Notes under the pieces: generated by a model
Database searches by the model: none
What the model saw: only the letters and a program-made list of their open reading frames with translations
Told to the model about the DNA's origin: nothing
Origin: Mactromeris polynyma
Taxonomy: Eukaryota; Mollusca; Bivalvia; Venerida; Mactridae
DNA length: 64,000 nt
Direction of reading: 5' to 3'
Assembly (NCBI GenBank): GCA_032209605.1
Contig: JASFXZ010000016.1
Span: 13,206,001 to 13,270,000 of the forward strand
In this document: piece by piece, positions 1 through 64,000 of the stretch
Position numbering within the stretch: the stretch's first letter is position 1
How the letters are laid out: every line of letters begins with the position of its first letter
Translations under genes and position numbers: made by a program

Positions 1-30
1 TCATTTACAATTCTTATTCTGACTAGAGTC

Positions 31-889
31 AGGGCTCTCACTAGGGGGCGACTTGAGCGAAGTGGTCGCCTAAAATGGTGAGACTTCGCCCATTCGCTAG
101 ATCAAAGCGAAATTGACTTCGCTGACAATTTTGGCGAAGTTACAGACGCTGTCAATCATCGAGTGGTAGGCGGAGCGTTCCCGCAGTCAAAACAATACAA
201 TTAGCCAGAAAAGTTTGTCTTCAAAACGTAAAATAAACCAACATGATTCGGAATATAAACAAACTTTACATTGAGGGATTTGATCAGTGCGACAGCATAA
301 ATAAGTTGAATAACCATAAGACTCGCTCAGAAAGTTCTGACAGAGGGGCACTTGACGCTGTTTCAAACATGGAATTTACCGTTTTCGATCCCTTAGAATC
401 TGTCTTTCTTATTTTGACGCAGTAATATTTACTACTTGCAACATTTTTGTGATGGTGTTCAATCAAGATAAACGTTTATAAAACGAAAGTCGGCAATCGT
501 CAGACATCACAATGTTATATATTAATACACGATGAAATCCGAGAATACCCGAATGCATTGTTTTGATGTTTATTTCGCGACTCGCCGGTAATTATATGCG
601 GCCCCAAAAGAGATTTTTCGTAGGTACTTCCCGATTGGGATTTTTTTTTCTGATTGGGAAAAAAAGCTATATTTTGCTTGGGGAATTGGTCCGATAGTCG
701 GACCCATGGGACCTGTTAGAAAACATTCATTTTTGTTGCAATCAGAAAGTGTATCCAAACAAACTGATAACGACGCACATATTGATGTTCCAAAAATGAT
801 CACTTCTCCTTAAGTCTCCCCACTTCTCCTAATTTGACTGGAGGGAGAAGTCACTTCTCCCAAAAATTTCAGCCTAGTGAGAGCCCTGA
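31..889. mobile_element. Non-autonomous DNA transposon with 16-bp terminal inverted repeats
   Basis: Left end CAGGGCTCTCACTAGG and right end CCTAGTGAGAGCCCTG are exact inverse copies, and AGAGT flanks both sides as a possible 5-bp target duplication. About 860 bp with no transposase frame. The CAGGG start suggests a hAT-like family, but the expected 8-bp duplication is not seen. Confidence 0.7.
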
Positions 890-2120
890 GAGTTAATTAA
901 CTGATTATGTTGCACAGTCATTACGCCGATTGTCTGAAATCTGAAGTGGATGGAAACAAGTGCGCATCTTTATATAATTAACTCGTGATACTGGAAATTC
1001 TTGACCTAATCCGCTGTAGAAATCATCAATATTGACCTATAGGAAATTATGTTTTTGGCATTGGGTACGGGTCCTTACCTCTAGAGTCTTTGGGTACGGG
1101 ATTGCCGTATATCCTATATTGGAAACACTACGTGTTCTGAAGTTTGACTAATTAATAGTAATACACATAATGAATCAACCTTTTCAGAAGGCAAATTGGG
1201 AGATTGTCCCCAGAAAAGTGGAAGATTGAGTCATAATTATGTTTCAGCATCACATGTAAAAATGATGTATCTGATTTGGCTGAAATTTTTGACAAACATC
1301 CTTAAATTTTGAAATACACATCCACTGGATAGAAAAAATAACCTCAACAATAGAATCTACAGGAAAAATCCTATAAGACTACCAAGTTTCATTTCAATAT
1401 TATAAAAAATGAAAAAGATATGAAGAACTGAACTTTAAAATAAAATCCGCGGGTCCGCGGCCGCGAATCATTTTCCTTCATGAAGTACGTGACAAATTTC
1501 CAGAAAAATGCGATAACAAGCAAACTTCAATTCTTCATAACTTTTTTATTTTTTGAGATATTTAAAAAAATTAAACTGTTTTGTGCTTTGCATAGTTACA
1601 TAGACCTTTGATATTTCATTGCTTTAAATGAATTATTTTGAAGTTGAAAAATTAGTTGGGGTTGCTAGATTGAGACTTAAAATTACGTGGCTGAAATTTT
1701 GTCAAGATTACTGTCATTATCCACATCATAAGCTGTTAATAGTAATGTGCTGTGAAGTAACTCGTAATCTGGGGGTTATCCCTATTTCAAAGACGCCAAT
1801 TAACAATTTTATTGCCAATTGTCATATCTGAATGGAACATAAATGTGTGAAACTTGAATTTATAAACAAACATGACAAACGATTGTCGCATGGTATTTTG
1901 ATCAGTGTCACCAAGCATGTGATTCCTTGATAAAGTTGATTGAGAGGGTCTTTATAACCCCAAAAACATTGTATGTACGATTTTCGGACTGGTATCACAA
2001 TTTTACCACTTCGGTTATCAGTTTGATAGCAGCAAACCAGTCATAACAAAAAATTATGATGTTTACTTTGAAAATCGGGACATTGGGGCTCCCTAGAAAT
2101 TAAAAAGTTGAGTCAAAAAT
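890..2120. other. Intergenic/intron 1 sequence without recognised features
   Basis: AT-rich DNA upstream of the first receptor exon seen. No signal-peptide exon with a phase-1 donor was recognised. Confidence 0.4.
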
Positions 2121-2124
2121 AACC

Positions 2125-2375
2125 TAATAGGTTACCTATTCATTATGCTCATGTGGACATTTGGCTCAGTAAGTTGAAGAAAAAGTGGTTGTCACATGCA
2201 AATTATCTTGGTACTTTCTCAATTATCACATATTTGGAAATTACTCTTATAAAGGGCTTAAATGGCCGACAGTTAATAACAAGGGAGGTACATATTGTAG
2301 ATGTGGGAAATTTGTATATGGCGGACAATTCAAAACAAGGGCAGTAAGTGTGGAAACTATCTATATACTATAATT
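2125..2375 (+). mobile_element. Partial copy of the GATAGTTCCC inverted-repeat element
   Basis: Contains the family landmarks CATTATGCTCATGTGG, GTCACATGCAAATTATCTTG and AACAAGGGAGGTA, and ends in GGAAACTATCTATATA. The left terminus is missing, and the GGGAGGTA/GAC...AACAAGGG end is partly duplicated. Confidence 0.6.
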
Positions 2376-2611
2376 GCATTTATGCCAAAAAAAGATACCT
2401 GTGTTTAGGGTAACGGTCTCAAAAATGCTAGGTAGGGTAGGGACAAAGTTTGTTTTTTTCAAAAACAATTAAAAATCGAAAAAAAAAAATTCTAGGGTCG
2501 GGGTTTTTCGACAGGTAGGGTCGGGTTACCCGAAACACAGATATTTTTTTTTTAGGCCTTACTATTCTCGGTAGAAGTTTATTTCTACAGTTGTGACAAT
2601 CCTGATTTCAG

Positions 2612-2732
2612 GTTTGAAATGTTTCTGTGAGGATATCGATGAACGGTGTGACGAAGACAAAGTTTGTGAGACAGATGGAGCATGCTACACCGCGGTACGC
2701 CGAGATGAGGGAGAAATTATCTACAAGTTTAG
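2612..2732 (+). CDS. TGFBR1: Receptor exon 2: first half of ligand-binding ectodomain
   Basis: Reads [12 protein letters not shown]...[11 protein letters not shown]...IIYKF. The CFC and C-x-TDG-x-C spacing is that of activin-receptor ectodomains. The acceptor is the AG at 2610-2611 and the donor the GT at 2733. The exon starts in phase 1 and leaves two bases, so it needs a following exon that supplies one base. Both alternative exons do so, each completing a serine codon. Confidence 0.92.
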
Positions 2733-5700
2733 GTAAAAATGTTTAATTTTGGTAAAAAAAAAAATGGCTAAAGTTTAATATTTCTTGCATAATTGGTATT
2801 TAATCTAGAAATGAACTCAAAAATCTGTACACTGTTTTGGCAATATTTATTATAATTTCAGTGATTTTTTTTGTTCAATTTGACTGCCAAATTTTGGCTG
2901 TTTCCCTTAGCAACAAAGTGTCATTTTCTCCTAAAAAAGTAAAAAAAAAAAAATTAATGACTTCTTTACCATCCTGAAAAGAGCACTTTGAGATGAAAGA
3001 GGGAAGAATAATAATACATTCAGCAAATGCAGGAAATTAACACATTTGTAAGTAAAATAACCGTGCTCTTATTTTCCCAAATATGGGACTTATCGCGCAT
3101 ATTTTTCCCAATTGAAAAGGCACAGGCAGTAAAATTATTTTCATAAAAAATCACTGATTGGTATTTAATCTAGAAATGAATTCAAAAACTTTAAATCACT
3201 ACACACTGCTTTGGCAATATTAATCATAATTTATATGCAATGTGTACATTATTGTTATTGGCTCATCAATGAGCTTTGCCAACTGATTAATTGGCATAAT
3301 AAGTCCAATCTGTTTCAAGCACTACCTGTCGATATCGACCATGTGCCAACAACAACTGTTGGTTTTCCCACATTATATTAGCTCTGTTACAACTTGCAAA
3401 TCAAGGGCTCAACGCAACACTGTCGTAACTACTATGTATTCTTATAGGAGTTACGACAGTGTTGCGTTGAGCCCTCGAAATATCGAGATTCTGTTTACTA
3501 TGACTACTGACTGCAATTGTCTGATTGACGGCTTCACAGCGGTTGATAGTGACTACATGTAGGCAAAATATTGATGTGTGAAGACAAAAGACATCATGGG
3601 CATTCAATACTGTAAATCACCTTATTTTCGAAACAACTTAATTTTTGCGTTCATTCCCGAATCCAGAGACTGGTGTATTTTTGCGTTTATTCCTGAATCC
3701 AGAGACTGATGTATTTTTGCGTTCATTCCCGAATCCAGAGACTGGTGTATTTTTGCGTTCAATCTCAAATCCAGAGACTGGTGTATTTTTGCGTTCAATC
3801 CCGAATCCAGAGACTGGTGTATTTTTGCGTTCAATCTCAAATCCAGAGACTGGTGTATTTTTGCGTTCAATCTCAAATCCAGAGACTGGTGTATTTTTTT
3901 GCGTTCAATCCCGAACCCAGAGACTGGTGTATTTTTGCGTATTCAGCTAGAATTTAAGGGTCAAAATGTGGCTCAACTCCTAGGTCAAATGGAACCTCTG
4001 TCTTGGCAAGACTTTCGCAAAAAATTTAATTATGCGAAAAATAAAGTGATTTACAGTTTTCAATAGAAATCATGTTTGTTGTGATATGTGTGAGAACTGT
4101 ATAAAACTGTATACAGTCAAACCTGTCTGTAAAGACCACCCATGGGAACAGCAAAATGTGGTCTTTGTTTACTGGTGGTCTCTATTTAATAACAGATTAA
4201 ATATCATTGAAAATGGTCTGATGGGAGATAAAATTGGTTTGACTGTATATATATATGAATTGTGGCTTTAATATTGAATTTATCTTGCTTGATATTAATT
4301 GTCCCTGGTCCCAGACCAAAAACACACAAGTAAAGTTAAACACATTAAATTTAAAATAAACAATTCATTATTTCTGTCAATAGTGACAGTGGCGGATGTC
4401 AATCGATGGTTATTGATTTTTGTGTTTACAGCTGATTTTTTTCAGTTTTTAGGGAAGTATTGCGGATCACCAAATTTTGGTACTCCTAAGGCTAAAATTT
4501 TAAATAACTTGACTGAAGGGAGATTTTATTTCAAAGTAGTGGGAAAGATATATATACTTTTTTCTTTCGGTGAAAAATCGGCCACAAATTTACTACAAAA
4601 TTTAATTAAGTATATTTAATTGATAGCAAAACAACTGTAGTTTTGTTTGTAATGATCACACTTGTAAAACTGGGAAAATTTTATGATATATTGATAATTT
4701 ATTTTATTTGACAGCTGTATTAGCAATGCCAACAGTTTGACACCTGGAGCTCCTTATTTGTGTCAGAATAGAAGAGTTGTGTCCCTTGAATTTGCCGAAT
4801 GTTGCTATGAAGACCTTTGTAATAAAAATCTATCGCCTAAACTCATTACATCAACTGTTTACATGGGTATATGGAAATTTCATTTGTGGCCCTGCTATTA
4901 ATACCAATATATATATGTGTATTCATCTCTTGCAATGTTGCACTGTGCACTTTAAGCATACATACCTCCGTCCACCAGGTTAGGACATTGGACTGCTATG
5001 GTAGGGGTTCAAATACTGACCAGTATCTTTAAAAGACGAGGCTTGCATATTGCTGATTAGTTTTACTATCAAATAAAAACACACTGCTTTTTACCCAAAT
5101 TGAACAACCGGTTGATTTATACTTGCACCTGGCACAGAACAACCGGTCAGTTTATACTAGCACTGACACTGTACATCTGGTCGAATAATACTAGCACCTG
5201 GCACAGAACAACCGGTCAGTTTATACTAGCCCTGACACAGAACAACCTGTCAGTTTATACTAGCTGCTGGCACATAACAATCAGTCACTTTATTTTAGCA
5301 CCTGCCATGGAACGACCGGTCAGTTCTCACCGCCACCAGGCACAGAAGAACTGGTCAATCTATGATGGCACTCTCTCTATGCATGGAAGTTTACAGTATT
5401 TAAACCATGATTGTGATGATATAAACTGATTACAACTCGGCTAATCTCATTTTAAGCACAAACTCTTTCAAAACCTCGAGGTCTGAATATGGTTGTTGTT
5501 GTTGTAGTATTAAGAAGTACATTTTTTAAGTCACGTGCTATAAACTTGTCACTTTTACATCATCACTGGTGGACAGGTTCTCGAGGCTAAGATAAAATAT
5601 AATTTTTTTGAATAAATTTTAGCTGCAAACCAAAGTACATGTTAGTACCTGTAGGTAAACCGTTCGTATGTCAGACATCGGCGAACGTGGATTCGGAGAC

Positions 5701-8700
5701 ATCTGTTGAATGTTGTTATTCTGATATGTGCAACATGAGATTGAAACCCACCATGGCGTCTCCCAAAGCACCAGGTTAGTAAAATTAATATTTCTCTGGG
5801 TTTTTCTTTAATTGTCAGTTTCTGGTACCCCTATCGACCCTCCGAAATTGGGCCCGGCTCATCACATATATTGTCAATTTCCATTTTTCCTGAAATGAAA
5901 TCAGCTGAAAATTCGACAAGGGGTCCTGGACCCCTTGTCGAATTTTCAGCTGATTTGAAATTTTGCGTTCTCATGCCTGTTGTCTCTAGGATTTAATTTG
6001 AAGTATTTTTGTGATATTAGGGACTGGTATAAATATGTGAATTTTGTTCGATTAAAAAAATTCCCTGTTGTGTAAAAAATATATAAAACAATGGATTCTT
6101 TGAATTTCTAAAATATTTTGTTCACTCATTTAAAATCATACATGTATTTGGTTTTCCAGAAATTGCAATATGTTTTTCTTGTTTCTTTCAGAAAATGTTT
6201 AAAATGCCGATGTAAATTGTTTTCAATTCTAATAGCCGAACTTCATGATAATTTATTTGCACGAATCCTTCCTTCAACCATTCTATGAGGTCACAAACCC
6301 GAGTTTCATCTCCGTCACAGGATTGATACAAATCTGCTTAAACCCGACATAAATACCCCTGTTTCGCTGTCATTCTGTGATTGATGATTCCGGTTGGTGC
6401 TGGGGGTGATGTAGCGTTACCTTAAGAGGTGCAGCCAACATTAGGGGTTCCAATAGGAGCTGAATATCAGGGGTCATTTTAATAATTTTTAACAGGATTT
6501 TACCATTTATAGTCGAATTACCAATAATTTAGAGAAAATGGATCAACTCCAGGGTCAAATAGAATTTAGCAGAATCCTCTCGATAGGATAAAGAAACAGT
6601 TGTGATTTTAAAGACTGAAAGATTTTCTGGCATCTTCATTAGGACCTGTCCCTTTCATTATTAATGAGTAACTTTGTATTGTATCTCAAGGAGATTAAAC
6701 TCAAGGTTGTTGCCATAGAAACCAAACAGGATTATCGTTACCCTCAGCAGTGACCCAAATACATTCTGATACCATCCTCTGTACCCAGGCTATGCAAAAC
6801 ATATATATGATACCCTGGGGCAAACTGACTGTAAATATCTAGTACTCATGAATAATTAATGAGGTGAAATCCAGCTGCTTGATTGGCTGCATGACACACA
6901 CCAAATGCAATATGGAAATTGCCGAGGAGTTACGGATAAAATCATGTTTCAGAGCGATCCAATGATTTCTATAGCTCTTCACAAAAGAGATTCTTTCTTT
7001 TTTGTTATCGTCCATTTAATTGGTCGAGAAATGCTAATGAATATTCATGCATTACAAAGTTTCGCTAGCCAATTTTCCTTGGATATCATATATGTTATGA
7101 ATAGCCTGGGTACCGAGGATGTCCGCTACAACCGAAGCACATTCTTGTATATCGTGTACAAACACTTATATACAATGAGAAAACACACCCCCAGCTTGAG
7201 CAATGTATTATTTAAGCAATAGGATAATAAGAGTGGTCATTGAAATACCAACTTGTAATAACCTCTAATTTTTTGAATTTTTTTTAAAGCCTTCATTTTA
7301 TCTGAACAACCTACAAAAAACTGTAATTCAACCTTTTGAGAAAACACTTTATAGTCTGTTATGTCAAATTTTCACCGGGCAATACTCAACGTTATACATA
7401 AGGTCATACTGTGTTTTATTTTGTTAAGCATCTACCTTGCTTCGCAAAACCTACCACTCGAAAAATCGCACACAATCGTTGTGAAATAATGTGAAACCAG
7501 ATAGATAATGTAAACATGATCAAAATTTAACTTAGCAACTTTAGAAGTCTTACAGAAAAACCGACTAGTTTTTACTCACTATTTTCAAACATGCAAATTA
7601 ACAAAAGATTTACAAAAAGATTCTAAATACAACACAGCAGTTACTTCCCTTGGCAAATATTTAAATTTACGAAAATGTTTTGTTTTTTTTTGCTCCAAAA
7701 GCTCAAAACCAAGACGCACGCGGATGCTTAACAACAATACAAAACTGCACGGCCTTACGTCGCTAATACTGGGCCAGGGATAATAATGGATACTTGCACT
7801 CCCGCACTCAAATCACGAAATTTACTCTAATAAGTCCTATATTGAAAATTTGCGTTTGGAAAATGCATGAACATGTCAAATGAGATCTGAAAAACCTTTT
7901 TGGCTTGTTTTTTTGGAGGTTTTATGGTAATTGAGAAATATAGGAATAATTATTGGGTCTGAGTGCCACACTCCACACTCAGACTTAATAATTACTCCAA
8001 GATCTAATATTCCACTCAAATACTTAAGAAAATTGGCCTCACAGAATATTCAGCTCTTTTCACACGCAATATGAGTCACTGTGACTATCAGACTCGGTAA
8101 AGTAAATTTTGTGTTTTGAGTGCTGAGTTTAAGTATCTGATATAACTCCGGGCACACTGGTGTTGTCGTGGAAAGACTCGCACATTTTTTTAGCAGCTAT
8201 AACTGTAATGGTCGATATGGTCCTCTTTTCAGCTAACGTTCTCTGTTTTTGTGCCAATAATTGTGAAAAACAAGTTTTCTAGCTTTGTCAGATATGTGAA
8301 AACTTGTTAACGATATGTGAAAACTTGTTAACGATATGTGAAAACTTGTTAACGATATGTGAAAACTTGTTAACATTATTCACGGTTATTGTCTATTGGG
8401 AGTTGTGGAAAAAGTCCTCCATGTTGTTAATGAGCATTCCCATCCCCTGATAATGTAGCATTGACACACTGTCAAAACATGTTTTATAAGACAGACTAGT
8501 TAGTGGACCAGTAATCCGAAGACCCGGGTTCGAATCCCAGTGGCGCCATTGAATCCGAAGACCCGGGTTCGAATCCCAGTGGCGCCATTGACTGATTTTT
8601 TGTGTTCTTCAAAAACATGATTTTATGTAGTATTTAGATATGTTATACTATACAGTTTTATTAAATATGTTAGATTTTAACTATTAGATATTTTGTATTA

Positions 8701-11700
8701 TAACTAAGGATGTCAACGAATGGCCATTTTGGTATTCGAATATTTCACCTTCTTATAGATGTAACACCAATATATTTATGCTTATCAATTTTGTGTTTTA
8801 AATTGATCACTCAAGTGGTAAAAATCCTCGCGATTACTGATAATTTCAGGGTCTAAGTGTCATCACCAGAGTGTTATGACTCTGTGTCTCTTGTCAATTA
8901 ACACCTGTAGATATTATTTTTCACGTTTGGAATGACATTCAATGCCATGATGCCCTTCATTGAAATTTAATACACTTGCATTCAGCTTTTATATTGAAAA
9001 TATATATTTTATCGAATATTCGAATTCTGAATCAGTATTCGAATATTCGGACGTACAAACAAATATTCGAATATTCGTTGACTTCCCTAATTATAACTAC
9101 ATGTATTAATTATGTTATATTATATAAATCATGTTATTTTATAATAGAACTAGGAAAATAATATGATCGGATTATTGATGCAAATATTCCCTGGAAGAAA
9201 GTTGTAAACTTTTATTTTTAGCTGAAGAAGACAACGGGAAGACCGAATTTGGAATCTGGGAGCTTGTCGCTATAACGGCGGGGCCGGTTGTTGTGATATG
9301 TGCCCTCTTTGTCACCGGTTTCATCTTGTATCATAAATATCAAAATAAGGCTCGTCCACCCTTCAATCCGGTTGAACCGAATCCCATTGATACGCCACTG
9401 TTACCGGACGGTCAGCCGAGCACTCTCACTGAAATGATGTTTGAGTACTCTGGATCCGGTTCAGGTAAGAACACCGATATTTTATACAGTCAACCCTCGT
9501 TACACCGACATCGGTTACAACTGAGTATTCATTTAACGACACAAAATCCGGTGGGAAAGTATCAGCTTAAAGTTAAAGAGTCAATGAATAAATTTGTTTG
9601 TTTGTTTCATCGGGTTTAACGCCGTTTCTCAACGATATTTCAGTTATATACGGCGGCCGGTTCACCTAACCAGTTTTTCCTGGACTTAATTCTAACCAGT
9701 ACTAACTAATAACTTACCCTTCCACAAGGAGCCGGCAACTTCTCCAACATTTTTGTCAAATTTTCATGGAAGGGTATAACCTGCCTCAACCGGGAATCAA
9801 ACCCGGATCACCGGGTTACAAGTCCAGCGCACTAACCACTGGACCACTTGTCGTTACTAGTTTGGGACGTCGTGCTAGTGGATTTCTGGAGCCCTGGGCT
9901 CACAGGATTTGCATAATATATCTAACCGCCTAACTTGTCGGGTAAAAACTCATAAGGTCTTGTAAAAATCAGAAATGTTACGATTTTCAGAGAAAGCAAT
10001 ATTCCTCGGTCTGTTTAAGGCTGGGCCTATTTATTGAACACGGGACAAAAAAATCGAACTGTGTGTGTTGAATTAATCACCATTTTTATTTGTTCCATCA
10101 TTTCAGGTCTACCATTGTTAGTGCAGAGAACAATCGCTCGACAGATACAGCTAGTTGAGATCCTGGGTAAAGGTCGGTATGGGGAGGTTTGGATGGGAAA
10201 GTGGAAAGGTGAGAGCGTGGCGGTAAAAATCTTCTCATCTCGTGACGAGAGGTCGTGGTTCCGGGAAGCCGAGATATACCAGACCGTGATGTTACGTCAC
10301 GAAAATATCCTTGGGTTCATTGCTGCAGATAATAAAGGTATATTTCGACGAATCAGAGCAGATGTTTTTGAAAGGAATTTTATAATAATTGCGATTAAGG
10401 CCATCGTTAAATTTGAACTTTTTTACATTTATCGTAAAACACGCTCTTCATCATGCAGTTATCAATCTCAATGTATAGTTTTATGTTTCACTATGGTATC
10501 AGTCCATGTGTTGGATAGAATGTCTGACTGTGAAGACGGTGAAAGAATTTTGCCCATGGCTGTATTCGAACCATGGACGCCAGTCAAGGGTCCAGAATTA
10601 TAACAGATACTTACTCTCGTCACTCAAATCTCTCGTTCATATGAGTCCGATACTCATATGTAGTGTGAAAATGTATAATAATGTTAAATGAGTCCTGAAT
10701 ATTTTTTGTGGCCCATTTCCTTACAGATTTGAGTGTAATATGAGGTCTTGGAGTAATTATGGAATCTGAGTGCAGGGTGTGTCACTAAAATCCATGAATT
10801 ACTCCCATATCCTAAAATTGCACTAAAATCTCAAAGAAAATGAGCCACAAACGATATCCAGCACTCTGTTGATATTTTAATGCATTTTTCACACTTAAAA
10901 ATCCACTGTCAGACTAATACAGAGTATATTTTGTGATTTAAGATTTATTACCCTAAGTAAGCTCATTAGTAGTTAATTACTAGGGATGTAAACAATTAAC
11001 CGGTTAACAGATTAAACATGCAGTTATCAGTTAGTAAAATCACTAACCGATTAATCGTTTATTTTTATAAAAGCATCTACTTTTCATGTTTGAAAAAATC
11101 GAAAATTTAATTGTTGTTTGTTTCAAATGACAGTCGGAAAATTCTTTGGGTGTTCGAGAACTAAGGCATATCTATCGATTTAAATAGACAGATAAATGAT
11201 GTTTTATTGTACTGAATTTTTGTGTTTTAACATTGCTGTATTTAAATATATTGCAACTGTCTGTTAAATTAAATGTGATATGGAATACTTCAATTTATCA
11301 AATATCAAATTATAGTGTTTGAAATAAAAAATGATATTTCCTTAAAATAATTGAAATGTTTGATATTTCTTTTTGTTTTTAAGATTTATGTTCTGTACTT
11401 AGCAGAAACAAACACTATCCGAACTAGTACTTGCGTCAGAATAAAGGTCTAGTCATAATAAAAAATGCACATGACACAACATGTAAAGAATGCCATGTTC
11501 GGTTAACCGTTTAATCTTCCGGTTTGCAAAATAACCGAATATTGACATCCCTATTACTAACACATTATCATTCACAGACAATGGTACTTGGACTCAGTTA
11601 TGGCTGGTCACTGACCACCACGAGCAAGGATCGTTGTACGATTACCTGAATAGAACACCTGTAAGTCCTCAAGCTATGATAAAGATGGCCAAGTCTATCG

Positions 11701-14700
11701 CTTGTGGCCTTGCCCATCTACATACGGAAATTATGGGTACACAAGGTACGTATAACAAGGTTGGCCAGGTCTTGAAAAGTCCTTGAATGTCTACTCTTTG
11801 AGAACTTCTTGAATTTGTAACAGCTAAATTTCCTTTTTGAAAACTTCTTGAATTTTTAACAGCTAAAAACTCTTTGAAAACTTCTTGAATTTGTAACAGC
11901 TAAAAACTCTTTGAGAACTTCTTGAATTTGTAACAGCTAAATACTCTTTGAGAACTTCTTGAATTTGTAACAGCTAAATACTCTTTGAGAACTTCTTGAA
12001 TTTGTAACAGCTAAAAACTCTTTGAGAACTTTTTGAATTTGTAACAGCTAAATACCTTTTGAGAACTTCTTGAATTTGTAACAGCTAAAAACTCTTTGAG
12101 AACTTCTTGAATTTGTAACAGCTAAATACTCTTTGAGAACTTCTTGAATTTGTAACAGCTAAATACTCTTTGAGAACTTCTTGAATTTGTAACAGCTAAA
12201 TACTCTTTGAGAACTTCTTGAATTTGTAACAGCTAAATACTCTTTGAGAACTTCTTGAATTTGTAACAGCTAAATACTCTTTGAGAACTTCTTGAATTTG
12301 TAACAGCTAAATACTCTTTGAGAACTTCTTGAATTTGTAACAGCTAAATACTCTTTGAGAATTTCTTGAATTTGTAACAGCTAAAAACTCTTTGAGAACT
12401 TCTTGAATTTGTAACAGCTAAATACTCTTTGAGAACTTCTTGAATTTGTAACAGCTAAATACTCTTTGAGAACTTCTTGAATTTGTAACAGCTAAAAACT
12501 CCTTGAAAACTTCTTGAATTTGTAACAGCTAAAAACTCTTTGAAAAGTACTTGAATTTGTAACAGCTAAAAACTCTTTGAAAAGTACTGGAATTGTGAAA
12601 AAAATGAATAACTGTTTTGTAAATTGCCCTTGAATTCTTCTGCTGCGAATAGAAAAAGGAATAAGAAATAACAAACGGACTAACAATAACGAAAAAATGA
12701 CAGAGCTATCTTTGACAGGGTACTAGGCGAAAGTATGATAGTACAGTACAGTACTGTACTCAACGGACTTTATACCCGTTTAAAAAATGTTCATGTTGTG
12801 TAATGATTTCCATGCAGTGATATGGTCATCTCAGGGGGGAGGGGGGAGGGGGGAGGGGGTGTTAAACTTGAAAAATACACTGGACCCTTTCTTCTCTATA
12901 CCGAAAAAATAAACATTTTTAGTCCTTGAAAATGGGGAAAAGGTACTTGAAAAGTACATGATTTTTTTCAGGAAGTTCTGTATGAACCACCTTATATGCT
13001 TACAGGACTACAGATAGCCTTTAGGAACTGATGCCCTAGGGGGCTGAATCTCGAGGGTCATTTTGATATTTTTTAACTGGATTTTACCATTTTAAACCCA
13101 AAAAATCTATAATTCAGAGACAAATTTACTAATCACCCAGAATCCTTAGGGTCAAAAAGGGGATTTTTGGTAATTCCAGGTGTCAAAGGGTCAACTCAAG
13201 GTTCAAATGGAATCCCTGCCCATACCCACAATGGGGGAATTTGTGTCCTTAAAAGTGAAAACTAGAAATTTTAAACCAATCTTACAATATCAATTTATAC
13301 TGTTTTTCATCGATTACTACAAAAAATTTTTAATAGATTAGTATTTTTGACAAAGATTGTTGTGTGTTGATTAATCGTATAAGTATTCATAATGAATATT
13401 TCGAAATTCAATCATAAATCTTAAATAAAACCAACTTCGTCTAGCATTTTAAAACAATTTTGTGTAGAGTGTTAAAGATGAGAATCTATTATAGAATCAA
13501 CTATTCGAATACCTTATCAGTACTTGCATATTTGGACATTGATTCGAATACAAGTTGAACTCCCTATGACAATTTCAGGAAAACCTGCCATTGCTCACCG
13601 AGACTTGAAAAGCAAAAATATCCTGGTGAAAAGTAACGGCCAATGTTGCATTGCTGACTTAGGTAAGTTGATTATAGTTATTTTATACCTGGCTATACTC
13701 TCCAGGGTTGAGTATTTTCCTCTTTTCACAAGGTTCGCACAGGTCTTGAAAAGTCCTTGAATTTGATGCCTAGTGCTTGAAAACAGCTTGAATTTGTAAC
13801 AGCCAAAAACTCCTTGAAAAGTACTTCAATTTTGCCAGTACTGGAATCGGATGTGTCGACATTTGGATATGTCGACATATTTTATCAGGTCCCTGTAATG
13901 TCGACATAACGGGTTTCGACTGTATAACTTACAGAAAAAAAGGAGTTAATAGTCTATTAAAGCAGTTTAAAAATATAATAAATGTCGGTCTGATGCAAAA
14001 AATATCTTGCGTACAGTTGTATATGGATTCCAATGTAACTTCATTAGCATAATCTCCATGAAGTGTAGATGTGTGACTGTATTTTGGAGGCAGGTCCCTC
14101 TCATGCACAATAATGTTTTTGCTATTAAATATATGTCTTCATAGGGTCTATGCTTAAACCACGTGATTTAACACTTTTACTTCAGGTCTTGCTGTGAGGC
14201 ATGATTCGGCTAAAGATGCCGTTGACATAGCGCCGAATAATCGTGTCGGCACGAAGAGATATATGGCACCAGAGGTACTGGATGAAACAATTAACATGAA
14301 TCATTTTGAGTCTTTCAAGAGAGCAGATGTGTATTCGTTCGGCCTTGTGTTATGGGAGATCGCCAGGAGATGTTCTAGTGGAGGTAAGTAACAGAGTCTG
14401 AACGTAAAGAGCATTCGTTGAACTACAACTTTGAGTCATCCCCAGAATGTTCTTCAAGCACTGGGATAGGAGTAGGGAAGTTTTTAGGTTACAAAAAGGG
14501 AAGTGTCCTCCCTCCTTTTAGAGATTTTATTTATTACAACCTTATAAAATTTAGTGGTGGTTCCTTATGGGATTTGTTTGGAAAACAATCTATATGTCAT
14601 TATTTACAAGGTTCGCACTGTCTTGAAAAGTCCTTGAATTTGAAGCCTACTCCTTGAAAAATACTTGAATTTGTAACAGCCAAAAACTCCTTAAAAAGTA

Positions 14701-17271
14701 CTTGAATTTTGAAAAAAAACAAAAATTTGGTAAATTGCCCTTAAATTCTTCTGCTGCGGATAGAAAAGGATAACAAACAGACAAACAAACAATGATGAAA
14801 GAAATGTGAAAAAATGACAGCTATTTTCCACTGTATGGTTATACAGTACGGCAGGTGGCTGGTTTTATGCCCTCAAAATTTTTAGTCCTTGAAAATGGGG
14901 GAAAAGTATTTAAAAAGTACTTGAATTTTTTTCGGGAAGTTCTGTATGAACCATGATTTACATAAACCAGGATTTATTTTCGGAAGGTGACTCATACCCT
15001 TCAAGTTGGGATTTTTTGCGCGTTAATCTTAGAAATTTGGGAAATGACTCACAATTACAGAAAAATGTAAGGAATAAAAGTAAAGATTGTAGTGATTTAT
15101 TAATTGACAATTGCTGTATGTATTTATATAAACTGCTGTGAGAGAAAAGCCTTCTGAGAATATTCAAGTGCTGTGGAATCTTTCATTATGAAACTCTGGT
15201 GCAATGTTTTTACGTGCCAAATTTCTGCACTCCTAATTGAAGTTTTGATCTTGGGAAATATAGTCTAATACAGTAAACTATAACTAAAGAGCAAAACAGT
15301 GAAAATGGGACTTGAAAATTGTGTTCTTTATTTCGAGGTGGTCTTATTACTGAGGTGGTCTTTGAGTGAGGTTTTACTGTATTTAACAGTTTAAAAACAG
15401 GTGTGATTGAGGTAATGGTAAGATCGTACGTTCAGTGTTGTTATCCAACTTCATTGCGATTATTGTTCCAAATCACATTACGCTGGGAAACATCAAAGGT
15501 CCGGCACTCATTCTGGCTACTTCACTTAGGCCAAATAAGAAAATTCTTTGTTTGCCCTTTACCGACCCTAGATTTAAGAGGTGGGTAGGTAGGTAGTAAA
15601 AATATTTTATTGTACTGTGGACATTTTTATTGAACACATACAATGTAGTCGTATAGCAGAATTGAAGTGTTTTGATCTCTTTATATGATTTAACCCCAAA
15701 GTAGCGCCACAATCAAATCAAGGACGCGATACTAAACTAAACAAATTTTTAGGAATACAATTTATTGAGTCGGCGGCCAAATCTCAGGTCGGATCGGTAA
15801 AGGGCAAACAAACTAAATTTTAATTTAGGCTTAATTTGTACACGTTTTTTTCGATGAAACGTATCTGTATTTGTGTTTCAGGTATCTATGAGGATTATCA
15901 GCAGCCGTACTATAACATGGTACCACCAGACCCCTACCTTGAGGAGATGAAGAAAGTGGTGTGTATAGAAAAACGGCGTCCTGACATACCCAACAGATGG
16001 CAGAGCCAGGAGGTAATTTTCAAAACATTATTTCAAATATGATTTTTTGTTGTATTGGGGCTTTAAGTCTCATGAACAGCCAGGAGGGTCATGTTTGTTT
16101 GTTTGTTTCATCGGGTTTAACGCCGTTTCTCAACGATATTTCAGTTATATACGGCGGCCGGTTCACCTAACCAGTTTTTCCTGGACTGCATTCTAACCAG
16201 TACTAACTTACCCTTCCACAAGGAGCCGGCAACTTCTCCACATGTGGAGGAAAATCGACATTTTTGTCAAATTTTCATGGAAGGGTATGACCTGCCGCAA
16301 CCGGGAATAGAACCCGGATCATAGGGTTACAAGTCCAGCGCACTAACCACTGGACCACGGCCGCGGCTTAGGAGGGTCATGTAGTGATTATTCCAGCTAT
16401 TAGAAAGAAATGCAAAAAGAGAATCAGGAGAGGTTGCTCATTAGTTTTTGTTAACATGATTACAGTAAAGTGTTAAACTGTGTATTAAATCCTGATGATT
16501 GATTTATGAGGAAGCAAGGTGGCTACCTTGGTTCCAACCCAATACCTCCGGTTAGAGCGGCCTTCTCATTGCTCCACTAAACCAGCACTGTCTCGTTACT
16601 CGTAGCAAATGTTTGATACTCTAAAATCAGAAATTTTTGAGATGGATTAATTTTCCCTATGTTAACAAAAATAAATGTTTACTAAATATTGGTGTGTTAA
16701 TTTTACGACAATGCTGAACATATAAATACACAAACATATAACGCTGTTAAACAACATGGTAACTTCAATGGATAGTTCGCAGATCTACAATAATTGCCTC
16801 CATTGTTTTCAATCATGAGACTTTTTGATAGGCAAAACTGATCAGCACAGAAGTAAAAAAAATGTGATAATTGAGAAAATACGAAGAATATTTGCATGTG
16901 ACAAGCACTCAGTCTTCAACTTTCTGAGCCATGTGTCCACATGAGCATACTGATCTGATTATTTTATCATTGTTTACATTATATTCCCCATTAACTTCAA
17001 AGAAATTTGCATATCAGAATGGCTGACTATTCAGAACAAGGGAGGTAAATATCGTAAATGTAGAAACTAGCTTTTGATGAAATTTTAGCCTCGAAAATTT
17101 TTGCAGGCATTACGAGTAATGGCAAGAATTATGAAGGAATGTTTTTACCATAATGCGGCGGCACGTCTCACAGCCCTGCGTATTAAAAAGACTCTGAGTA
17201 GTTTGAATTCTCAAAGCGACGTTAAAATGATCACGGAAACAGGAATAGAGCCTATCATGTCGAATATTTGA
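2612..17271 (+). CDS. TGFBR1: TGF-beta/activin type I receptor kinase (ALK4/5/7, Baboon class), multi-exon gene lacking its first exon
   Basis: Single-pass membrane serine/threonine kinase that pairs with a type II receptor, binds TGF-beta/activin-type ligands and phosphorylates R-SMADs. Exons: 2612-2732, then either 4715-4866 or 5623-5774, then 9222-9464, 10107-10337, 11578-11745, 13579-13662, 14186-14383, 15882-16012 and 17107-17271. All junctions are GT-AG and phases agree throughout. The product has a cysteine-rich ectodomain ending in a CCY-x-D-x-CN motif, one membrane segment, a GS box (SGSGSG then [12 protein letters not shown]), a glycine loop GKGRYGEVW, the lysine in VAVKIF, catalytic HRDLKSKN, and ADLG in place of DFG, as is usual for type I receptors. 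The L45 loop reads NKDNGTWT, which marks the activin/TGF-beta (SMAD2/3) branch rather than the BMP branch. The window encodes 497 residues; full-length human ALK5 has 503, so only a signal-peptide exon seems to be missing. I found no convincing first exon between 1 and 2611. Confidence 0.96.
3404..3475. mobile_element. 72-bp near-perfect palindromic element, copy 1
   Basis: Two 27-bp arms (3404-3430 and 3449-3475) starting AGGGCTCAACGCAACACTGT pair perfectly around an 18-bp loop. A second copy lies at 40492-40563. Confidence 0.85.
3641..3942. repeat. 36-bp minisatellite, about 8 copies
   Basis: Units begin ATTTTTGCGTTCAATC and continue CCGAATCCAGAGACTGGTGT. Because 36 is a multiple of three, open frames run through both strands; these are not genes. 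Confidence 0.92.
4112..4247. mobile_element. Pogo/Tigger-like miniature element
   Basis: Ends TACAGTCAAACC and GGTTTGACTGTA are inverse copies at TA sites, 136 bp apart. CAGTCAAACC-type ends are typical of pogo-related elements. Confidence 0.65.
4715..4866 (+). CDS. TGFBR1: Receptor alternative exon 3A: second half of ectodomain
   Basis: 152 nt encoding [17 protein letters not shown]...[18 protein letters not shown] and a short stalk. Acceptor AG at 4713-4714; donor ATGG|GTATAT at 4867. The donor was chosen because it restores the phase needed by 9222 and gives exactly the length of exon 3B. The conserved CCY-x-D-x-CN end of the three-finger fold is present. An N-glycosylation sequon (NLS) occurs here but not in exon 3B. 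It lacks the VPxGKPF stretch that exon 3B shares with vertebrate ALK4, so it is the more divergent version. Confidence 0.88.
5099..5370. repeat. 35-bp minisatellite between the two alternative receptor exons
   Basis: About seven diverged copies of a unit containing ACCTGGCACAGAACAACCGG and TCAGTTTATACTAGC. Confidence 0.88.
5623..5774 (+). CDS. TGFBR1: Receptor alternative exon 3B: second half of ectodomain
   Basis: 152 nt encoding [18 protein letters not shown]...[16 protein letters not shown] and a stalk. Acceptor AG at 5621-5622; donor CCAG|GTTAGT at 5775. Its VPVGKPFVC segment resembles the VPAGKPFYC of vertebrate ALK4, so this is probably the ancestral-like version. Its start phase, end phase and length are identical to exon 3A 756 bp upstream. 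Including both or neither would shift the reading frame. Confidence 0.92.
5898..5956. repeat. Perfect palindrome with 29-bp arms and a 1-bp centre
   Basis: Arm 5898-5926 (AAATCAGCTGAAAATTCGAC then AAGGGGTCC) is matched exactly by 5928-5956. The right arm continues into a repeat with ends like those at 18508-18663 and 55432-55585, so it appears to be an inverted duplication of part of that element. It lies 123 bp after alternative exon 3B. Confidence 0.9.
6430..6590 (+). repeat. Dispersed GGGGTTCC...GGGTCAA repeat, copy
   Basis: Shares AGGGGTCATTTTRATAATTT, GATTTTACCATTT and AATTTAGAGAAAA with copies at about 13030-13240, 42989-43190 (inverted) and 49063-49258. A truncated end is at about 3957-4002. 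Confidence 0.6.
6773..7122. mobile_element. CATCCTCGGTACCCAGG inverted-repeat element, copy 1
   Basis: Long imperfect terminal repeats: GTACCCAGGCTATG...CATATATATGATACCC on the left and GATATCATATATGTTATGAA...CCTGGGTACCGAGGATG on the right. The open frame inside is not a gene, as other copies at 20898-21275 and 55855-56208 do not preserve it. Confidence 0.8.
7780..8150. repeat. Inverted-repeat-rich dispersed sequence
   Basis: Contains GGGTCTGAGTGCCACACTCC, CAGACTTAATAATTACTCC and CACTCAAAT/TTTGAGTGC motifs in opposite orientations. A related arrangement is seen at about 10610-10970. Confidence 0.45.
8291..8374. repeat. Four exact copies of a 21-bp unit
   Basis: GATATGTGAAAACTTGTTAAC (split here as GATATGTGAAAA + CTTGTTAAC) repeats four times without a mismatch, so the expansion is recent. 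Confidence 0.95.
8513..8590 (+). repeat. Duplicated tRNA-like 3' half (SINE fragment)
   Basis: A 39-bp unit containing a B-box-like GGGTTCGAATCCCAG occurs twice. No matching 5' half or acceptor stem is present, so it is not a tRNA gene. Confidence 0.75.
8706..9090. mobile_element. hAT-type miniature element with 8-bp target duplication
   Basis: Ends AAGGATGTCAACGAAT and ATTCGTTGACTTCCCTAA are inverted, and TTATAACT flanks both sides (8698-8705 and 9091-9098). The 8-bp duplication is the hAT signature. Related ends occur at 10982-11553 and 59697. Confidence 0.85.
9222..9464 (+). CDS. TGFBR1: Receptor exon 4: stalk, transmembrane segment, start of GS domain
   Basis: Encodes [13 protein letters not shown], then a hydrophobic segment of about 22 residues ([16 protein letters not shown] onward to ILY), a basic juxtamembrane HKYQNKAR, a proline-rich linker and the first part of the GS box (EYSGSGS). 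Acceptor AG at 9220-9221, donor TCAG|GTAAGA at 9465. It joins either alternative exon in phase 1, completing an alanine codon. Confidence 0.94.
9595..9852 (-). mobile_element. tRNA-derived SINE, minus strand, copy 1
   Basis: The minus strand reads a tRNA-like head (GGTCCAGTGGTTAGTGCG, then GGGTTTGATTCCCGG) and a tail containing ACGGCGTTAAACCCGATG and AAACAAACAAAC. A second copy at 16091-16366 shares nearly the whole length. The tail resembles SINEs common in bivalves. Confidence 0.85.
10107..10337 (+). CDS. TGFBR1: Receptor exon 5: end of GS box and kinase N-lobe
   Basis: Encodes [19 protein letters not shown], the glycine-rich loop [11 protein letters not shown], the ATP-binding lysine in VAVKIF, the alpha-C glutamate in FREAEIYQT and [15 protein letters not shown]. 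The LP in GLPLL is the FKBP12-docking position of type I receptors. Acceptor AG at 10105-10106, donor AAAG|GTATAT at 10338. An open frame continues into the intron but has no similarity to anything. Confidence 0.95.
10982..11553. mobile_element. hAT-like element of about 570 bp
   Basis: Starts TAGGGATGTAAACAATTAAC and ends with the inverse of TAGGGATGTCAATATTCGG. ATTACT is found on both sides as a possible target duplication. No transposase frame. Confidence 0.72.
11578..11745 (+). CDS. TGFBR1: Receptor exon 6: L45 loop and hinge
   Basis: Encodes [29 protein letters not shown] and [15 protein letters not shown]. With the preceding NK it completes the L45 loop NKDNGTWT, which in vertebrates and flies selects SMAD2/3-type substrates. 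Acceptor AG at 11576-11577, donor CAAG|GTACGT at 11746. Confidence 0.95.
11790..12600. repeat. 37-bp minisatellite, about 21 copies
   Basis: Unit CTCTTTGAGAACTTCTTGAA + TTTGTAACAGCTAAATA. Middle copies are almost identical and outer copies diverged, the pattern of unequal crossing-over. Located in the receptor intron between exons 6 and 7. Confidence 0.95.
12834..12859 (+). other. G-quadruplex-forming tract
   Basis: Four runs of five or six G separated by single A residues (G6-A-G6-A-G6-A-G5). It lies on the sense strand of the receptor intron. Confidence 0.85.
13579..13662 (+). CDS. TGFBR1: Receptor exon 7: catalytic loop
   Basis: Encodes [20 protein letters not shown] and [15 protein letters not shown] is the catalytic loop. 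ADLG, completed across the junction, replaces the usual DFG, as in known type I receptors. Acceptor AG at 13577-13578, donor TTAG|GTAAGT at 13663. At 84 nt it is the smallest exon of the gene. Confidence 0.95.
14186..14383 (+). CDS. TGFBR1: Receptor exon 8: activation segment
   Basis: Encodes [53 protein letters not shown] and [20 protein letters not shown] is the P+1 loop of the receptor kinase family. Acceptor AG at 14184-14185, donor GGAG|GTAAGT at 14384. Confidence 0.95.
14610..14952. mobile_element. GGTTCxxACAG inverted-repeat element, compact copy
   Basis: Left end AAGGTTCGCACTGTCTTGAA and right end TTCTGTATGAACC are imperfect inverse copies. The interior holds CCTTGAAAAATACTTGAATT. 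A truncated third copy is at about 13728-13840. Confidence 0.7.
15269..15382. mobile_element. TACAGTAAA-type miniature element
   Basis: Ends TACAGTAAAC and GTTTTACTGTA are inverse copies at TA. Relatives with GAGGTGGTCTT motifs lie at about 21459-21617 and 46252-46433. Confidence 0.6.
15882..16012 (+). CDS. TGFBR1: Receptor exon 9: kinase C-lobe
   Basis: Encodes [33 protein letters not shown] and [10 protein letters not shown]. Acceptor AG at 15880-15881, donor GGAG|GTAATT at 16013. This is the only junction in the gene that falls between codons (phase 0). Confidence 0.94.
16091..16366 (-). mobile_element. tRNA-derived SINE, minus strand, copy 2
   Basis: Near-identical in layout to 9595-9852, with the tRNA-like head at about 16282-16360 (minus strand) and an AAACAAACAAAC tail. 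It includes an extra segment around CTCCACATGTGGAGG that copy 1 lacks. Confidence 0.85.
16758..17072 (-). mobile_element. GATAGTTCCC inverted-repeat element, copy upstream of last receptor exon
   Basis: Opens GGATAGTTCGCAGATCTACA and closes AACAAGGGAGGTAAATATCG; the interior matches the other copies in reverse. It stops about 35 bp before the last-exon acceptor. Confidence 0.75.
17107..17271 (+). CDS. TGFBR1: Receptor last exon: end of kinase domain and stop
   Basis: Encodes [40 protein letters not shown] and a short tail ending MSNI, with stop TGA at 17269-17271. The kinase ends at the usual place. The tail is slightly longer than in vertebrate ALK5, which ends soon after the matching lysine-methionine. 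Acceptor AG at 17105-17106, about 35 bp after the end of a dispersed inverted-repeat element. Confidence 0.94.
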
Positions 17272-18955
17272 TAATTAAGTGTGATAAGAAAACTCTCGAT
17301 CTAAAGAGAATTCAACTTCCTGCATTAAAATATGGGTCACCTACTCAGATATTCATCGCTTGGAATGGAACCGAGACTAAAGTGTGTATCTGTTTAGGAA
17401 AAAGTGGCTATTTTAGTGCGGTAAACTCTAGTTGCCATGTGGACAACAGCATCATTGGACAATGAAATGTGATTTTTATGTGTGATTTCACATACTGTAT
17501 ATACTGTATGTGTTTTATGTATGTTTGATCTTAGAGATCGACTTTTGAACGTGTGTAGAATAGAGATGTTAATACATTTAGTTTATGTTAGTTATAAAGG
17601 GAGGTAATAAAAGTATGAATTTGTTTCTGTAAGGGGAGGTAACTGAGTTTGTACTTTGAAAGTTTAATTTTTAAGTATTATATATAATATTCTTAACATT
17701 TATTATATTATATATAGTATTTTACCTTTCTGTTACAGTATAGATAACTTTTATCATAAATCACAGAAAATGCTTTTTACTATATTCAGTTATGTCCCTT
17801 TGAATTAAGAAAATGATGGCATATTTTGTTTTATCGAAGTCAGTAAATTGTTTATTTATATCATTTGTACATTCTTGCATTCTTCCTTTTATAAGAAATT
17901 CAGTTATTTGCGACTCTTTTATTATGAGTTTTAAGAAGTTTTGACGACTTATTTTTTTTTAAGAATGTATAAGTCGAGGCTATTTCATAACTGGTCTTAA
18001 ATTACTAAGTTTATTTAGAGTTATCTGAAATGATGAATTTGTCTATTAAGTCATTTATTATTTCTATTGTTTTAATTAAATCATAAATTTACGACATGTT
18101 TTTGCGTAAAAATTAACAGTTTGGCCCTTACTGTGGCCCCTATTTTAAGGCAACTGGTCATTCGTTGGGTCTCACTAATGAATTTTTAAAAATGAATCAT
18201 TGTGTTATTATTATATCTCTGGAGATGTTAGAAATGTCAAAATTTGTTAGTAAGCCACCATACTTGATAATTAAAGTCTGTAAAAATGGCATTTTAAAGG
18301 TATTGGCATAAAAAGCAGTAAAACATACAAAATACTTGGCATTTGTTGGCAAAATTATTTGTCCAATTTTGATGACATAGAATCAGATATTTTAATGATA
18401 GTTTTTATTGTTGATAAATTAAAGTTGACAAATATATGAAAATATCAATTCAAATGTTTAGGAATTTTATTCAGTGCACCTTTAAGCCCTTTTTAAGCCA
18501 TAAAATCAGGCATGAGAATTTTCCGTGGATTTAAGATTTGATGTTTGCAAGGGCCTTGACAATTTAAGCACTCTTAGATGCTTAAAAGCCAGGAGCCTCA
18601 GCGGCCCCTCCTGGAGCCCTTGCCGAATATTCCGCTGGTTTTGTAATTTTGCATTCTCATGTCTTGTTAGAGTTTTCTGGTACAAGTTTCTAACATTTTT
18701 GAAAATATGAGTAAAATTCTTCATAAACGCTTCAATTTTTATGTTGTTGATTTTTTTCAAACTTAATTTAAGTTTTTTTCTTCACAAGGTTATAAGTTAA
18801 TATATTCGTTTTAGTTCCGTCCTTATTTTTATTATTCCAGTACTCATTTTATGTCTTAAGTACAAGTTTACCTGAAGATATGTTGAAATTTCCATGTTAT
18901 TTATACATTTGCTGTGGACAGTATATACAGATGGCTTCTCACTAATGCAATAAAA
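17272..18955 (+). other. Probable receptor 3' UTR with two candidate polyadenylation signals
   Basis: AT-rich sequence follows the stop codon without obvious coding potential. AATAAA occurs at 17606-17611 and 18949-18954, which could give short and long 3' ends. A small dispersed repeat (18508-18663) sits within the longer version. The true end cannot be fixed from sequence. Confidence 0.4.
18508..18663. mobile_element. GGCATGAGAAT miniature element, copy 1
   Basis: Ends CAGGCATGAGAAT and ATTCTCATGTC are inverse copies. Shares GATGCTTAAAAGCCAG and CAGCGGCCCC with the copy at 55432-55585. Confidence 0.75.
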
Positions 18956-19040
18956 GTACCTAGAATTTCTTTAAATAAATCTTTTAAACCTCTTATATGT
19001 TTGATTATGGGATTTTTGCTGATGGTCTAGAATCATGAAA

Positions 19041-19289
19041 TTTAGCCTGTCCAGATTGGACCTGAATTCTGGGTTTTAGCCTGTCCAGATTGGACCTGAA
19101 TTCTGGGTTTTAGCCTGTCCAGATTGGACCTGAATTCTGGGTTTTAGCCTGTCCAGATTGGACCTGAATTCTGGGTTTTAGCCTGTCCAGATTGGACCTG
19201 AATTCTGGGTCCAGATTGGACCTGAATTCTGGATTTTAGCCTGTCCAAATTTGACCTGAATGCTGGGTTTTAGCCTTCCAGATTGGTCT
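19041..19289. repeat. 34-bp minisatellite, about 7 copies
   Basis: Unit TTTAGCCTGTCCAGATTGGA + CCTGAATTCTGGGT; five copies are identical and the distal ones are diverged or shortened. Confidence 0.95.
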
Positions 19290-19299
19290 AGGAATAAAG

Positions 19300-20890
19300 T
19301 TTTATTCATTTTAAAACAATTATTTGTGGACTTAAACTTTATATTTAACTGTAGGTTCCTCTTAAATTTGGAAAAAGAATAATTACTATATAAACAGCTG
19401 GAAAAAACACCTGGAATTTATTAAACTCATTTTCTGCGAACAATAAACAGCCTTTGGTGAGTTTTATCATTTTCTGAATATGAGCTCGGCAAGTTCATTA
19501 ATTGCTAAATTAACCTTTTCAAGCACAATAGAAGCAGCCATCAGTCTAAGGCAGTTGTCATTTCACTAGGGCATTATTGAAAATGATGCATAGATTTAAT
19601 TACATGTCGGCGGCGACAAAATTTAATTCCGAGTTTGTTAGATTTTGACATTTTTATCACATACTCGTGTTGGTAAAATTCATGTTGTTTTTGTTGTTGT
19701 CTTAAACGTTACCTCATGTGTACTTTGGTATATAAGGCTTGAAGAAAGTTGTTTGTTTCCACATACTGGACCGAACCAGGTTTTTCCCAGGGTTTTCCCA
19801 AAGTTTTTCAGCTAGGAGTCTTTGGACCCTCGTGTTTTACAAATTGGGGGTTCTTAGTAAATTTGTAGGGTCCCACCTTCGTTTGTGGAAACAAGGAATT
19901 TTTGCCATATTGTCATTAAAGTGCACACTGTTCTTCTGAACGGGTTATTGTATATTCATCTCAAGTACGGATTGTTAAGGGGTGTCGCAATATACCCGAC
20001 ACATACCACAATATATTGTAATTCATTAGCAGCCTATTGCGATATATATAACTCCTGGCAAATATCAGCAAGCGTAAATTTTCTTGTTCACTTCTAAGAA
20101 TAATTACATGATTGACGTTGAATTGTAATACATTTAACGATATTTCGGCAATTTGCAAACAAGTCCCGTGTCTGAAAATACCGATTTGCAAACTTCCTTA
20201 TTTGCTAAAATATCTACTTAAACAATCTCCCTCTAATTTGTACAATTTCTGCTTTTGTGGTTTTCATATCACTTTAGGAGACCGGAACTCCAGTCCTAAG
20301 GGTCATTAGGGTCTCGACCCTGGAAGATTTACCTCAGCCCCAGTACTCCCTCTGTGTAAAGTTCATCTGATATTAAACATTCTCATTTCTAGAAGTCTGG
20401 ATTAGTTGAGAAAGAAATTTAATTGTAGTCTGGCGAGGATAAAGTATATTGATGTTCAAAGTTAGAAACTTAATAAATGATATCAGTTTAATGAAATATA
20501 TGTATTTTATAATTCAGTTTAATCATTTGTTGTTTTAAGTGGCATATATCTGAACATGATAGTCTTTAACAACTAAATGAGCTCTCTTCCATGACAAAAC
20601 CTGTATTTGTGACAAAAATCCTTTTTCAGGATTTAACATTTTATTATAGATAAGTTTTTCTGTTTGATTTAATACCAAAAATATTAAAATCGGACATCTA
20701 CTATCTTGTTATGGCAATTCAAGTGTTAGGAACGAAATGCAGATGTAAACTACAAAATGCTTTACTCAAATACATGTACATTAACTCTGAGAAAACCTTC
20801 TGTTTTGCAAATGGAAAAAAAAACAAATCATGTAATATTTATAAACAGTTTCAAGTTCATTTCTAACCACTGTCTCTAATACTGGTTTTC
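19300..20890. other. Intergenic sequence without recognised features
   Basis: AT-rich, with only short random open frames on both strands. Confidence 0.45.
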
Positions 20891-20897
20891 TCGCATC

Positions 20898-21275
20898 CTC
20901 GGTACCCAGGCTATTTATAACTTATATGATACTCTGGGCAAACTGACTGTAAAAATCTTTCTTGTGAATAAGTAATGAGGTGAAATCCATCTGCTTGATT
21001 GGCGGTATGACACACACCTCATGCGATACAGAAATTGCCGAGGAGTTACAGATGAAAATGCGGTTCTGAGCGATCCAATGAGATTGTGGCTTTTCGAATC
21101 ATGTTAGGCAGGACATCAATTGCTCTTCATAAAGGAGATTGCTTCTTATTTGTTATCATCCATTTCATTGGTCAAGAAAATGCTAATGAATATTCATGCA
21201 TTACAAAGTTTCGCTAGCCAATTTGCCCAGGGTATCATATATGTAATGAATAGTGTACATATCGAGGATGGTTTG
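20898..21275. mobile_element. CATCCTCGGTACCCAGG inverted-repeat element, copy 2
   Basis: Left CATCCTCGGTACCCAGGCTA; right GGTATCATATATGTAATGAA...CGAGGATGG. Interior GCTAATGAATATTCATGCAT matches copy 1. Confidence 0.8.
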
Positions 21276-22526
21276 GTTGTAGAAGTGTCTTAATGTGTGG
21301 ATTACTTTATTTCTGTTTTGTGAATGCATAGCAATCATGTTGCGTTACATCGCCCGTGATGTATGAGTATACTGAACAATAAATTCTAGCGGATATTTTC
21401 ATTCATCTGTAAAATTTGAAACATAAACAACGGGAGATCGGCTTTTTCATTTTCAGTATACAGTAAATCCCCAATAATAAGGGGACCCTAGTTCACTGGT
21501 CTTCTTATTGAGATGATCTTAATGTTGAATAAAAGGGCAAATTGACTTGAAAATTTTGTTCTTAATTTTGAGATGGTCTTTTTAATGAGGTTGACTTTAA
21601 GTGACGTGTTACTGTATACTTATATATGTTTTTCATGTGCAATTTTGCATCTGCTAAGATACGTTACGCTAGAAAACGCAAGTTGAATTTAAGAACTTAA
21701 ACATTTAGTGACACATGTTGACCATCCCCATGCAGGCAGTTTATTATTTCAATTCATTTTACATTTTGCTACCCTGTGTCTGATTTGGGTATTTTGTTTT
21801 ATGCAAAACAGTATTTTTAAATTGTTGCTTTTGTTGCGCAAAATTTTGTTTGCTGCCTAAATTTCACTAGAGAACTTATGTTTTCTTCTATACTGTGCCC
21901 CACCATATATGGAAAAGTACAGCATTTAGTGTAGATATTTATCAACTAACGGCTGACGTCGGTAAGAAAACCCATTTACTTGCACTGCAATTATGCGGTT
22001 TGAAATTTGTGATACAGCCAGTACCAGCACCCGATCGTTGAAGTCATGTCAGTCATGTCAGTGTGGCCAGTAATTCTACATTTTCTTCAAACATTCAAGA
22101 AAACAGGATAGGTCAGATATAAATAAAAGAAGTACACTTTTTCTCAAATTCACACATTTTCACCTTTTCTCAAAGTTTTTTATTTGTGCTGCAAAACTGT
22201 TAAAATTTTGGATTTATCTGATATTTTACGCCATTTTTCATTCTCGTAAAATTGAATTATATTAAATTTATTTTCCAAAACATAGAAAATTAGGCACTTG
22301 CAAAGATATGGTGTTTTTCCAGAGAAGCTCTATAACATTTATCTGGACACCCAGCATATAATTGTAAATATTACATGTACAAATAAATTCTGTATACATG
22401 TATATAATGTATTCCGTCTTCATCGTACTAAGGTCATCTTTAAAACTTGTTTGTGTTGCTTAAACCTACCTACTGTAAAGTCTCAATACGACCGCCCTTG
22501 GAACACTTGGAAACTGGTCTTCTAGG

Positions 22527-22948
22527 GTTAGGCCATGCCAAATTGGAATTTTGTTAAGCGTCCGAGTGCGCCTAGGCTTTGCACTCCTTGAGCCAAAAAA
22601 CATTTTTTCTAAGCTACAAATTCTCAAATATTTTCGATGTCCATGATTCGACAACGACAATTTTAGTTGAGATCCGACAACGATGTGATTATTGTGTGAA
22701 AACTAGTCAATTTGTGTAAAAATGAGTTTTAAATTAGATTTATTCATGTTTAGATCTAGTTTGGAAACAAACCATTTTGCTTTGTTTTTATATTGTTTCT
22801 TTCATTAACATATCAAAAATTATGCATCTCTTATTATCTGAGGATGTTTGTTTTTTCGTTATGAGTTTGTGTTATTTTTTTAATAGGTAGCTAGGTTTCG
22901 CGAACTTAGGTTGACGCTTAACAAAATTCCAATTTGGCATGGCCTTAT
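22527..22948. mobile_element. TTAGGCCATGCCAAATTGG inverted-repeat element, complete copy
   Basis: The first 30-35 bp (TTAGGCCATGCCAAATTGGA, TTTTGTTAAGCGTC) recur inverted at the right end (GACGCTTAACAAAATTCCAA, TTTGGCATGGCCTTA). 422 bp, no coding capacity. An end-only copy is at about 30771-30925. Confidence 0.85.
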
Positions 22949-23456
22949 GCCAAGCAAACTACTTTTTAGGGATGGCCTTACGGTGATTGCAGCCTGTTTA
23001 TTGCATGAATTGGCTTGAGGTAAATAATAAACAAATAATTGTTTACATTATATGTTACCAAAATGTCAAGATGTAGGATTTTATGGGTATATTTAGATAT
23101 TTAGATTTTGACCTTTTCTAAGTCAAATTCAAGATTCATTTGAATGAACGTTTTTAAGCTTGGTTTCATAAAACACAAACTCTTGTGTGCTACTGTGCTT
23201 TGTGATCAAGGGGTCAGATCTTAATGTTGTGTCAATTAAAAAAATGGCTTGTTTGGCCAGACCCCGTCTACTCATGAAGCTGGCCACTACTTGGACAATT
23301 TTTTTAGGGGCCGAGTGGGAAAATGTTTTTTAGCAGCATCTTAACAGTCAACACTTAGTATGACTGTAAAAAGGTCAATAAAAAATAATTACTTAGCTTA
23401 ACGTTTGTTAAAAGCCAATGGCTTGATCTGATGTCTTTGTTATGGTATTTTCTTTC

Positions 23457-23785
23457 TATAGATAGTTCCCACATTTACAATATTTCCTCCCTTGTTCTGA
23501 ATTGTCGGCCATATTGATAGACAAATTTCCACAAGTTTTATAGGATATATAATGTAACCAATGATAAACTAATCAGATATAAAAATAACTTATTCAATAT
23601 GCTCATGTGGGCATCTGGTTCAGTAAACTGGAGAAAAAGTGGGTGTCACATGCAAATTATCTTGATATTTTCTCAATTATCACACATTTGGAAATTACTC
23701 CAATAAGGGCTTATCAGTTTTGCTTTTGGAAATGGCTGATGATTAAGATCAAGGGAGGTAATTATTGTAGATAAGGGAACTATCT
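23457..23785. mobile_element. GATAGTTCCC inverted-repeat element, complete copy
   Basis: Left ATAGATAGTTCCCACATTTA and right AAGGGAACTATCTAT are inverse copies, each followed inward by the TACCTCCCTTGTT motif or its complement. About 330 bp. Confidence 0.85.
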
Positions 23786-23789
23786 ATTG

Positions 23790-24860
23790 TTTTGTAAATA
23801 TGTAACAAATATTTTTGATTATGTATATATGGAATGTATTTTTTTCGCTTGTATTATGTTTCTGAAATTATTTGGAGAAAAAAACAGGTTAGAATTGTAC
23901 ATAAAAATGAGCATGCCTTTTTGTGTTACTGAAGTATGGAATTGTGTCTGCTTGCATAAATGTGCTCTGAAAAATGTCAGGGTATTTCTAAACTGGTCAG
24001 AAAATCTGTTAAGAACTTTCAGAAGAATCACATAAATTTTATTTGAAAATGTAGTGGTAGAGTGGGCTGGATCAATGGGGTGGCGCCAATAATTTTCTGA
24101 AGTGGTAAAATAAATGGATATAAAAGTCTTGTTACATATGTTCTACATTGCAAATGCTTTTAAGTAAATTCTGTCATATTGTCAAACTGTCCAATCTGTT
24201 TTCATTTAAAAATTCCTTAATTTAACAAAAAAAAAAAATACAATTAATGAATCATTTATGGTTCCGTGTTTGATGGGTTTTTTTACTTTTCACTATGAAT
24301 TAACTGTGTAATAGCTATAATTATATCTCAGAATTGAACCACGTTTTTTCGACAACCTTCTATCCGAATACTTGGTATCATCCGAAATAAATATTTGGTC
24401 CCGAAGTATTTTTTTAGGCGCAAATTTCAGGGCAATTCGAAACTATTCGAAATGAAATTTCGGACCCGTTTAACTAGAATGACGAGGTGTAACTGTATAA
24501 TGGTAATCCGAAATCTAAACTCGTTGATAAAACTTGAGAAAACATTTGCCCCACCCTACAGTTTAAGCTTCAAAGCTTAAGTTATATTTAAGTTCAAGTT
24601 TGGACGGATTATGTCTTGCTTTGCAATTCTTGTTTTCATTTGGATTTCTGCTTACAATGCTCAGTATGTCGTCAATATTTATATTTGCATTTTTACATTT
24701 TTGCTTGGATCATTATTTTAGAAAATCAAAATTCAGTTAAGGCGTAAACAGTCTCTGATACATTAGCTTATGAAAAATAAGTCTCAGAATGCAGCCGTGT
24801 CATTGGTCAATTTAAGACTGAGTTACAAATCAACCAATCAGAGCTTCGATTTATGAGTCT
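23790..24860. other. Intergenic sequence, little recognised
   Basis: A degraded pogo-like stretch is suggested at about 24330-24500 by ATCCGAATACTTGGTATCAT, which recurs inverted at 50.7 kb. Nothing else is supported. Confidence 0.4.
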
Positions 24861-25436
24861 GCTTGCCAATCTCAGTTTTATGATGCTCCGGCCATTTGAA
24901 AAATGGCAATGGGGCATAAAGTGTTACCAGTGTCTGTCTGTATGTCCGTCAAAATTGGTTCCCATTCAGTAACTCTTGAAAAGATGGAAAATATTCAATT
25001 AATATTGTGTACATAAGCATAGGATAATAAAATACAATCGATTTAGATTAAAAATCCACCAATTTTTGGTGGGGTTATGTCCCTTTCTCAACTTAAAAGC
25101 CCATAGCAGAAGCATCCATGTCCAGTTACCATCTCGGCTTCTTGGTATACGAAAACACTAGATTGTCAGTCTGTTTTAAATAATTACAATATTTATGAAG
25201 TAGCATATTTTTAGAAAGAAAAAAAAATTGCTGTTGAAACAACCAATAGTAATAGTGTTAAGTTGAAATTACGTTGAAAATCGTTTTTTTATTGTAGCTT
25301 CAAATTGTTTGCATGCAGCTTAATATTGCCTGAAACTTATGTTGTGTTATAAATCCTAATTTAAGTCTCACTGTGTGAAATAAATTAAGCAGTGCCTTAT
25401 TCAGAAATTGGCAAAATAGAGACTGGCTTGTAACAT

Positions 25437-25745
25437 ATTCCAGGCTGTCAAGTGGGCCCTACTTTTCCCGACTTTTTTTACTTGCTCCCTACTTTTTCTT
25501 GAAAGAGCCCTACTAACCCTACTCCTTTTCAAATCTGAGGTGTTTTACTTAAAATAGTTATTTCGCTTGCTTGAAGCACAGAGGTCTTATCATGGAGACT
25601 GTACAGTGAAGTGAATATTTACCACTTTTGATATTTTCCAAAGGTAAGGAATCATCCCTACTTTTAGGCAATAAAATCCTGCTTTTGCCCTTCTTTAAAA
25701 AAAAAGTCCTACTTTTTGAAAAGAGGTAAGTTGACAGCCTGATAT
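25437..25745. mobile_element. CAGGCTGTCAAGTGG inverted-repeat element, copy 1
   Basis: Starts CCAGGCTGTCAAGTGGGCCC and ends GTAAGTTGACAGCCTGATA. Internally rich in CTACTTTTT runs. A longer relative is at 50029-50510. Confidence 0.7.
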
Positions 25746-26511
25746 TCTTGAAGCAAATCAAATGTTAATTATTGTTAATTATTATTTCTTGAATCTGTAA
25801 AGATTAGTCTTAAACTCATGTACCGATGTTAAGAACGGAGTCTTGACAATTTCAGATGTATTGTGACTGTATAGTGTTGCTATATGTTCCCTCATGTATC
25901 ATTGTTTATAATATATTCATACAATGTTTTGAGAATCATGTATCATACTTAGCTTGACAGCTTGCTGTCCTCATATTTTTTGCTTGATATAAAGAAAGAA
26001 GAAAAAAAACAAATACTCGCGTTTCTTTGTTTCTTCATTTGATCGTTCAAGATGAGAAAAGGGAGATAACTCTGTATCATTTGATTCTATATTTGCATCA
26101 CTTATTTTCCTCTGCTCTAACACAATCCTTTCGCCAATGTTGTGCGACATAAGTATCTTCCGATTATCATGAACTGTAGATATTTATAGGAATGCCGTAT
26201 TCATTAAGGGAGGTCAGTTATTCACAGTCTTTATTAACAGTTGTGTGACTTTTGTGTGCGAATAAGGGGTATTCCGCAGATAAAGGTCGCCTAGAGGTCG
26301 ATCTCATTGAACACATTAATCTGAGGAGAAAATTTTATTGATAACTTTGCTTATAACTCGAAATTAAGTATTCGTCAGGGTTGCGAAAACTGGTGACAAT
26401 CGTATATATTCCTTGCTTTAAGTTCATAAGCTACGCAACCCCTTGACCCCCGTCAAAATTTTCCTCTTTTTTCACACTTCGCTGTTGGCGTCCCTGTATT
26501 TAACAGCCTAC

Positions 26512-26765
26512 CTGGTTAGCCCAGTTGGTAGAGCGGACGCTGGGAGACGCCCGGGAGGTTCCGGTGTGATTCCCTGACACGGAAGGTCATGACCTTCTGT
26601 ATTGCCAAGGTCATTTGTCCTCCACCTTTGATTTATGTTGAGGTTATGACCTTCTGTATTGCCAAGGTCATTTGTCCTCCACCTTTGGTTTATGTTGACA
26701 GCTGCTTGCAGATGGGAAGGTAAGTACTGGTTGGTTATAAAGTCCAGGAAAGGTGTCGCGTCCAC
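26512..26765 (+). mobile_element. tRNA-derived SINE with a 59-bp internal duplication
   Basis: tRNA-like head GGTTAGCCCAGTTGGTAGAG and GGAGGTTCCGGTGTGATTCC, then two copies of a unit starting GACCTTCTGTATTGCCAAGG, then ATGGGAAGGTAAGTACTGG. Confidence 0.75.
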
Positions 26766-27263
26766 TGACCGCCATATTTTATAAGTGTTGGAAAAGGTAG
26801 TTGAGCACAATTTCAAAGAAATTGTATACTTATATATACTGAGTACATTTAAATACCCAAAATGTAAGATATCTCAATTTCATTAGCTTGCCTAGGGATG
26901 CAAGATAAAAACATGATATTGATTCATTTTATGATGAACATTAATTTTTTGCAATCAACAGGTATTTTCGTATCAAAATGAGTTTTAAAACACACACAAA
27001 ATGACATTTCAAAGACACATCACAGGTACACACACATGCGTTTCTAAATGTACTGAGTATATATAATAAGGTGGGCAACTCTTCTTTACAGCTGATTTCA
27101 TCTGTCTGGGACAAAAATGTGATAAAGTTATTGAGTTTGGTTTGGAATTTTTTTATTTGCAAAAACATGGTATTTTTGTTTAAAAGGGTTCCGGGGATTT
27201 CGTCTGATGCTTCAATAATGAATATATTACCAACACTACAACAGAACCTCACTTAAATTTATA

Positions 27264-27945
27264 TTATGCTCATTTTTTGTTCATTTGTTTACCTAAACAA
27301 ACATGAAAAATATACTGTATATGTTTCTGGCTCATCTGAACATAAAATGTTTGAATTGGCTTTATCCAGTATTGTTGTTACATTGGCTAAAACATCTTTA
27401 ATATGAGCCATTGCAATGTAAAAGCGCTTTTTTGTATCATATTACTAGAAGTCAAAACCTGTATAATAGCCCAATTGCTAAATAAATGGATGTTTTTTTA
27501 AAAAATTTATGATGTACAAACATCTTTCTTCAACAAATGTGGATTAATACATTATGAGTTCATTCTTTGTTAATGCATGTTTATTGATGTTTGAACTATA
27601 GGAAATATATTTTTCGTGCTTGTTTAAGGTGTATAAATGAACGAAAAATGAGGATAGTATTACTTTAATAAGTCAGTAAATATGCTTTATCAAGGAATAC
27701 ATTAATAATGTAATTCCTCTGTATTTGTTCAAAAAAAAAAGTTTGTATTATCATAAATAAAACACTTCCATTTTTTTTAACAAGCGGGTCTTCTTCAAGT
27801 CTTGTCTTTTAGTTATAAGATAAAATAAGATCGTTTTAATTGGTTAAACATTGCAATGATGTTTCAGCATATGTAACAACAATACTGGATGAAGCCCATT
27901 AAAAAAAATTAGGGTTCCAAAGGGCCAGATACATCTTCAAAGACC
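27264..27945. mobile_element. Cluster of CTGGCTCATCTGAA inverted-repeat element copies
   Basis: One near-complete copy (about 27325-27670) is flanked by partial copies in the other orientation. Landmarks are CCAGTATTGTTGTTACAT, GAGCCATTGCAATG and CAAACATGAAAAATATA. Other copies are at 54846-55203 and 61515-61835. Confidence 0.65.
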
Positions 27946-28015
27946 ACCTTGAACGCGAGACCTCACTTCAATAATCAGACCACGTGGCAAGTTAGAACGA
28001 CTCCTTCAGACCCAA

Positions 28016-28636
28016 TAGATAGTTCCCACATCTACAATATTTACCTCCCTTGTTCTTCATCATCAGCCATTTTGATAGGAAAAACTGAAAAGCGCTGTAC
28101 TGTCTCCCTTGGCCGAGTGGTTGAGGCATCCACTTTGGGAGCGGAAGGTCGAAGGTTCGAAGCCCGGCAGGGGTCCGTTCTTATATGGCCGGTTGGTGAG
28201 CCACCAGCTAGTTAAGTAATGGTTACCGTGCGCCTAGCTGCCTGGTGCCAGGCGTTAAAAGGAAATATAGGAATCGGGAAGTAAATGCGCTCAGAAAGTA
28301 GATTTCTCATAAGTCAGAATTGGCTGGCCCTTTAAATAGGGGTGACACAATAATAAATGAACACTTTACTACTTTACTTTTATAGAAGTAATTCCCAAGT
28401 AAGGATGATTGAGAAAATACCAAGAGAATTTGCATGTGACAACCACTATTTTTCTTCAACTTTCTGTGCCATCTGCCCACATTACATGAGCATAATGAAT
28501 AACTAATCTTTATATATCGGATTTGATTTTATCATTTTTTACATCATATTCCTTATAAACTTTAAGGAAATTTGCCTATCAATATGGCCGACTATTTGGA
28601 ACAAGGGAGGTAAATGTGGGAACTATCGATACAGAT
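28016..28636 (-). mobile_element. GATAGTTCCC inverted-repeat element split by a SINE
   Basis: The left part ends in ACTGAAAAGC near 28095 and the element resumes around 28380 with AAGTAATTCCCAAG, ending GGGAGGTAAATGTGGGAACT. The two parts join in the order seen in the unbroken copy. Confidence 0.8.
28105..28372 (+). mobile_element. tRNA-derived SINE (CTTGGCCGAGTGGTTGAGG family), copy 1
   Basis: tRNA-Leu/Ser-like head CCTTGGCCGAGTGGTTGAGG and GAAGGTTCGAAGCCCGG, a body with ATATGGCCGGTTGGTGAGCC, and a tail AATAATAAATGAACACTTTA. A second copy lies at 45823-46036. Confidence 0.82.
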
Positions 28637-29143
28637 TTTGCTGTACTAAGCTGTTTTTCTCCTGTCAAAGGGTATTTTTATGACAAGAGTTTCCCAAATA
28701 CTATTTAACGTATGTTTATACCTTGTTATCATTACTAAATTGTCTTGTATTTATGCGTCTGAAGGATTTTGTAGTTGTGACCAAAATGGTCCAAAAGATA
28801 GACGACTCGTCAAAACCATGATAAATATCGAAATAATAAATGGTATAGTCGGCTTTTATTTACTTGAAAAAGGTTGTAAACAAAATGTAAAAGATCGGCC
28901 AATGAAAACACAGTTTGCAAAATATTGACCAATAGACATAGAGAACACATTAACAGTATTCTTTACCTTTTTGAATCAGCTGTAGTAACTGTAAATACAT
29001 TCAAAATTGATAATGTTACCTCTTGTACATAAAGTCTTGCATCTTCATGGTATCATTAAGTAAGGAACGTTACTATTCAGGTTTTATATGGTACCTTATT
29101 TTGCCTTGTACAAAAAATCTCCTTTCAAGACTTCTTTTAAAGT

Positions 29144-29265
29144 ACAGTGCATCCTCGCCGGGACAGCCCCCTCTTGAGCGACAGACTTTTCCACCTCTCT
29201 AGAGAAAGGAAGCTCGGCCAAATTGTGCATCGCTCGAAGGGTGTTACTCTGGAGAGGTAGCACTG
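29144..29265. mobile_element. ACAGTGCxxCCTC miniature element
   Basis: TACAGTGCATCCTCGCCG at the left and GGAGAGGTAGCACTGT at the right are imperfect inverse copies, 122 bp overall and GC-richer than the surroundings. Confidence 0.6.
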
Positions 29266-29299
29266 TTCATTTTTTCGATGCAGGTCGACAACTTAATAC

Positions 29300-30200
29300 C
29301 TCTGGTAGTTTTCTGTTTGTTGATATAATTGTTGTAATCAATTAAACTTTCGCAGCAACTGTTGTAATTACTTAGGCATCCACAGCTTAACCATAACCAT
29401 CACAGGAAACAGGAAATACTGTGTAAGCGGATAAAACCGCATGTCGGAAAGTTCGCGAATTGCCAATTCCAGACGTTTTGCGTGCAGAAAAGTTTTTGTG
29501 ACTGCGAAAATAACTTGATCATAATATCCATGTCGTAACAATCGCTATAATATAATAAAATTGTAGGACAGGGAGTGCTTTTGATTTGACTCCATGGAGG
29601 ACCGGACTCCAAGTATTGACTACACGGTGCGTAGATAAAAATAAACTTCTGTGAATGTGGACATTTACGCTGTGGAAAATGTTTGGGAAAATTTTCCACC
29701 TTGCAAACTTTACTTCTTATACAGTATTTTTCGACGCCATAGATAGTTCACTATTCACAATTTATTCTCCATAGAATTATTTTTTTTGTATTTTATGAAT
29801 TTCATAATTTTATAGAATTTTAAAAGAAGTACATGTATTTGGGAACATTTAATCAAATGATATCCTTACAAATTTTGACTATTTGATGTCAAAGTTTTTA
29901 TAAATGTGTAAATTTTTGTGAAAATATTGACTATTTTTCAAACATGACATGTTTAAGTTTGCTTTTTTCTCGTAAATTTGTTGTTACAACATTGAATGAT
30001 ATTAAGAAAATCTATGAAACATTTTTGCCTATACAATATGATATACATGTACACATTTTTTTTTTAAATTGAAACTGAGAGCTCAATTTCTGTTTTTGTA
30101 ATTATTGATAATTTCAGCACTTTAAAATCATGTTAATATTATTGGTAGTTTTGTATAGTAATTGTTGAATTTTTCATATTTTTTAAACTTATTGTATTAA
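29300..30200. other. Intergenic sequence without recognised features
   Basis: Very AT-rich; the 99-codon open frame on the minus strand at 29400-29699 has no recognisable family features. Confidence 0.45.
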
Positions 30201-30208
30201 GCCATACA

Positions 30209-30501
30209 TACACTGCCATCCAAAAGTTTCTTCACACATGAATATTTTGAATGTCATTACTTTTTTATGCAGAATTTCAAATAAAACATGTATGTCCATG
30301 AAGTAAAATTATTCATCCCACCTCTGTGATGGACACAAAAAATAAGATAATTTGTTTCAGTACGAATTTATAAATACTTCTACAGAAAATTATTGCTTTG
30401 TCAAAAAAGCATTTTCAATTGATAGCATGTGACACAAATACGAAAATACATTAACTTCAATGGGAATTGTCGAAGTGTGCAGGAACTTTTGGAGGGCAGT
30501 A
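30209..30501. mobile_element. Tc1-like miniature element
   Basis: TACACTGCCATCCAAAAGTT at the left and AACTTTTGGAGGGCAGTA at the right are inverse copies at TA dinucleotides. The CAAAAGTTTC...CACAC layout is typical of Tc1-like ends. 293 bp with no transposase. Confidence 0.8.
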
Positions 30502-30999
30502 CATTTGTTCTAGTTTATGTGACTTTCTCACTATGACTCATGATGCTAGGCCCTTTTTATGCTTGATCCTTCTGTGGTATCCCTAACATGCTGTTTTTGC
30601 TTGATTTTATTTGGCGAAAAGTTTTGTATGTAAATTCATGTATTTATTATGTTATTAAAGCTATGCTTACTTAAAACAGGAAATACATTGTGTAATGCTT
30701 AATCGTTAGTTAGTTTCTCTCCCCAATCTCATAAGAATGGACCCAACTTCAGCTTTGCTGTCTCAACGCTTAGGCCACGCCAAATTGGATTTTTGTTAAG
30801 CGTCCGCGTGCGCCTAGGTTTTGCGCTCTTCGTGCCAAAAAAAAAATTTTTTCTAAGCTAAACATTATAATATTTTCGATGTTCATGATTCGACAACGGC
30901 AATTTTAGTTGAGATTCGACACGTGTGATTATTCTTTAACATTTTATCAATACCGCAATCAAACAGAATCATGTATAGATCTAGTTTTATTTAAAATTT

Positions 31000-31560
31000 A
31001 AAATTATGCATCGAGCTTTCTTACCTTACATTTCTGTCAATTTAAAAATGTCATATGTACACGAGCTTAAAGCCATGCTATGCTCATTTTCGCTACTTTT
31101 GCCTAAAAAAACAACACAAGTAATAATTATATAGTTTATGTGGTCAAAACATCAACAAAAATAGATCTACATATCAGAGAGTATGCCAATAATGAATAAA
31201 AGACTTTTGTAATAAATCCTCGAGTAACCAGTTTCGACGCTCATGAGCCGCAAATAGATTTTGATGAGGGAATGAATCCGTTAATCTAAATCGGTTAATG
31301 TTCTTCACATTGAATAGATTTGTGATTTTCTTTATTTAACTTGATTATTTGACGTTTTGTAGTAAAGTTTATATCATGTTTAGCGTTCAGTTACTTTGAA
31401 TCGATATACGGACCGCATAAAATGTTTATATCAGTCGTTTCATAGTCATCCTCTTACGATATAACTGTTACCGAAATTGCCGAGATGTTGCGATTGTGGT
31501 CCATAATGTAGGGTAACTTCCCTTTACTGTCTAGCCGTCAATAACATAAGAACAGGAGGC
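31000..31560. other. Intergenic sequence without recognised features
   Basis: No conserved motif or repeat recognised. Confidence 0.4.
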
Positions 31561-31799
31561 CCGACACAGGATCTTAGTGGATGATACTACGAAATTTTAG
31601 ATAAACTTAATTGATACAATTCACATAATAATGCTGCTAACATGGGTAACACTTTACTGTAAGGGTATGAAAACAAATTGAAGATTTTTATCGCAATTCT
31701 CATCACATCGGCAACTAAAATATACTTCATTAAATAGGAAAATATGTAGGCAGCATATCTCAGTACAGAGGGTATGTGACCACACAAGGGACGCATGAA

Positions 31800-32160
31800 T
31801 ATTTGAGACACTTATCAGTCCAACCAAACCGAATAGAACTACCACGCCAACGTGAGGAGACCGGTACGGAGGATCGAACTTACACACATCTTTGAAAGAA
31901 AACACTTGACAGTATAGGGCGAAAAGCACAAATCATAGCTCCCTTCAGAGGCAATGTGATCCTAATTAGACAGGGAATGTACGTGAGTATCTGTGACAAC
32001 AATTAATCCAACATGTTCAAATTTAACTACCACACAATTGTAGGGAGGCCCCAAGTATAGGGATCAAACTTGTACATGGCGTTGAATGTAAAAGTCCGAT
32101 GATCTTAAGACGATTTGCCTCCTGCATAGCTCCCTTATGAGACATTGTTACCCAATAAGA
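31800..32160 (-). repeat. Two diverged tandem copies of a SINE-like segment
   Basis: ACCACGCCAACGTGAGGAGA...GATCGAACTTACACACATC...CATAGCTCCCTTCAGAGG is followed about 200 bp later by a matching ACCACACAATTGTAGGGAGG...GATCAAACTTGTACATGGC...CATAGCTCCCTTATGAGA. An old duplication. Confidence 0.6.
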
Positions 32161-32819
32161 ACAAATATGCACGTGTACATGAGACGGAGTTCGATCCCCC
32201 ACTTCATCACTGGCAGCACTAACAATCTTTCGGGCGAAACTTTGAAAACCCGAGGTCCCGTGTACGATGCTTCAAATCAGGCGCGTAAAAGAACCAGGGG
32301 TGCTTCTGGAACTGGGGCATCTTCCGTCTCATGTTCTATCCTCAAAAATTAAAAAGACCAACATTCTTCCGGAGGCGTCACCCATATGGGAAACCGGTGG
32401 CGACGATAAACAAACGCAAATACAATACTCAGTTTTTTCACGCCTAATTAGGGTTTGGCTACATCATTGAAGGGTTTATTGACTGTGTTTTCACAGATTA
32501 TTTGTTCAGTGCATTTGACATCCAGCACAAAGATATATGTTTTTTAATTAAGTATTCTTAAGCTGACTTTGTTAAAATTATACTGACTTTGCTACAGTTT
32601 GCATCATACGGCTATATAGTTGACATGCAAATATGCCTGAATTTCAGTCACAATTAGCTGTAATTACAATGAAAATATGTTTTAATAATTAAATATAACT
32701 TATAAGTATTCTTAAACTGACTTTTTGTTGCATTACCTGACGTTAATTTACCGATACTAGCTTCCTACTTGATTGAACCTCTATACGGACCTCAATTCGT
32801 TATTGATCAATGGTGTAAG

Positions 32820-32913
32820 GGAGGTAATTATTGTTTGTAGCTATTGACGGTTAGCTGGCTGTCTGTTACCAATGACGACGTATGTTTCCGAAATCAAAGG
32901 TCAAACATAGAAA
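32820..32913 (+). promoter_or_regulatory. Likely 5' leader of the TRIM-like gene
   Basis: Lies between an AT-rich upstream region and the start codon, and includes GGGAGGTAATTATTGT and ACGACGTATG. No TATA box was recognised; the call rests on position only. Confidence 0.3.
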
Positions 32914-33257
32914 ATGGCGACTGGAGGACGTTCTCTGTTAAAAATGTCGGACGAGGCATTTGATTTTGTGTGTACAGCTTGTGCAGAAGACAACAAGACT
33001 GTAGAGGCTGTGAAATATTGTGTAGAATGTAGTGGATATTGTTGTAAGTCATGTACTGACGCCCATAAGAAGGTGTCAATATTGAAGAAACACAATTTGC
33101 AGGATATCAGTCAAGGAAGGCAATCGAGCAGTCAACGATCATGTTTGTTGGAAATTCCAACAGAACAATGTAGCATACATAGAGGCAAAGTAGTGAACAT
33201 GTACTGTGAAGGGCATGATGTTGTTGGCTGTTCTGCGTGCTTCTTTCAACATCACAA
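32914..33257 (+). CDS. TRIM-like exon 1: two B-box zinc fingers
   Basis: Codes for the N-terminus and both B-boxes. The donor GT at 33258 interrupts B-box 2 just before its last cysteine and histidines, which are supplied by exon 2 (SCQDSHIHSIPYM). Confidence 0.9.
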
Positions 33258-35443
33258 GTAATTCTTTTATTTAGATCAATATCAACTTTGTTAGAATTAT
33301 AATTACCTCGAGATCTCCGTTGCACTCATTCCCCCTTCCCGCATTTGAGGCTCAACCATCATGGGCCATCAAACACACCGCTGCCAGCACGAAGTTAATC
33401 GAGTGGAAAAAGTATGCACGATCCGGGCTCGAACCCAAGGCCCCCTACACACTAAGCGGCGCTCTACCTACTTAGCTAACCGGGCGGCCGTCTCCCCACA
33501 CCACTACAGAATTATAATTAGATCTTTACGGAAATATGAGTAAATGGTTTGTTCAGATAATTCCGACATCTACTGTGTAACATAACAGATAGGTAAATCA
33601 ATACAGATTTATTTCTCTTTAAGTGTCGGAATTACCCGAAGTCACTCTACCTCTACAACACAGAAAAACTGCGCTTGAACCCACAATCCCCTAAATACTG
33701 ATATGGCCCTAGTCCAAAATATTAGTTGTGTACATTCTCATTTTACTAAATTTATGTAATCATTTCCTTTTTTAAATTTTACAATAATTTATTCAACGGA
33801 CAGAATTTATGTGTTTTTCTCATTCATGATGAGTATTGAACCAAAAACGTAAATAATTGAGCAATAGATCTACATACTTTAAGTATGTCGGTGTTCAATT
33901 TTAAATTGTTTAACACAAATTTAAATCAATAGGCTACATATGAACATTGTCACAATGTCCTATGTTTTAAATGTGTTTTCTATACATATATCCAGAATAT
34001 AATTATAAGTCATTCCATTTCAGATCTTGTCAAGACAGTCACATCCATTCTATACCATACATGATTGATGCCATATTTAAGTTGTCTGACTGCAAACGGA
34101 CGCACAGTCTTCTGAAAGAAACGATGGTATCCATGGAATCTGTAAGTAAATCTACAACTACCCAACTTCAACTTCAGACTTTGAAGAAAGCAAAGAACGA
34201 AGCTTTATGTCAAGTCAGTATATTCCAAAAAGCATTGGAAGCCATTTTGAGCAAAATTGTCGAGTCGTCGCGCAAAGAAATAGAAGTTGTATACAAACAA
34301 CTAGAAACAAAAATTCTACAAGCCAAGCAAAGTATTGATAACATCTGTAACGATTTGCAGACGACAGACGACAAGCTAAATAAATCAGAAGGAAATAGAG
34401 CCCAACGTTTTGTTTGTACGAAAATTGCTCAAGAAAAAATAAAAGAAGCAGACGGTGAGAAGATGAAGCAAGAATTACAACATAATACAGACGTAAAGAT
34501 ATCATTCATTCCTGACCAATCATTGATGGAATATATCCAAGCTTTACAAGGTATTGGTCAAGTACAGAAACACGACCCCTACAGTATCCAAGCTTTACAA
34601 GGTATTGGTCAAGTACAGAAACATGGAAAGCAGAAACACGACGTCTACAAAATCAAAGGAAGTAGAGATATTACCATAAAGCTTTCTCATGATTCTAAGA
34701 CATGCCATTCCCCTGGATGTTGTCTGACACAAGATAACCAACTACTTGTCACAGATTGGAACAATAAGAAACTAAAACGTTTTGATATCCAGAAGATGTC
34801 AGTTGTTGACTATTGTACTTTAGATTCTGCACCTGTTGGTGTATGCTGTATCAGTAAACATGAAGTTGCTGTTGCATGTCAGCGTGACAACAAGATCCAG
34901 TTTGTTTCCATTCATAACAAGATGACTCCTACAAGACAAATTAAAATGTCTCATTATTGTTATGGTATTGCTTTCAAGGATGGTCAGCTTTATGTGACAG
35001 GTGGTGGTGGTGCTTCACTCTATGTTTATGATATGACTGGCACCCTGCTGAAGACAATTACACAAGACAATGCTGGGAATCAGCTGTTCAACAATAGTCT
35101 ACATGTTACATTCAATGAAAGTGGAGACAGAATGTTTGTTGGAGGTGGGGACAATGGACTTGTATGTTTTGATGGGATGGGAAATTATGTGTCCACTATT
35201 ACAGACACTGACCTGAAGAATGTAGGTGGTGCATGTGTTGATGGTAGAGGAAACATGTTTGTAGTTGGGTGCTGGTCACATAATGTGGTACAATTCAGTG
35301 AGAATGGGAAGAAACTTGGTGTGGTTGTGAAGCAAGGAGATGGATTACAACGTCCACGCTCAGTGTGTTTTCATCAGGGACTGAATAGAATGTTTGTTTC
35401 CATGGAGGACAGTGATGTAGTGAAAATGTATGAACTAGAGTAA
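32914..35443 (+). CDS. TRIM-like protein: two B-boxes, coiled coil, NHL-type beta-propeller, no RING
   Basis: Two exons, 32914-33257 and 34024-35443, joined AA|GTAATT ... TTTCAG|A to complete a lysine codon; the 588 codons include the stop. Start chosen at MATGGRSLLKMSDEAF; a second ATG is 30 nt downstream. B-box 1 is at about residues 20-65 (CTACAEDNKTVEAVKYCVEC, GYCCKSC, H). B-box 2 is at about 80-125 (CSIHRGKVVNMYCEGH, CSAC, FFQHHKSC across the splice). A coiled coil follows (about 140-270), then a 17-residue duplication (286-319) and a six-bladed-propeller-like C-terminus (about 330-587) with blade motifs such as LLVTDWNNKKLKRFD and LYVTGGGGASLYVYD. TRIM2/3/71-type proteins are usually RNA- or protein-binding E3 ligases. 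Without a RING this one may act as a scaffold. RING-less TRIMs of this layout are common in bivalves. AATAAA at 35787-35792 is a possible polyadenylation signal. Confidence 0.92.
33361..33512 (-). mobile_element. tRNA-derived SINE in the TRIM-like intron, minus strand
   Basis: On the minus strand CCCGGTTAGCTAAGTAGGTA, GAGCGCCGC and GGGTTCGAGCCCGGATCG form A- and B-box-like elements of a tRNA head. Confidence 0.75.
34024..35443 (+). CDS. TRIM-like exon 2: coiled coil, internal duplication, NHL-type propeller
   Basis: Acceptor AG at 34022-34023. The open frame also extends upstream into the intron to 33971, but similarity begins only at the acceptor. Contains the whole coiled coil and propeller in one exon, a common layout for molluscan TRIM genes. 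Stop TAA at 35441-35443. Confidence 0.92.
34535..34636 (+). repeat. 51-bp in-frame tandem duplication inside the TRIM-like gene
   Basis: ATCCAAGCTTTACAAGGTAT begins at 34535 and again at 34586. The encoded IQALQGIGQVQKH appears twice with only one silent difference in the shared core, so the duplication is young. Confidence 0.93.
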
Positions 35444-36239
35444 TCAAACATATTGTGAGATAACAGAGTTGTCCATTCTGTGTACATGTATTATTGATAG
35501 AATATAAGTAAAACTTACATTACACTGGAGTAATTTTCTGTTCTAACAACTGTACATGTGTTTTGTTTTTATTTTTAGATGTTATGACTATTATATAATA
35601 TCCAAGATATAAATTGTATGTGTTTATTGTTTAACTACAGTATGTTGGTACTTTTTTAAAGGTATGTTACGCGTTTTCTACTCTTCTCTGATAGCTGTAT
35701 AGATAGAATGAGCTAAAATATGTAAGAGTAAAGGGAGGTAATAAAATTATTAAAATTGAGATTTTATGTGTAATGCTATCAATGATAATAAAATTAAATG
35801 CACTTAATTAAATAATGATAAGATTGGTGTTAATATTATATGGTGTTACATAAATTAGATAATTTGAAAAATATCTATATTTTTGTATTAATTTTTTTTA
35901 TAGAGTACACAATCATGATATGTTTATTTTTTTTTATTTGTATTACTGTGTTTATGAGGTCGCCCGTCGCCGTGCACATTTTTTATAATGCTCTTTATGG
36001 TATTTTGGTCGACCCGGTATGTCCCCCTGCATATCATTAATAGACTTTTTGAAACCGAAGGGGGAAATTTACCTGCCAGTAGAGCAGTATAGGTCAAACA
36101 GACACTTTTTGAAGCCAAGTACGGTCACTGCACAGTGCCAATGAGACCTATCGTACAGTTACCATTTTCCTGGCCTCTACCCAGTACTTTCCTGGTTACA
36201 TGCCAGTACTATGTTCGGTGGGAAACACTGAAAAGCATT

Positions 36240-36326
36240 TCTGTTTTATCCGGCGAGACGAGGGATCGAACCCACGACCTTCGGATTCGTAGTCAGCAGC
36301 GTTAACCACTGAACCACAGGGCCACC
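36240..36326 (-). mobile_element. tRNA-like SINE head, minus strand
   Basis: Minus strand reads GGCCCTGTGGTTCAGTGGTT, AACGCTGCTGACTACGAATC and GTCGTGGGTTCGATCCCTCG. No CCA or clean acceptor stem, so it is treated as SINE rather than tRNA gene. Confidence 0.65.
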
Positions 36327-36329
36327 TTC

Positions 36330-38925
36330 ACTTCTTAAAAAGAGACATTATATAACATTATATAACCAAAGTCATAAATCAACATAGATAATGACAATAT
36401 GCAAATCATGTCTGAAGAGGGGTTGGTTTTTTTAAATCATCCAATCAGATTAAGGGCAATTAATATGCTGATTGAAAAATCTTAATTGTCAATGTTAATT
36501 TAATTAATCATTGATTCTTAGTGCAGAGCAGACTCATTCGAATTTATTGAATAAATAGTTGACCAGTAAAACAAAGACTAATACAATACATTTTTTTGTT
36601 TTTTTTTGTGTTTCTTTTTTCGCGAATTTGAGTTATAACATAATAAGTGGTCAACTAGATAAGATTCGTGTTACCACTTAAATCTAGTGTAATACATCAT
36701 AAAAAGGTAAGAGGTGGCAGTTCTGGGCACTTTCAAGACTGTTTCTAGTTGTATGATATTTATCATACCGAAAATGTATCACGAATATTAACTAGATAGC
36801 TAGATAATAATCGTTATAATTAAGTGGTTAACACGAAACAATTCGCGAACGCTATCATGCTAACTGGTGGCAGTAATATGCCACCATACATTATAACATA
36901 TATTAATTTATTTGATTGTTTTATTTATCATAAACATTATTTTTTGTGTTTCTTTTTTTTACAAATCCCATTTATTATTCAGTTTATAGTTCCCATTATA
37001 TATCAATTTACTTGATTGTTTTATTTAAAATATATTAATTAAGTACTGTATATATGGTGAAGTTCATGATGTGAGAATGTTGATAGATTCTGTGAATTCA
37101 AGGAAGTTGTGAAAATATCCGACTGTTTAAATTTCTGCGTTCACAGAAGACAAGTATATTTTTACTTGATTATTCAATATAACAATGCATGTACTCATGT
37201 TAGTGATTGGCAAATATTTCTCGGAAATGGCAGATTTGACGCATTCTCACGTAGGGGTGTCATTGGGCATGTTGGCAGCAACGGAGGTGCATTTTGCTTT
37301 TAAAGTCATATAATTATTCTTTTTTCGTCTTGTTCATATGTGTGGAAAAATATTGATACGGCTGTATGAAGTAAAAAAGAACACAAATAAACAACTGGCC
37401 CTTTTTATGAACGCAGGGTATACTAAAATGCTTGTCATCAGAATAAATAACTGAATGTTGCCATTGATTTTATATTTAAATTGTTATAATTATATGTAAA
37501 GCTGATGCAAAAGTTTATTTTGCATCCGGGCGGTAAAAATTTATACGTTGTGTAAATATACATTGCAAGAATAAGATGAAATGCTCAATTATGCATTATT
37601 CGGATATACTATAATGATGGAGTATTTTGTATATTGACAATTTTTTTATTATTATTATATTAAATGTGTAGTGTACTTTTATAGATGTGATTTTTATAGA
37701 AGTGAAAATATATATATACTGTCATCCAACCATTGCTGAATTTCGTGTTTTTTTCATATGTTATTAAGTTAATGTGTATTTTTATTCTTATCAAGTACTT
37801 TTAATCAGTAGTTATTCACCATGTAGATTTTATGAATAGATAGTTTGTTGTTTTAATTAAAAAGGGGACTTTTTAAAAATATAAGTGGAGGGAGATGTAA
37901 CCTCTTACATCGCTCTAACATTCGGTCAATAACCTATGATCTCTGCTATACCAGAATAATTACAGGTAGAACTGACCACGAGTTAACAGCGTGTACCATC
38001 ACATAGTTTATACATTCTTTTCTCACTTACTATAACCTATAACCTATGACTAAGAGTGATTACAAGTACTGATTCCAAGATTTTCTAAACAAATAAGGAT
38101 ACAGGATTAGTCTTAGTAAAACGTCAGAGTCACATGACAAAAAGTCAGGATCATGCGATATATTCTGATTGGTCAAGAACCTAAAAATGTATAATCATAT
38201 AGCGCCAGCAAGCCACTTCAGATTCAGTCTTTTCCTGCCAGGCTCCTGAGAGTCATTCCTGACAATCTTTTACTGAATTATAGTACTTGAAATCATCTAA
38301 CGGAATCACTCTCAGTACTCAAATTGGATTTTATTTGACACTTCCATCTGTTTTAATAAGGATTAAATAAAGTAATAAAATCATCAGGGATTTTGTGATA
38401 ATTTGTATTATTTAAAAAATCACCCAACTAATGATCTCGGTACAGGACTGTAGACTGGTATATCACAACCAAGTCAGCTAGCAAGACTACTCTGGCGACT
38501 TCTGGTCGAGGTGATATCTAGACAGGGTGATATATATTCATATGATACTTAAAATCAAGGGTTTTGTTAAAAAATATCATGAATTTATTGGCACAGTGTC
38601 TTAAAATATCTATTAAAAGTGAACTAGAGGTCGCTTAGACTAGCATACACTTTTCCTAGATTTCCATTATCTGGGACCGTCAATTAGACGATCAAATGAG
38701 ACCGGCATTTACCGAGAGGAGACCGAGGGAATAGTATACCCCACAAATAAATTGGGATCTCACTTGATGTTTTACATTTGTTGTTTTCGTTGATGAATGT
38801 CGATCATGTGAACAATATTCTTACATAAATCATAATTAAAAATGCCCCAAAACATACAATTAAAACAAATCACTCTTGAATACATTTTAAAAACCGTAAT
38901 GAAGATGTTGCATTTGTTTTGGTAT
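36330..38925. other. Intergenic sequence without recognised features
   Basis: AT-rich; only short open frames. ATAACCTAT motifs recur at 37.9-38.1 kb but do not form an array. Confidence 0.4.
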
Positions 38926-38929
38926 GTTC

Positions 38930-39726
38930 AAGGTAAGGCCACCCTAATGAGAATGTAATTTTTTATTCATTTGGAATACCTTGGTCAATATCAATCCTTA
39001 GCCTATGTGTTAAGCCTCTTGCCTTACATGCGAAAGGTCCTGGGGAACAAATCCCTGCTAGGCCCAAATTTTTTCTTTGCTTTTTTTGGTGACATTTCTT
39101 GTTTTACTGACTTTTGACAAGGAAATTGATATAAAATTATAAAATATACTAAAAAAATGCCATGTTTATCCAAAATTTGATAATTCTGCATGGTAAAATT
39201 TGACACATACATATTACAAGATGTTATCAAAGCAAAACTGGACAGTAAAAGTTTTTAATTTTGTAATATTTTGTTAAAGAGGTGTTGAGGATAATTTTGA
39301 TGTCCATTATGTAAGAGTACTCACGTTATTGTGTATGATTATGCTACCTTGAAAATTGGTATTTCTTATTATGACTTAAAAAAATCCGTCATTTACAGGA
39401 GGGTGTATGCATATGAAGTACCTCCTATATTTTTTACAAAGCATTTTATTTTCGATTTTTTTTCCTTAATGATATCACTAGCACTTTCTTTTTAAGAAAA
39501 ACACAAACTAATGATAAAATAGGCTCATTTTTTTATGCATGAAGAACATGATTGGAATTTGTGACCTCTCAAAGCAAGTCGGTTTAATCTTAAAACTTGA
39601 AAATCTTTAAAACGGCATGGTAAAACTTTGTAATATTTTGCATTTAGTTGTCTTATGTGATCCAGAAACTCATGGACACAGTTTAGTTAAGATTCTTGAT
39701 GATGAGTATTAGAGTGGTCTTACCTT
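38930..39726. mobile_element. AAGGTAAGGCCACCC inverted-repeat element
   Basis: AAGGTAAGGCCACCCTAATG at the left and GAGTATTAGAGTGGTCTTAC...CTT at the right are imperfect inverse copies. About 800 bp, with a tRNA-like GGTCCTGGGGAACAAATCCC inside and no transposase. Confidence 0.72.
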
Positions 39727-40491
39727 AAATCATTTACGAGATATGTATTGTCATTTACGGGACAATATGAAAACTGTTTTATTACACTTCTATTATAACG
39801 TAGATGTCAATTTGACCACAACTGTGTGTATCTTTAAGGTTGTCACGGTGTAAGAAGCCAGGAATATTTTTATTTCCATTGCCACTTTGTTAAACAGTAT
39901 GATTGAAAGATTGAATATTTATTAAAAGTTACTAACAGTTCTATTTGGAGTTTTTGTATTTTTGTTCTTTATTCAAGCTGATGACATTTCATAGACAGCT
40001 ATGTGGTAGATTCAATATATCAAAACTATAGTTAAATAAAAACACATGTCATTTTATAGCCAGCGTTTTGTACTTAAGCATATTTAATAACTAAACTTTA
40101 AAGGGTCAGTCTCGAAAATGACGAAAAAAATAGTGATACCGGTCATATGTACGACGTCATATTTCTGAAACAAGATAACTTGTATTATTACCTGATTCCT
40201 TATATAAACACAAATCTGTTATTTTTTGCTGTTTTACATGAAAGCTATCAATTTGTCTTGTATTGTACTATTCCCCGGTAGGCCTATATTGTGTTGAATT
40301 TAAAAGGTTTTGTTTCTAAACATTTTCTGATGAAATGTTACCACAAAATGGAAAACAAACACATACTACAGCGTCTACATTGTCTTTGTTTGGTAACGTC
40401 CACCGTCTTTACAATCGAAGGAAATGACGTCAACGTCATTTTAACGTCAATATCATTCCCGCGCTTTTATTGGACGTCCGTTGAAATATCG

Positions 40492-40563
40492 AGGGCTCAA
40501 TGCAACACTGTCGTTACTCCGATATAAATACATAGGAGTTACGACAGTGTTGCATTGAGCCCT
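40492..40563. mobile_element. 72-bp palindromic element, copy 2
   Basis: Arms begin AGGGCTCAATGCAACACTGT and pair with one mismatch. Relative to copy 1 both arms carry the same C-to-T change, which preserves pairing. Confidence 0.85.
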
Positions 40564-40671
40564 CAATATAGTTTCCCTGTATTTCATACAAAATGTTTTT
40601 AACACTTAAAAAAAATAAGTTTCCCCGTATTCCATACAAAATGTTTTTAACACTTAAAAAAATTAAGTGTC

Positions 40672-40738
40672 GGGGATGTCATTCTGAACTGTTGCCCTCG
40701 GCCTATCGGCCTTGGGCAACAGTTCAGATGACATCCCC
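40672..40738. repeat. Hairpin with about 31-bp arms
   Basis: GGGGATGTCATTCTGAACTG...GGCC pairs with GGCC...CAGTTCAGATGACATCCCC around a 4-bp loop, with one bulge and two mismatches. Immediately preceded by a roughly 50-bp direct duplication containing ACAAAATGTTTTTAACACTT. Confidence 0.85.
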
Positions 40739-40844
40739 TCCAACTCGGGACAACAGTTTTGACTGTTACCCAAATAACCATGAAATAACTGTATACTCAT
40801 AACACATAGTATTTCAACGTTTATCATATTAAATTAAAAAATTG

Positions 40845-41282
40845 CAACATTTTGCCCTTTCATCGCAACATATTGCTACATTTTGCCCTTTCATCGCAAC
40901 ATATTGCTACATTTTGCCCTTTCATCGCAACATTTTGCTACATTTTGCCCTTTCATCGCAACATTTTGCTACATTTTGCCCTTTCATCGCAACATTTTGC
41001 TACATTTTGCCCTTTCATCGCAACATATTGCTACATTTTGCCCTTTCATCGCAACATATTGCTACATTTTGCCCTTTCATCGCAACATTTTGCTACATTT
41101 TGCCCTTTCATCGCAACATTTTGCTACATTTTGCCCTTTCATCGCAACATATTGCTACATTTTGCCCTTTCATCGCAACATTTTGCTACATTTTGCCCTT
41201 TCATCGCAACATATTGCTACATTTTGCCCTTTCATCGCAACATTTTGCTACATTTTGCCCACGAATCGCAACATTTTTCTAC
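40845..41282. repeat. 31-bp minisatellite, about 14 copies
   Basis: Unit ATTTTGCCCTTTCATCGCAA + CATATTGCTAC, with a second type having CATTTTGCTAC. As 31 is not divisible by three, open frames cycle through all three frames; not genes. Confidence 0.95.
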
Positions 41283-41574
41283 ATTACGCATTTTAGGCAC
41301 TTGCTAAAATTCACTCGATTTACATTTTGTTCGTATTAGTCGTATTTTGTTCAATTTAGCCCCATTTCGACCGCAAAATTATGGCCCTTTACTGTGGCTT
41401 TACTCCATAAAATAGCGGTAACACAAAAGAAAATTGTGCATGTGCATTATTATATTACTTCTACACTTGTAAACACCAAAAACACTTATAACTATCGCAG
41501 AAAGTCTGGAGAAATTATTCAACAAATAGATATACTATTAAAATGTTTGTGATGGCAGGAGTCTCTACTTTGTT

Positions 41575-41633
41575 AAGGGAGATCACTGCGTATGAAATTG
41601 TTGACCAGTATCCACGCAGTGATCTCCCTTCAT
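41575..41633. repeat. Inverted repeat upstream of LETMD1
   Basis: AGGGAGATCACTGCG and CGCAGTGATCTCCCT are exact inverse copies separated by about 25 bp. It lies roughly 250 bp before the LETMD1 start codon. Confidence 0.8.
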
Positions 41634-41877
41634 AAAATACACAGTGAAGCCGTGCTAGCACTTTGAAATTTGCTATAACACCTCCCCCCCGCCTGATCTT
41701 CCTGGAAAAATGCTTCGAATGTTTTTTAACTTGACGAGAGAGTCGACGGAGACTAATTTAAGAGTTAGTTAACGCAAAGATATGATTCTCATAGATTTAA
41801 AATTCTCACGTAACACCGGAAGGAGCTGCAAGCTTCTGTTTGATCATGATCAATAATTTCTGGGACTGTAAAAACAA

Positions 41878-41930
41878 ATGTCATCTGTACTTAGTTCTCG
41901 TCTTGTCTTGCAAAGCAGACACAACCTGCG
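41878..41930 (+). CDS. LETMD1: LETMD1 exon 1: start codon and mitochondrial presequence
   Basis: ATG followed by 17 further codons (three Arg, six Ser, no acidic residue) and a split CG, then donor CTGCG|GTATGA at 41931. Phase 2 is exactly what the acceptor at 43626 requires, and the junction makes an arginine codon. Chosen from phase, composition and position; an exon further upstream is possible. Confidence 0.7.
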
Positions 41931-44900
41931 GTATGAAATTGTAGTTTTATATGTTTCTTTATGTCTTTTATGCTAAGAACAGTTTTTATTGTTGCAATAA
42001 TTGTAATTGTCATCAAATTTCGCGAACGTCAATTCCAGAAGTTTTATCAATTTCAAGGGTATTCTTAGATGTGATCGAATGTTCGGTTTATGGTTTTTGT
42101 TCTCACTTAAAAATTCCCAGCAAAAACGATTTTCTTTTTACTTTGGCTCAACCCTTTTTAGCATTATTTATATTTATTGAAAGTGAACATCACAAGATTC
42201 ATTTAAATGATTGTCGTAAAGTGCCCTCATTCCGTTGGGGACCTCATTCTGGTGATTTTTGTTTACATCGCGTGGTAAACTTATTTTGATGACGTCATTC
42301 ACATGGTTCCTGTCGAAATATTTACAATACCTGAACACAACTGTCGTACTTAAAATTAGCTGAAAATGCGTATAAAAAACACTGGTAAAATTTTAATCTA
42401 GAAGTAACAAAATGATAAAAAAGTACATTTTTCGCTATTTCCAATCATATCTAGATGAATTGTTCTTTATTATCTTAAAATGATGACTTTGCGCGTCTGC
42501 ATTGTAAACACACACTTTATTTGATCGGTTCTGACCAGTAGTAGTTTTGGTTTTGCGCGTGCAATGACGTCACCGGAATTGATTACAGCTGACCTTTTGT
42601 TCAATGAGGATCGATTTTTGGTGCAATGACAATGAAATAAATGCATTTGATTGGAAATTAATTTATTAATGCAGGTTATTACAGTTTATTCGTATATCCA
42701 ATAGATATTTTGCAAAACAAATGTTTGTTTCCTTTCTTAACCGGAATGAGGTCACACTATTATGCCCAAAATTGGAATATCCTGTTTGCTTGAATTTTCG
42801 CGTTACTAAAGAAATAACATAACAGAAGAAAAACTTAATTCAATTTCGTTTTCCAAATATTTTACAATAAATTAATGATGACAATATCATTTATTTTTCC
42901 TATTGTGCCAAATTGTTTCAATATGTTTTGTTGTAAAAAATAAAATAGTGCAAAACCAGAAGTAACATGAAATTAGTAAACAATGTATCAGGGGTTCCAT
43001 TTGACCCTTGAGTTGACCCTTTAACCCCTGGAATTTCCAAAAAGCCATATTTTGACCCTCAAGATTCTAGCTGAATAATAATTCTCTAAATAATTGGTAA
43101 ATTGGCTATAAAATGGTAAAATCTGGTAAGAAATTATCAAAATGACCCTCCAGGGTCAGCACCTATGGGTACCCCTGTATATTAATGTTTGATAATCTAC
43201 ATTTTTTAGTTACTTACAGCCCTTTTTCTATAGTTTCCACGGGTCAGACTATCTGACCCATTCCCAAAGCATAATATCTCGGGGGTTTCTCAATCGGAAA
43301 AAAAATCCCAATCAGAAGCACCTGCGGAAAATTGTCTACTGGAGCGACCAGGTATATTAATGGGGAGCCATGAAAGGTGAATTCCATTTGAAATTATTGA
43401 ACAATGAAATGCTCTTTGTCAAGTTTGTTTAAATTCCATATTATATTGGTTTGTTTTATATTTTGAAGACAAACTTTTCTGATAGTTGCTGTTAAGGCTA
43501 TTTAAGTTTTCCCAAATTGGCGACGTTTATGGCACAAATTTCCCCAATTTATCTTGGGTCTTTTTCAGTAAATGGACAGAAAAGGCCTGACTTAAGATTT
43601 CATGATCTGCATTGTTGTTTTTCAGATGTTTGTATTGTACAGATCCCAAGGACACGTTAGGTCCACCAACCAAGCTATGGAGATATGTTATCAACAAATT
43701 TACTTATGTGGTGGAAAAATACGAGAGGAAGTTAGAGAAGAAATCACCGAAAACATTCAATGTTTACAAAACATTTAAAAGTAACTTAATTCGCATCTAG
43801 CTGTGTTTGTTTTCACAAATGATCCTATAGTTAGTTTCCCACATGTACGATATTTACCTCCCTTGTTCTGAATAGTCGGCTATATTGATAGGCAAATTGC
43901 CTTTTAAGTTTATAGGGAATATAATGAAACAATCAAATATATAAAAGTAACTTATTCATTATGCTCATGTTGGCAGATGGCTCAGAAAGTTGCAGAAAAA
44001 GTGGTTGTTTCTCAATTATCACATATTTGGAAATTACTCCTATATAAAGTGCTTATCATATTTGCCTATCAAAATGGCTGATGATTAAGAAGAGGGGAGG
44101 TAAATATCGTGGGAACTTTCTATTGAAAACTTGAAGAGCTCATTAGGTAGAGTACTCAATGCATGTCTGGAAGTTGTAGGTTTGAACCCAGGTTGTTCTC
44201 CATGTCGATTTTGATTAATACAATGTAGTATTATTATTATTAAAGACTTCGCAAAATAGCTGATGCATTTGCAAAATGAGATGAATTGTACTTATATTGT
44301 CACAACACCGTTTTTGTCACTTTCTAGATAATTTTACAATTTAAAAAAACACAAATCAAGGGTTTGACTCAAAACTACTGTAAATGCTAGTTTAACTTAA
44401 AGAGTAAAATCAATTTTGCTCCACACACTCAAAAGGTATTTTGCAATTTATATTTCAGGTGTGAGGTTTATAGCTACGGACACAAAAGATTATCTGTCAG
44501 TAACAAAAGACATGTGGGCAGGTCGAGAACTTCACACGTTCTCACGCAGAGAACTAGAAATTTATCAAGAGGTAAAACTTTCAGTTGGTTGTAAATAAAA
44601 AACTGTAGATTTTATTTCCTTGGAATGGGAATAAGTTAGTGAGTGGTATATTTTATATTTCACTTCAAATGATCCTCATTTTAGTTGTTCTGTAGAACAA
44701 TTAGTTATATTGCAATTTTCGACAGTCCCATCGCCTTATTACGAAAACTACTTTTTTCCGGAATTGGCGCAAGAATAAAAGGTAAGTGAATCGGTTAAAA
44801 ATATATCAACATCTGAGCGTAACCTGCATAACATACTCAATGCTGGTAGTAATCATTACTGCGCAATTAAATTTAATGGTTCAACAATGGACAAGACTGA

Positions 44901-47900
44901 TTCGTACTCCCTGTGAATCTGGAAGTGTTGATTACACAACCAGTGCTCAATACCGAACAACTTCTGTCCTTTCAGCGCTTTGATTCCATTCTAATCCTAC
45001 CATAGTTTGTTATCACATCTTGGGAACAAAAGTTTTTAAATTGAAAATAAAACTATAATACATGTATTGCCAGAAAAAACAAACCTAGTCATTTTAACCT
45101 ATTATCAGAACCACAAAAGTTTTATTATTTGGTCTTTGTACTATATCTGTTCTTTATTATATAACATGAGTGGTTTGAAAGGGGTATATAGGAGTCATCT
45201 TACAAACTGTCAGTTGTGCCATTGGTTCAATGACAAATTCGTGTGGTGCCAACTTCCTCCTTAATTTATGTCCATTGAAACATGTTAAACATGATCACTA
45301 TAAAGAGTATATGTGTTTTGTGTGACTGTGTAATAAATGAAAATTTTATAATATTTGATGATTTTGAAATTTTCTACTTCAAGATGCCGAAAGATATGTG
45401 GAAGATTATGACGTTGTTAATACTTGCAAGTGTGCCTTTCATAGGTAATGGCTTTGTTGTGCTAGGGTAAGAACCATTTACATATATTCTGTATGAACGT
45501 CAAGGTTCACTACATTGAAATGTTTGTGAATTTCCCTAAGGGTTAGTGGAGGAAAATCTCGCAGGGGGATGGGGTGGTTAGGTACAACAGTCGAAGAAAA
45601 GGGGACCACCAAAAGAATTTTAGTTGGTTTTTGACCCCACCCCCTCCAACAGACTGACCTCCCCATAAAGATAATTTTAATTGGTTGTCGTAAGATAATT
45701 TTTGAATAATGCTAATATATAAAATATGTTACAAATATTAAAGAACGGTACTGTCAATTGCTGCTCATCGAAACTTTAAGCAATGATTATTCTATACTGC
45801 TTGATAACCATCACAGAATACTGTAGCCAAGGCATCCGCCTCGGGAGCGGGTTTGAATCCCGGTCGGGGTCCTTTCTGATATGGCCGGTTGAAGAGCCGC
45901 CAGCTATTTAAATAATGGTTACTGTGCGCCTACTTGTCTGGTGCCTGGCATTAAAAGATAGGAATTAGGAAATGTACAGAAAGTAGGTGTCTCATAAGTA
46001 GGCATTGGCTGTCCCTATAATAAATAAACACTTTCTCATATTACAGGTACATGTTTCCTAAGAGACTGTTCACTCACCATCTGTGGAATGATAATCAGAA
46101 GGAGGAGTTTGGTCAGTTCTATCATACTTACAGATTGACTCACTTTCATAATCTACTGGAACATCTTGATAAACAAATATACAAAAATACAAGCGGAGAA
46201 TTAAAACAAAGAATGATGGACATTATACAAAAGGTATGTGTTTCCTGTATATACAGCAAACCCTCACTTAAAGACCACCTCAATATTAAGAACACAATTT
46301 TTCGAGTCCATTTTCACTGATTTGCTCTTTATTCAACCTCAATAGTAATACCACCTCAATACTAAGACCTCACCAATACTAAGACCATTTTCAAGAGTCT
46401 TAAGGGTGGTCATATTATTGAGATTTTACTGTATTCTGTACTCACTGGGACCCGGGCTCAGTGGTAAATCATTTCGCCTTTGCTGTAGAAGGTCAGGGGT
46501 TCGAGCCCTGGCCACGACATACCGAAGCCATAACAATTGGTGCTAGTGCCTCCCTTGCCATTGCTCAGCATTAAGGGTAGGACTGATTGGCATGGCAACA
46601 GGGTCATGTGACTAGGTTGGGTATCATGTGACATGTCTATTACACTGTCTTACAATATGGCTGCACTATGTCTAAACTCTTTACCTTTTGATATGTTTGC
46701 GATGTTACGATTGTTCAATTTGTAGTTAGGTCAGATTTATTATTGCTAAGATCTGTCATCTTAGCAATTTTGATTCAATTCATGCAACATCTTCAAAATC
46801 TAAAGTATGATATATTTGTCATTGTAAGAGTAACATATATACACTGCTTTGTCTGTTAGTGTGTTAGTATGTGCATGTGGTGTCCGCATTCCTGTCCGTG
46901 CTATTTCTCAGCAACCACTGACTGGAATTCAATGAAACTTAATGGGAAGCTTCACTACCAGGAGAGGAGATGCACATATTGTAAAATTTGATTTGTCCGA
47001 CATAGGAAGCTAGTTGTACAAGAATATCGGTCAATTTAGTTACAAATAAACGCAATGATAGTTCAACAATCTAAAATTAATAATCACATGTATATCTTTG
47101 TGGAATTCTAAAGTTTGACATACAACTGAACAATTGCTGATGTTGGTTAGCTTTAAAAACTGGCTTGTCTGAGACTAAATTCAACTCAACTGTTGGTAGC
47201 CCGAATCAGCATTAGACTAACCCGGAACATCAGGCTAGTGCATTTCTAGACCCCTGCGTACCTCAGAGAGCATCGTTGGTTTCTATCGATATATTCGTAT
47301 ATTTCAGTTGCAATCTTCCAGTCATCCTACGGCAGAGGAACTGTTAATGGTCAAACCATATTTCTCACAATATCCATTATGTATTGAAGAGCTTCCTACT
47401 ATGTATATAGTGAGTATATTATTATCAACTTAGATTGCATCACTTGCAATGTAGATCACTTTGAAGTGTGAGGTATATTACAGAGTGTGGCTAATTTTGG
47501 AAATAGCAGGGAAAATTGCCGAATGTAGGCGGGAGTCCGGGGAGGTACTCCACTTAATTATGATCATTCATACAAGAAAAGTAGTCGGGTGATGATGGTT
47601 AAGTTACTGGGTAAATTTATCGGCTCCTAGCTCTTATTGACACCCCTGACATTATCTCATGACATAAGATATTTACTTAGTGTGGGACGTCTTTATTGCA
47701 CATAGCAATGACATGCACAAAATAAGGATTCAAATGAGTTGTATTTGCTTGTTTGAAGCATTATTTAGTGTGAGTTCAACAATCTTTGTCGTAACTCCCT
47801 TGATGGTTGCCTGATAGGGCTAGTGTTTTTTTCAAACTGTTTGAACGGATAAGGTGTTCATATAGTGGTTAATATGACCTTTTGCATTCAGGCTATTGAA

Positions 47901-50900
47901 AAAGCTTTCAGGCTGGTAGTTTTGCTCAGTAACCAGCCCAAATAAATTAAGGTGAAGACTGGTTTAATTATGTTATATGGGTTAACACTGTTATACATAG
48001 GGACACACAATGTTGTAGGGGACCAACACCTGGGGCCTTCACAATCATTTTAAGACTGAAACTCAAGACTTTGAATTTGAAAAACTTAAATTTACCAGCC
48101 TTTTGTTTTCATTATATCTATATGGATAACTTTTAGTCTGAATAATTCTTGTAACACAAGTTTTATAAATAATTACCGTATACTGTTATAATAACGTAGG
48201 AGCAAAATGAACATTTAACATTTTAAAGTCTAAGTCCGAGTTTCGGTCTTCGTGTTCGTGAATTTGGCCCCTGGGCCCTGAAGGTGATAGGTACAAATCT
48301 TGCCTCGGCTCAGATTCTTCCACTGTTTTCCTAGTTCCCGAATCAGGCGCTGGTCCTTGTTAGTAACTGAGGAAGTAGTCATCAGGAGTGATTGCAGAAT
48401 TTTATTCACAATTGGTGAAAAATATGCTTAACACCGTTTAAAACTGTTTTACTTTATAGGCTTAATTTTGTACATGGAGTTAAAAACTACCAACTGTTAC
48501 CAATGTTTAAAATATTGTTCAAAAAGTATTGAAACTATGGACCAATAATTCATAGTTCATGATTGAATTAGTTTAGGAAATTATGTTAGTGAATTAATAC
48601 AGAATTATATCTTCTTTATGTTATGTTATGAAGCAGACAATTTTTCGGTTGCGTTTTTAATGGCTCTAAGTATATATAGGTTTAGCTGCATTTTTTGTAA
48701 GTCGAATTTAACTCATTTCAAAATGTACAATCCATGTAAAATATGTTTAAGCCTACCTATTTCTATTCAACACAATTTGTATTTACTTCAGAGACAATTA
48801 GCCAAGGTGCTTGGTTACACAGAACGTCGTTATCATCTACGTCAAGATGGACTAGTTCTGTTACACATAGATAGAGCCATGGTTCGAGAAGGTATTGAAA
48901 ATATGACGGACCAAGATATGTGCAAGGTCAGTGTCTTTTAGGGGCCATAATTTGGCCCCATTTCCCCCTTTAGTAAAGTATATATATTTCCCCTATTCAT
49001 TATAAGATTTGTGGTCTCACAGCATTGTAGATGTGAAATATAATTCAACTCTGTCGTACTGTCCAGGGGTTCACTAGGTGCTGTATCTCAGGGGTCATTT
49101 TGATAATTTCTAACCAGATTTTACCATTTTATAGCCAAATTACCTATAATTTAGAGAAAAAGTGACCCTTCAGCCAGAATCCTGAGGGTCAAAATGTGGC
49201 TTTTGGGGAATTCCAGGGGTCAAAGGGTCAACTCAGGGGTCAAATGGAACTCCTGAGTACACTGAATACTGCAGGTACAATACCCATTAAACTTCATCGT
49301 TCATTAAGATGAAGTTATTTCCCTTATTGAAGAAAGAATGAACAGTTCATAACTTGATCAAGATTGAGAAGGAAAAGTGGTACTTTAATGCAAACTCCAC
49401 ATGCCAGTCACTTGATTGCGCTACACTACCATAGCCGGGTCACGTGGGATCACAAAATGGCAGATACGCAAAAAAAAATACATTAGGCTTTTTCCATACC
49501 CTACGGGGAGATTGACAATAACATCTTTGTCAGAGAGCACATGTTGTTAACACTGTATTTGCTTTGTATTGTCTGGGGAATCATTAAAGAGGTGTAATCT
49601 TTTATCACATGGAAAATGTCACTCTCGATGTCTCTTGACGTCGGTCATATTTTTGTTTACACACAAACTGGTGTGTTATAAAAAATATTAGGGTTATTTC
49701 TCATTTTTGTCAATATTTCTACTTTTTCAACGATTAAACATCTTATATAATTGATATAGAACTACCATAATATAAAAATGTCGATTAAAAATAATAAGGA
49801 AAAGATGAAATTTGTCAAAACTTGAACACATACTGTTAATCAATATTTGTATCATCATAACTGTTTGTTTATATACATGTAATGAAATGTATAATGTTTG
49901 AAGATGCATTGTATAACAACATGTGCTCCTGCAAACCATGCCTTTTGTTGTTATGTACATTATGTTGCTATGAAACATGTTTTGTTTTAATGCAATAAAC
50001 TATTTGTACGAGTACATACACTAACCGCAGGCTGTCTAGCGGTCCTTATTTTCCCCACTTTTCCCTTATTTTCCTTATTTTTTTATTTCTTCCTACTTTT
50101 TCCTACTTATTGGTTCCTGAAATTTCCTACTTTTTGGGTTCAAAGTGTGTACTTCACAGAGACCTTATATAATAGTTAGAAAATGGTAGTATTTGTAGGA
50201 TCTTTTCAATTGGGAGTGCATATAAGACTGGAATCATCTTGTGAGACTGGGGGCTGCAGACTGTGGGCCTGTGGCTGCTTACTTAATGGTCATGTGAAAG
50301 ATGTATAAGAGTCAAAAGACCTGTCTATGCAGTCACGTCAAGATGTATTCTAGTTAGCAATTTATGTCTGTGAGTAATGCAAAGTTTTGCACAAAGCTAT
50401 GTAAAAACTCCTACTTTTATAGTACAAATTCCTTATTTTACCTACTTTTCTCCTACTTTTTGGTAAATTTTATTCCTACTTTTTGAAAGAAGTTCACTTG
50501 ACAGCTTGTAACCGGTCTTGACAATGAAGAAATGTTGCTAATGGCAGGATTTGAACCGGTGATCATATTGCTTCCTAAAAGTAAGGTGTAAATATATGTA
50601 AATTGCAGTTGGACCTTGTTCATTCGAATTCATTGGATCTGAACTTTTAGTTTCAAATACCCCGATTCAATTCGACATGCCTAAGAAGATACATCAGGAC
50701 CTGATATTTTTTCGGATGATACCAAGTATTCGGATGGAAAGTTGCTGATTAAACAAGGTCTGACTGTATTGTATTATTATGTCGCCCTTCGAAAAAGAGA
50801 GGGCATATTGGTTTGTACATGTTGGTCGGTCAGTATGTCCGTCAGTCCGTAACCTTTTCGTTTCCGATCAATAACTTAAGAACCCCTTGACCTATCATCC

Positions 50901-52716
50901 TCAGACTTGGTCCACACACACATCTTAAGTAGCAGAGGAACCCTATTGATTTTGGGGTCTCAGGGTCAAGGTCACAAGGAGGCATAATGTTTACAAACAT
51001 CTCTTGTTTTTAGGCTTGTTTGAAGCGTGGACTTAATCCTTACGGAATTGAAAGAGAAGAAAGAATGAAGTTTTTACAGACTTGGACGGATATATCCAGA
51101 GAACTAGACGGTAGTTAACATTAAATGTTATATAACTCAAAATAATGGTGTCGTTAATTCAGTAACTGTCAGATGTTCGTAACATTTGCAGACAAGTCAT
51201 AAAATTTCATTTCAAAATCTGCTTTATACTTATGTTGTAAATATCATTTTCTAGTCTGTGAAATAAAGCCTTTCCTATGATATTAATAACAAAAAAATCA
51301 CAGTTTATTTGAACCTTTGACAATTATACTATCTTAATTGTTTTCTCCATGTCAGTTTATCATATGTTGTCTGGGAATGTCTCAGTATCAGATTCTTACC
51401 GGTCTTCATTATAGGTCTCAGGTGTTTATAGATTACTGTAAAGTTAGAAATTATACTAAACCCCAGGTTTGAACAAGAATTAACACATAGATAACTGTAA
51501 CACGCTTTTAATAGTTGGTACTACAAAATGAGGCCTATTTCAACTAGTTGCGTTTTTTAATGGCTTCAAGTATATATTGGGCTTTTTAAATAAGGGGCTT
51601 TAATGATTGGTAAATAGAAGACCGCAGTACATTGGCCTCCTTGATGTGATGTCACGCAGGTGACGTAATTGCGCAAATAAAAATAACCACGAAAATATTG
51701 TCGAAAGGAAAAACACGAAACATTGTATTCCGAGTTAAAAGCGTAAGGGTCACAAACAAGAAAAATTTGATGTCTCATTGAAGTTTTCAGTCTAATAATT
51801 TAATGGCATAATTATGTGTGAGATTTAATGGTATTATTATCTGTATGAATTGTAATGATCTGATTATTTGTATGGATTTTAATGGCATAATTATTTATAC
51901 AGAATTAATGGTATCATTATTTGTATGGAATTTAATGGCATAATTTGGTGGGAAATTCAATGGTATTATAATCTGTGTTGATTTTAATAGTTGTATTATT
52001 TGGAATTGAATGGCATAATTTTTTATATGGAATTAATGGTATTATTTGTATGGAATTTAATGGCATAATTTTTATATGGAATTAATGATATTATTTGTAT
52101 GGAATTTAATGGCATAATTTTTATATGGAATTTATGATATTATTTGTATGGAATATAATGGCATAATTTTTATATGGAATTAATGATATTATTTGTATGG
52201 AATTTAATGGCATAATTTTTATATGGAATTTATGATATTATTTGTATGGAATTTAATGGCATACTTATTTAAATGGAATTAATGGTATTATTATTTGTCT
52301 TGACTTTAATGGCATACTTATTTACATGGAATTAATGATATAAATATTTGTCTGGAATTTAATGGCATACTTATTTATATGGAATTAATGGTACATGTAT
52401 TATTATATGTATGGAATTTAATGGCATAATTATTTACATAGAATTAATGATATCAATATTTGTATGAAAAATGTATTATTATTTGTATGAAATTTAGTTT
52501 ATAATTATTTGTATGGATTGAAATGGCATATACATTATGAGAGATTTATTGGTATTATTACTTACACAGTATAATAACTCTTTCTCGTTTTTTTTTGCAG
52601 AGACGAATGTTTCCCTACTCCTTCACTGTCCTGTGTTCCTCTCTTACAATAAATCGACCAACATTAGGTTAATGAAGGGAAAGAAGTACAAATGGAAGAG
52701 AAAGCTACCTGTATAA
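41878..52716 (+). CDS. LETMD1: LETM1 domain-containing protein 1 (LETMD1), nine exons
   Basis: Mitochondrial inner-membrane protein of the LETM1-like family, in which a membrane segment is followed by a ribosome-binding-type helical domain. Exons: 41878-41930, 43626-43780, 44459-44571, 45384-45466, 46047-46233, 47308-47409, 48792-48926, 51014-51110 and 52601-52716. Together they give 1041 nt and 346 residues; human LETMD1 has 360. The N-terminus MSSVLSSRLVLQSRHNLR is basic and serine-rich, as expected for a mitochondrial presequence. Residues about 113-138 are hydrophobic (MTLLILASVPFIGNGFVVLG) and lead into YMFPKRLFTHHLW, matching the human YLFPRQLLIRHFW. Later landmarks are DQDMCKACLKRGLN (human [13 protein letters not shown]) and VSLLLHCPVFLS (human LSLLLHNVVLLS). 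All phases agree. The first exon is the least certain, since it has no conserved residues. Confidence 0.92.
42989..43190 (-). repeat. Dispersed GGGTCAA repeat in LETMD1 intron 1, inverted
   Basis: Begins CAGGGGTTCCATTTGACCC and ends CTATGGGTACCCCTG. Interior is the complement of the copy at 49063-49258. Confidence 0.7.
43240..43570 (-). mobile_element. Inverted partial copy of the 31-889 element in LETMD1 intron 1
   Basis: AATCGGAAAAAAAATCCCAA and TTTGAAGACAAACTTTTCTG are the complements of segments at about 640 and 210 in the left-edge element, in the expected reversed order. Confidence 0.55.
43626..43780 (+). CDS. LETMD1: LETMD1 exon 2
   Basis: Encodes CLYCTDPKDTLGPPTKLWRY, VINKFTYVVEKYERKLEKK and SPKTFNVYKTFK, aligning with human YVVTKTKAINGKYHRFLGR and following residues. 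Acceptor TTTTTCAG before 43626; donor AAAA|GTAACT at 43781. Confidence 0.9.
43826..44122. mobile_element. GATAGTTCCC-family element in LETMD1 intron 2
   Basis: Left CCTATAGTTAGTTTCCCACA, TATTTACCTCCCTTGTTC; right GGGGAGGTAAATATCGTGGG. Interior GCTCATGTTGGCAGATGGCT. Confidence 0.78.
44459..44571 (+). CDS. LETMD1: LETMD1 exon 3
   Basis: Encodes SVRFIATDTKDYLSVTKDMW, AGRELHTFSRRELEIYQE. The RRELEIYQE stretch aligns with human YREMEHLRQ ahead of the membrane segment. Acceptor AG at 44457-44458, donor GAG|GTAAAA at 44572. Confidence 0.9.
45384..45466 (+). CDS. LETMD1: LETMD1 exon 4: transmembrane segment
   Basis: Encodes MPKDMWKIMTLLILASVPFI and GNGFVVL, the hydrophobic inner-membrane helix. The internal methionine is not a start; the exon is in phase with exon 3. 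The acceptor ends in CTTCAAG, so AAG rather than the commoner CAG is used. Donor GG|GTAAGA at 45467. Confidence 0.88.
45823..46036 (+). mobile_element. tRNA-derived SINE copy 2, adjacent to LETMD1 exon 5
   Basis: Partial tRNA-like head (GCATCCGCCTCGGGAGCGGG, GTTTGAATCCCGG), body ATATGGCCGGTTGAAGAGCC and tail ATAATAAATAAACACTTTCT. The tail runs to within about ten bases of the exon 5 acceptor. Confidence 0.82.
46047..46233 (+). CDS. LETMD1: LETMD1 exon 5
   Basis: Encodes YMFPKRLFTHHLWNDNQKEE, FGQFYHTYRLTHFHNLLEHL and DKQIYKN...DIIQK. This is the best-conserved block against vertebrate LETMD1. Acceptor AG at 46045-46046, about ten bases after a SINE tail; donor AAG|GTATGT at 46234. Confidence 0.93.
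46440..46560 (+). mobile_element. tRNA-like SINE in LETMD1 intron 5
   Basis: GGGCTCAGTGGTAAATCATT and CAGGGGTTCGAGCCCTGG provide A- and B-box-like motifs. It directly follows a TACAG-type miniature element at 46252-46433. Confidence 0.65.
47308..47409 (+). CDS. LETMD1: LETMD1 exon 6
   Basis: Encodes LQSSHPTAEELLMVKPYFSQ and YPLCIEELPTMYI (34 codons, phase 0 at both ends). Human has THPAIHDILALRECFSNHPL at this place. Acceptor AG at 47306-47307, donor ATA|GTGAGT at 47410. Confidence 0.9.
48792..48926 (+). CDS. LETMD1: LETMD1 exon 7
   Basis: Encodes RQLAKVLGYTERRYHLRQDG, LVLLHIDRAMVREGIENMTD and QDMCK (45 codons). It corresponds to the helical region including human YLPPPLLRHRLKTHTTVIHQ. Acceptor AG at 48790-48791, donor AAG|GTCAGT at 48927. 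Confidence 0.9.
49063..49258 (+). repeat. Dispersed GGGTCAA repeat in LETMD1 intron 7
   Basis: CCAGGGGTTCACTAGGTGCT to TCAAATGGAACTCCTGAG, about 200 bp; the best-preserved copy of the family, with CAGGGGTTC-type inverse ends. Confidence 0.72.
50029..50510. mobile_element. CAGGCTGTCAAGTGG element, longer copy in LETMD1 intron 7
   Basis: Starts GCAGGCTGTCTAGCGG and ends GTTCACTTGACAGCTTG. Rich in CCTACTTTT runs like the 25.4-kb copy. Confidence 0.65.
50604..50768. mobile_element. Pogo-like miniature element in LETMD1 intron 7
   Basis: CAGTTGGACCTTGTTCATTC and AAACAAGGTCTGACTGTA are inverse ends. ACCAAGTATTCGGATGG recurs inverted near 24.35 kb, and a relative is at 53061-53238. Confidence 0.65.
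50780..51005 (+). repeat. TATGTCGCCCTTCG dispersed repeat
   Basis: CAGTATGTCCGTCAGTCCG, CTCAGACTTGGTCCACAC and CAGGGTCAAGGTCACAAGG. Similar phrases occur at about 24.93 kb, 46.88 kb and 54.24 kb. It ends just before the LETMD1 exon 8 acceptor. Confidence 0.5.
51014..51110 (+). CDS. LETMD1: LETMD1 exon 8
   Basis: Encodes ACLKRGLNPYGIEREERMKF, LQTWTDISRELD, aligning with human [20 protein letters not shown]. Acceptor AG at 51012-51013, donor GACG|GTAGTT at 51111. Reading through the donor meets a stop after two codons, and AATAAA lies about 150 bp downstream. Confidence 0.92.
51785..52545. repeat. 49-bp AT-rich minisatellite in the last LETMD1 intron
   Basis: Unit GGCATAATTTTTATATGGAA + TTAATGATATTATTTGTATG + GAATTTAAT; about 15 copies, the central ones nearly identical. 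Confidence 0.92.
52601..52716 (+). CDS. LETMD1: LETMD1 exon 9 and stop
   Basis: Encodes TNVSLLLHCPVFLSYNKSTN and IRLMKGKKYKWKRKLPV with stop TAA at 52714-52716. The strongly basic tail is not shared with the human protein. A T-rich tract and TTGCAG precede it, directly after a 49-bp minisatellite. AATAAA at about 53187 or 53412 could end the transcript. Confidence 0.9.
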
Positions 52717-52775
52717 ACTCATATATCTGTGATTTAATCTCCATATTGTGAAGTTTACATCATAACACTACTAGA

Positions 52776-52965
52776 TACAGGGTGTTAAAAAAATTCATTC
52801 TCAAATATTTTTTTTAATGCTTTGTCCATCTATGTCACTATTGACTGATAGTTGACTTCTGTGTAATTCATGAAAAAAGCTGTGTCTTTTATTATGGGAA
52901 CTAAAGTCAGTGTACACAGCATTATTTTCATTTAATCTAAATTCAAACTTTTTTAACACCCTGTA
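52776..52965. mobile_element. Mariner-like miniature element just after LETMD1
   Basis: TACAGGGTGTTAAAAAA and TTTTTTAACACCCTGTA are inverse ends with TA at each side, 190 bp apart. CAGGGTGT ends are common in mariner elements. Confidence 0.8.
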
Positions 52966-53060
52966 CAGTGTATTCTTAATTTGTCTGTTTTGTAAAAACA
53001 ATAATATGTTGTCGCGTTGTTGATCGTAGTCATCTGCGTCTACGAAAATGTTTAATACTA

Positions 53061-53238
53061 TCTGACCTCGTTTATTCGACGACATTCTATTCAAATGCTC
53101 AGTATCATACGAAAATAAATACCAGGTCTTGTTGTATCTTTCTATGCACGATGAATTGAACTGAGCCATTCGAAATCATGTATTATTTAAAATAAAATTA
53201 TGGGCTTGATGAATTCGTTTGAACGAGGTCTGACTGTT
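53061..53238. mobile_element. Pogo-like miniature element
   Basis: CTGACCTCGTTTATTCGACG and CGTTTGAACGAGGTCTGACT are inverse ends. With the mariner-like element it accounts for the minus-strand open frame at 52801-53169. Confidence 0.65.
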
Positions 53239-53789
53239 TATCTCAGTTTCTGAGAAAGTCTAAGTTCTAATGTAATTTAACCTGCAGATTGGTGTCTGCA
53301 TTTACGTGTCATGCTCTTGTTTGGATCCATTTTAGGGGTCAAACTTAGCCCCATTTCCATGTATATATCTCCTAATTTTTGTTAGATTTCTATTTTACGG
53401 AGAATTCTTTCAATAAAAGCTATGATTTTGAGTGGTTCTAATTATGTTGCAAAGGGATTGCATTTTAAACGTAGCTTCAGTTACAAAACAGTGGTTTTCC
53501 TTGGCTAATCTTGTTTACTAAGCCACTGAACGTTACTGAATGCAAGGTTTAGGAAAGAGAAATGTGTACTTTGTAATGTAAATTATTATTCCCCTCGGGT
53601 GACAATGTATCTCCTCTATCGGGGCCTTCCAACCATTACCCTAGAAGTGAAGGGAGACGGGAATTGGGTAGATTTTTGGATCAAATAAAGCCTGGGTTCT
53701 CTTCATTTTGTGTTCTGCTCAGATTTGTGGAAGACTAAGTTATGTCATATTCACATTTGGATGCAAATTCCAGTCTTGGTTAATGTGTA

Positions 53790-54070
53790 GGCTCAGGGTG
53801 GGGTTCCATTGCTAGGTGGTTATGGTTGCTGAGTTCTAATCACTTGCTCCTCACTGCTGCAGGTTTGAGTCCTGTCCGGGGTTTAGAATTTGTATGGAAG
53901 CTATCCAGCTGGCCTGTGCATAAGCAATGGTTCTACTCAGATGCCCATTTTGCCCAATATAAAGCTAGAAAGTCCACCTGGAATCTTCCTCCATCCATTA
54001 AGCTGGAAAATTGACAACATGACTGTATCATATGTTGCTTAAAGCTGCATTACAAAAATAACACACATGC
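53790..54070 (+). mobile_element. tRNA-derived SINE
   Basis: Degraded tRNA-like head with GCAGGTTTGAGTCCTGTCC, body AAGCTATCCAGCTGGCCTGT, GGTTCTACTCAGATGCCC and CACCTGGAATCTTCCTCC. This body is familiar from bivalve SINEs. Confidence 0.7.
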
Positions 54071-54845
54071 TTAACATACATACTTTGCTTCGCAGGTTAT
54101 TGAGCAATGAGATGTATTTGTATTTCAATTATTTTGTGTTTTGTGCCATTTTGACTGGAGTCCAATTGCCATCCAACTGAATACAGCTTGCATTGTGGGT
54201 AAAGAACTTCAGGGAGTTCAAGGTCAGGATTACACTATTTTGAGGTTACTGGGGTCAAGGTCACTAAAATTGAATACAGGCTTATTCTGAGTAACTTCAG
54301 TCATACCTAAGGGCTATTGTAAAGTTGCATTTTATTTCAAAGTTATCCACTCCGTAGCGGATGTTTACAAGATTAGCGTATGTATATATCCGCCTACAGT
54401 GTCTCGTTACTTGTATATTAACTCATGTGTGGCTTCTAAAACTGGTATCATTTTATTCAAAGACAAAATTGAATCCCTTTAGAACGATATAATCAGCATT
54501 GCAAAGTGCGATTATGCCTGGGGCAGTTTCAGTCCTACCCACATGGTATTCAGTGTGTCAGTATGTCTTTGCAAAGTGAGATTTATGCCTGGGGGCAGTT
54601 TCAGTCCTACCCACATGGTATTCAGAGTGTCAGTATGTCATTGCTTCTTGTCAGTTGTATTCAGATGTAATCCGATTTTATGTCAATTAAATTTTATGTT
54701 TGAGCGTTTTTGTTAGTGTATGTCTTGAATAAGAACAACTTTACTGATGAAATTTTCACATGTAGATCATTTTATGTATTTAGAAAATTCCAGAACAAAA
54801 TGTATGGTTGTCCAAAATGTGCTAGGATGATACTGCTGTTAGCTA

Positions 54846-55203
54846 TTAAAGATGTATCTGGCTCATCTGAACCTAAACATTTTGCAATGGGCTTCATCCA
54901 GTATTGTTGTTACATAGTCTAAAACATCATCAATAATAACCATTGCAATGTATAAGCATTTAAAACAACCTTGTTTAATCATATTACTATTAGACGAAAC
55001 TAGTAAAAAACACAAGCTTGTTAAAAAAAAAATTAAATTTTATGATAATACAAATGTCTTTTTTCGGCAAATACAGAGAAATACATTATAAATGTATTCT
55101 GTGATAATGCATATTTATTGAAGTTTTAACTAGATAAAATATATTTTTCATGTTTGTTTAGGTAAACAAATGAACAAAAAAATGAGCATAATATTTCTTT
55201 AAT
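54846..55203. mobile_element. CTGGCTCATCTGAA element, complete copy
   Basis: TTAAAGATGTATCTGGCTCA at the left and AATGAGCATAATATTTCTTT-AA at the right are imperfect inverse ends. About 360 bp. Confidence 0.72.
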
Positions 55204-55431
55204 ACATTCTTGACTATGGTATATTATATACAGTGAAATCAAGAAATATACCAACATTGGTTCTTAAGTAAGTTGGTCTTGTTATCAAATTAAAATATGG
55301 AATAAAATGAAAAACAGGTTCCTGGAAGTACAGTGGTTGTCTTTTAGTGGGTTTGTACTTTATTGATAATTTAACGATTACGCAAAATCTGCTGTGAGCT
55401 CTTCTCATTGTTTTGTGATTAAGTAATTTTC

Positions 55432-55585
55432 AGGCATGAAACTTATCCATGGATTTGACGCTCACAAGGACTGTTTTTGAGACAATTTAAGGCATCTTGG
55501 ATGCTTAAAAGCCAGCAGCTTCAGCGGCCCCCTGGACCCCTTGCCAAATTTTCAGCTGATTTTGAAATTTTGCATTCTCATGCCA
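55432..55585. mobile_element. GGCATGAGAAT miniature element, copy 2
   Basis: Begins TTCAGGCATGAAACTT and ends GCATTCTCATGCC. Includes CCTTGCCAAATTTTCAGCTG, the stretch that is mirrored in the 5898-5956 palindrome. Confidence 0.75.
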
Positions 55586-55854
55586 GAATTTTACACATAT
55601 TTTAAAACTCTGTCACCATTGAAACATGACATCTCCATTGTAACTGGACCAATCAGTGCTCAGTATTATATTTGAAGTTTCTGTACTGTACATTACTATA
55701 CCTCAGATTTCAACAGTGAGATAACTTTTGATGTATTTACAGTATGAAGAATATCAGTCAATTTTGCTTAAAATGCTGAATTATATACTGTCATTTTTAT
55801 TCTGCGCATTTTGTATAATTGTACTGTACTGTACTATGTAGCTGATAAGCTTAT

Positions 55855-56208
55855 ACCCTGGGCAAACTGACTGTAAAAATCTCCTACTCATTAATAATTT
55901 ATAAGGTGATCGGCCACATTAAACATAGTTCATGCCATACAGAATGTCGATGAGTACTGATGAAATCGCGGTTCTGAGCGATCCAATGAGATCAGGGCTC
56001 TCATATTGCGCTCTTTTTTCAATGGTCGCTAACATTTTGTCGAATTTGTTGATAGCTCTTCACAAAAGAGATTCCTTCTTTTTTGTTATTGTCCATTTCA
56101 TTGGTTGAGAAATGCTAATTAATATTCATGCATTACGTAGTTTCGCTAGCCAATTTGCCCAGGTTATCATATATGTTTTTTTAATAGCCTGGGTACCGTG
56201 GATGTCCC
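55855..56208. mobile_element. CATCCTCGGTACCCAGG element, copy 3
   Basis: Degraded left end with ATACCCTGGGCAAACTGACT; right end TAGCCTGGGTACCGTGGATG. Interior CAAAAGAGATTCCTTCTTTT matches copies 1 and 2. Confidence 0.75.
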
Positions 56209-56209
56209 C

Positions 56210-57890
56210 TAGTATGATAAGTGACCTGGTTTTTAATGGAGGAAGATTTGAGAGTGATTCAAATACGCAAAATGCTTTCGTCACATTTGAGCCTAAGTAA
56301 GGTTGATATTTTCACAGAAAATAAAACCCTAATATCAAGTTGCATTGTTTCAGGCCACTGCACCAGTGCTGTTTTCTATTGTGAAGCTGTTTTTATGACA
56401 GATCTAATAGACGATACTATAGGAGCCTGTTATATACATGTATTGTAATGGTTCTGTTTATATATACAATTTTATCCATGTGGATATTTTATTTGATTTA
56501 ATCAATTATGTTAAGAGGTTATTAAACTTAAAATTAAAATAACTGCTTTTTGTTTTTTTTATTTGGATTCAAAACTACAACAGTATGAATGAATTGGATT
56601 CATGAATCAAGAAGTTTACAAATCAGAAATGTTTCCGCAAGGCCACTCCTTTTTTATTTATTGGATTACAAAATCTTTTTTTTAAAAATGTCCAATGGGT
56701 GGTCGAAAAAAAAACACAAAAAAACACAACATTTAAAATACAGCCACTTAATTATACTGTATAATTAACAAACATGCAACGGAGAAACCAGTCATGGTGA
56801 ATGACTTCCAAGACTTGTCAGGCATTTCTTGTCAGACCGAATGCAAACTCGTCAGACCGAAAACATGTTAAAAATTGCATTCTTCGTTTTGTGAGATAAA
56901 GTAAAAATACAGTATACTATTACATTCAGCATACATGCATTCATGCATAAAATGTGACTTGTTAAGCAAAGGGGCCTGTAAGAATATCAATACCATTTTT
57001 ATTCAGTTCTGTACCATTTCACATTTTCTACATAATTATAAATAACCTATTGTAAATTCAAGGGGAGTAACACGCAAAATTGCGAATAATTAGCTATTGA
57101 CTGTGACAATTTGTGAGATCAACAAGTATTAGGAATGTTATATGATTCACACGGATGCTGAATAATACGTGTGTCCTAACCTGTTCGTTGACCTAATTTA
57201 GGTCACAGAAAATTCCTACTTTCGTTTTGATATCTAAAAATAGACTACTTTCGGTTTAGAAAATCGTCGATATCAAACTAATAGAAAGTCTTTTCATGAA
57301 ATGAGATGCAATTCTGGTGGTTTGAAACTACCGTGTAACTATCGGAGGCGGGAAGAAACAATAGGTCATCCCGCTTTTATGCCACGATACGTCAGTATCG
57401 CTATTTAAGCACAGCTACGACCGAATCAGAGTTTTAATATAAGAAGTAATTATACATTAATGAGCTGTTGAAGATGCAATGTGTCACCATGATACTAGTT
57501 TATCACACATTTAATTAGAAAACTACAAGATATATACGATGCATAGACGTGTTCTGTTCATACCCGCGCAATTTTCGTCTGCAACTTCATTAAGTATAGT
57601 CAGGTTTATTTCCGACATTCTGTTTTATGAAACATTTGGTCTACAGCATTGTTTTTGCAAGTCTAAACTAAAGATTAATGTCAACTTAGATCTCATGAGA
57701 AGTTGTCACGAGAGTGAGAGAACTCGCTGATGTTTGAACTTCGAATATCTTGTGACCTCAATGGTATCACTTCAGATGCTCTGGAGTTGGATAAGTGAAC
57801 GAGTACATTTTTGAATAGCTCTAGATGTCTCACAAATTTAAACACGTATGTCTGCGTCTACCTGAGCCAAAGTGTGTCAACCTGGTACAC
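56210..57890. other. Intergenic sequence with a possible TATA-like site
   Basis: No coding sequence is supported. CTATTTAAGCACAGC at about 57402 could be a core-promoter element, but no convincing exon follows. Confidence 0.3.
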
Positions 57891-59420
57891 CTATTAGAGC
57901 CTGTGTAAAGTAGCGTTACATGTGTCATTGTACACGTACCAGTGTCACCCTTCCTCAACCGATGGTAAACCTGTGAGACCCTGTGTAAAGTAGCGTTACA
58001 TGTGTCATTGTACACGTACCAGTGTCATCCTTCCTCAACCAATGGTAAACCAGTGAGGCCCTGTGTAAAGCAGCGTTACATGTGTCATTGTACACGTACC
58101 AGTGTCATCCTTCCTCAACCAATGGTAAACCTGTGAGGCCCTGTGTAAAGCAGCGTTACATGTGTCATTGTACACGTACCAGTGTCATCCTTCCTCAACC
58201 AATGGTAAACCTGTGAGACCCTGTGTAAAGTAGCGTTACATGTGTCATTGTACACGTACCAGTGTCACCCTTCCTCAACCAATGGTAAACCTGTGAGACC
58301 TTGTGTAAAGCAGAGTTACATGTTTCATTGTACACGTACCCGTGTCATTCTTCCTCAACCAATGGTAAACCAGTGAGACCCTGTGTAAAGCAGCGTTACA
58401 TGTGTCATTGTACACGTACCAGTGTCATCATTCCTCAACCGATGGTAAACCTGCGAGAACCTGTGTAAAGCAGCGTTACATGTGTCATTGTACACGTACC
58501 AGTGTCACCCTTCCTCAACCAATGGTAAACCTGTGAGGCCCTGTGTAAAGCAGCGTTACATGTGTCATTGTACACGTACCAGTGTCACCCTTCCTCAACC
58601 AATGGTAAACCTGTGAGACCCTGTGTAAAGCAGCGTTACGTGTGTCATTGTACACGTACCAGTGTCATCCTTCCCGAACCAATGGTAAACCTGTGAGAAC
58701 CTGTGTAAAGCAGCGTTACATGTGTCATTGTACACGTACCAGTGTCATCCTTCCCCAACCGATGGTAAACCTGTGAGACACTGTGTAAAGCAGCGTTACA
58801 TGTGTCATTGTACACGTACCAGTGTCATCCTTCCCCAACCGATGGTAAACCTGTGAGACCCTGTGTAAAGCAGCGTTACATGTGTCATTGTACACGTACC
58901 AGTGTCACCCTTCCTCAACCGATGGTAAACCTGTGAGACCCTGTGTAAAGCAGCATTACATGTGTCATTGTAAACGTACCAGTGTCATCCTTCCTCAACC
59001 GATGGTAAACCTGTGAGGCCCTGTGTAAAGCAGCGTTACATGTGTCATTGTACACGTACCAGTGTCATCCTTCCTCAACCAATGGTAAACCTGTGAGACC
59101 CTGTGTAAAGCAGCATTACATGTGTCATTGTACACGTACCAGTGTCACCCTTCCTCAACCAATGGTAAACCTGTGAGACCCTGTGTAAAGCAGCGTTACA
59201 TGTGTCATTGTACATGTACCAGTGTCATCCTGCCTCAACCGATGGTAAACCAGTGAGACCCTGTGTAAAGCAGCGTTACATGTGTCATTGTACACGTACC
59301 AGTGTCATCCTGCCTCAACCTATGGTAAACCTGTGAGACCCCTGTGTAAAGCAGCGTTACATGTGTCATTGTACACGTACGTACCAGTGTCATCCTTCCT
59401 CAACCGACGGTAAACCTGTG
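57885..59420. repeat. 80-bp satellite, 19 copies
   Basis: Unit CTGTGTAAAGCAGCGTTACA + TGTGTCATTGTACACGTACC + AGTGTCATCCTTCCTCAACC + AATGGTAAACCTGTGAGACC. The period is exactly 80 from 57901 to 59340, then broken by a 1-bp insertion and an ACGT duplication in the last copy. Confidence 0.97.
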
Positions 59421-59456
59421 TTCATCCACATAAACCTGCCAGCTGCAGTTTAGTCA

Positions 59457-59908
59457 TTTAGGCCACGTAAAATTGGAGTTTTGTTAAACGTCAACCTCAG
59501 ATCACGAAACCTAGCTACCTATTAAAAAACCACCACAAACTCATAACGAAAAAACAATTATCCTCAGATAATAAGCGATGTATAATTTTAGATATTTTAA
59601 TGGAAGAAACATCATAAAAACAAAACAAAATGGTTTGTTTCAAAACTAAATATATTCATGAATAAATCTAAATTTAACACTGACTAGTTTTCACTAGGGA
59701 TGTCAACGAATAGCAATTAGGTATTCGAATATTCGTTCAGCCTTTCGAACGAATATTCGATCGTCACAACTTAGACAATTTTTAAAACAAATCACACAAA
59801 TTAACGTTAAAAAAGCTTACAAAAAAATGCTGTTTTTTGGCTCGAGGAGCGCAAAACCTAGGCGCACACGGACACTTAACAAAATTCCAATTTGGCATGG
59901 CCTTGTAT
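59457..59908. mobile_element. TTAGGCCATGCCAAATTGG element, reversed copy with a hAT-like insertion
   Basis: Starts TAGGCCACGTAAAATTGGAG and ends AACAAAATTCCAATTTGGCA. The interior is the reverse of 22527-22948 except for about 120 bp from 59699 starting TAGGGATGTCAACGAATAGC. Confidence 0.8.
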
Positions 59909-60399
59909 TCAGTTGTTGTCCACATACATGTTAACGTTACCATAGAAACAACACTGTTACCAAGAGAAATATGGCCCTCATGCAATCAAGTTATCTATGA
60001 TTATTGCAATGCTTTTAATGGATTTTAGAGTTTCACTAGATTGTTATAAGAGTTATAAAACTTTGAAACAGATACATTCATATCCGTCTTGAACAAGCCT
60101 TGTGTTTTATCGCGAGAAATTCTAGAAAATTAATACTTTAAGTGTCTTTCTAGAATTTCTATTTCATTTATACAAGTTATTATGCTAAAACCTCGAAGTT
60201 ATTGAGATCCCAACGGCTACAAACTGACAAAATACACGTAAATTTCTGTTTCTGGTAATTTTTAATGAATCAACGATATTATTACAATTGCAGTATAACC
60301 TTTCATAAGTTATTAAGAACACCCTTGATACTTTGGAAGCCCGTTACAACAGTTATAGTACAAAGCAAGATATGTGTTTCCGATGCAGAGCAATGAGGT

Positions 60400-61370
60400 G
60401 TTATGAGGTGCGAAGTGTTGCGATGAGCGGTGCGGTAAGATGCGGAACGTTGAGGTGTGGAGCGTTGCTGTTAGGTGCGGTGCGAAGTGTGATGTGATGA
60501 GCGGTGCGGTAAGATGCGGAACGTTGAGGTGTGGAGCATTGCTGTGAGGTGCGGTGCGAAGTGTGCTGCGATGAGCGGTGCGGTAAGATGCTGAACGTTG
60601 AGGTGTGGAGCATTGCTGTGAGGTGCGGTGCGAAGTGTGCTGCGATGAGCGGTGCGGTAAGATGCGGAACGTTGAGGTGTGGAGCGTTGCTGTGAGGTGC
60701 GGTGCGAAGTGTGCTGCGGTGAGCGGTGCGGTAAGATGCTGAACGTTGAGCTGTGGAGCGTTGCTGTTATGTGCGGTGCGAACCGTGCTGTGATGAGCGG
60801 AACGTTGAGGTGTGGAGCGGTGCTATGAGGTGCGGTGCGAAGCGTGATGTGATGAGCGGAACGTTGAGGTGTGGAGCGGTGCTATGAGGTGCGATGTGTA
60901 GCGTGCTGTGATGAGCGGAACGTTGAGGTGTGGCGCGTTGCTATGAGGTGCGGTGCGTAGCGTGCTGTGATGAGCGGAACGTTGAGGTGTGGCGCGTTGC
61001 TTTAGGTGCGGTGCGTAGCGTGCTGTGATGACCGGAACGTTGAGGTGTGGCGCGTTGCTATGATGTGCGATGCGTAGCGTGCTGTAATGAGCGGAACGTT
61101 GATGTGTGGAGCGGTGCTGTGAGATGCGGTGCGTAGCGTGGTGTGAGGTGCGGAACGTTGCTCATGTGTAGAGCGTTACTATGACATGCCGTGAGTAGCG
61201 TGGTGTGAGACGCGGAACGTTGCTGAGGTGTGGAGCGTTGCTATGAGGTGCAGTGCGTAGCGTGCTTTGATGAGCTGAACGTAGAGGTATGGAGCGTTGC
61301 TATGAGGTGCGTTGCGAAGCGTGCTGTGAAGTGTGGTGCAGTGAGGTGCGGAACGGTGAAGTGTCGAGCT
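60400..61370. repeat. G-rich, CpG-rich tandem array with 74-bp and 59-bp units
   Basis: Units begin GATGAGCGGTGCGGTAAGAT at 60422, 60496, 60570, 60644 and 60718 (74 bp). From 60792 they begin GATGAGCGGAACGTTGAGG and recur at 60851, 60910 and 60969 (59 bp), then degrade. Confidence 0.93.
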
Positions 61371-61514
61371 GTTCTGTAGATGTGATGTTACGTAATATAA
61401 CGGAGCTTTTTAAGTGACTTGGCTTCAACTTAATCTTTTTGCCTTTTGTTATAACGTAATACGTACACGTAACACGTTTTGAAATAATCGACGTCTTCTG
61501 CTTAAAGTAATACA

Positions 61515-61835
61515 TTTATCATGCTCACGTTTTGTTCATTTGTTTACCGAAACAAACATGAAAAATATATTTCCTGTAGTTAAAACATCAATAAACAGGC
61601 GTTAACAAAGAATGAACTCATAATATATTGATCCGTATTTTTTTTAATCAAGTTTTTTAACAATGAGGTTATTTTACAAGTTTTGTCTGTTAGTAAAAAA
61701 AATTTTTTTTTATTTCAATCGGTTATTCATTGCAATGGCTCTTATTAGAGATATTTAAGCCAATGTAACAACAATACTGAATGAAGCCAATTCAAACAGT
61801 TTATATTCAGATGAGCCAGATACATCTTTAAAATG
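61515..61835. mobile_element. CTGGCTCATCTGAA element, reversed copy
   Basis: Begins TTATCATGCTCACGTTTTGT and ends TTCAGATGAGCCAGATACAT; the complement of the 54.85-kb copy. Confidence 0.72.
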
Positions 61836-61839
61836 TCGA

Positions 61840-63800
61840 AATTTATTTGGTACAATGTACCCCCTGTACTCTTAGATCGTTTAATTTTTTTTTTGCAATG
61901 CTGACATTAATGTCTTATCAGGAATGATAGACAATATATTTTGTTTTCTTCATGATAAATACATTTATTTTAGTGCCGCATAAATCATGAGAATATTAGA
62001 ATTTATTCAGTCCTAAATTTAAGTTAAAAATATATCATTTGTGATTTGTGCTTGTATATTTAATTATCACACGTTTATCAAAAGCACAGTTGTAGTTTTT
62101 GAATCGAAATGCGTAGTTAACATTCTAAGACGATCAAATAAAACATAATTATGACATTGTAACTAAATTTTCAAGTGAAAATAAATGCGTTTCTGGTGTT
62201 TTATGACAGACAATGTCTAAAGTACTGCAATCCCTGTCGTATACAGTTGCGTGAAAAATAAACTGTTGAATATTAATGTGTCTACCGTATTCCCATACGC
62301 TGAATGTATATCTAACTCGCTGTCTCACTGTCTAAGACTTAGATTCGAAATAAAATGGTAATATTACAAGGAATTTTAGAGTTACGGTGTGTGTGGACGC
62401 TTGGCACGGTAGTCTTGGAGAAAAAGACGCTTGATTTACCTTCAGTGTATCTTTTACAATCGGATCATCTTGGCTATTTTGATAAAAAATAGACCTCGGA
62501 AGTCACGTGGGGAGAGAATGGAGAGAGAGGGTGGGGAGACGGGTGAGTGGGAGGGAGAGAGAGAGGGGGGAGGGGGCTATATATTTAATGATCATCATAT
62601 TTCTACATTATACCTTTAAAGAGAGGGACTTAATATTTAATGACCATTAATTCCTATATAAAACCTATAAAACAGAGGGATATACAGAGATCCAAAATGG
62701 TTGCCGACGTGATGATGTATGTATTCTCTTATAATGACAGGTATCTTTTATATATTAGCAACACGAGGCAGACATTTAACGTTAATATAATGTTTGATTG
62801 TAATTCCCTGATCAGAAGTCATATATCGAATAAATGGCATCACGTACCGAGATTTTAGGTACAATGTATATTAATACCCGTACTCTCGATTTGTATTCCG
62901 AACTACATACGGAAATTGCCGAGATGTTCCGATTGGTATATTTACTCAAACCTATGTAAATGACTCCGCACTACTTTTTCTTTATTTTTGTCAATTGCAT
63001 TAACACGTTGTTCTGGTCAGTAATGAAGTTACTTTATAATGTCAAAGGATACAAACACGTAATATTATAAGATTGTCTACAATTATGAGTTTGAAATAAC
63101 GATGATTAATACCGATAGAAAATTGTCCTGAAAAAATAGTTCCTACGTTTTTTTTGTAATAAACAAAGGATATGGTTTTAAATTAAGATTTATGTCACTT
63201 TTTCCAGACAGACAATTTTTCCATAATCAAGAGATTGAAGAGCATCTCAAAAACTTCAAGCTTCGTCTAGATTTTTTGACGTTCAGGCCATCGCAGACGT
63301 TAAATGAGAGCAACGAACGACAACTCTGCACGGAGATTGATGTAACACATTGGTTATGTCCCTTGCAACATTCAACGCTGTGGTTTAGTGTAGTCCAGCC
63401 ACGGACGTCACATCTCTATACTGTCGCACGCGTGTAAAAGTCGGAGTACAGAGACACGTATGCGGGGTTAGGTTTAGTGTAACCTTAGTAATGCGTTTTT
63501 TCCAAATCTGAAAAAATAATACGGAAAGTAAAAAGTAGACATACACTGAACACAATTTTCTAAACGTCCATGTAATAAAATACAAAAACTTATATGCCGA
63601 CTTAAAATTTGGCATTCTAGTATTATACAGTGTGCTCGATCGACTTTCACAAAGAAAATACCTATTTATCGTCATGGTTGACTACACGTGACGGTGAGTA
63701 CGATTTTCAACTTTTCGCACGAGGATCACGTGCACTGTGTAGTAAGCGGTGAATTTCATTTTAATGCAATTCACGTTGTATGTCCAACATGAAAAACAGA
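61840..63800. other. Intergenic sequence, purine-rich tract at 62508-62577
   Basis: No gene recognised. The purine-rich stretch contains GGGAGGGAGAGAGAGAGG and GGGGGGAGGGGG. A loose duplication containing TTAATATTTAATGA follows. Confidence 0.45.
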
Positions 63801-63804
63801 AAAT

Positions 63805-63876
63805 ATGGCGAGAATGGCCATTGAAGAACGCACCAGGGTTGTCGGTATAATTGATGCTGATACTCCGATTCGACAG
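63805..63876 (+). CDS. Possible first exon or decayed transposase N-terminus
   Basis: ATG opens 24 codons reading MARMAIEERTRVVGIIDADT then PIRQ, followed by GTATGA. If GT is a donor this is a first exon ending in phase 0; if not, the frame stops one codon later. The pattern EERxRVVGxxxAxxxxRQV resembles the first helix of the helix-turn-helix of Tc1/mariner-like transposases. A remnant transposase or a host gene derived from one are both possible. The window ends about 120 bp later, so this cannot be settled. Confidence 0.35.
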
Positions 63877-64000
63877 GTATGACTTACTTTATAAATTAAT
63901 TAATCAATTCTAATAGAATTTTATTCATATTTCTGGTTGCCCGTCTGTTCAATAGGCGCAAATGTGTACATTTGTTTCTGTTCTTATATTTTGACGAATT

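Follow-up and report, generated by a model that had tools for sequence, protein, structure and literature searches.

The 64,000 nucleotide stretch of Mactromeris polynyma DNA analyzed here (the window) carries an ALK4/5/7 (Baboon-type) type I receptor Ser/Thr kinase gene (2612-17271, + strand, exons 2-10) that very probably gives rise to two receptors through use of one or the other of two alternative exons, 3A and 3B, which would most likely let one kinase answer different activin-class ligands. As judged from its sequence, the pair is most likely an old set of mutually exclusive exons and the lophotrochozoan counterpart of exon 4 of Drosophila baboon (babo). This type of switch, familiar mostly from the fruit fly, would then seem to be of greater age and wider distribution. 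The babo exons of Drosophila were already known.

All exons lie on the + strand. Exon 2 (2612..2732, 121 nt), placed by splice sites and frame, is constitutive, encodes the first ectodomain half and ends TTT AG in phase 2; it scores 50 bits against a first-half profile HMM that had the window's own first half in its training set. The second ectodomain half is encoded as form A by exon 3A (4715..4866, 152 nt) or as form B by exon 3B (5623..5774, 152 nt), and exon 4 (9222..9464, 243 nt), also placed by splice sites and frame, supplies the juxtamembrane and transmembrane segments and the start of the GS box. The GS box continues into the kinase N-lobe in exon 5 (10107..10337, 231 nt; Pfam TGF_beta_GS, 47.6 bits). 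The rest of the kinase is spread over exon 6 (11578..11745, 168 nt), which completes the L45 loop, exon 7 (13579..13662, 84 nt) with the HRDLKSKN loop, exon 8 (14186..14383, 198 nt), exon 9 (15882..16012, 131 nt) and exon 10 (17107..17271), which encodes the C-lobe up to a stop TGA read from the sequence. Twelve candidate splice-site combinations keep an open reading frame in the full model, and the donors of exon 6 (one of 2) and exon 8 (one of 3) were set by likeness to relatives. No credible match to exon 1, the signal-peptide exon, was found in 1-2611 or in the 20 kb upstream.

The identity of the gene as a molluscan ALK4/5/7 receptor, proposed in an earlier note made from the sequence alone, is borne out by several features of the spliced protein: Pfam Activin_recp and TGF_beta_GS domains both above cut-off, TGFBR1 as the best solved kinase (E 4.7e-176), and an L45 loop, ADNKDNGTW, that is the TGF-beta type I branch motif given in section 14 of the scallop paper (PMC3510168). 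Among the matches listed, a Mactra antiquata protein comes closest, with 88% identity across residues 1-250. In a kinase search of the 793-Mb genome, identity reached 100% on the window's contig and 44-67% for the best exon matches on other contigs, leaving the window gene as the sole ALK4/5/7 kinase found in the genome among the best candidates scored. Three other type I-like loci (C231, C289 and C253) each have one CC..CN stretch in the parts of the genes fetched. The second-half profile matches C231 and C289 only from positions 14 and 15, respectively, which suggests different exon borders in these two genes.

Exons 3A and 3B are, as the earlier note had it, adjacent and exactly 152 nt each with the same phases: the coordinates are exact, and both have AG just before and GT just after them, with phase 2 at the start and phase 1 at the end. 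Both encode the C-terminal ectodomain half with the CCY-x-D-x-CN ending that had been noticed (CCYEDLCN in A, CCYSDMCN in B), and the two second halves are 37% identical with the same five cysteines. Joined to the shared first half, A scores 39.1 and B 48.0 bits against Pfam Activin_recp (cut-off 20.9). A second-half profile HMM finds B at E 2.1e-16 and A at E 2.6e-11, values flattered by the presence of both in the training set, with the next open reading frame of the window at 0.17. Between exons 2 and 4, 73 segments of 90-240 nt bounded by AG and GT have the right phase and no stop; two of these, A and B, have the full cysteine pattern. A six-frame motif scan revealed no third exon copy in the window. 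The expected frame logic of one exon at a time also holds: E2+A+E4 and E2+B+E4 are open, while E2+A+B+E4, E2+B+A+E4 and E2+E4 meet stops. Because inclusion of both or neither leads to an early stop, only mRNAs with one of the two exons would make a kinase.

When the entire genome was searched at the protein level, with the best candidates scored, the searches recovered A and B (E 4.1e-4) when A was the query, and B, A (E 0.0012) and one noise match (E 5.9) when B was. With this the only pair found genome-wide, 37% identity between its members and kinases on other contigs at 44-67%, the locus is more likely a single gene carrying both exons than two genes or an assembly duplicate. Alternative splicing of A and B in this clam, and its control by tissue, are predicted. 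A scan for RNA pairing gave 39 inverted-repeat pairs, 25 of them displayed, the best being local hairpins; candidate long-range matches, seen in this one genome, are AT-rich and partial (e.g. 5591-5616 with 8988-9013, 77%).

Both forms have likenesses in other bivalves. Three protein searches, which listed 2 of 2 matches, the top 120 of 3594 and the top 120 of 3593, yielded 159 distinct proteins from a database clustered at 90%, a level that may merge isoforms differing only in this exon, so that isoform pairs are probably undercounted. Among the matches listed, A-form proteins occur in Ruditapes, Mercenaria and Dreissena, each named 'isoform X2', and B-form proteins in Mactra, Mya and two sequences without species label, less surely in Sinohyriopsis. 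The X1 partners of the 'isoform X2' clam records were absent from the matches listed, as was any named bivalve species with both forms as two named records. Bivalve protein records already bear isoform names. Exon 3A is 70, 68 and 62% identical to its likenesses in Ruditapes, Mercenaria and Dreissena, where the constitutive exon 2 is 56, 51 and 46% identical. For 3B the values are 71% in Mactra (exon 2: 77%) and 61% in Mya (exon 2: 46%), and because B falls below exon 2 in Mactra, strong conservation is demonstrated for A rather than B. In a first tree, built on 45 columns from 65 second halves hand-chosen among 161 rows with other phyla included, the A rows, four in all, group in one branch (100/97) and five of the six B rows in a second (95/90). 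A taxonomy look-up places Dreissena and Mya in Myida and Mactra and Mercenaria in Venerida; since each form occurs in both orders, A and B probably predate the Myida/Venerida split.

The same switch point recurs outside clams. We searched the 159 listed proteins and the window for isoform-like pairs, defined by first halves at least 90% identical, membrane/GS regions above 80% and second halves below 60%, and found 12, the window's own included. Four lie within one named species each (Schistocerca, Ischnura, Cephus and Diaphorina, the last with a second record that has both modules), and three join a named record to a sequence without species label: Crassostrea gigas (first half, second half and membrane region 100, 26 and 100% identical), Dermacentor silvarum (100, 40 and 100%) and Cryptotermes (97, 41 and 97%). 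Another four join different species and are weaker. The contigs labeled 'lgn' (1.6-6.4 kb) encode whole receptors and hence are probably transcript assemblies. All 12 pairs have 0-2 differences between their first halves, and divergence begins 0-3 residues past the junction residue. In the 11 pairs displayed this residue is either R or S; S versus R at the oyster junction would be expected from a common phase 2 boundary after AG. Glossina brevipalpis and G. fuscipes, two species, part two residues past the window's boundary. The comparison with Baboon made in the earlier note holds for the proteins: in insect and tick pairs, too, divergence sets in 0-3 residues past this boundary, and the place of the switch is shared with insect isoforms to within 3 residues.

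The fly exons are said to have been described originally by Jensen in 2009. Drosophila baboon likewise encodes a type I receptor of the activin branch, and its ligand-binding exons 4a, 4b and 4c are mutually exclusive (PMC12124520, PMC7371420, PMC11195991), as those of the clam would be; it has three exon copies against two in the window. Suggested ligand pairings are Myo with form A, Act-beta with B and Daw with C (PMC12124520); such pairings are known for fly BaboA/B/C only, and clam A and B have no one-to-one match to these. The forward primer for babo-a given in PMC7371420 encodes GFCFTSV, a stretch of the first ectodomain half. A reading of fly exon 4 as the whole ectodomain was set aside, because that primer may lie in a common exon, the Cys box of babo lies in alternative exon 4 (PMC12124520) and the point of divergence is the same in fly sequences. 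Open-licence papers on Nasonia and Tribolium gave 0 matches to such isoforms, the one 'babo' match in PMC5740500 was an author's name, and no open-licence paper describing such exons in molluscs or ticks was found by title or abstract start.

Vertebrate TGFBR1 and ACVR1B have in common with the clam receptor the kinase, the GS box and the three-finger ectodomain. The vertebrate ectodomain is probably encoded by one exon. Human ESTs gave no additional exon, and a weakly expressed variant adds 4 residues (PMC2075524). Tgfbr1 of Crassostrea gigas and Chlamys farreri has 10 exons with GT-AG borders and the same L45 loop, as against 9 exons in mammalian Tgfbr1 (PMC3510168); the window model also needs 10, counting 3A/3B once and adding the as yet unfound exon 1. 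In the portions available the scallop paper describes a single Tgfbr1 form, and the word 'alternative' is absent from its main text (0 matches), whereas the oyster sequences here have two forms, one named and one without species label.

Receptors A and B would share the first ectodomain half, the membrane span and the kinase and differ in the second half only. That half would hold the turn that in ALK5 contacts ligand and type II receptor: the PRDRP pre-helix extension of ALK5 contacts TGF-beta and TbetaRII (PMC9163516), and alignments to solved ectodomains place it inside the alternative exon. The reading frame would enforce exclusivity, at least in part, with kinase made from single-exon mRNAs only, and one Smad2/3-type kinase would most likely answer different activin-class ligands by tissue, like BaboA/B/C in Drosophila. 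A and B may differ in ligand or partner preference. The 10-residue turn of B resembles LVPAGKPFYC of ALK4, and the net charge of the Cys-to-Cys segment is 0 in A versus +3 in B, which marks B, at the level of sequence, as the more conventional form and A as the derived one. The poorer best fit of A to solved ectodomains (33.8 bits, against 46 for B) means that A might do something other than choose ligand.

Whether the clam and arthropod pairs go back to one duplication is a separate question, on which the two trees disagree in their placement of clam A. Alongside the switch itself we put at about an even chance a reading, compatible with it, in which the pair is real and was duplicated in molluscs independently of arthropods, the exon being the part of the receptor where an altered ligand fit would pay. 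A quick second tree (52 second halves, molluscs and arthropods only) is in its favor, uniting all 28 mollusc rows (97), clam A with B (80) and the arthropod second form (82); so are the three copies of Drosophila against two in the window and the independent duplications in such exon clusters on record for myosin genes (PMC5740500). This must be tempered by the exon boundary common to oyster, tick and insects, by the few columns available (45 in the first tree), and by the first tree itself, which separates A from B and has A beside pteriomorph bivalves and vertebrates (95/77). If clam A is constrained to join the arthropod second form, a group defined once the first tree was known, the cost is 1.04 log units (p-AU 0.479), so a common origin of the two is not rejected. 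The common boundary speaks for one and the same exon, without proving a shared duplication. Tentatively, and at somewhat less than even probability, we propose that molluscs and arthropods inherited a ligand-choice switch from their common ancestor and have retained it, with clam A and B binding different ligands in different tissues.

It is unlikely that splicing departs from strict exclusivity by way of a tandem third form, with both modules joined through an alternative splice site. Two CC(3-6)CN modules precede the GS box in 7 of the 159 listed proteins, 6 of them arthropod (Diaphorina, Cataglyphis, Monomorium, Apis florea and two barnacle records), and a WLPPHVR linker is common to three ant/bee records, so exclusivity may not be absolute everywhere. 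However, direct joining of A to B shifts the frame and meets a stop, two-module records may be gene-model artefacts, and the seventh record, from Hippocampus, repeats the whole ectodomain. Less probable still is decay or disuse of one of the duplicates, in which case A would be the likeliest: its family profile fit is below that of B (39.1 vs 48.0 bits), but A is open, keeps the five cysteines of B, is 62-70% identical in three other genera (above exon 2 in the same species) and is matched in other clams by records annotated as receptor isoforms.

Mutually exclusive use of 3A and 3B as an old switch thus remains the preferred reading. A switch point common to bivalves, ticks and many insects makes the fly device a candidate for ancestral protostome ligand choice, and makes testable the idea of one kinase serving several ligands. 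Studies of bivalve 'Tgfbr1' may, as a caution, mix two receptors, and the clam and oyster pairs amount to a natural swap experiment, with two alternative ectodomain halves on the same kinase. If the ancestral switch is true, protostomes would have coped with several activin-class ligands through splicing of a single receptor, and vertebrates through multiplied receptor genes (ALK4, ALK5, ALK7).

The introns of the ALK4/5/7 (Baboon-type) type I receptor gene carry minisatellites with 36 bp units at 3641-3940, 35 bp units at 5102-5357, 21 bp units at 8291-8374 and 37 bp units at 11792-12594; the introns bearing them include both of those that flank exon A (4715-4866) and the one that follows exon B (5623-5774). 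Near-perfect inverted repeats occur in the intron preceding A (3401-3478; 35 nt arms, 8 nt spacer) and in the intron following B (5898-5956; 29 nt arms, 1 nt spacer), and both are MITE-like hairpins. A tRNA-like match to the Rfam tRNA model (33.5 bits) lies within intron 9 on the minus strand at 16293-16364, and similar tRNA-like, SINE-like text was judged by eye to be present near 9600-9860.

Elsewhere in the window, 14.3 copies of a 31-bp repeat form an array at 40842-41285 in which all three forward frames are open for 152-168 codons, and large arrays are built from 80-bp units (19.2 copies, 57883-59420) and from 59- and 74-bp units (60407-61329).

Two tandem modules for the second half of the ectodomain, the part encoded here by A or B, are found in annotated receptors of the 159-protein comparison set from Cataglyphis (P0067), Monomorium (P0135), Apis florea (P0155), barnacle (P0083, P0088) and Diaphorina (P0037). 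The linker WLPPHVR joins the two modules in all three ant and bee receptors, whose tandem arrangement may represent either a real double-inclusion isoform or a gene-model artefact common to these records.
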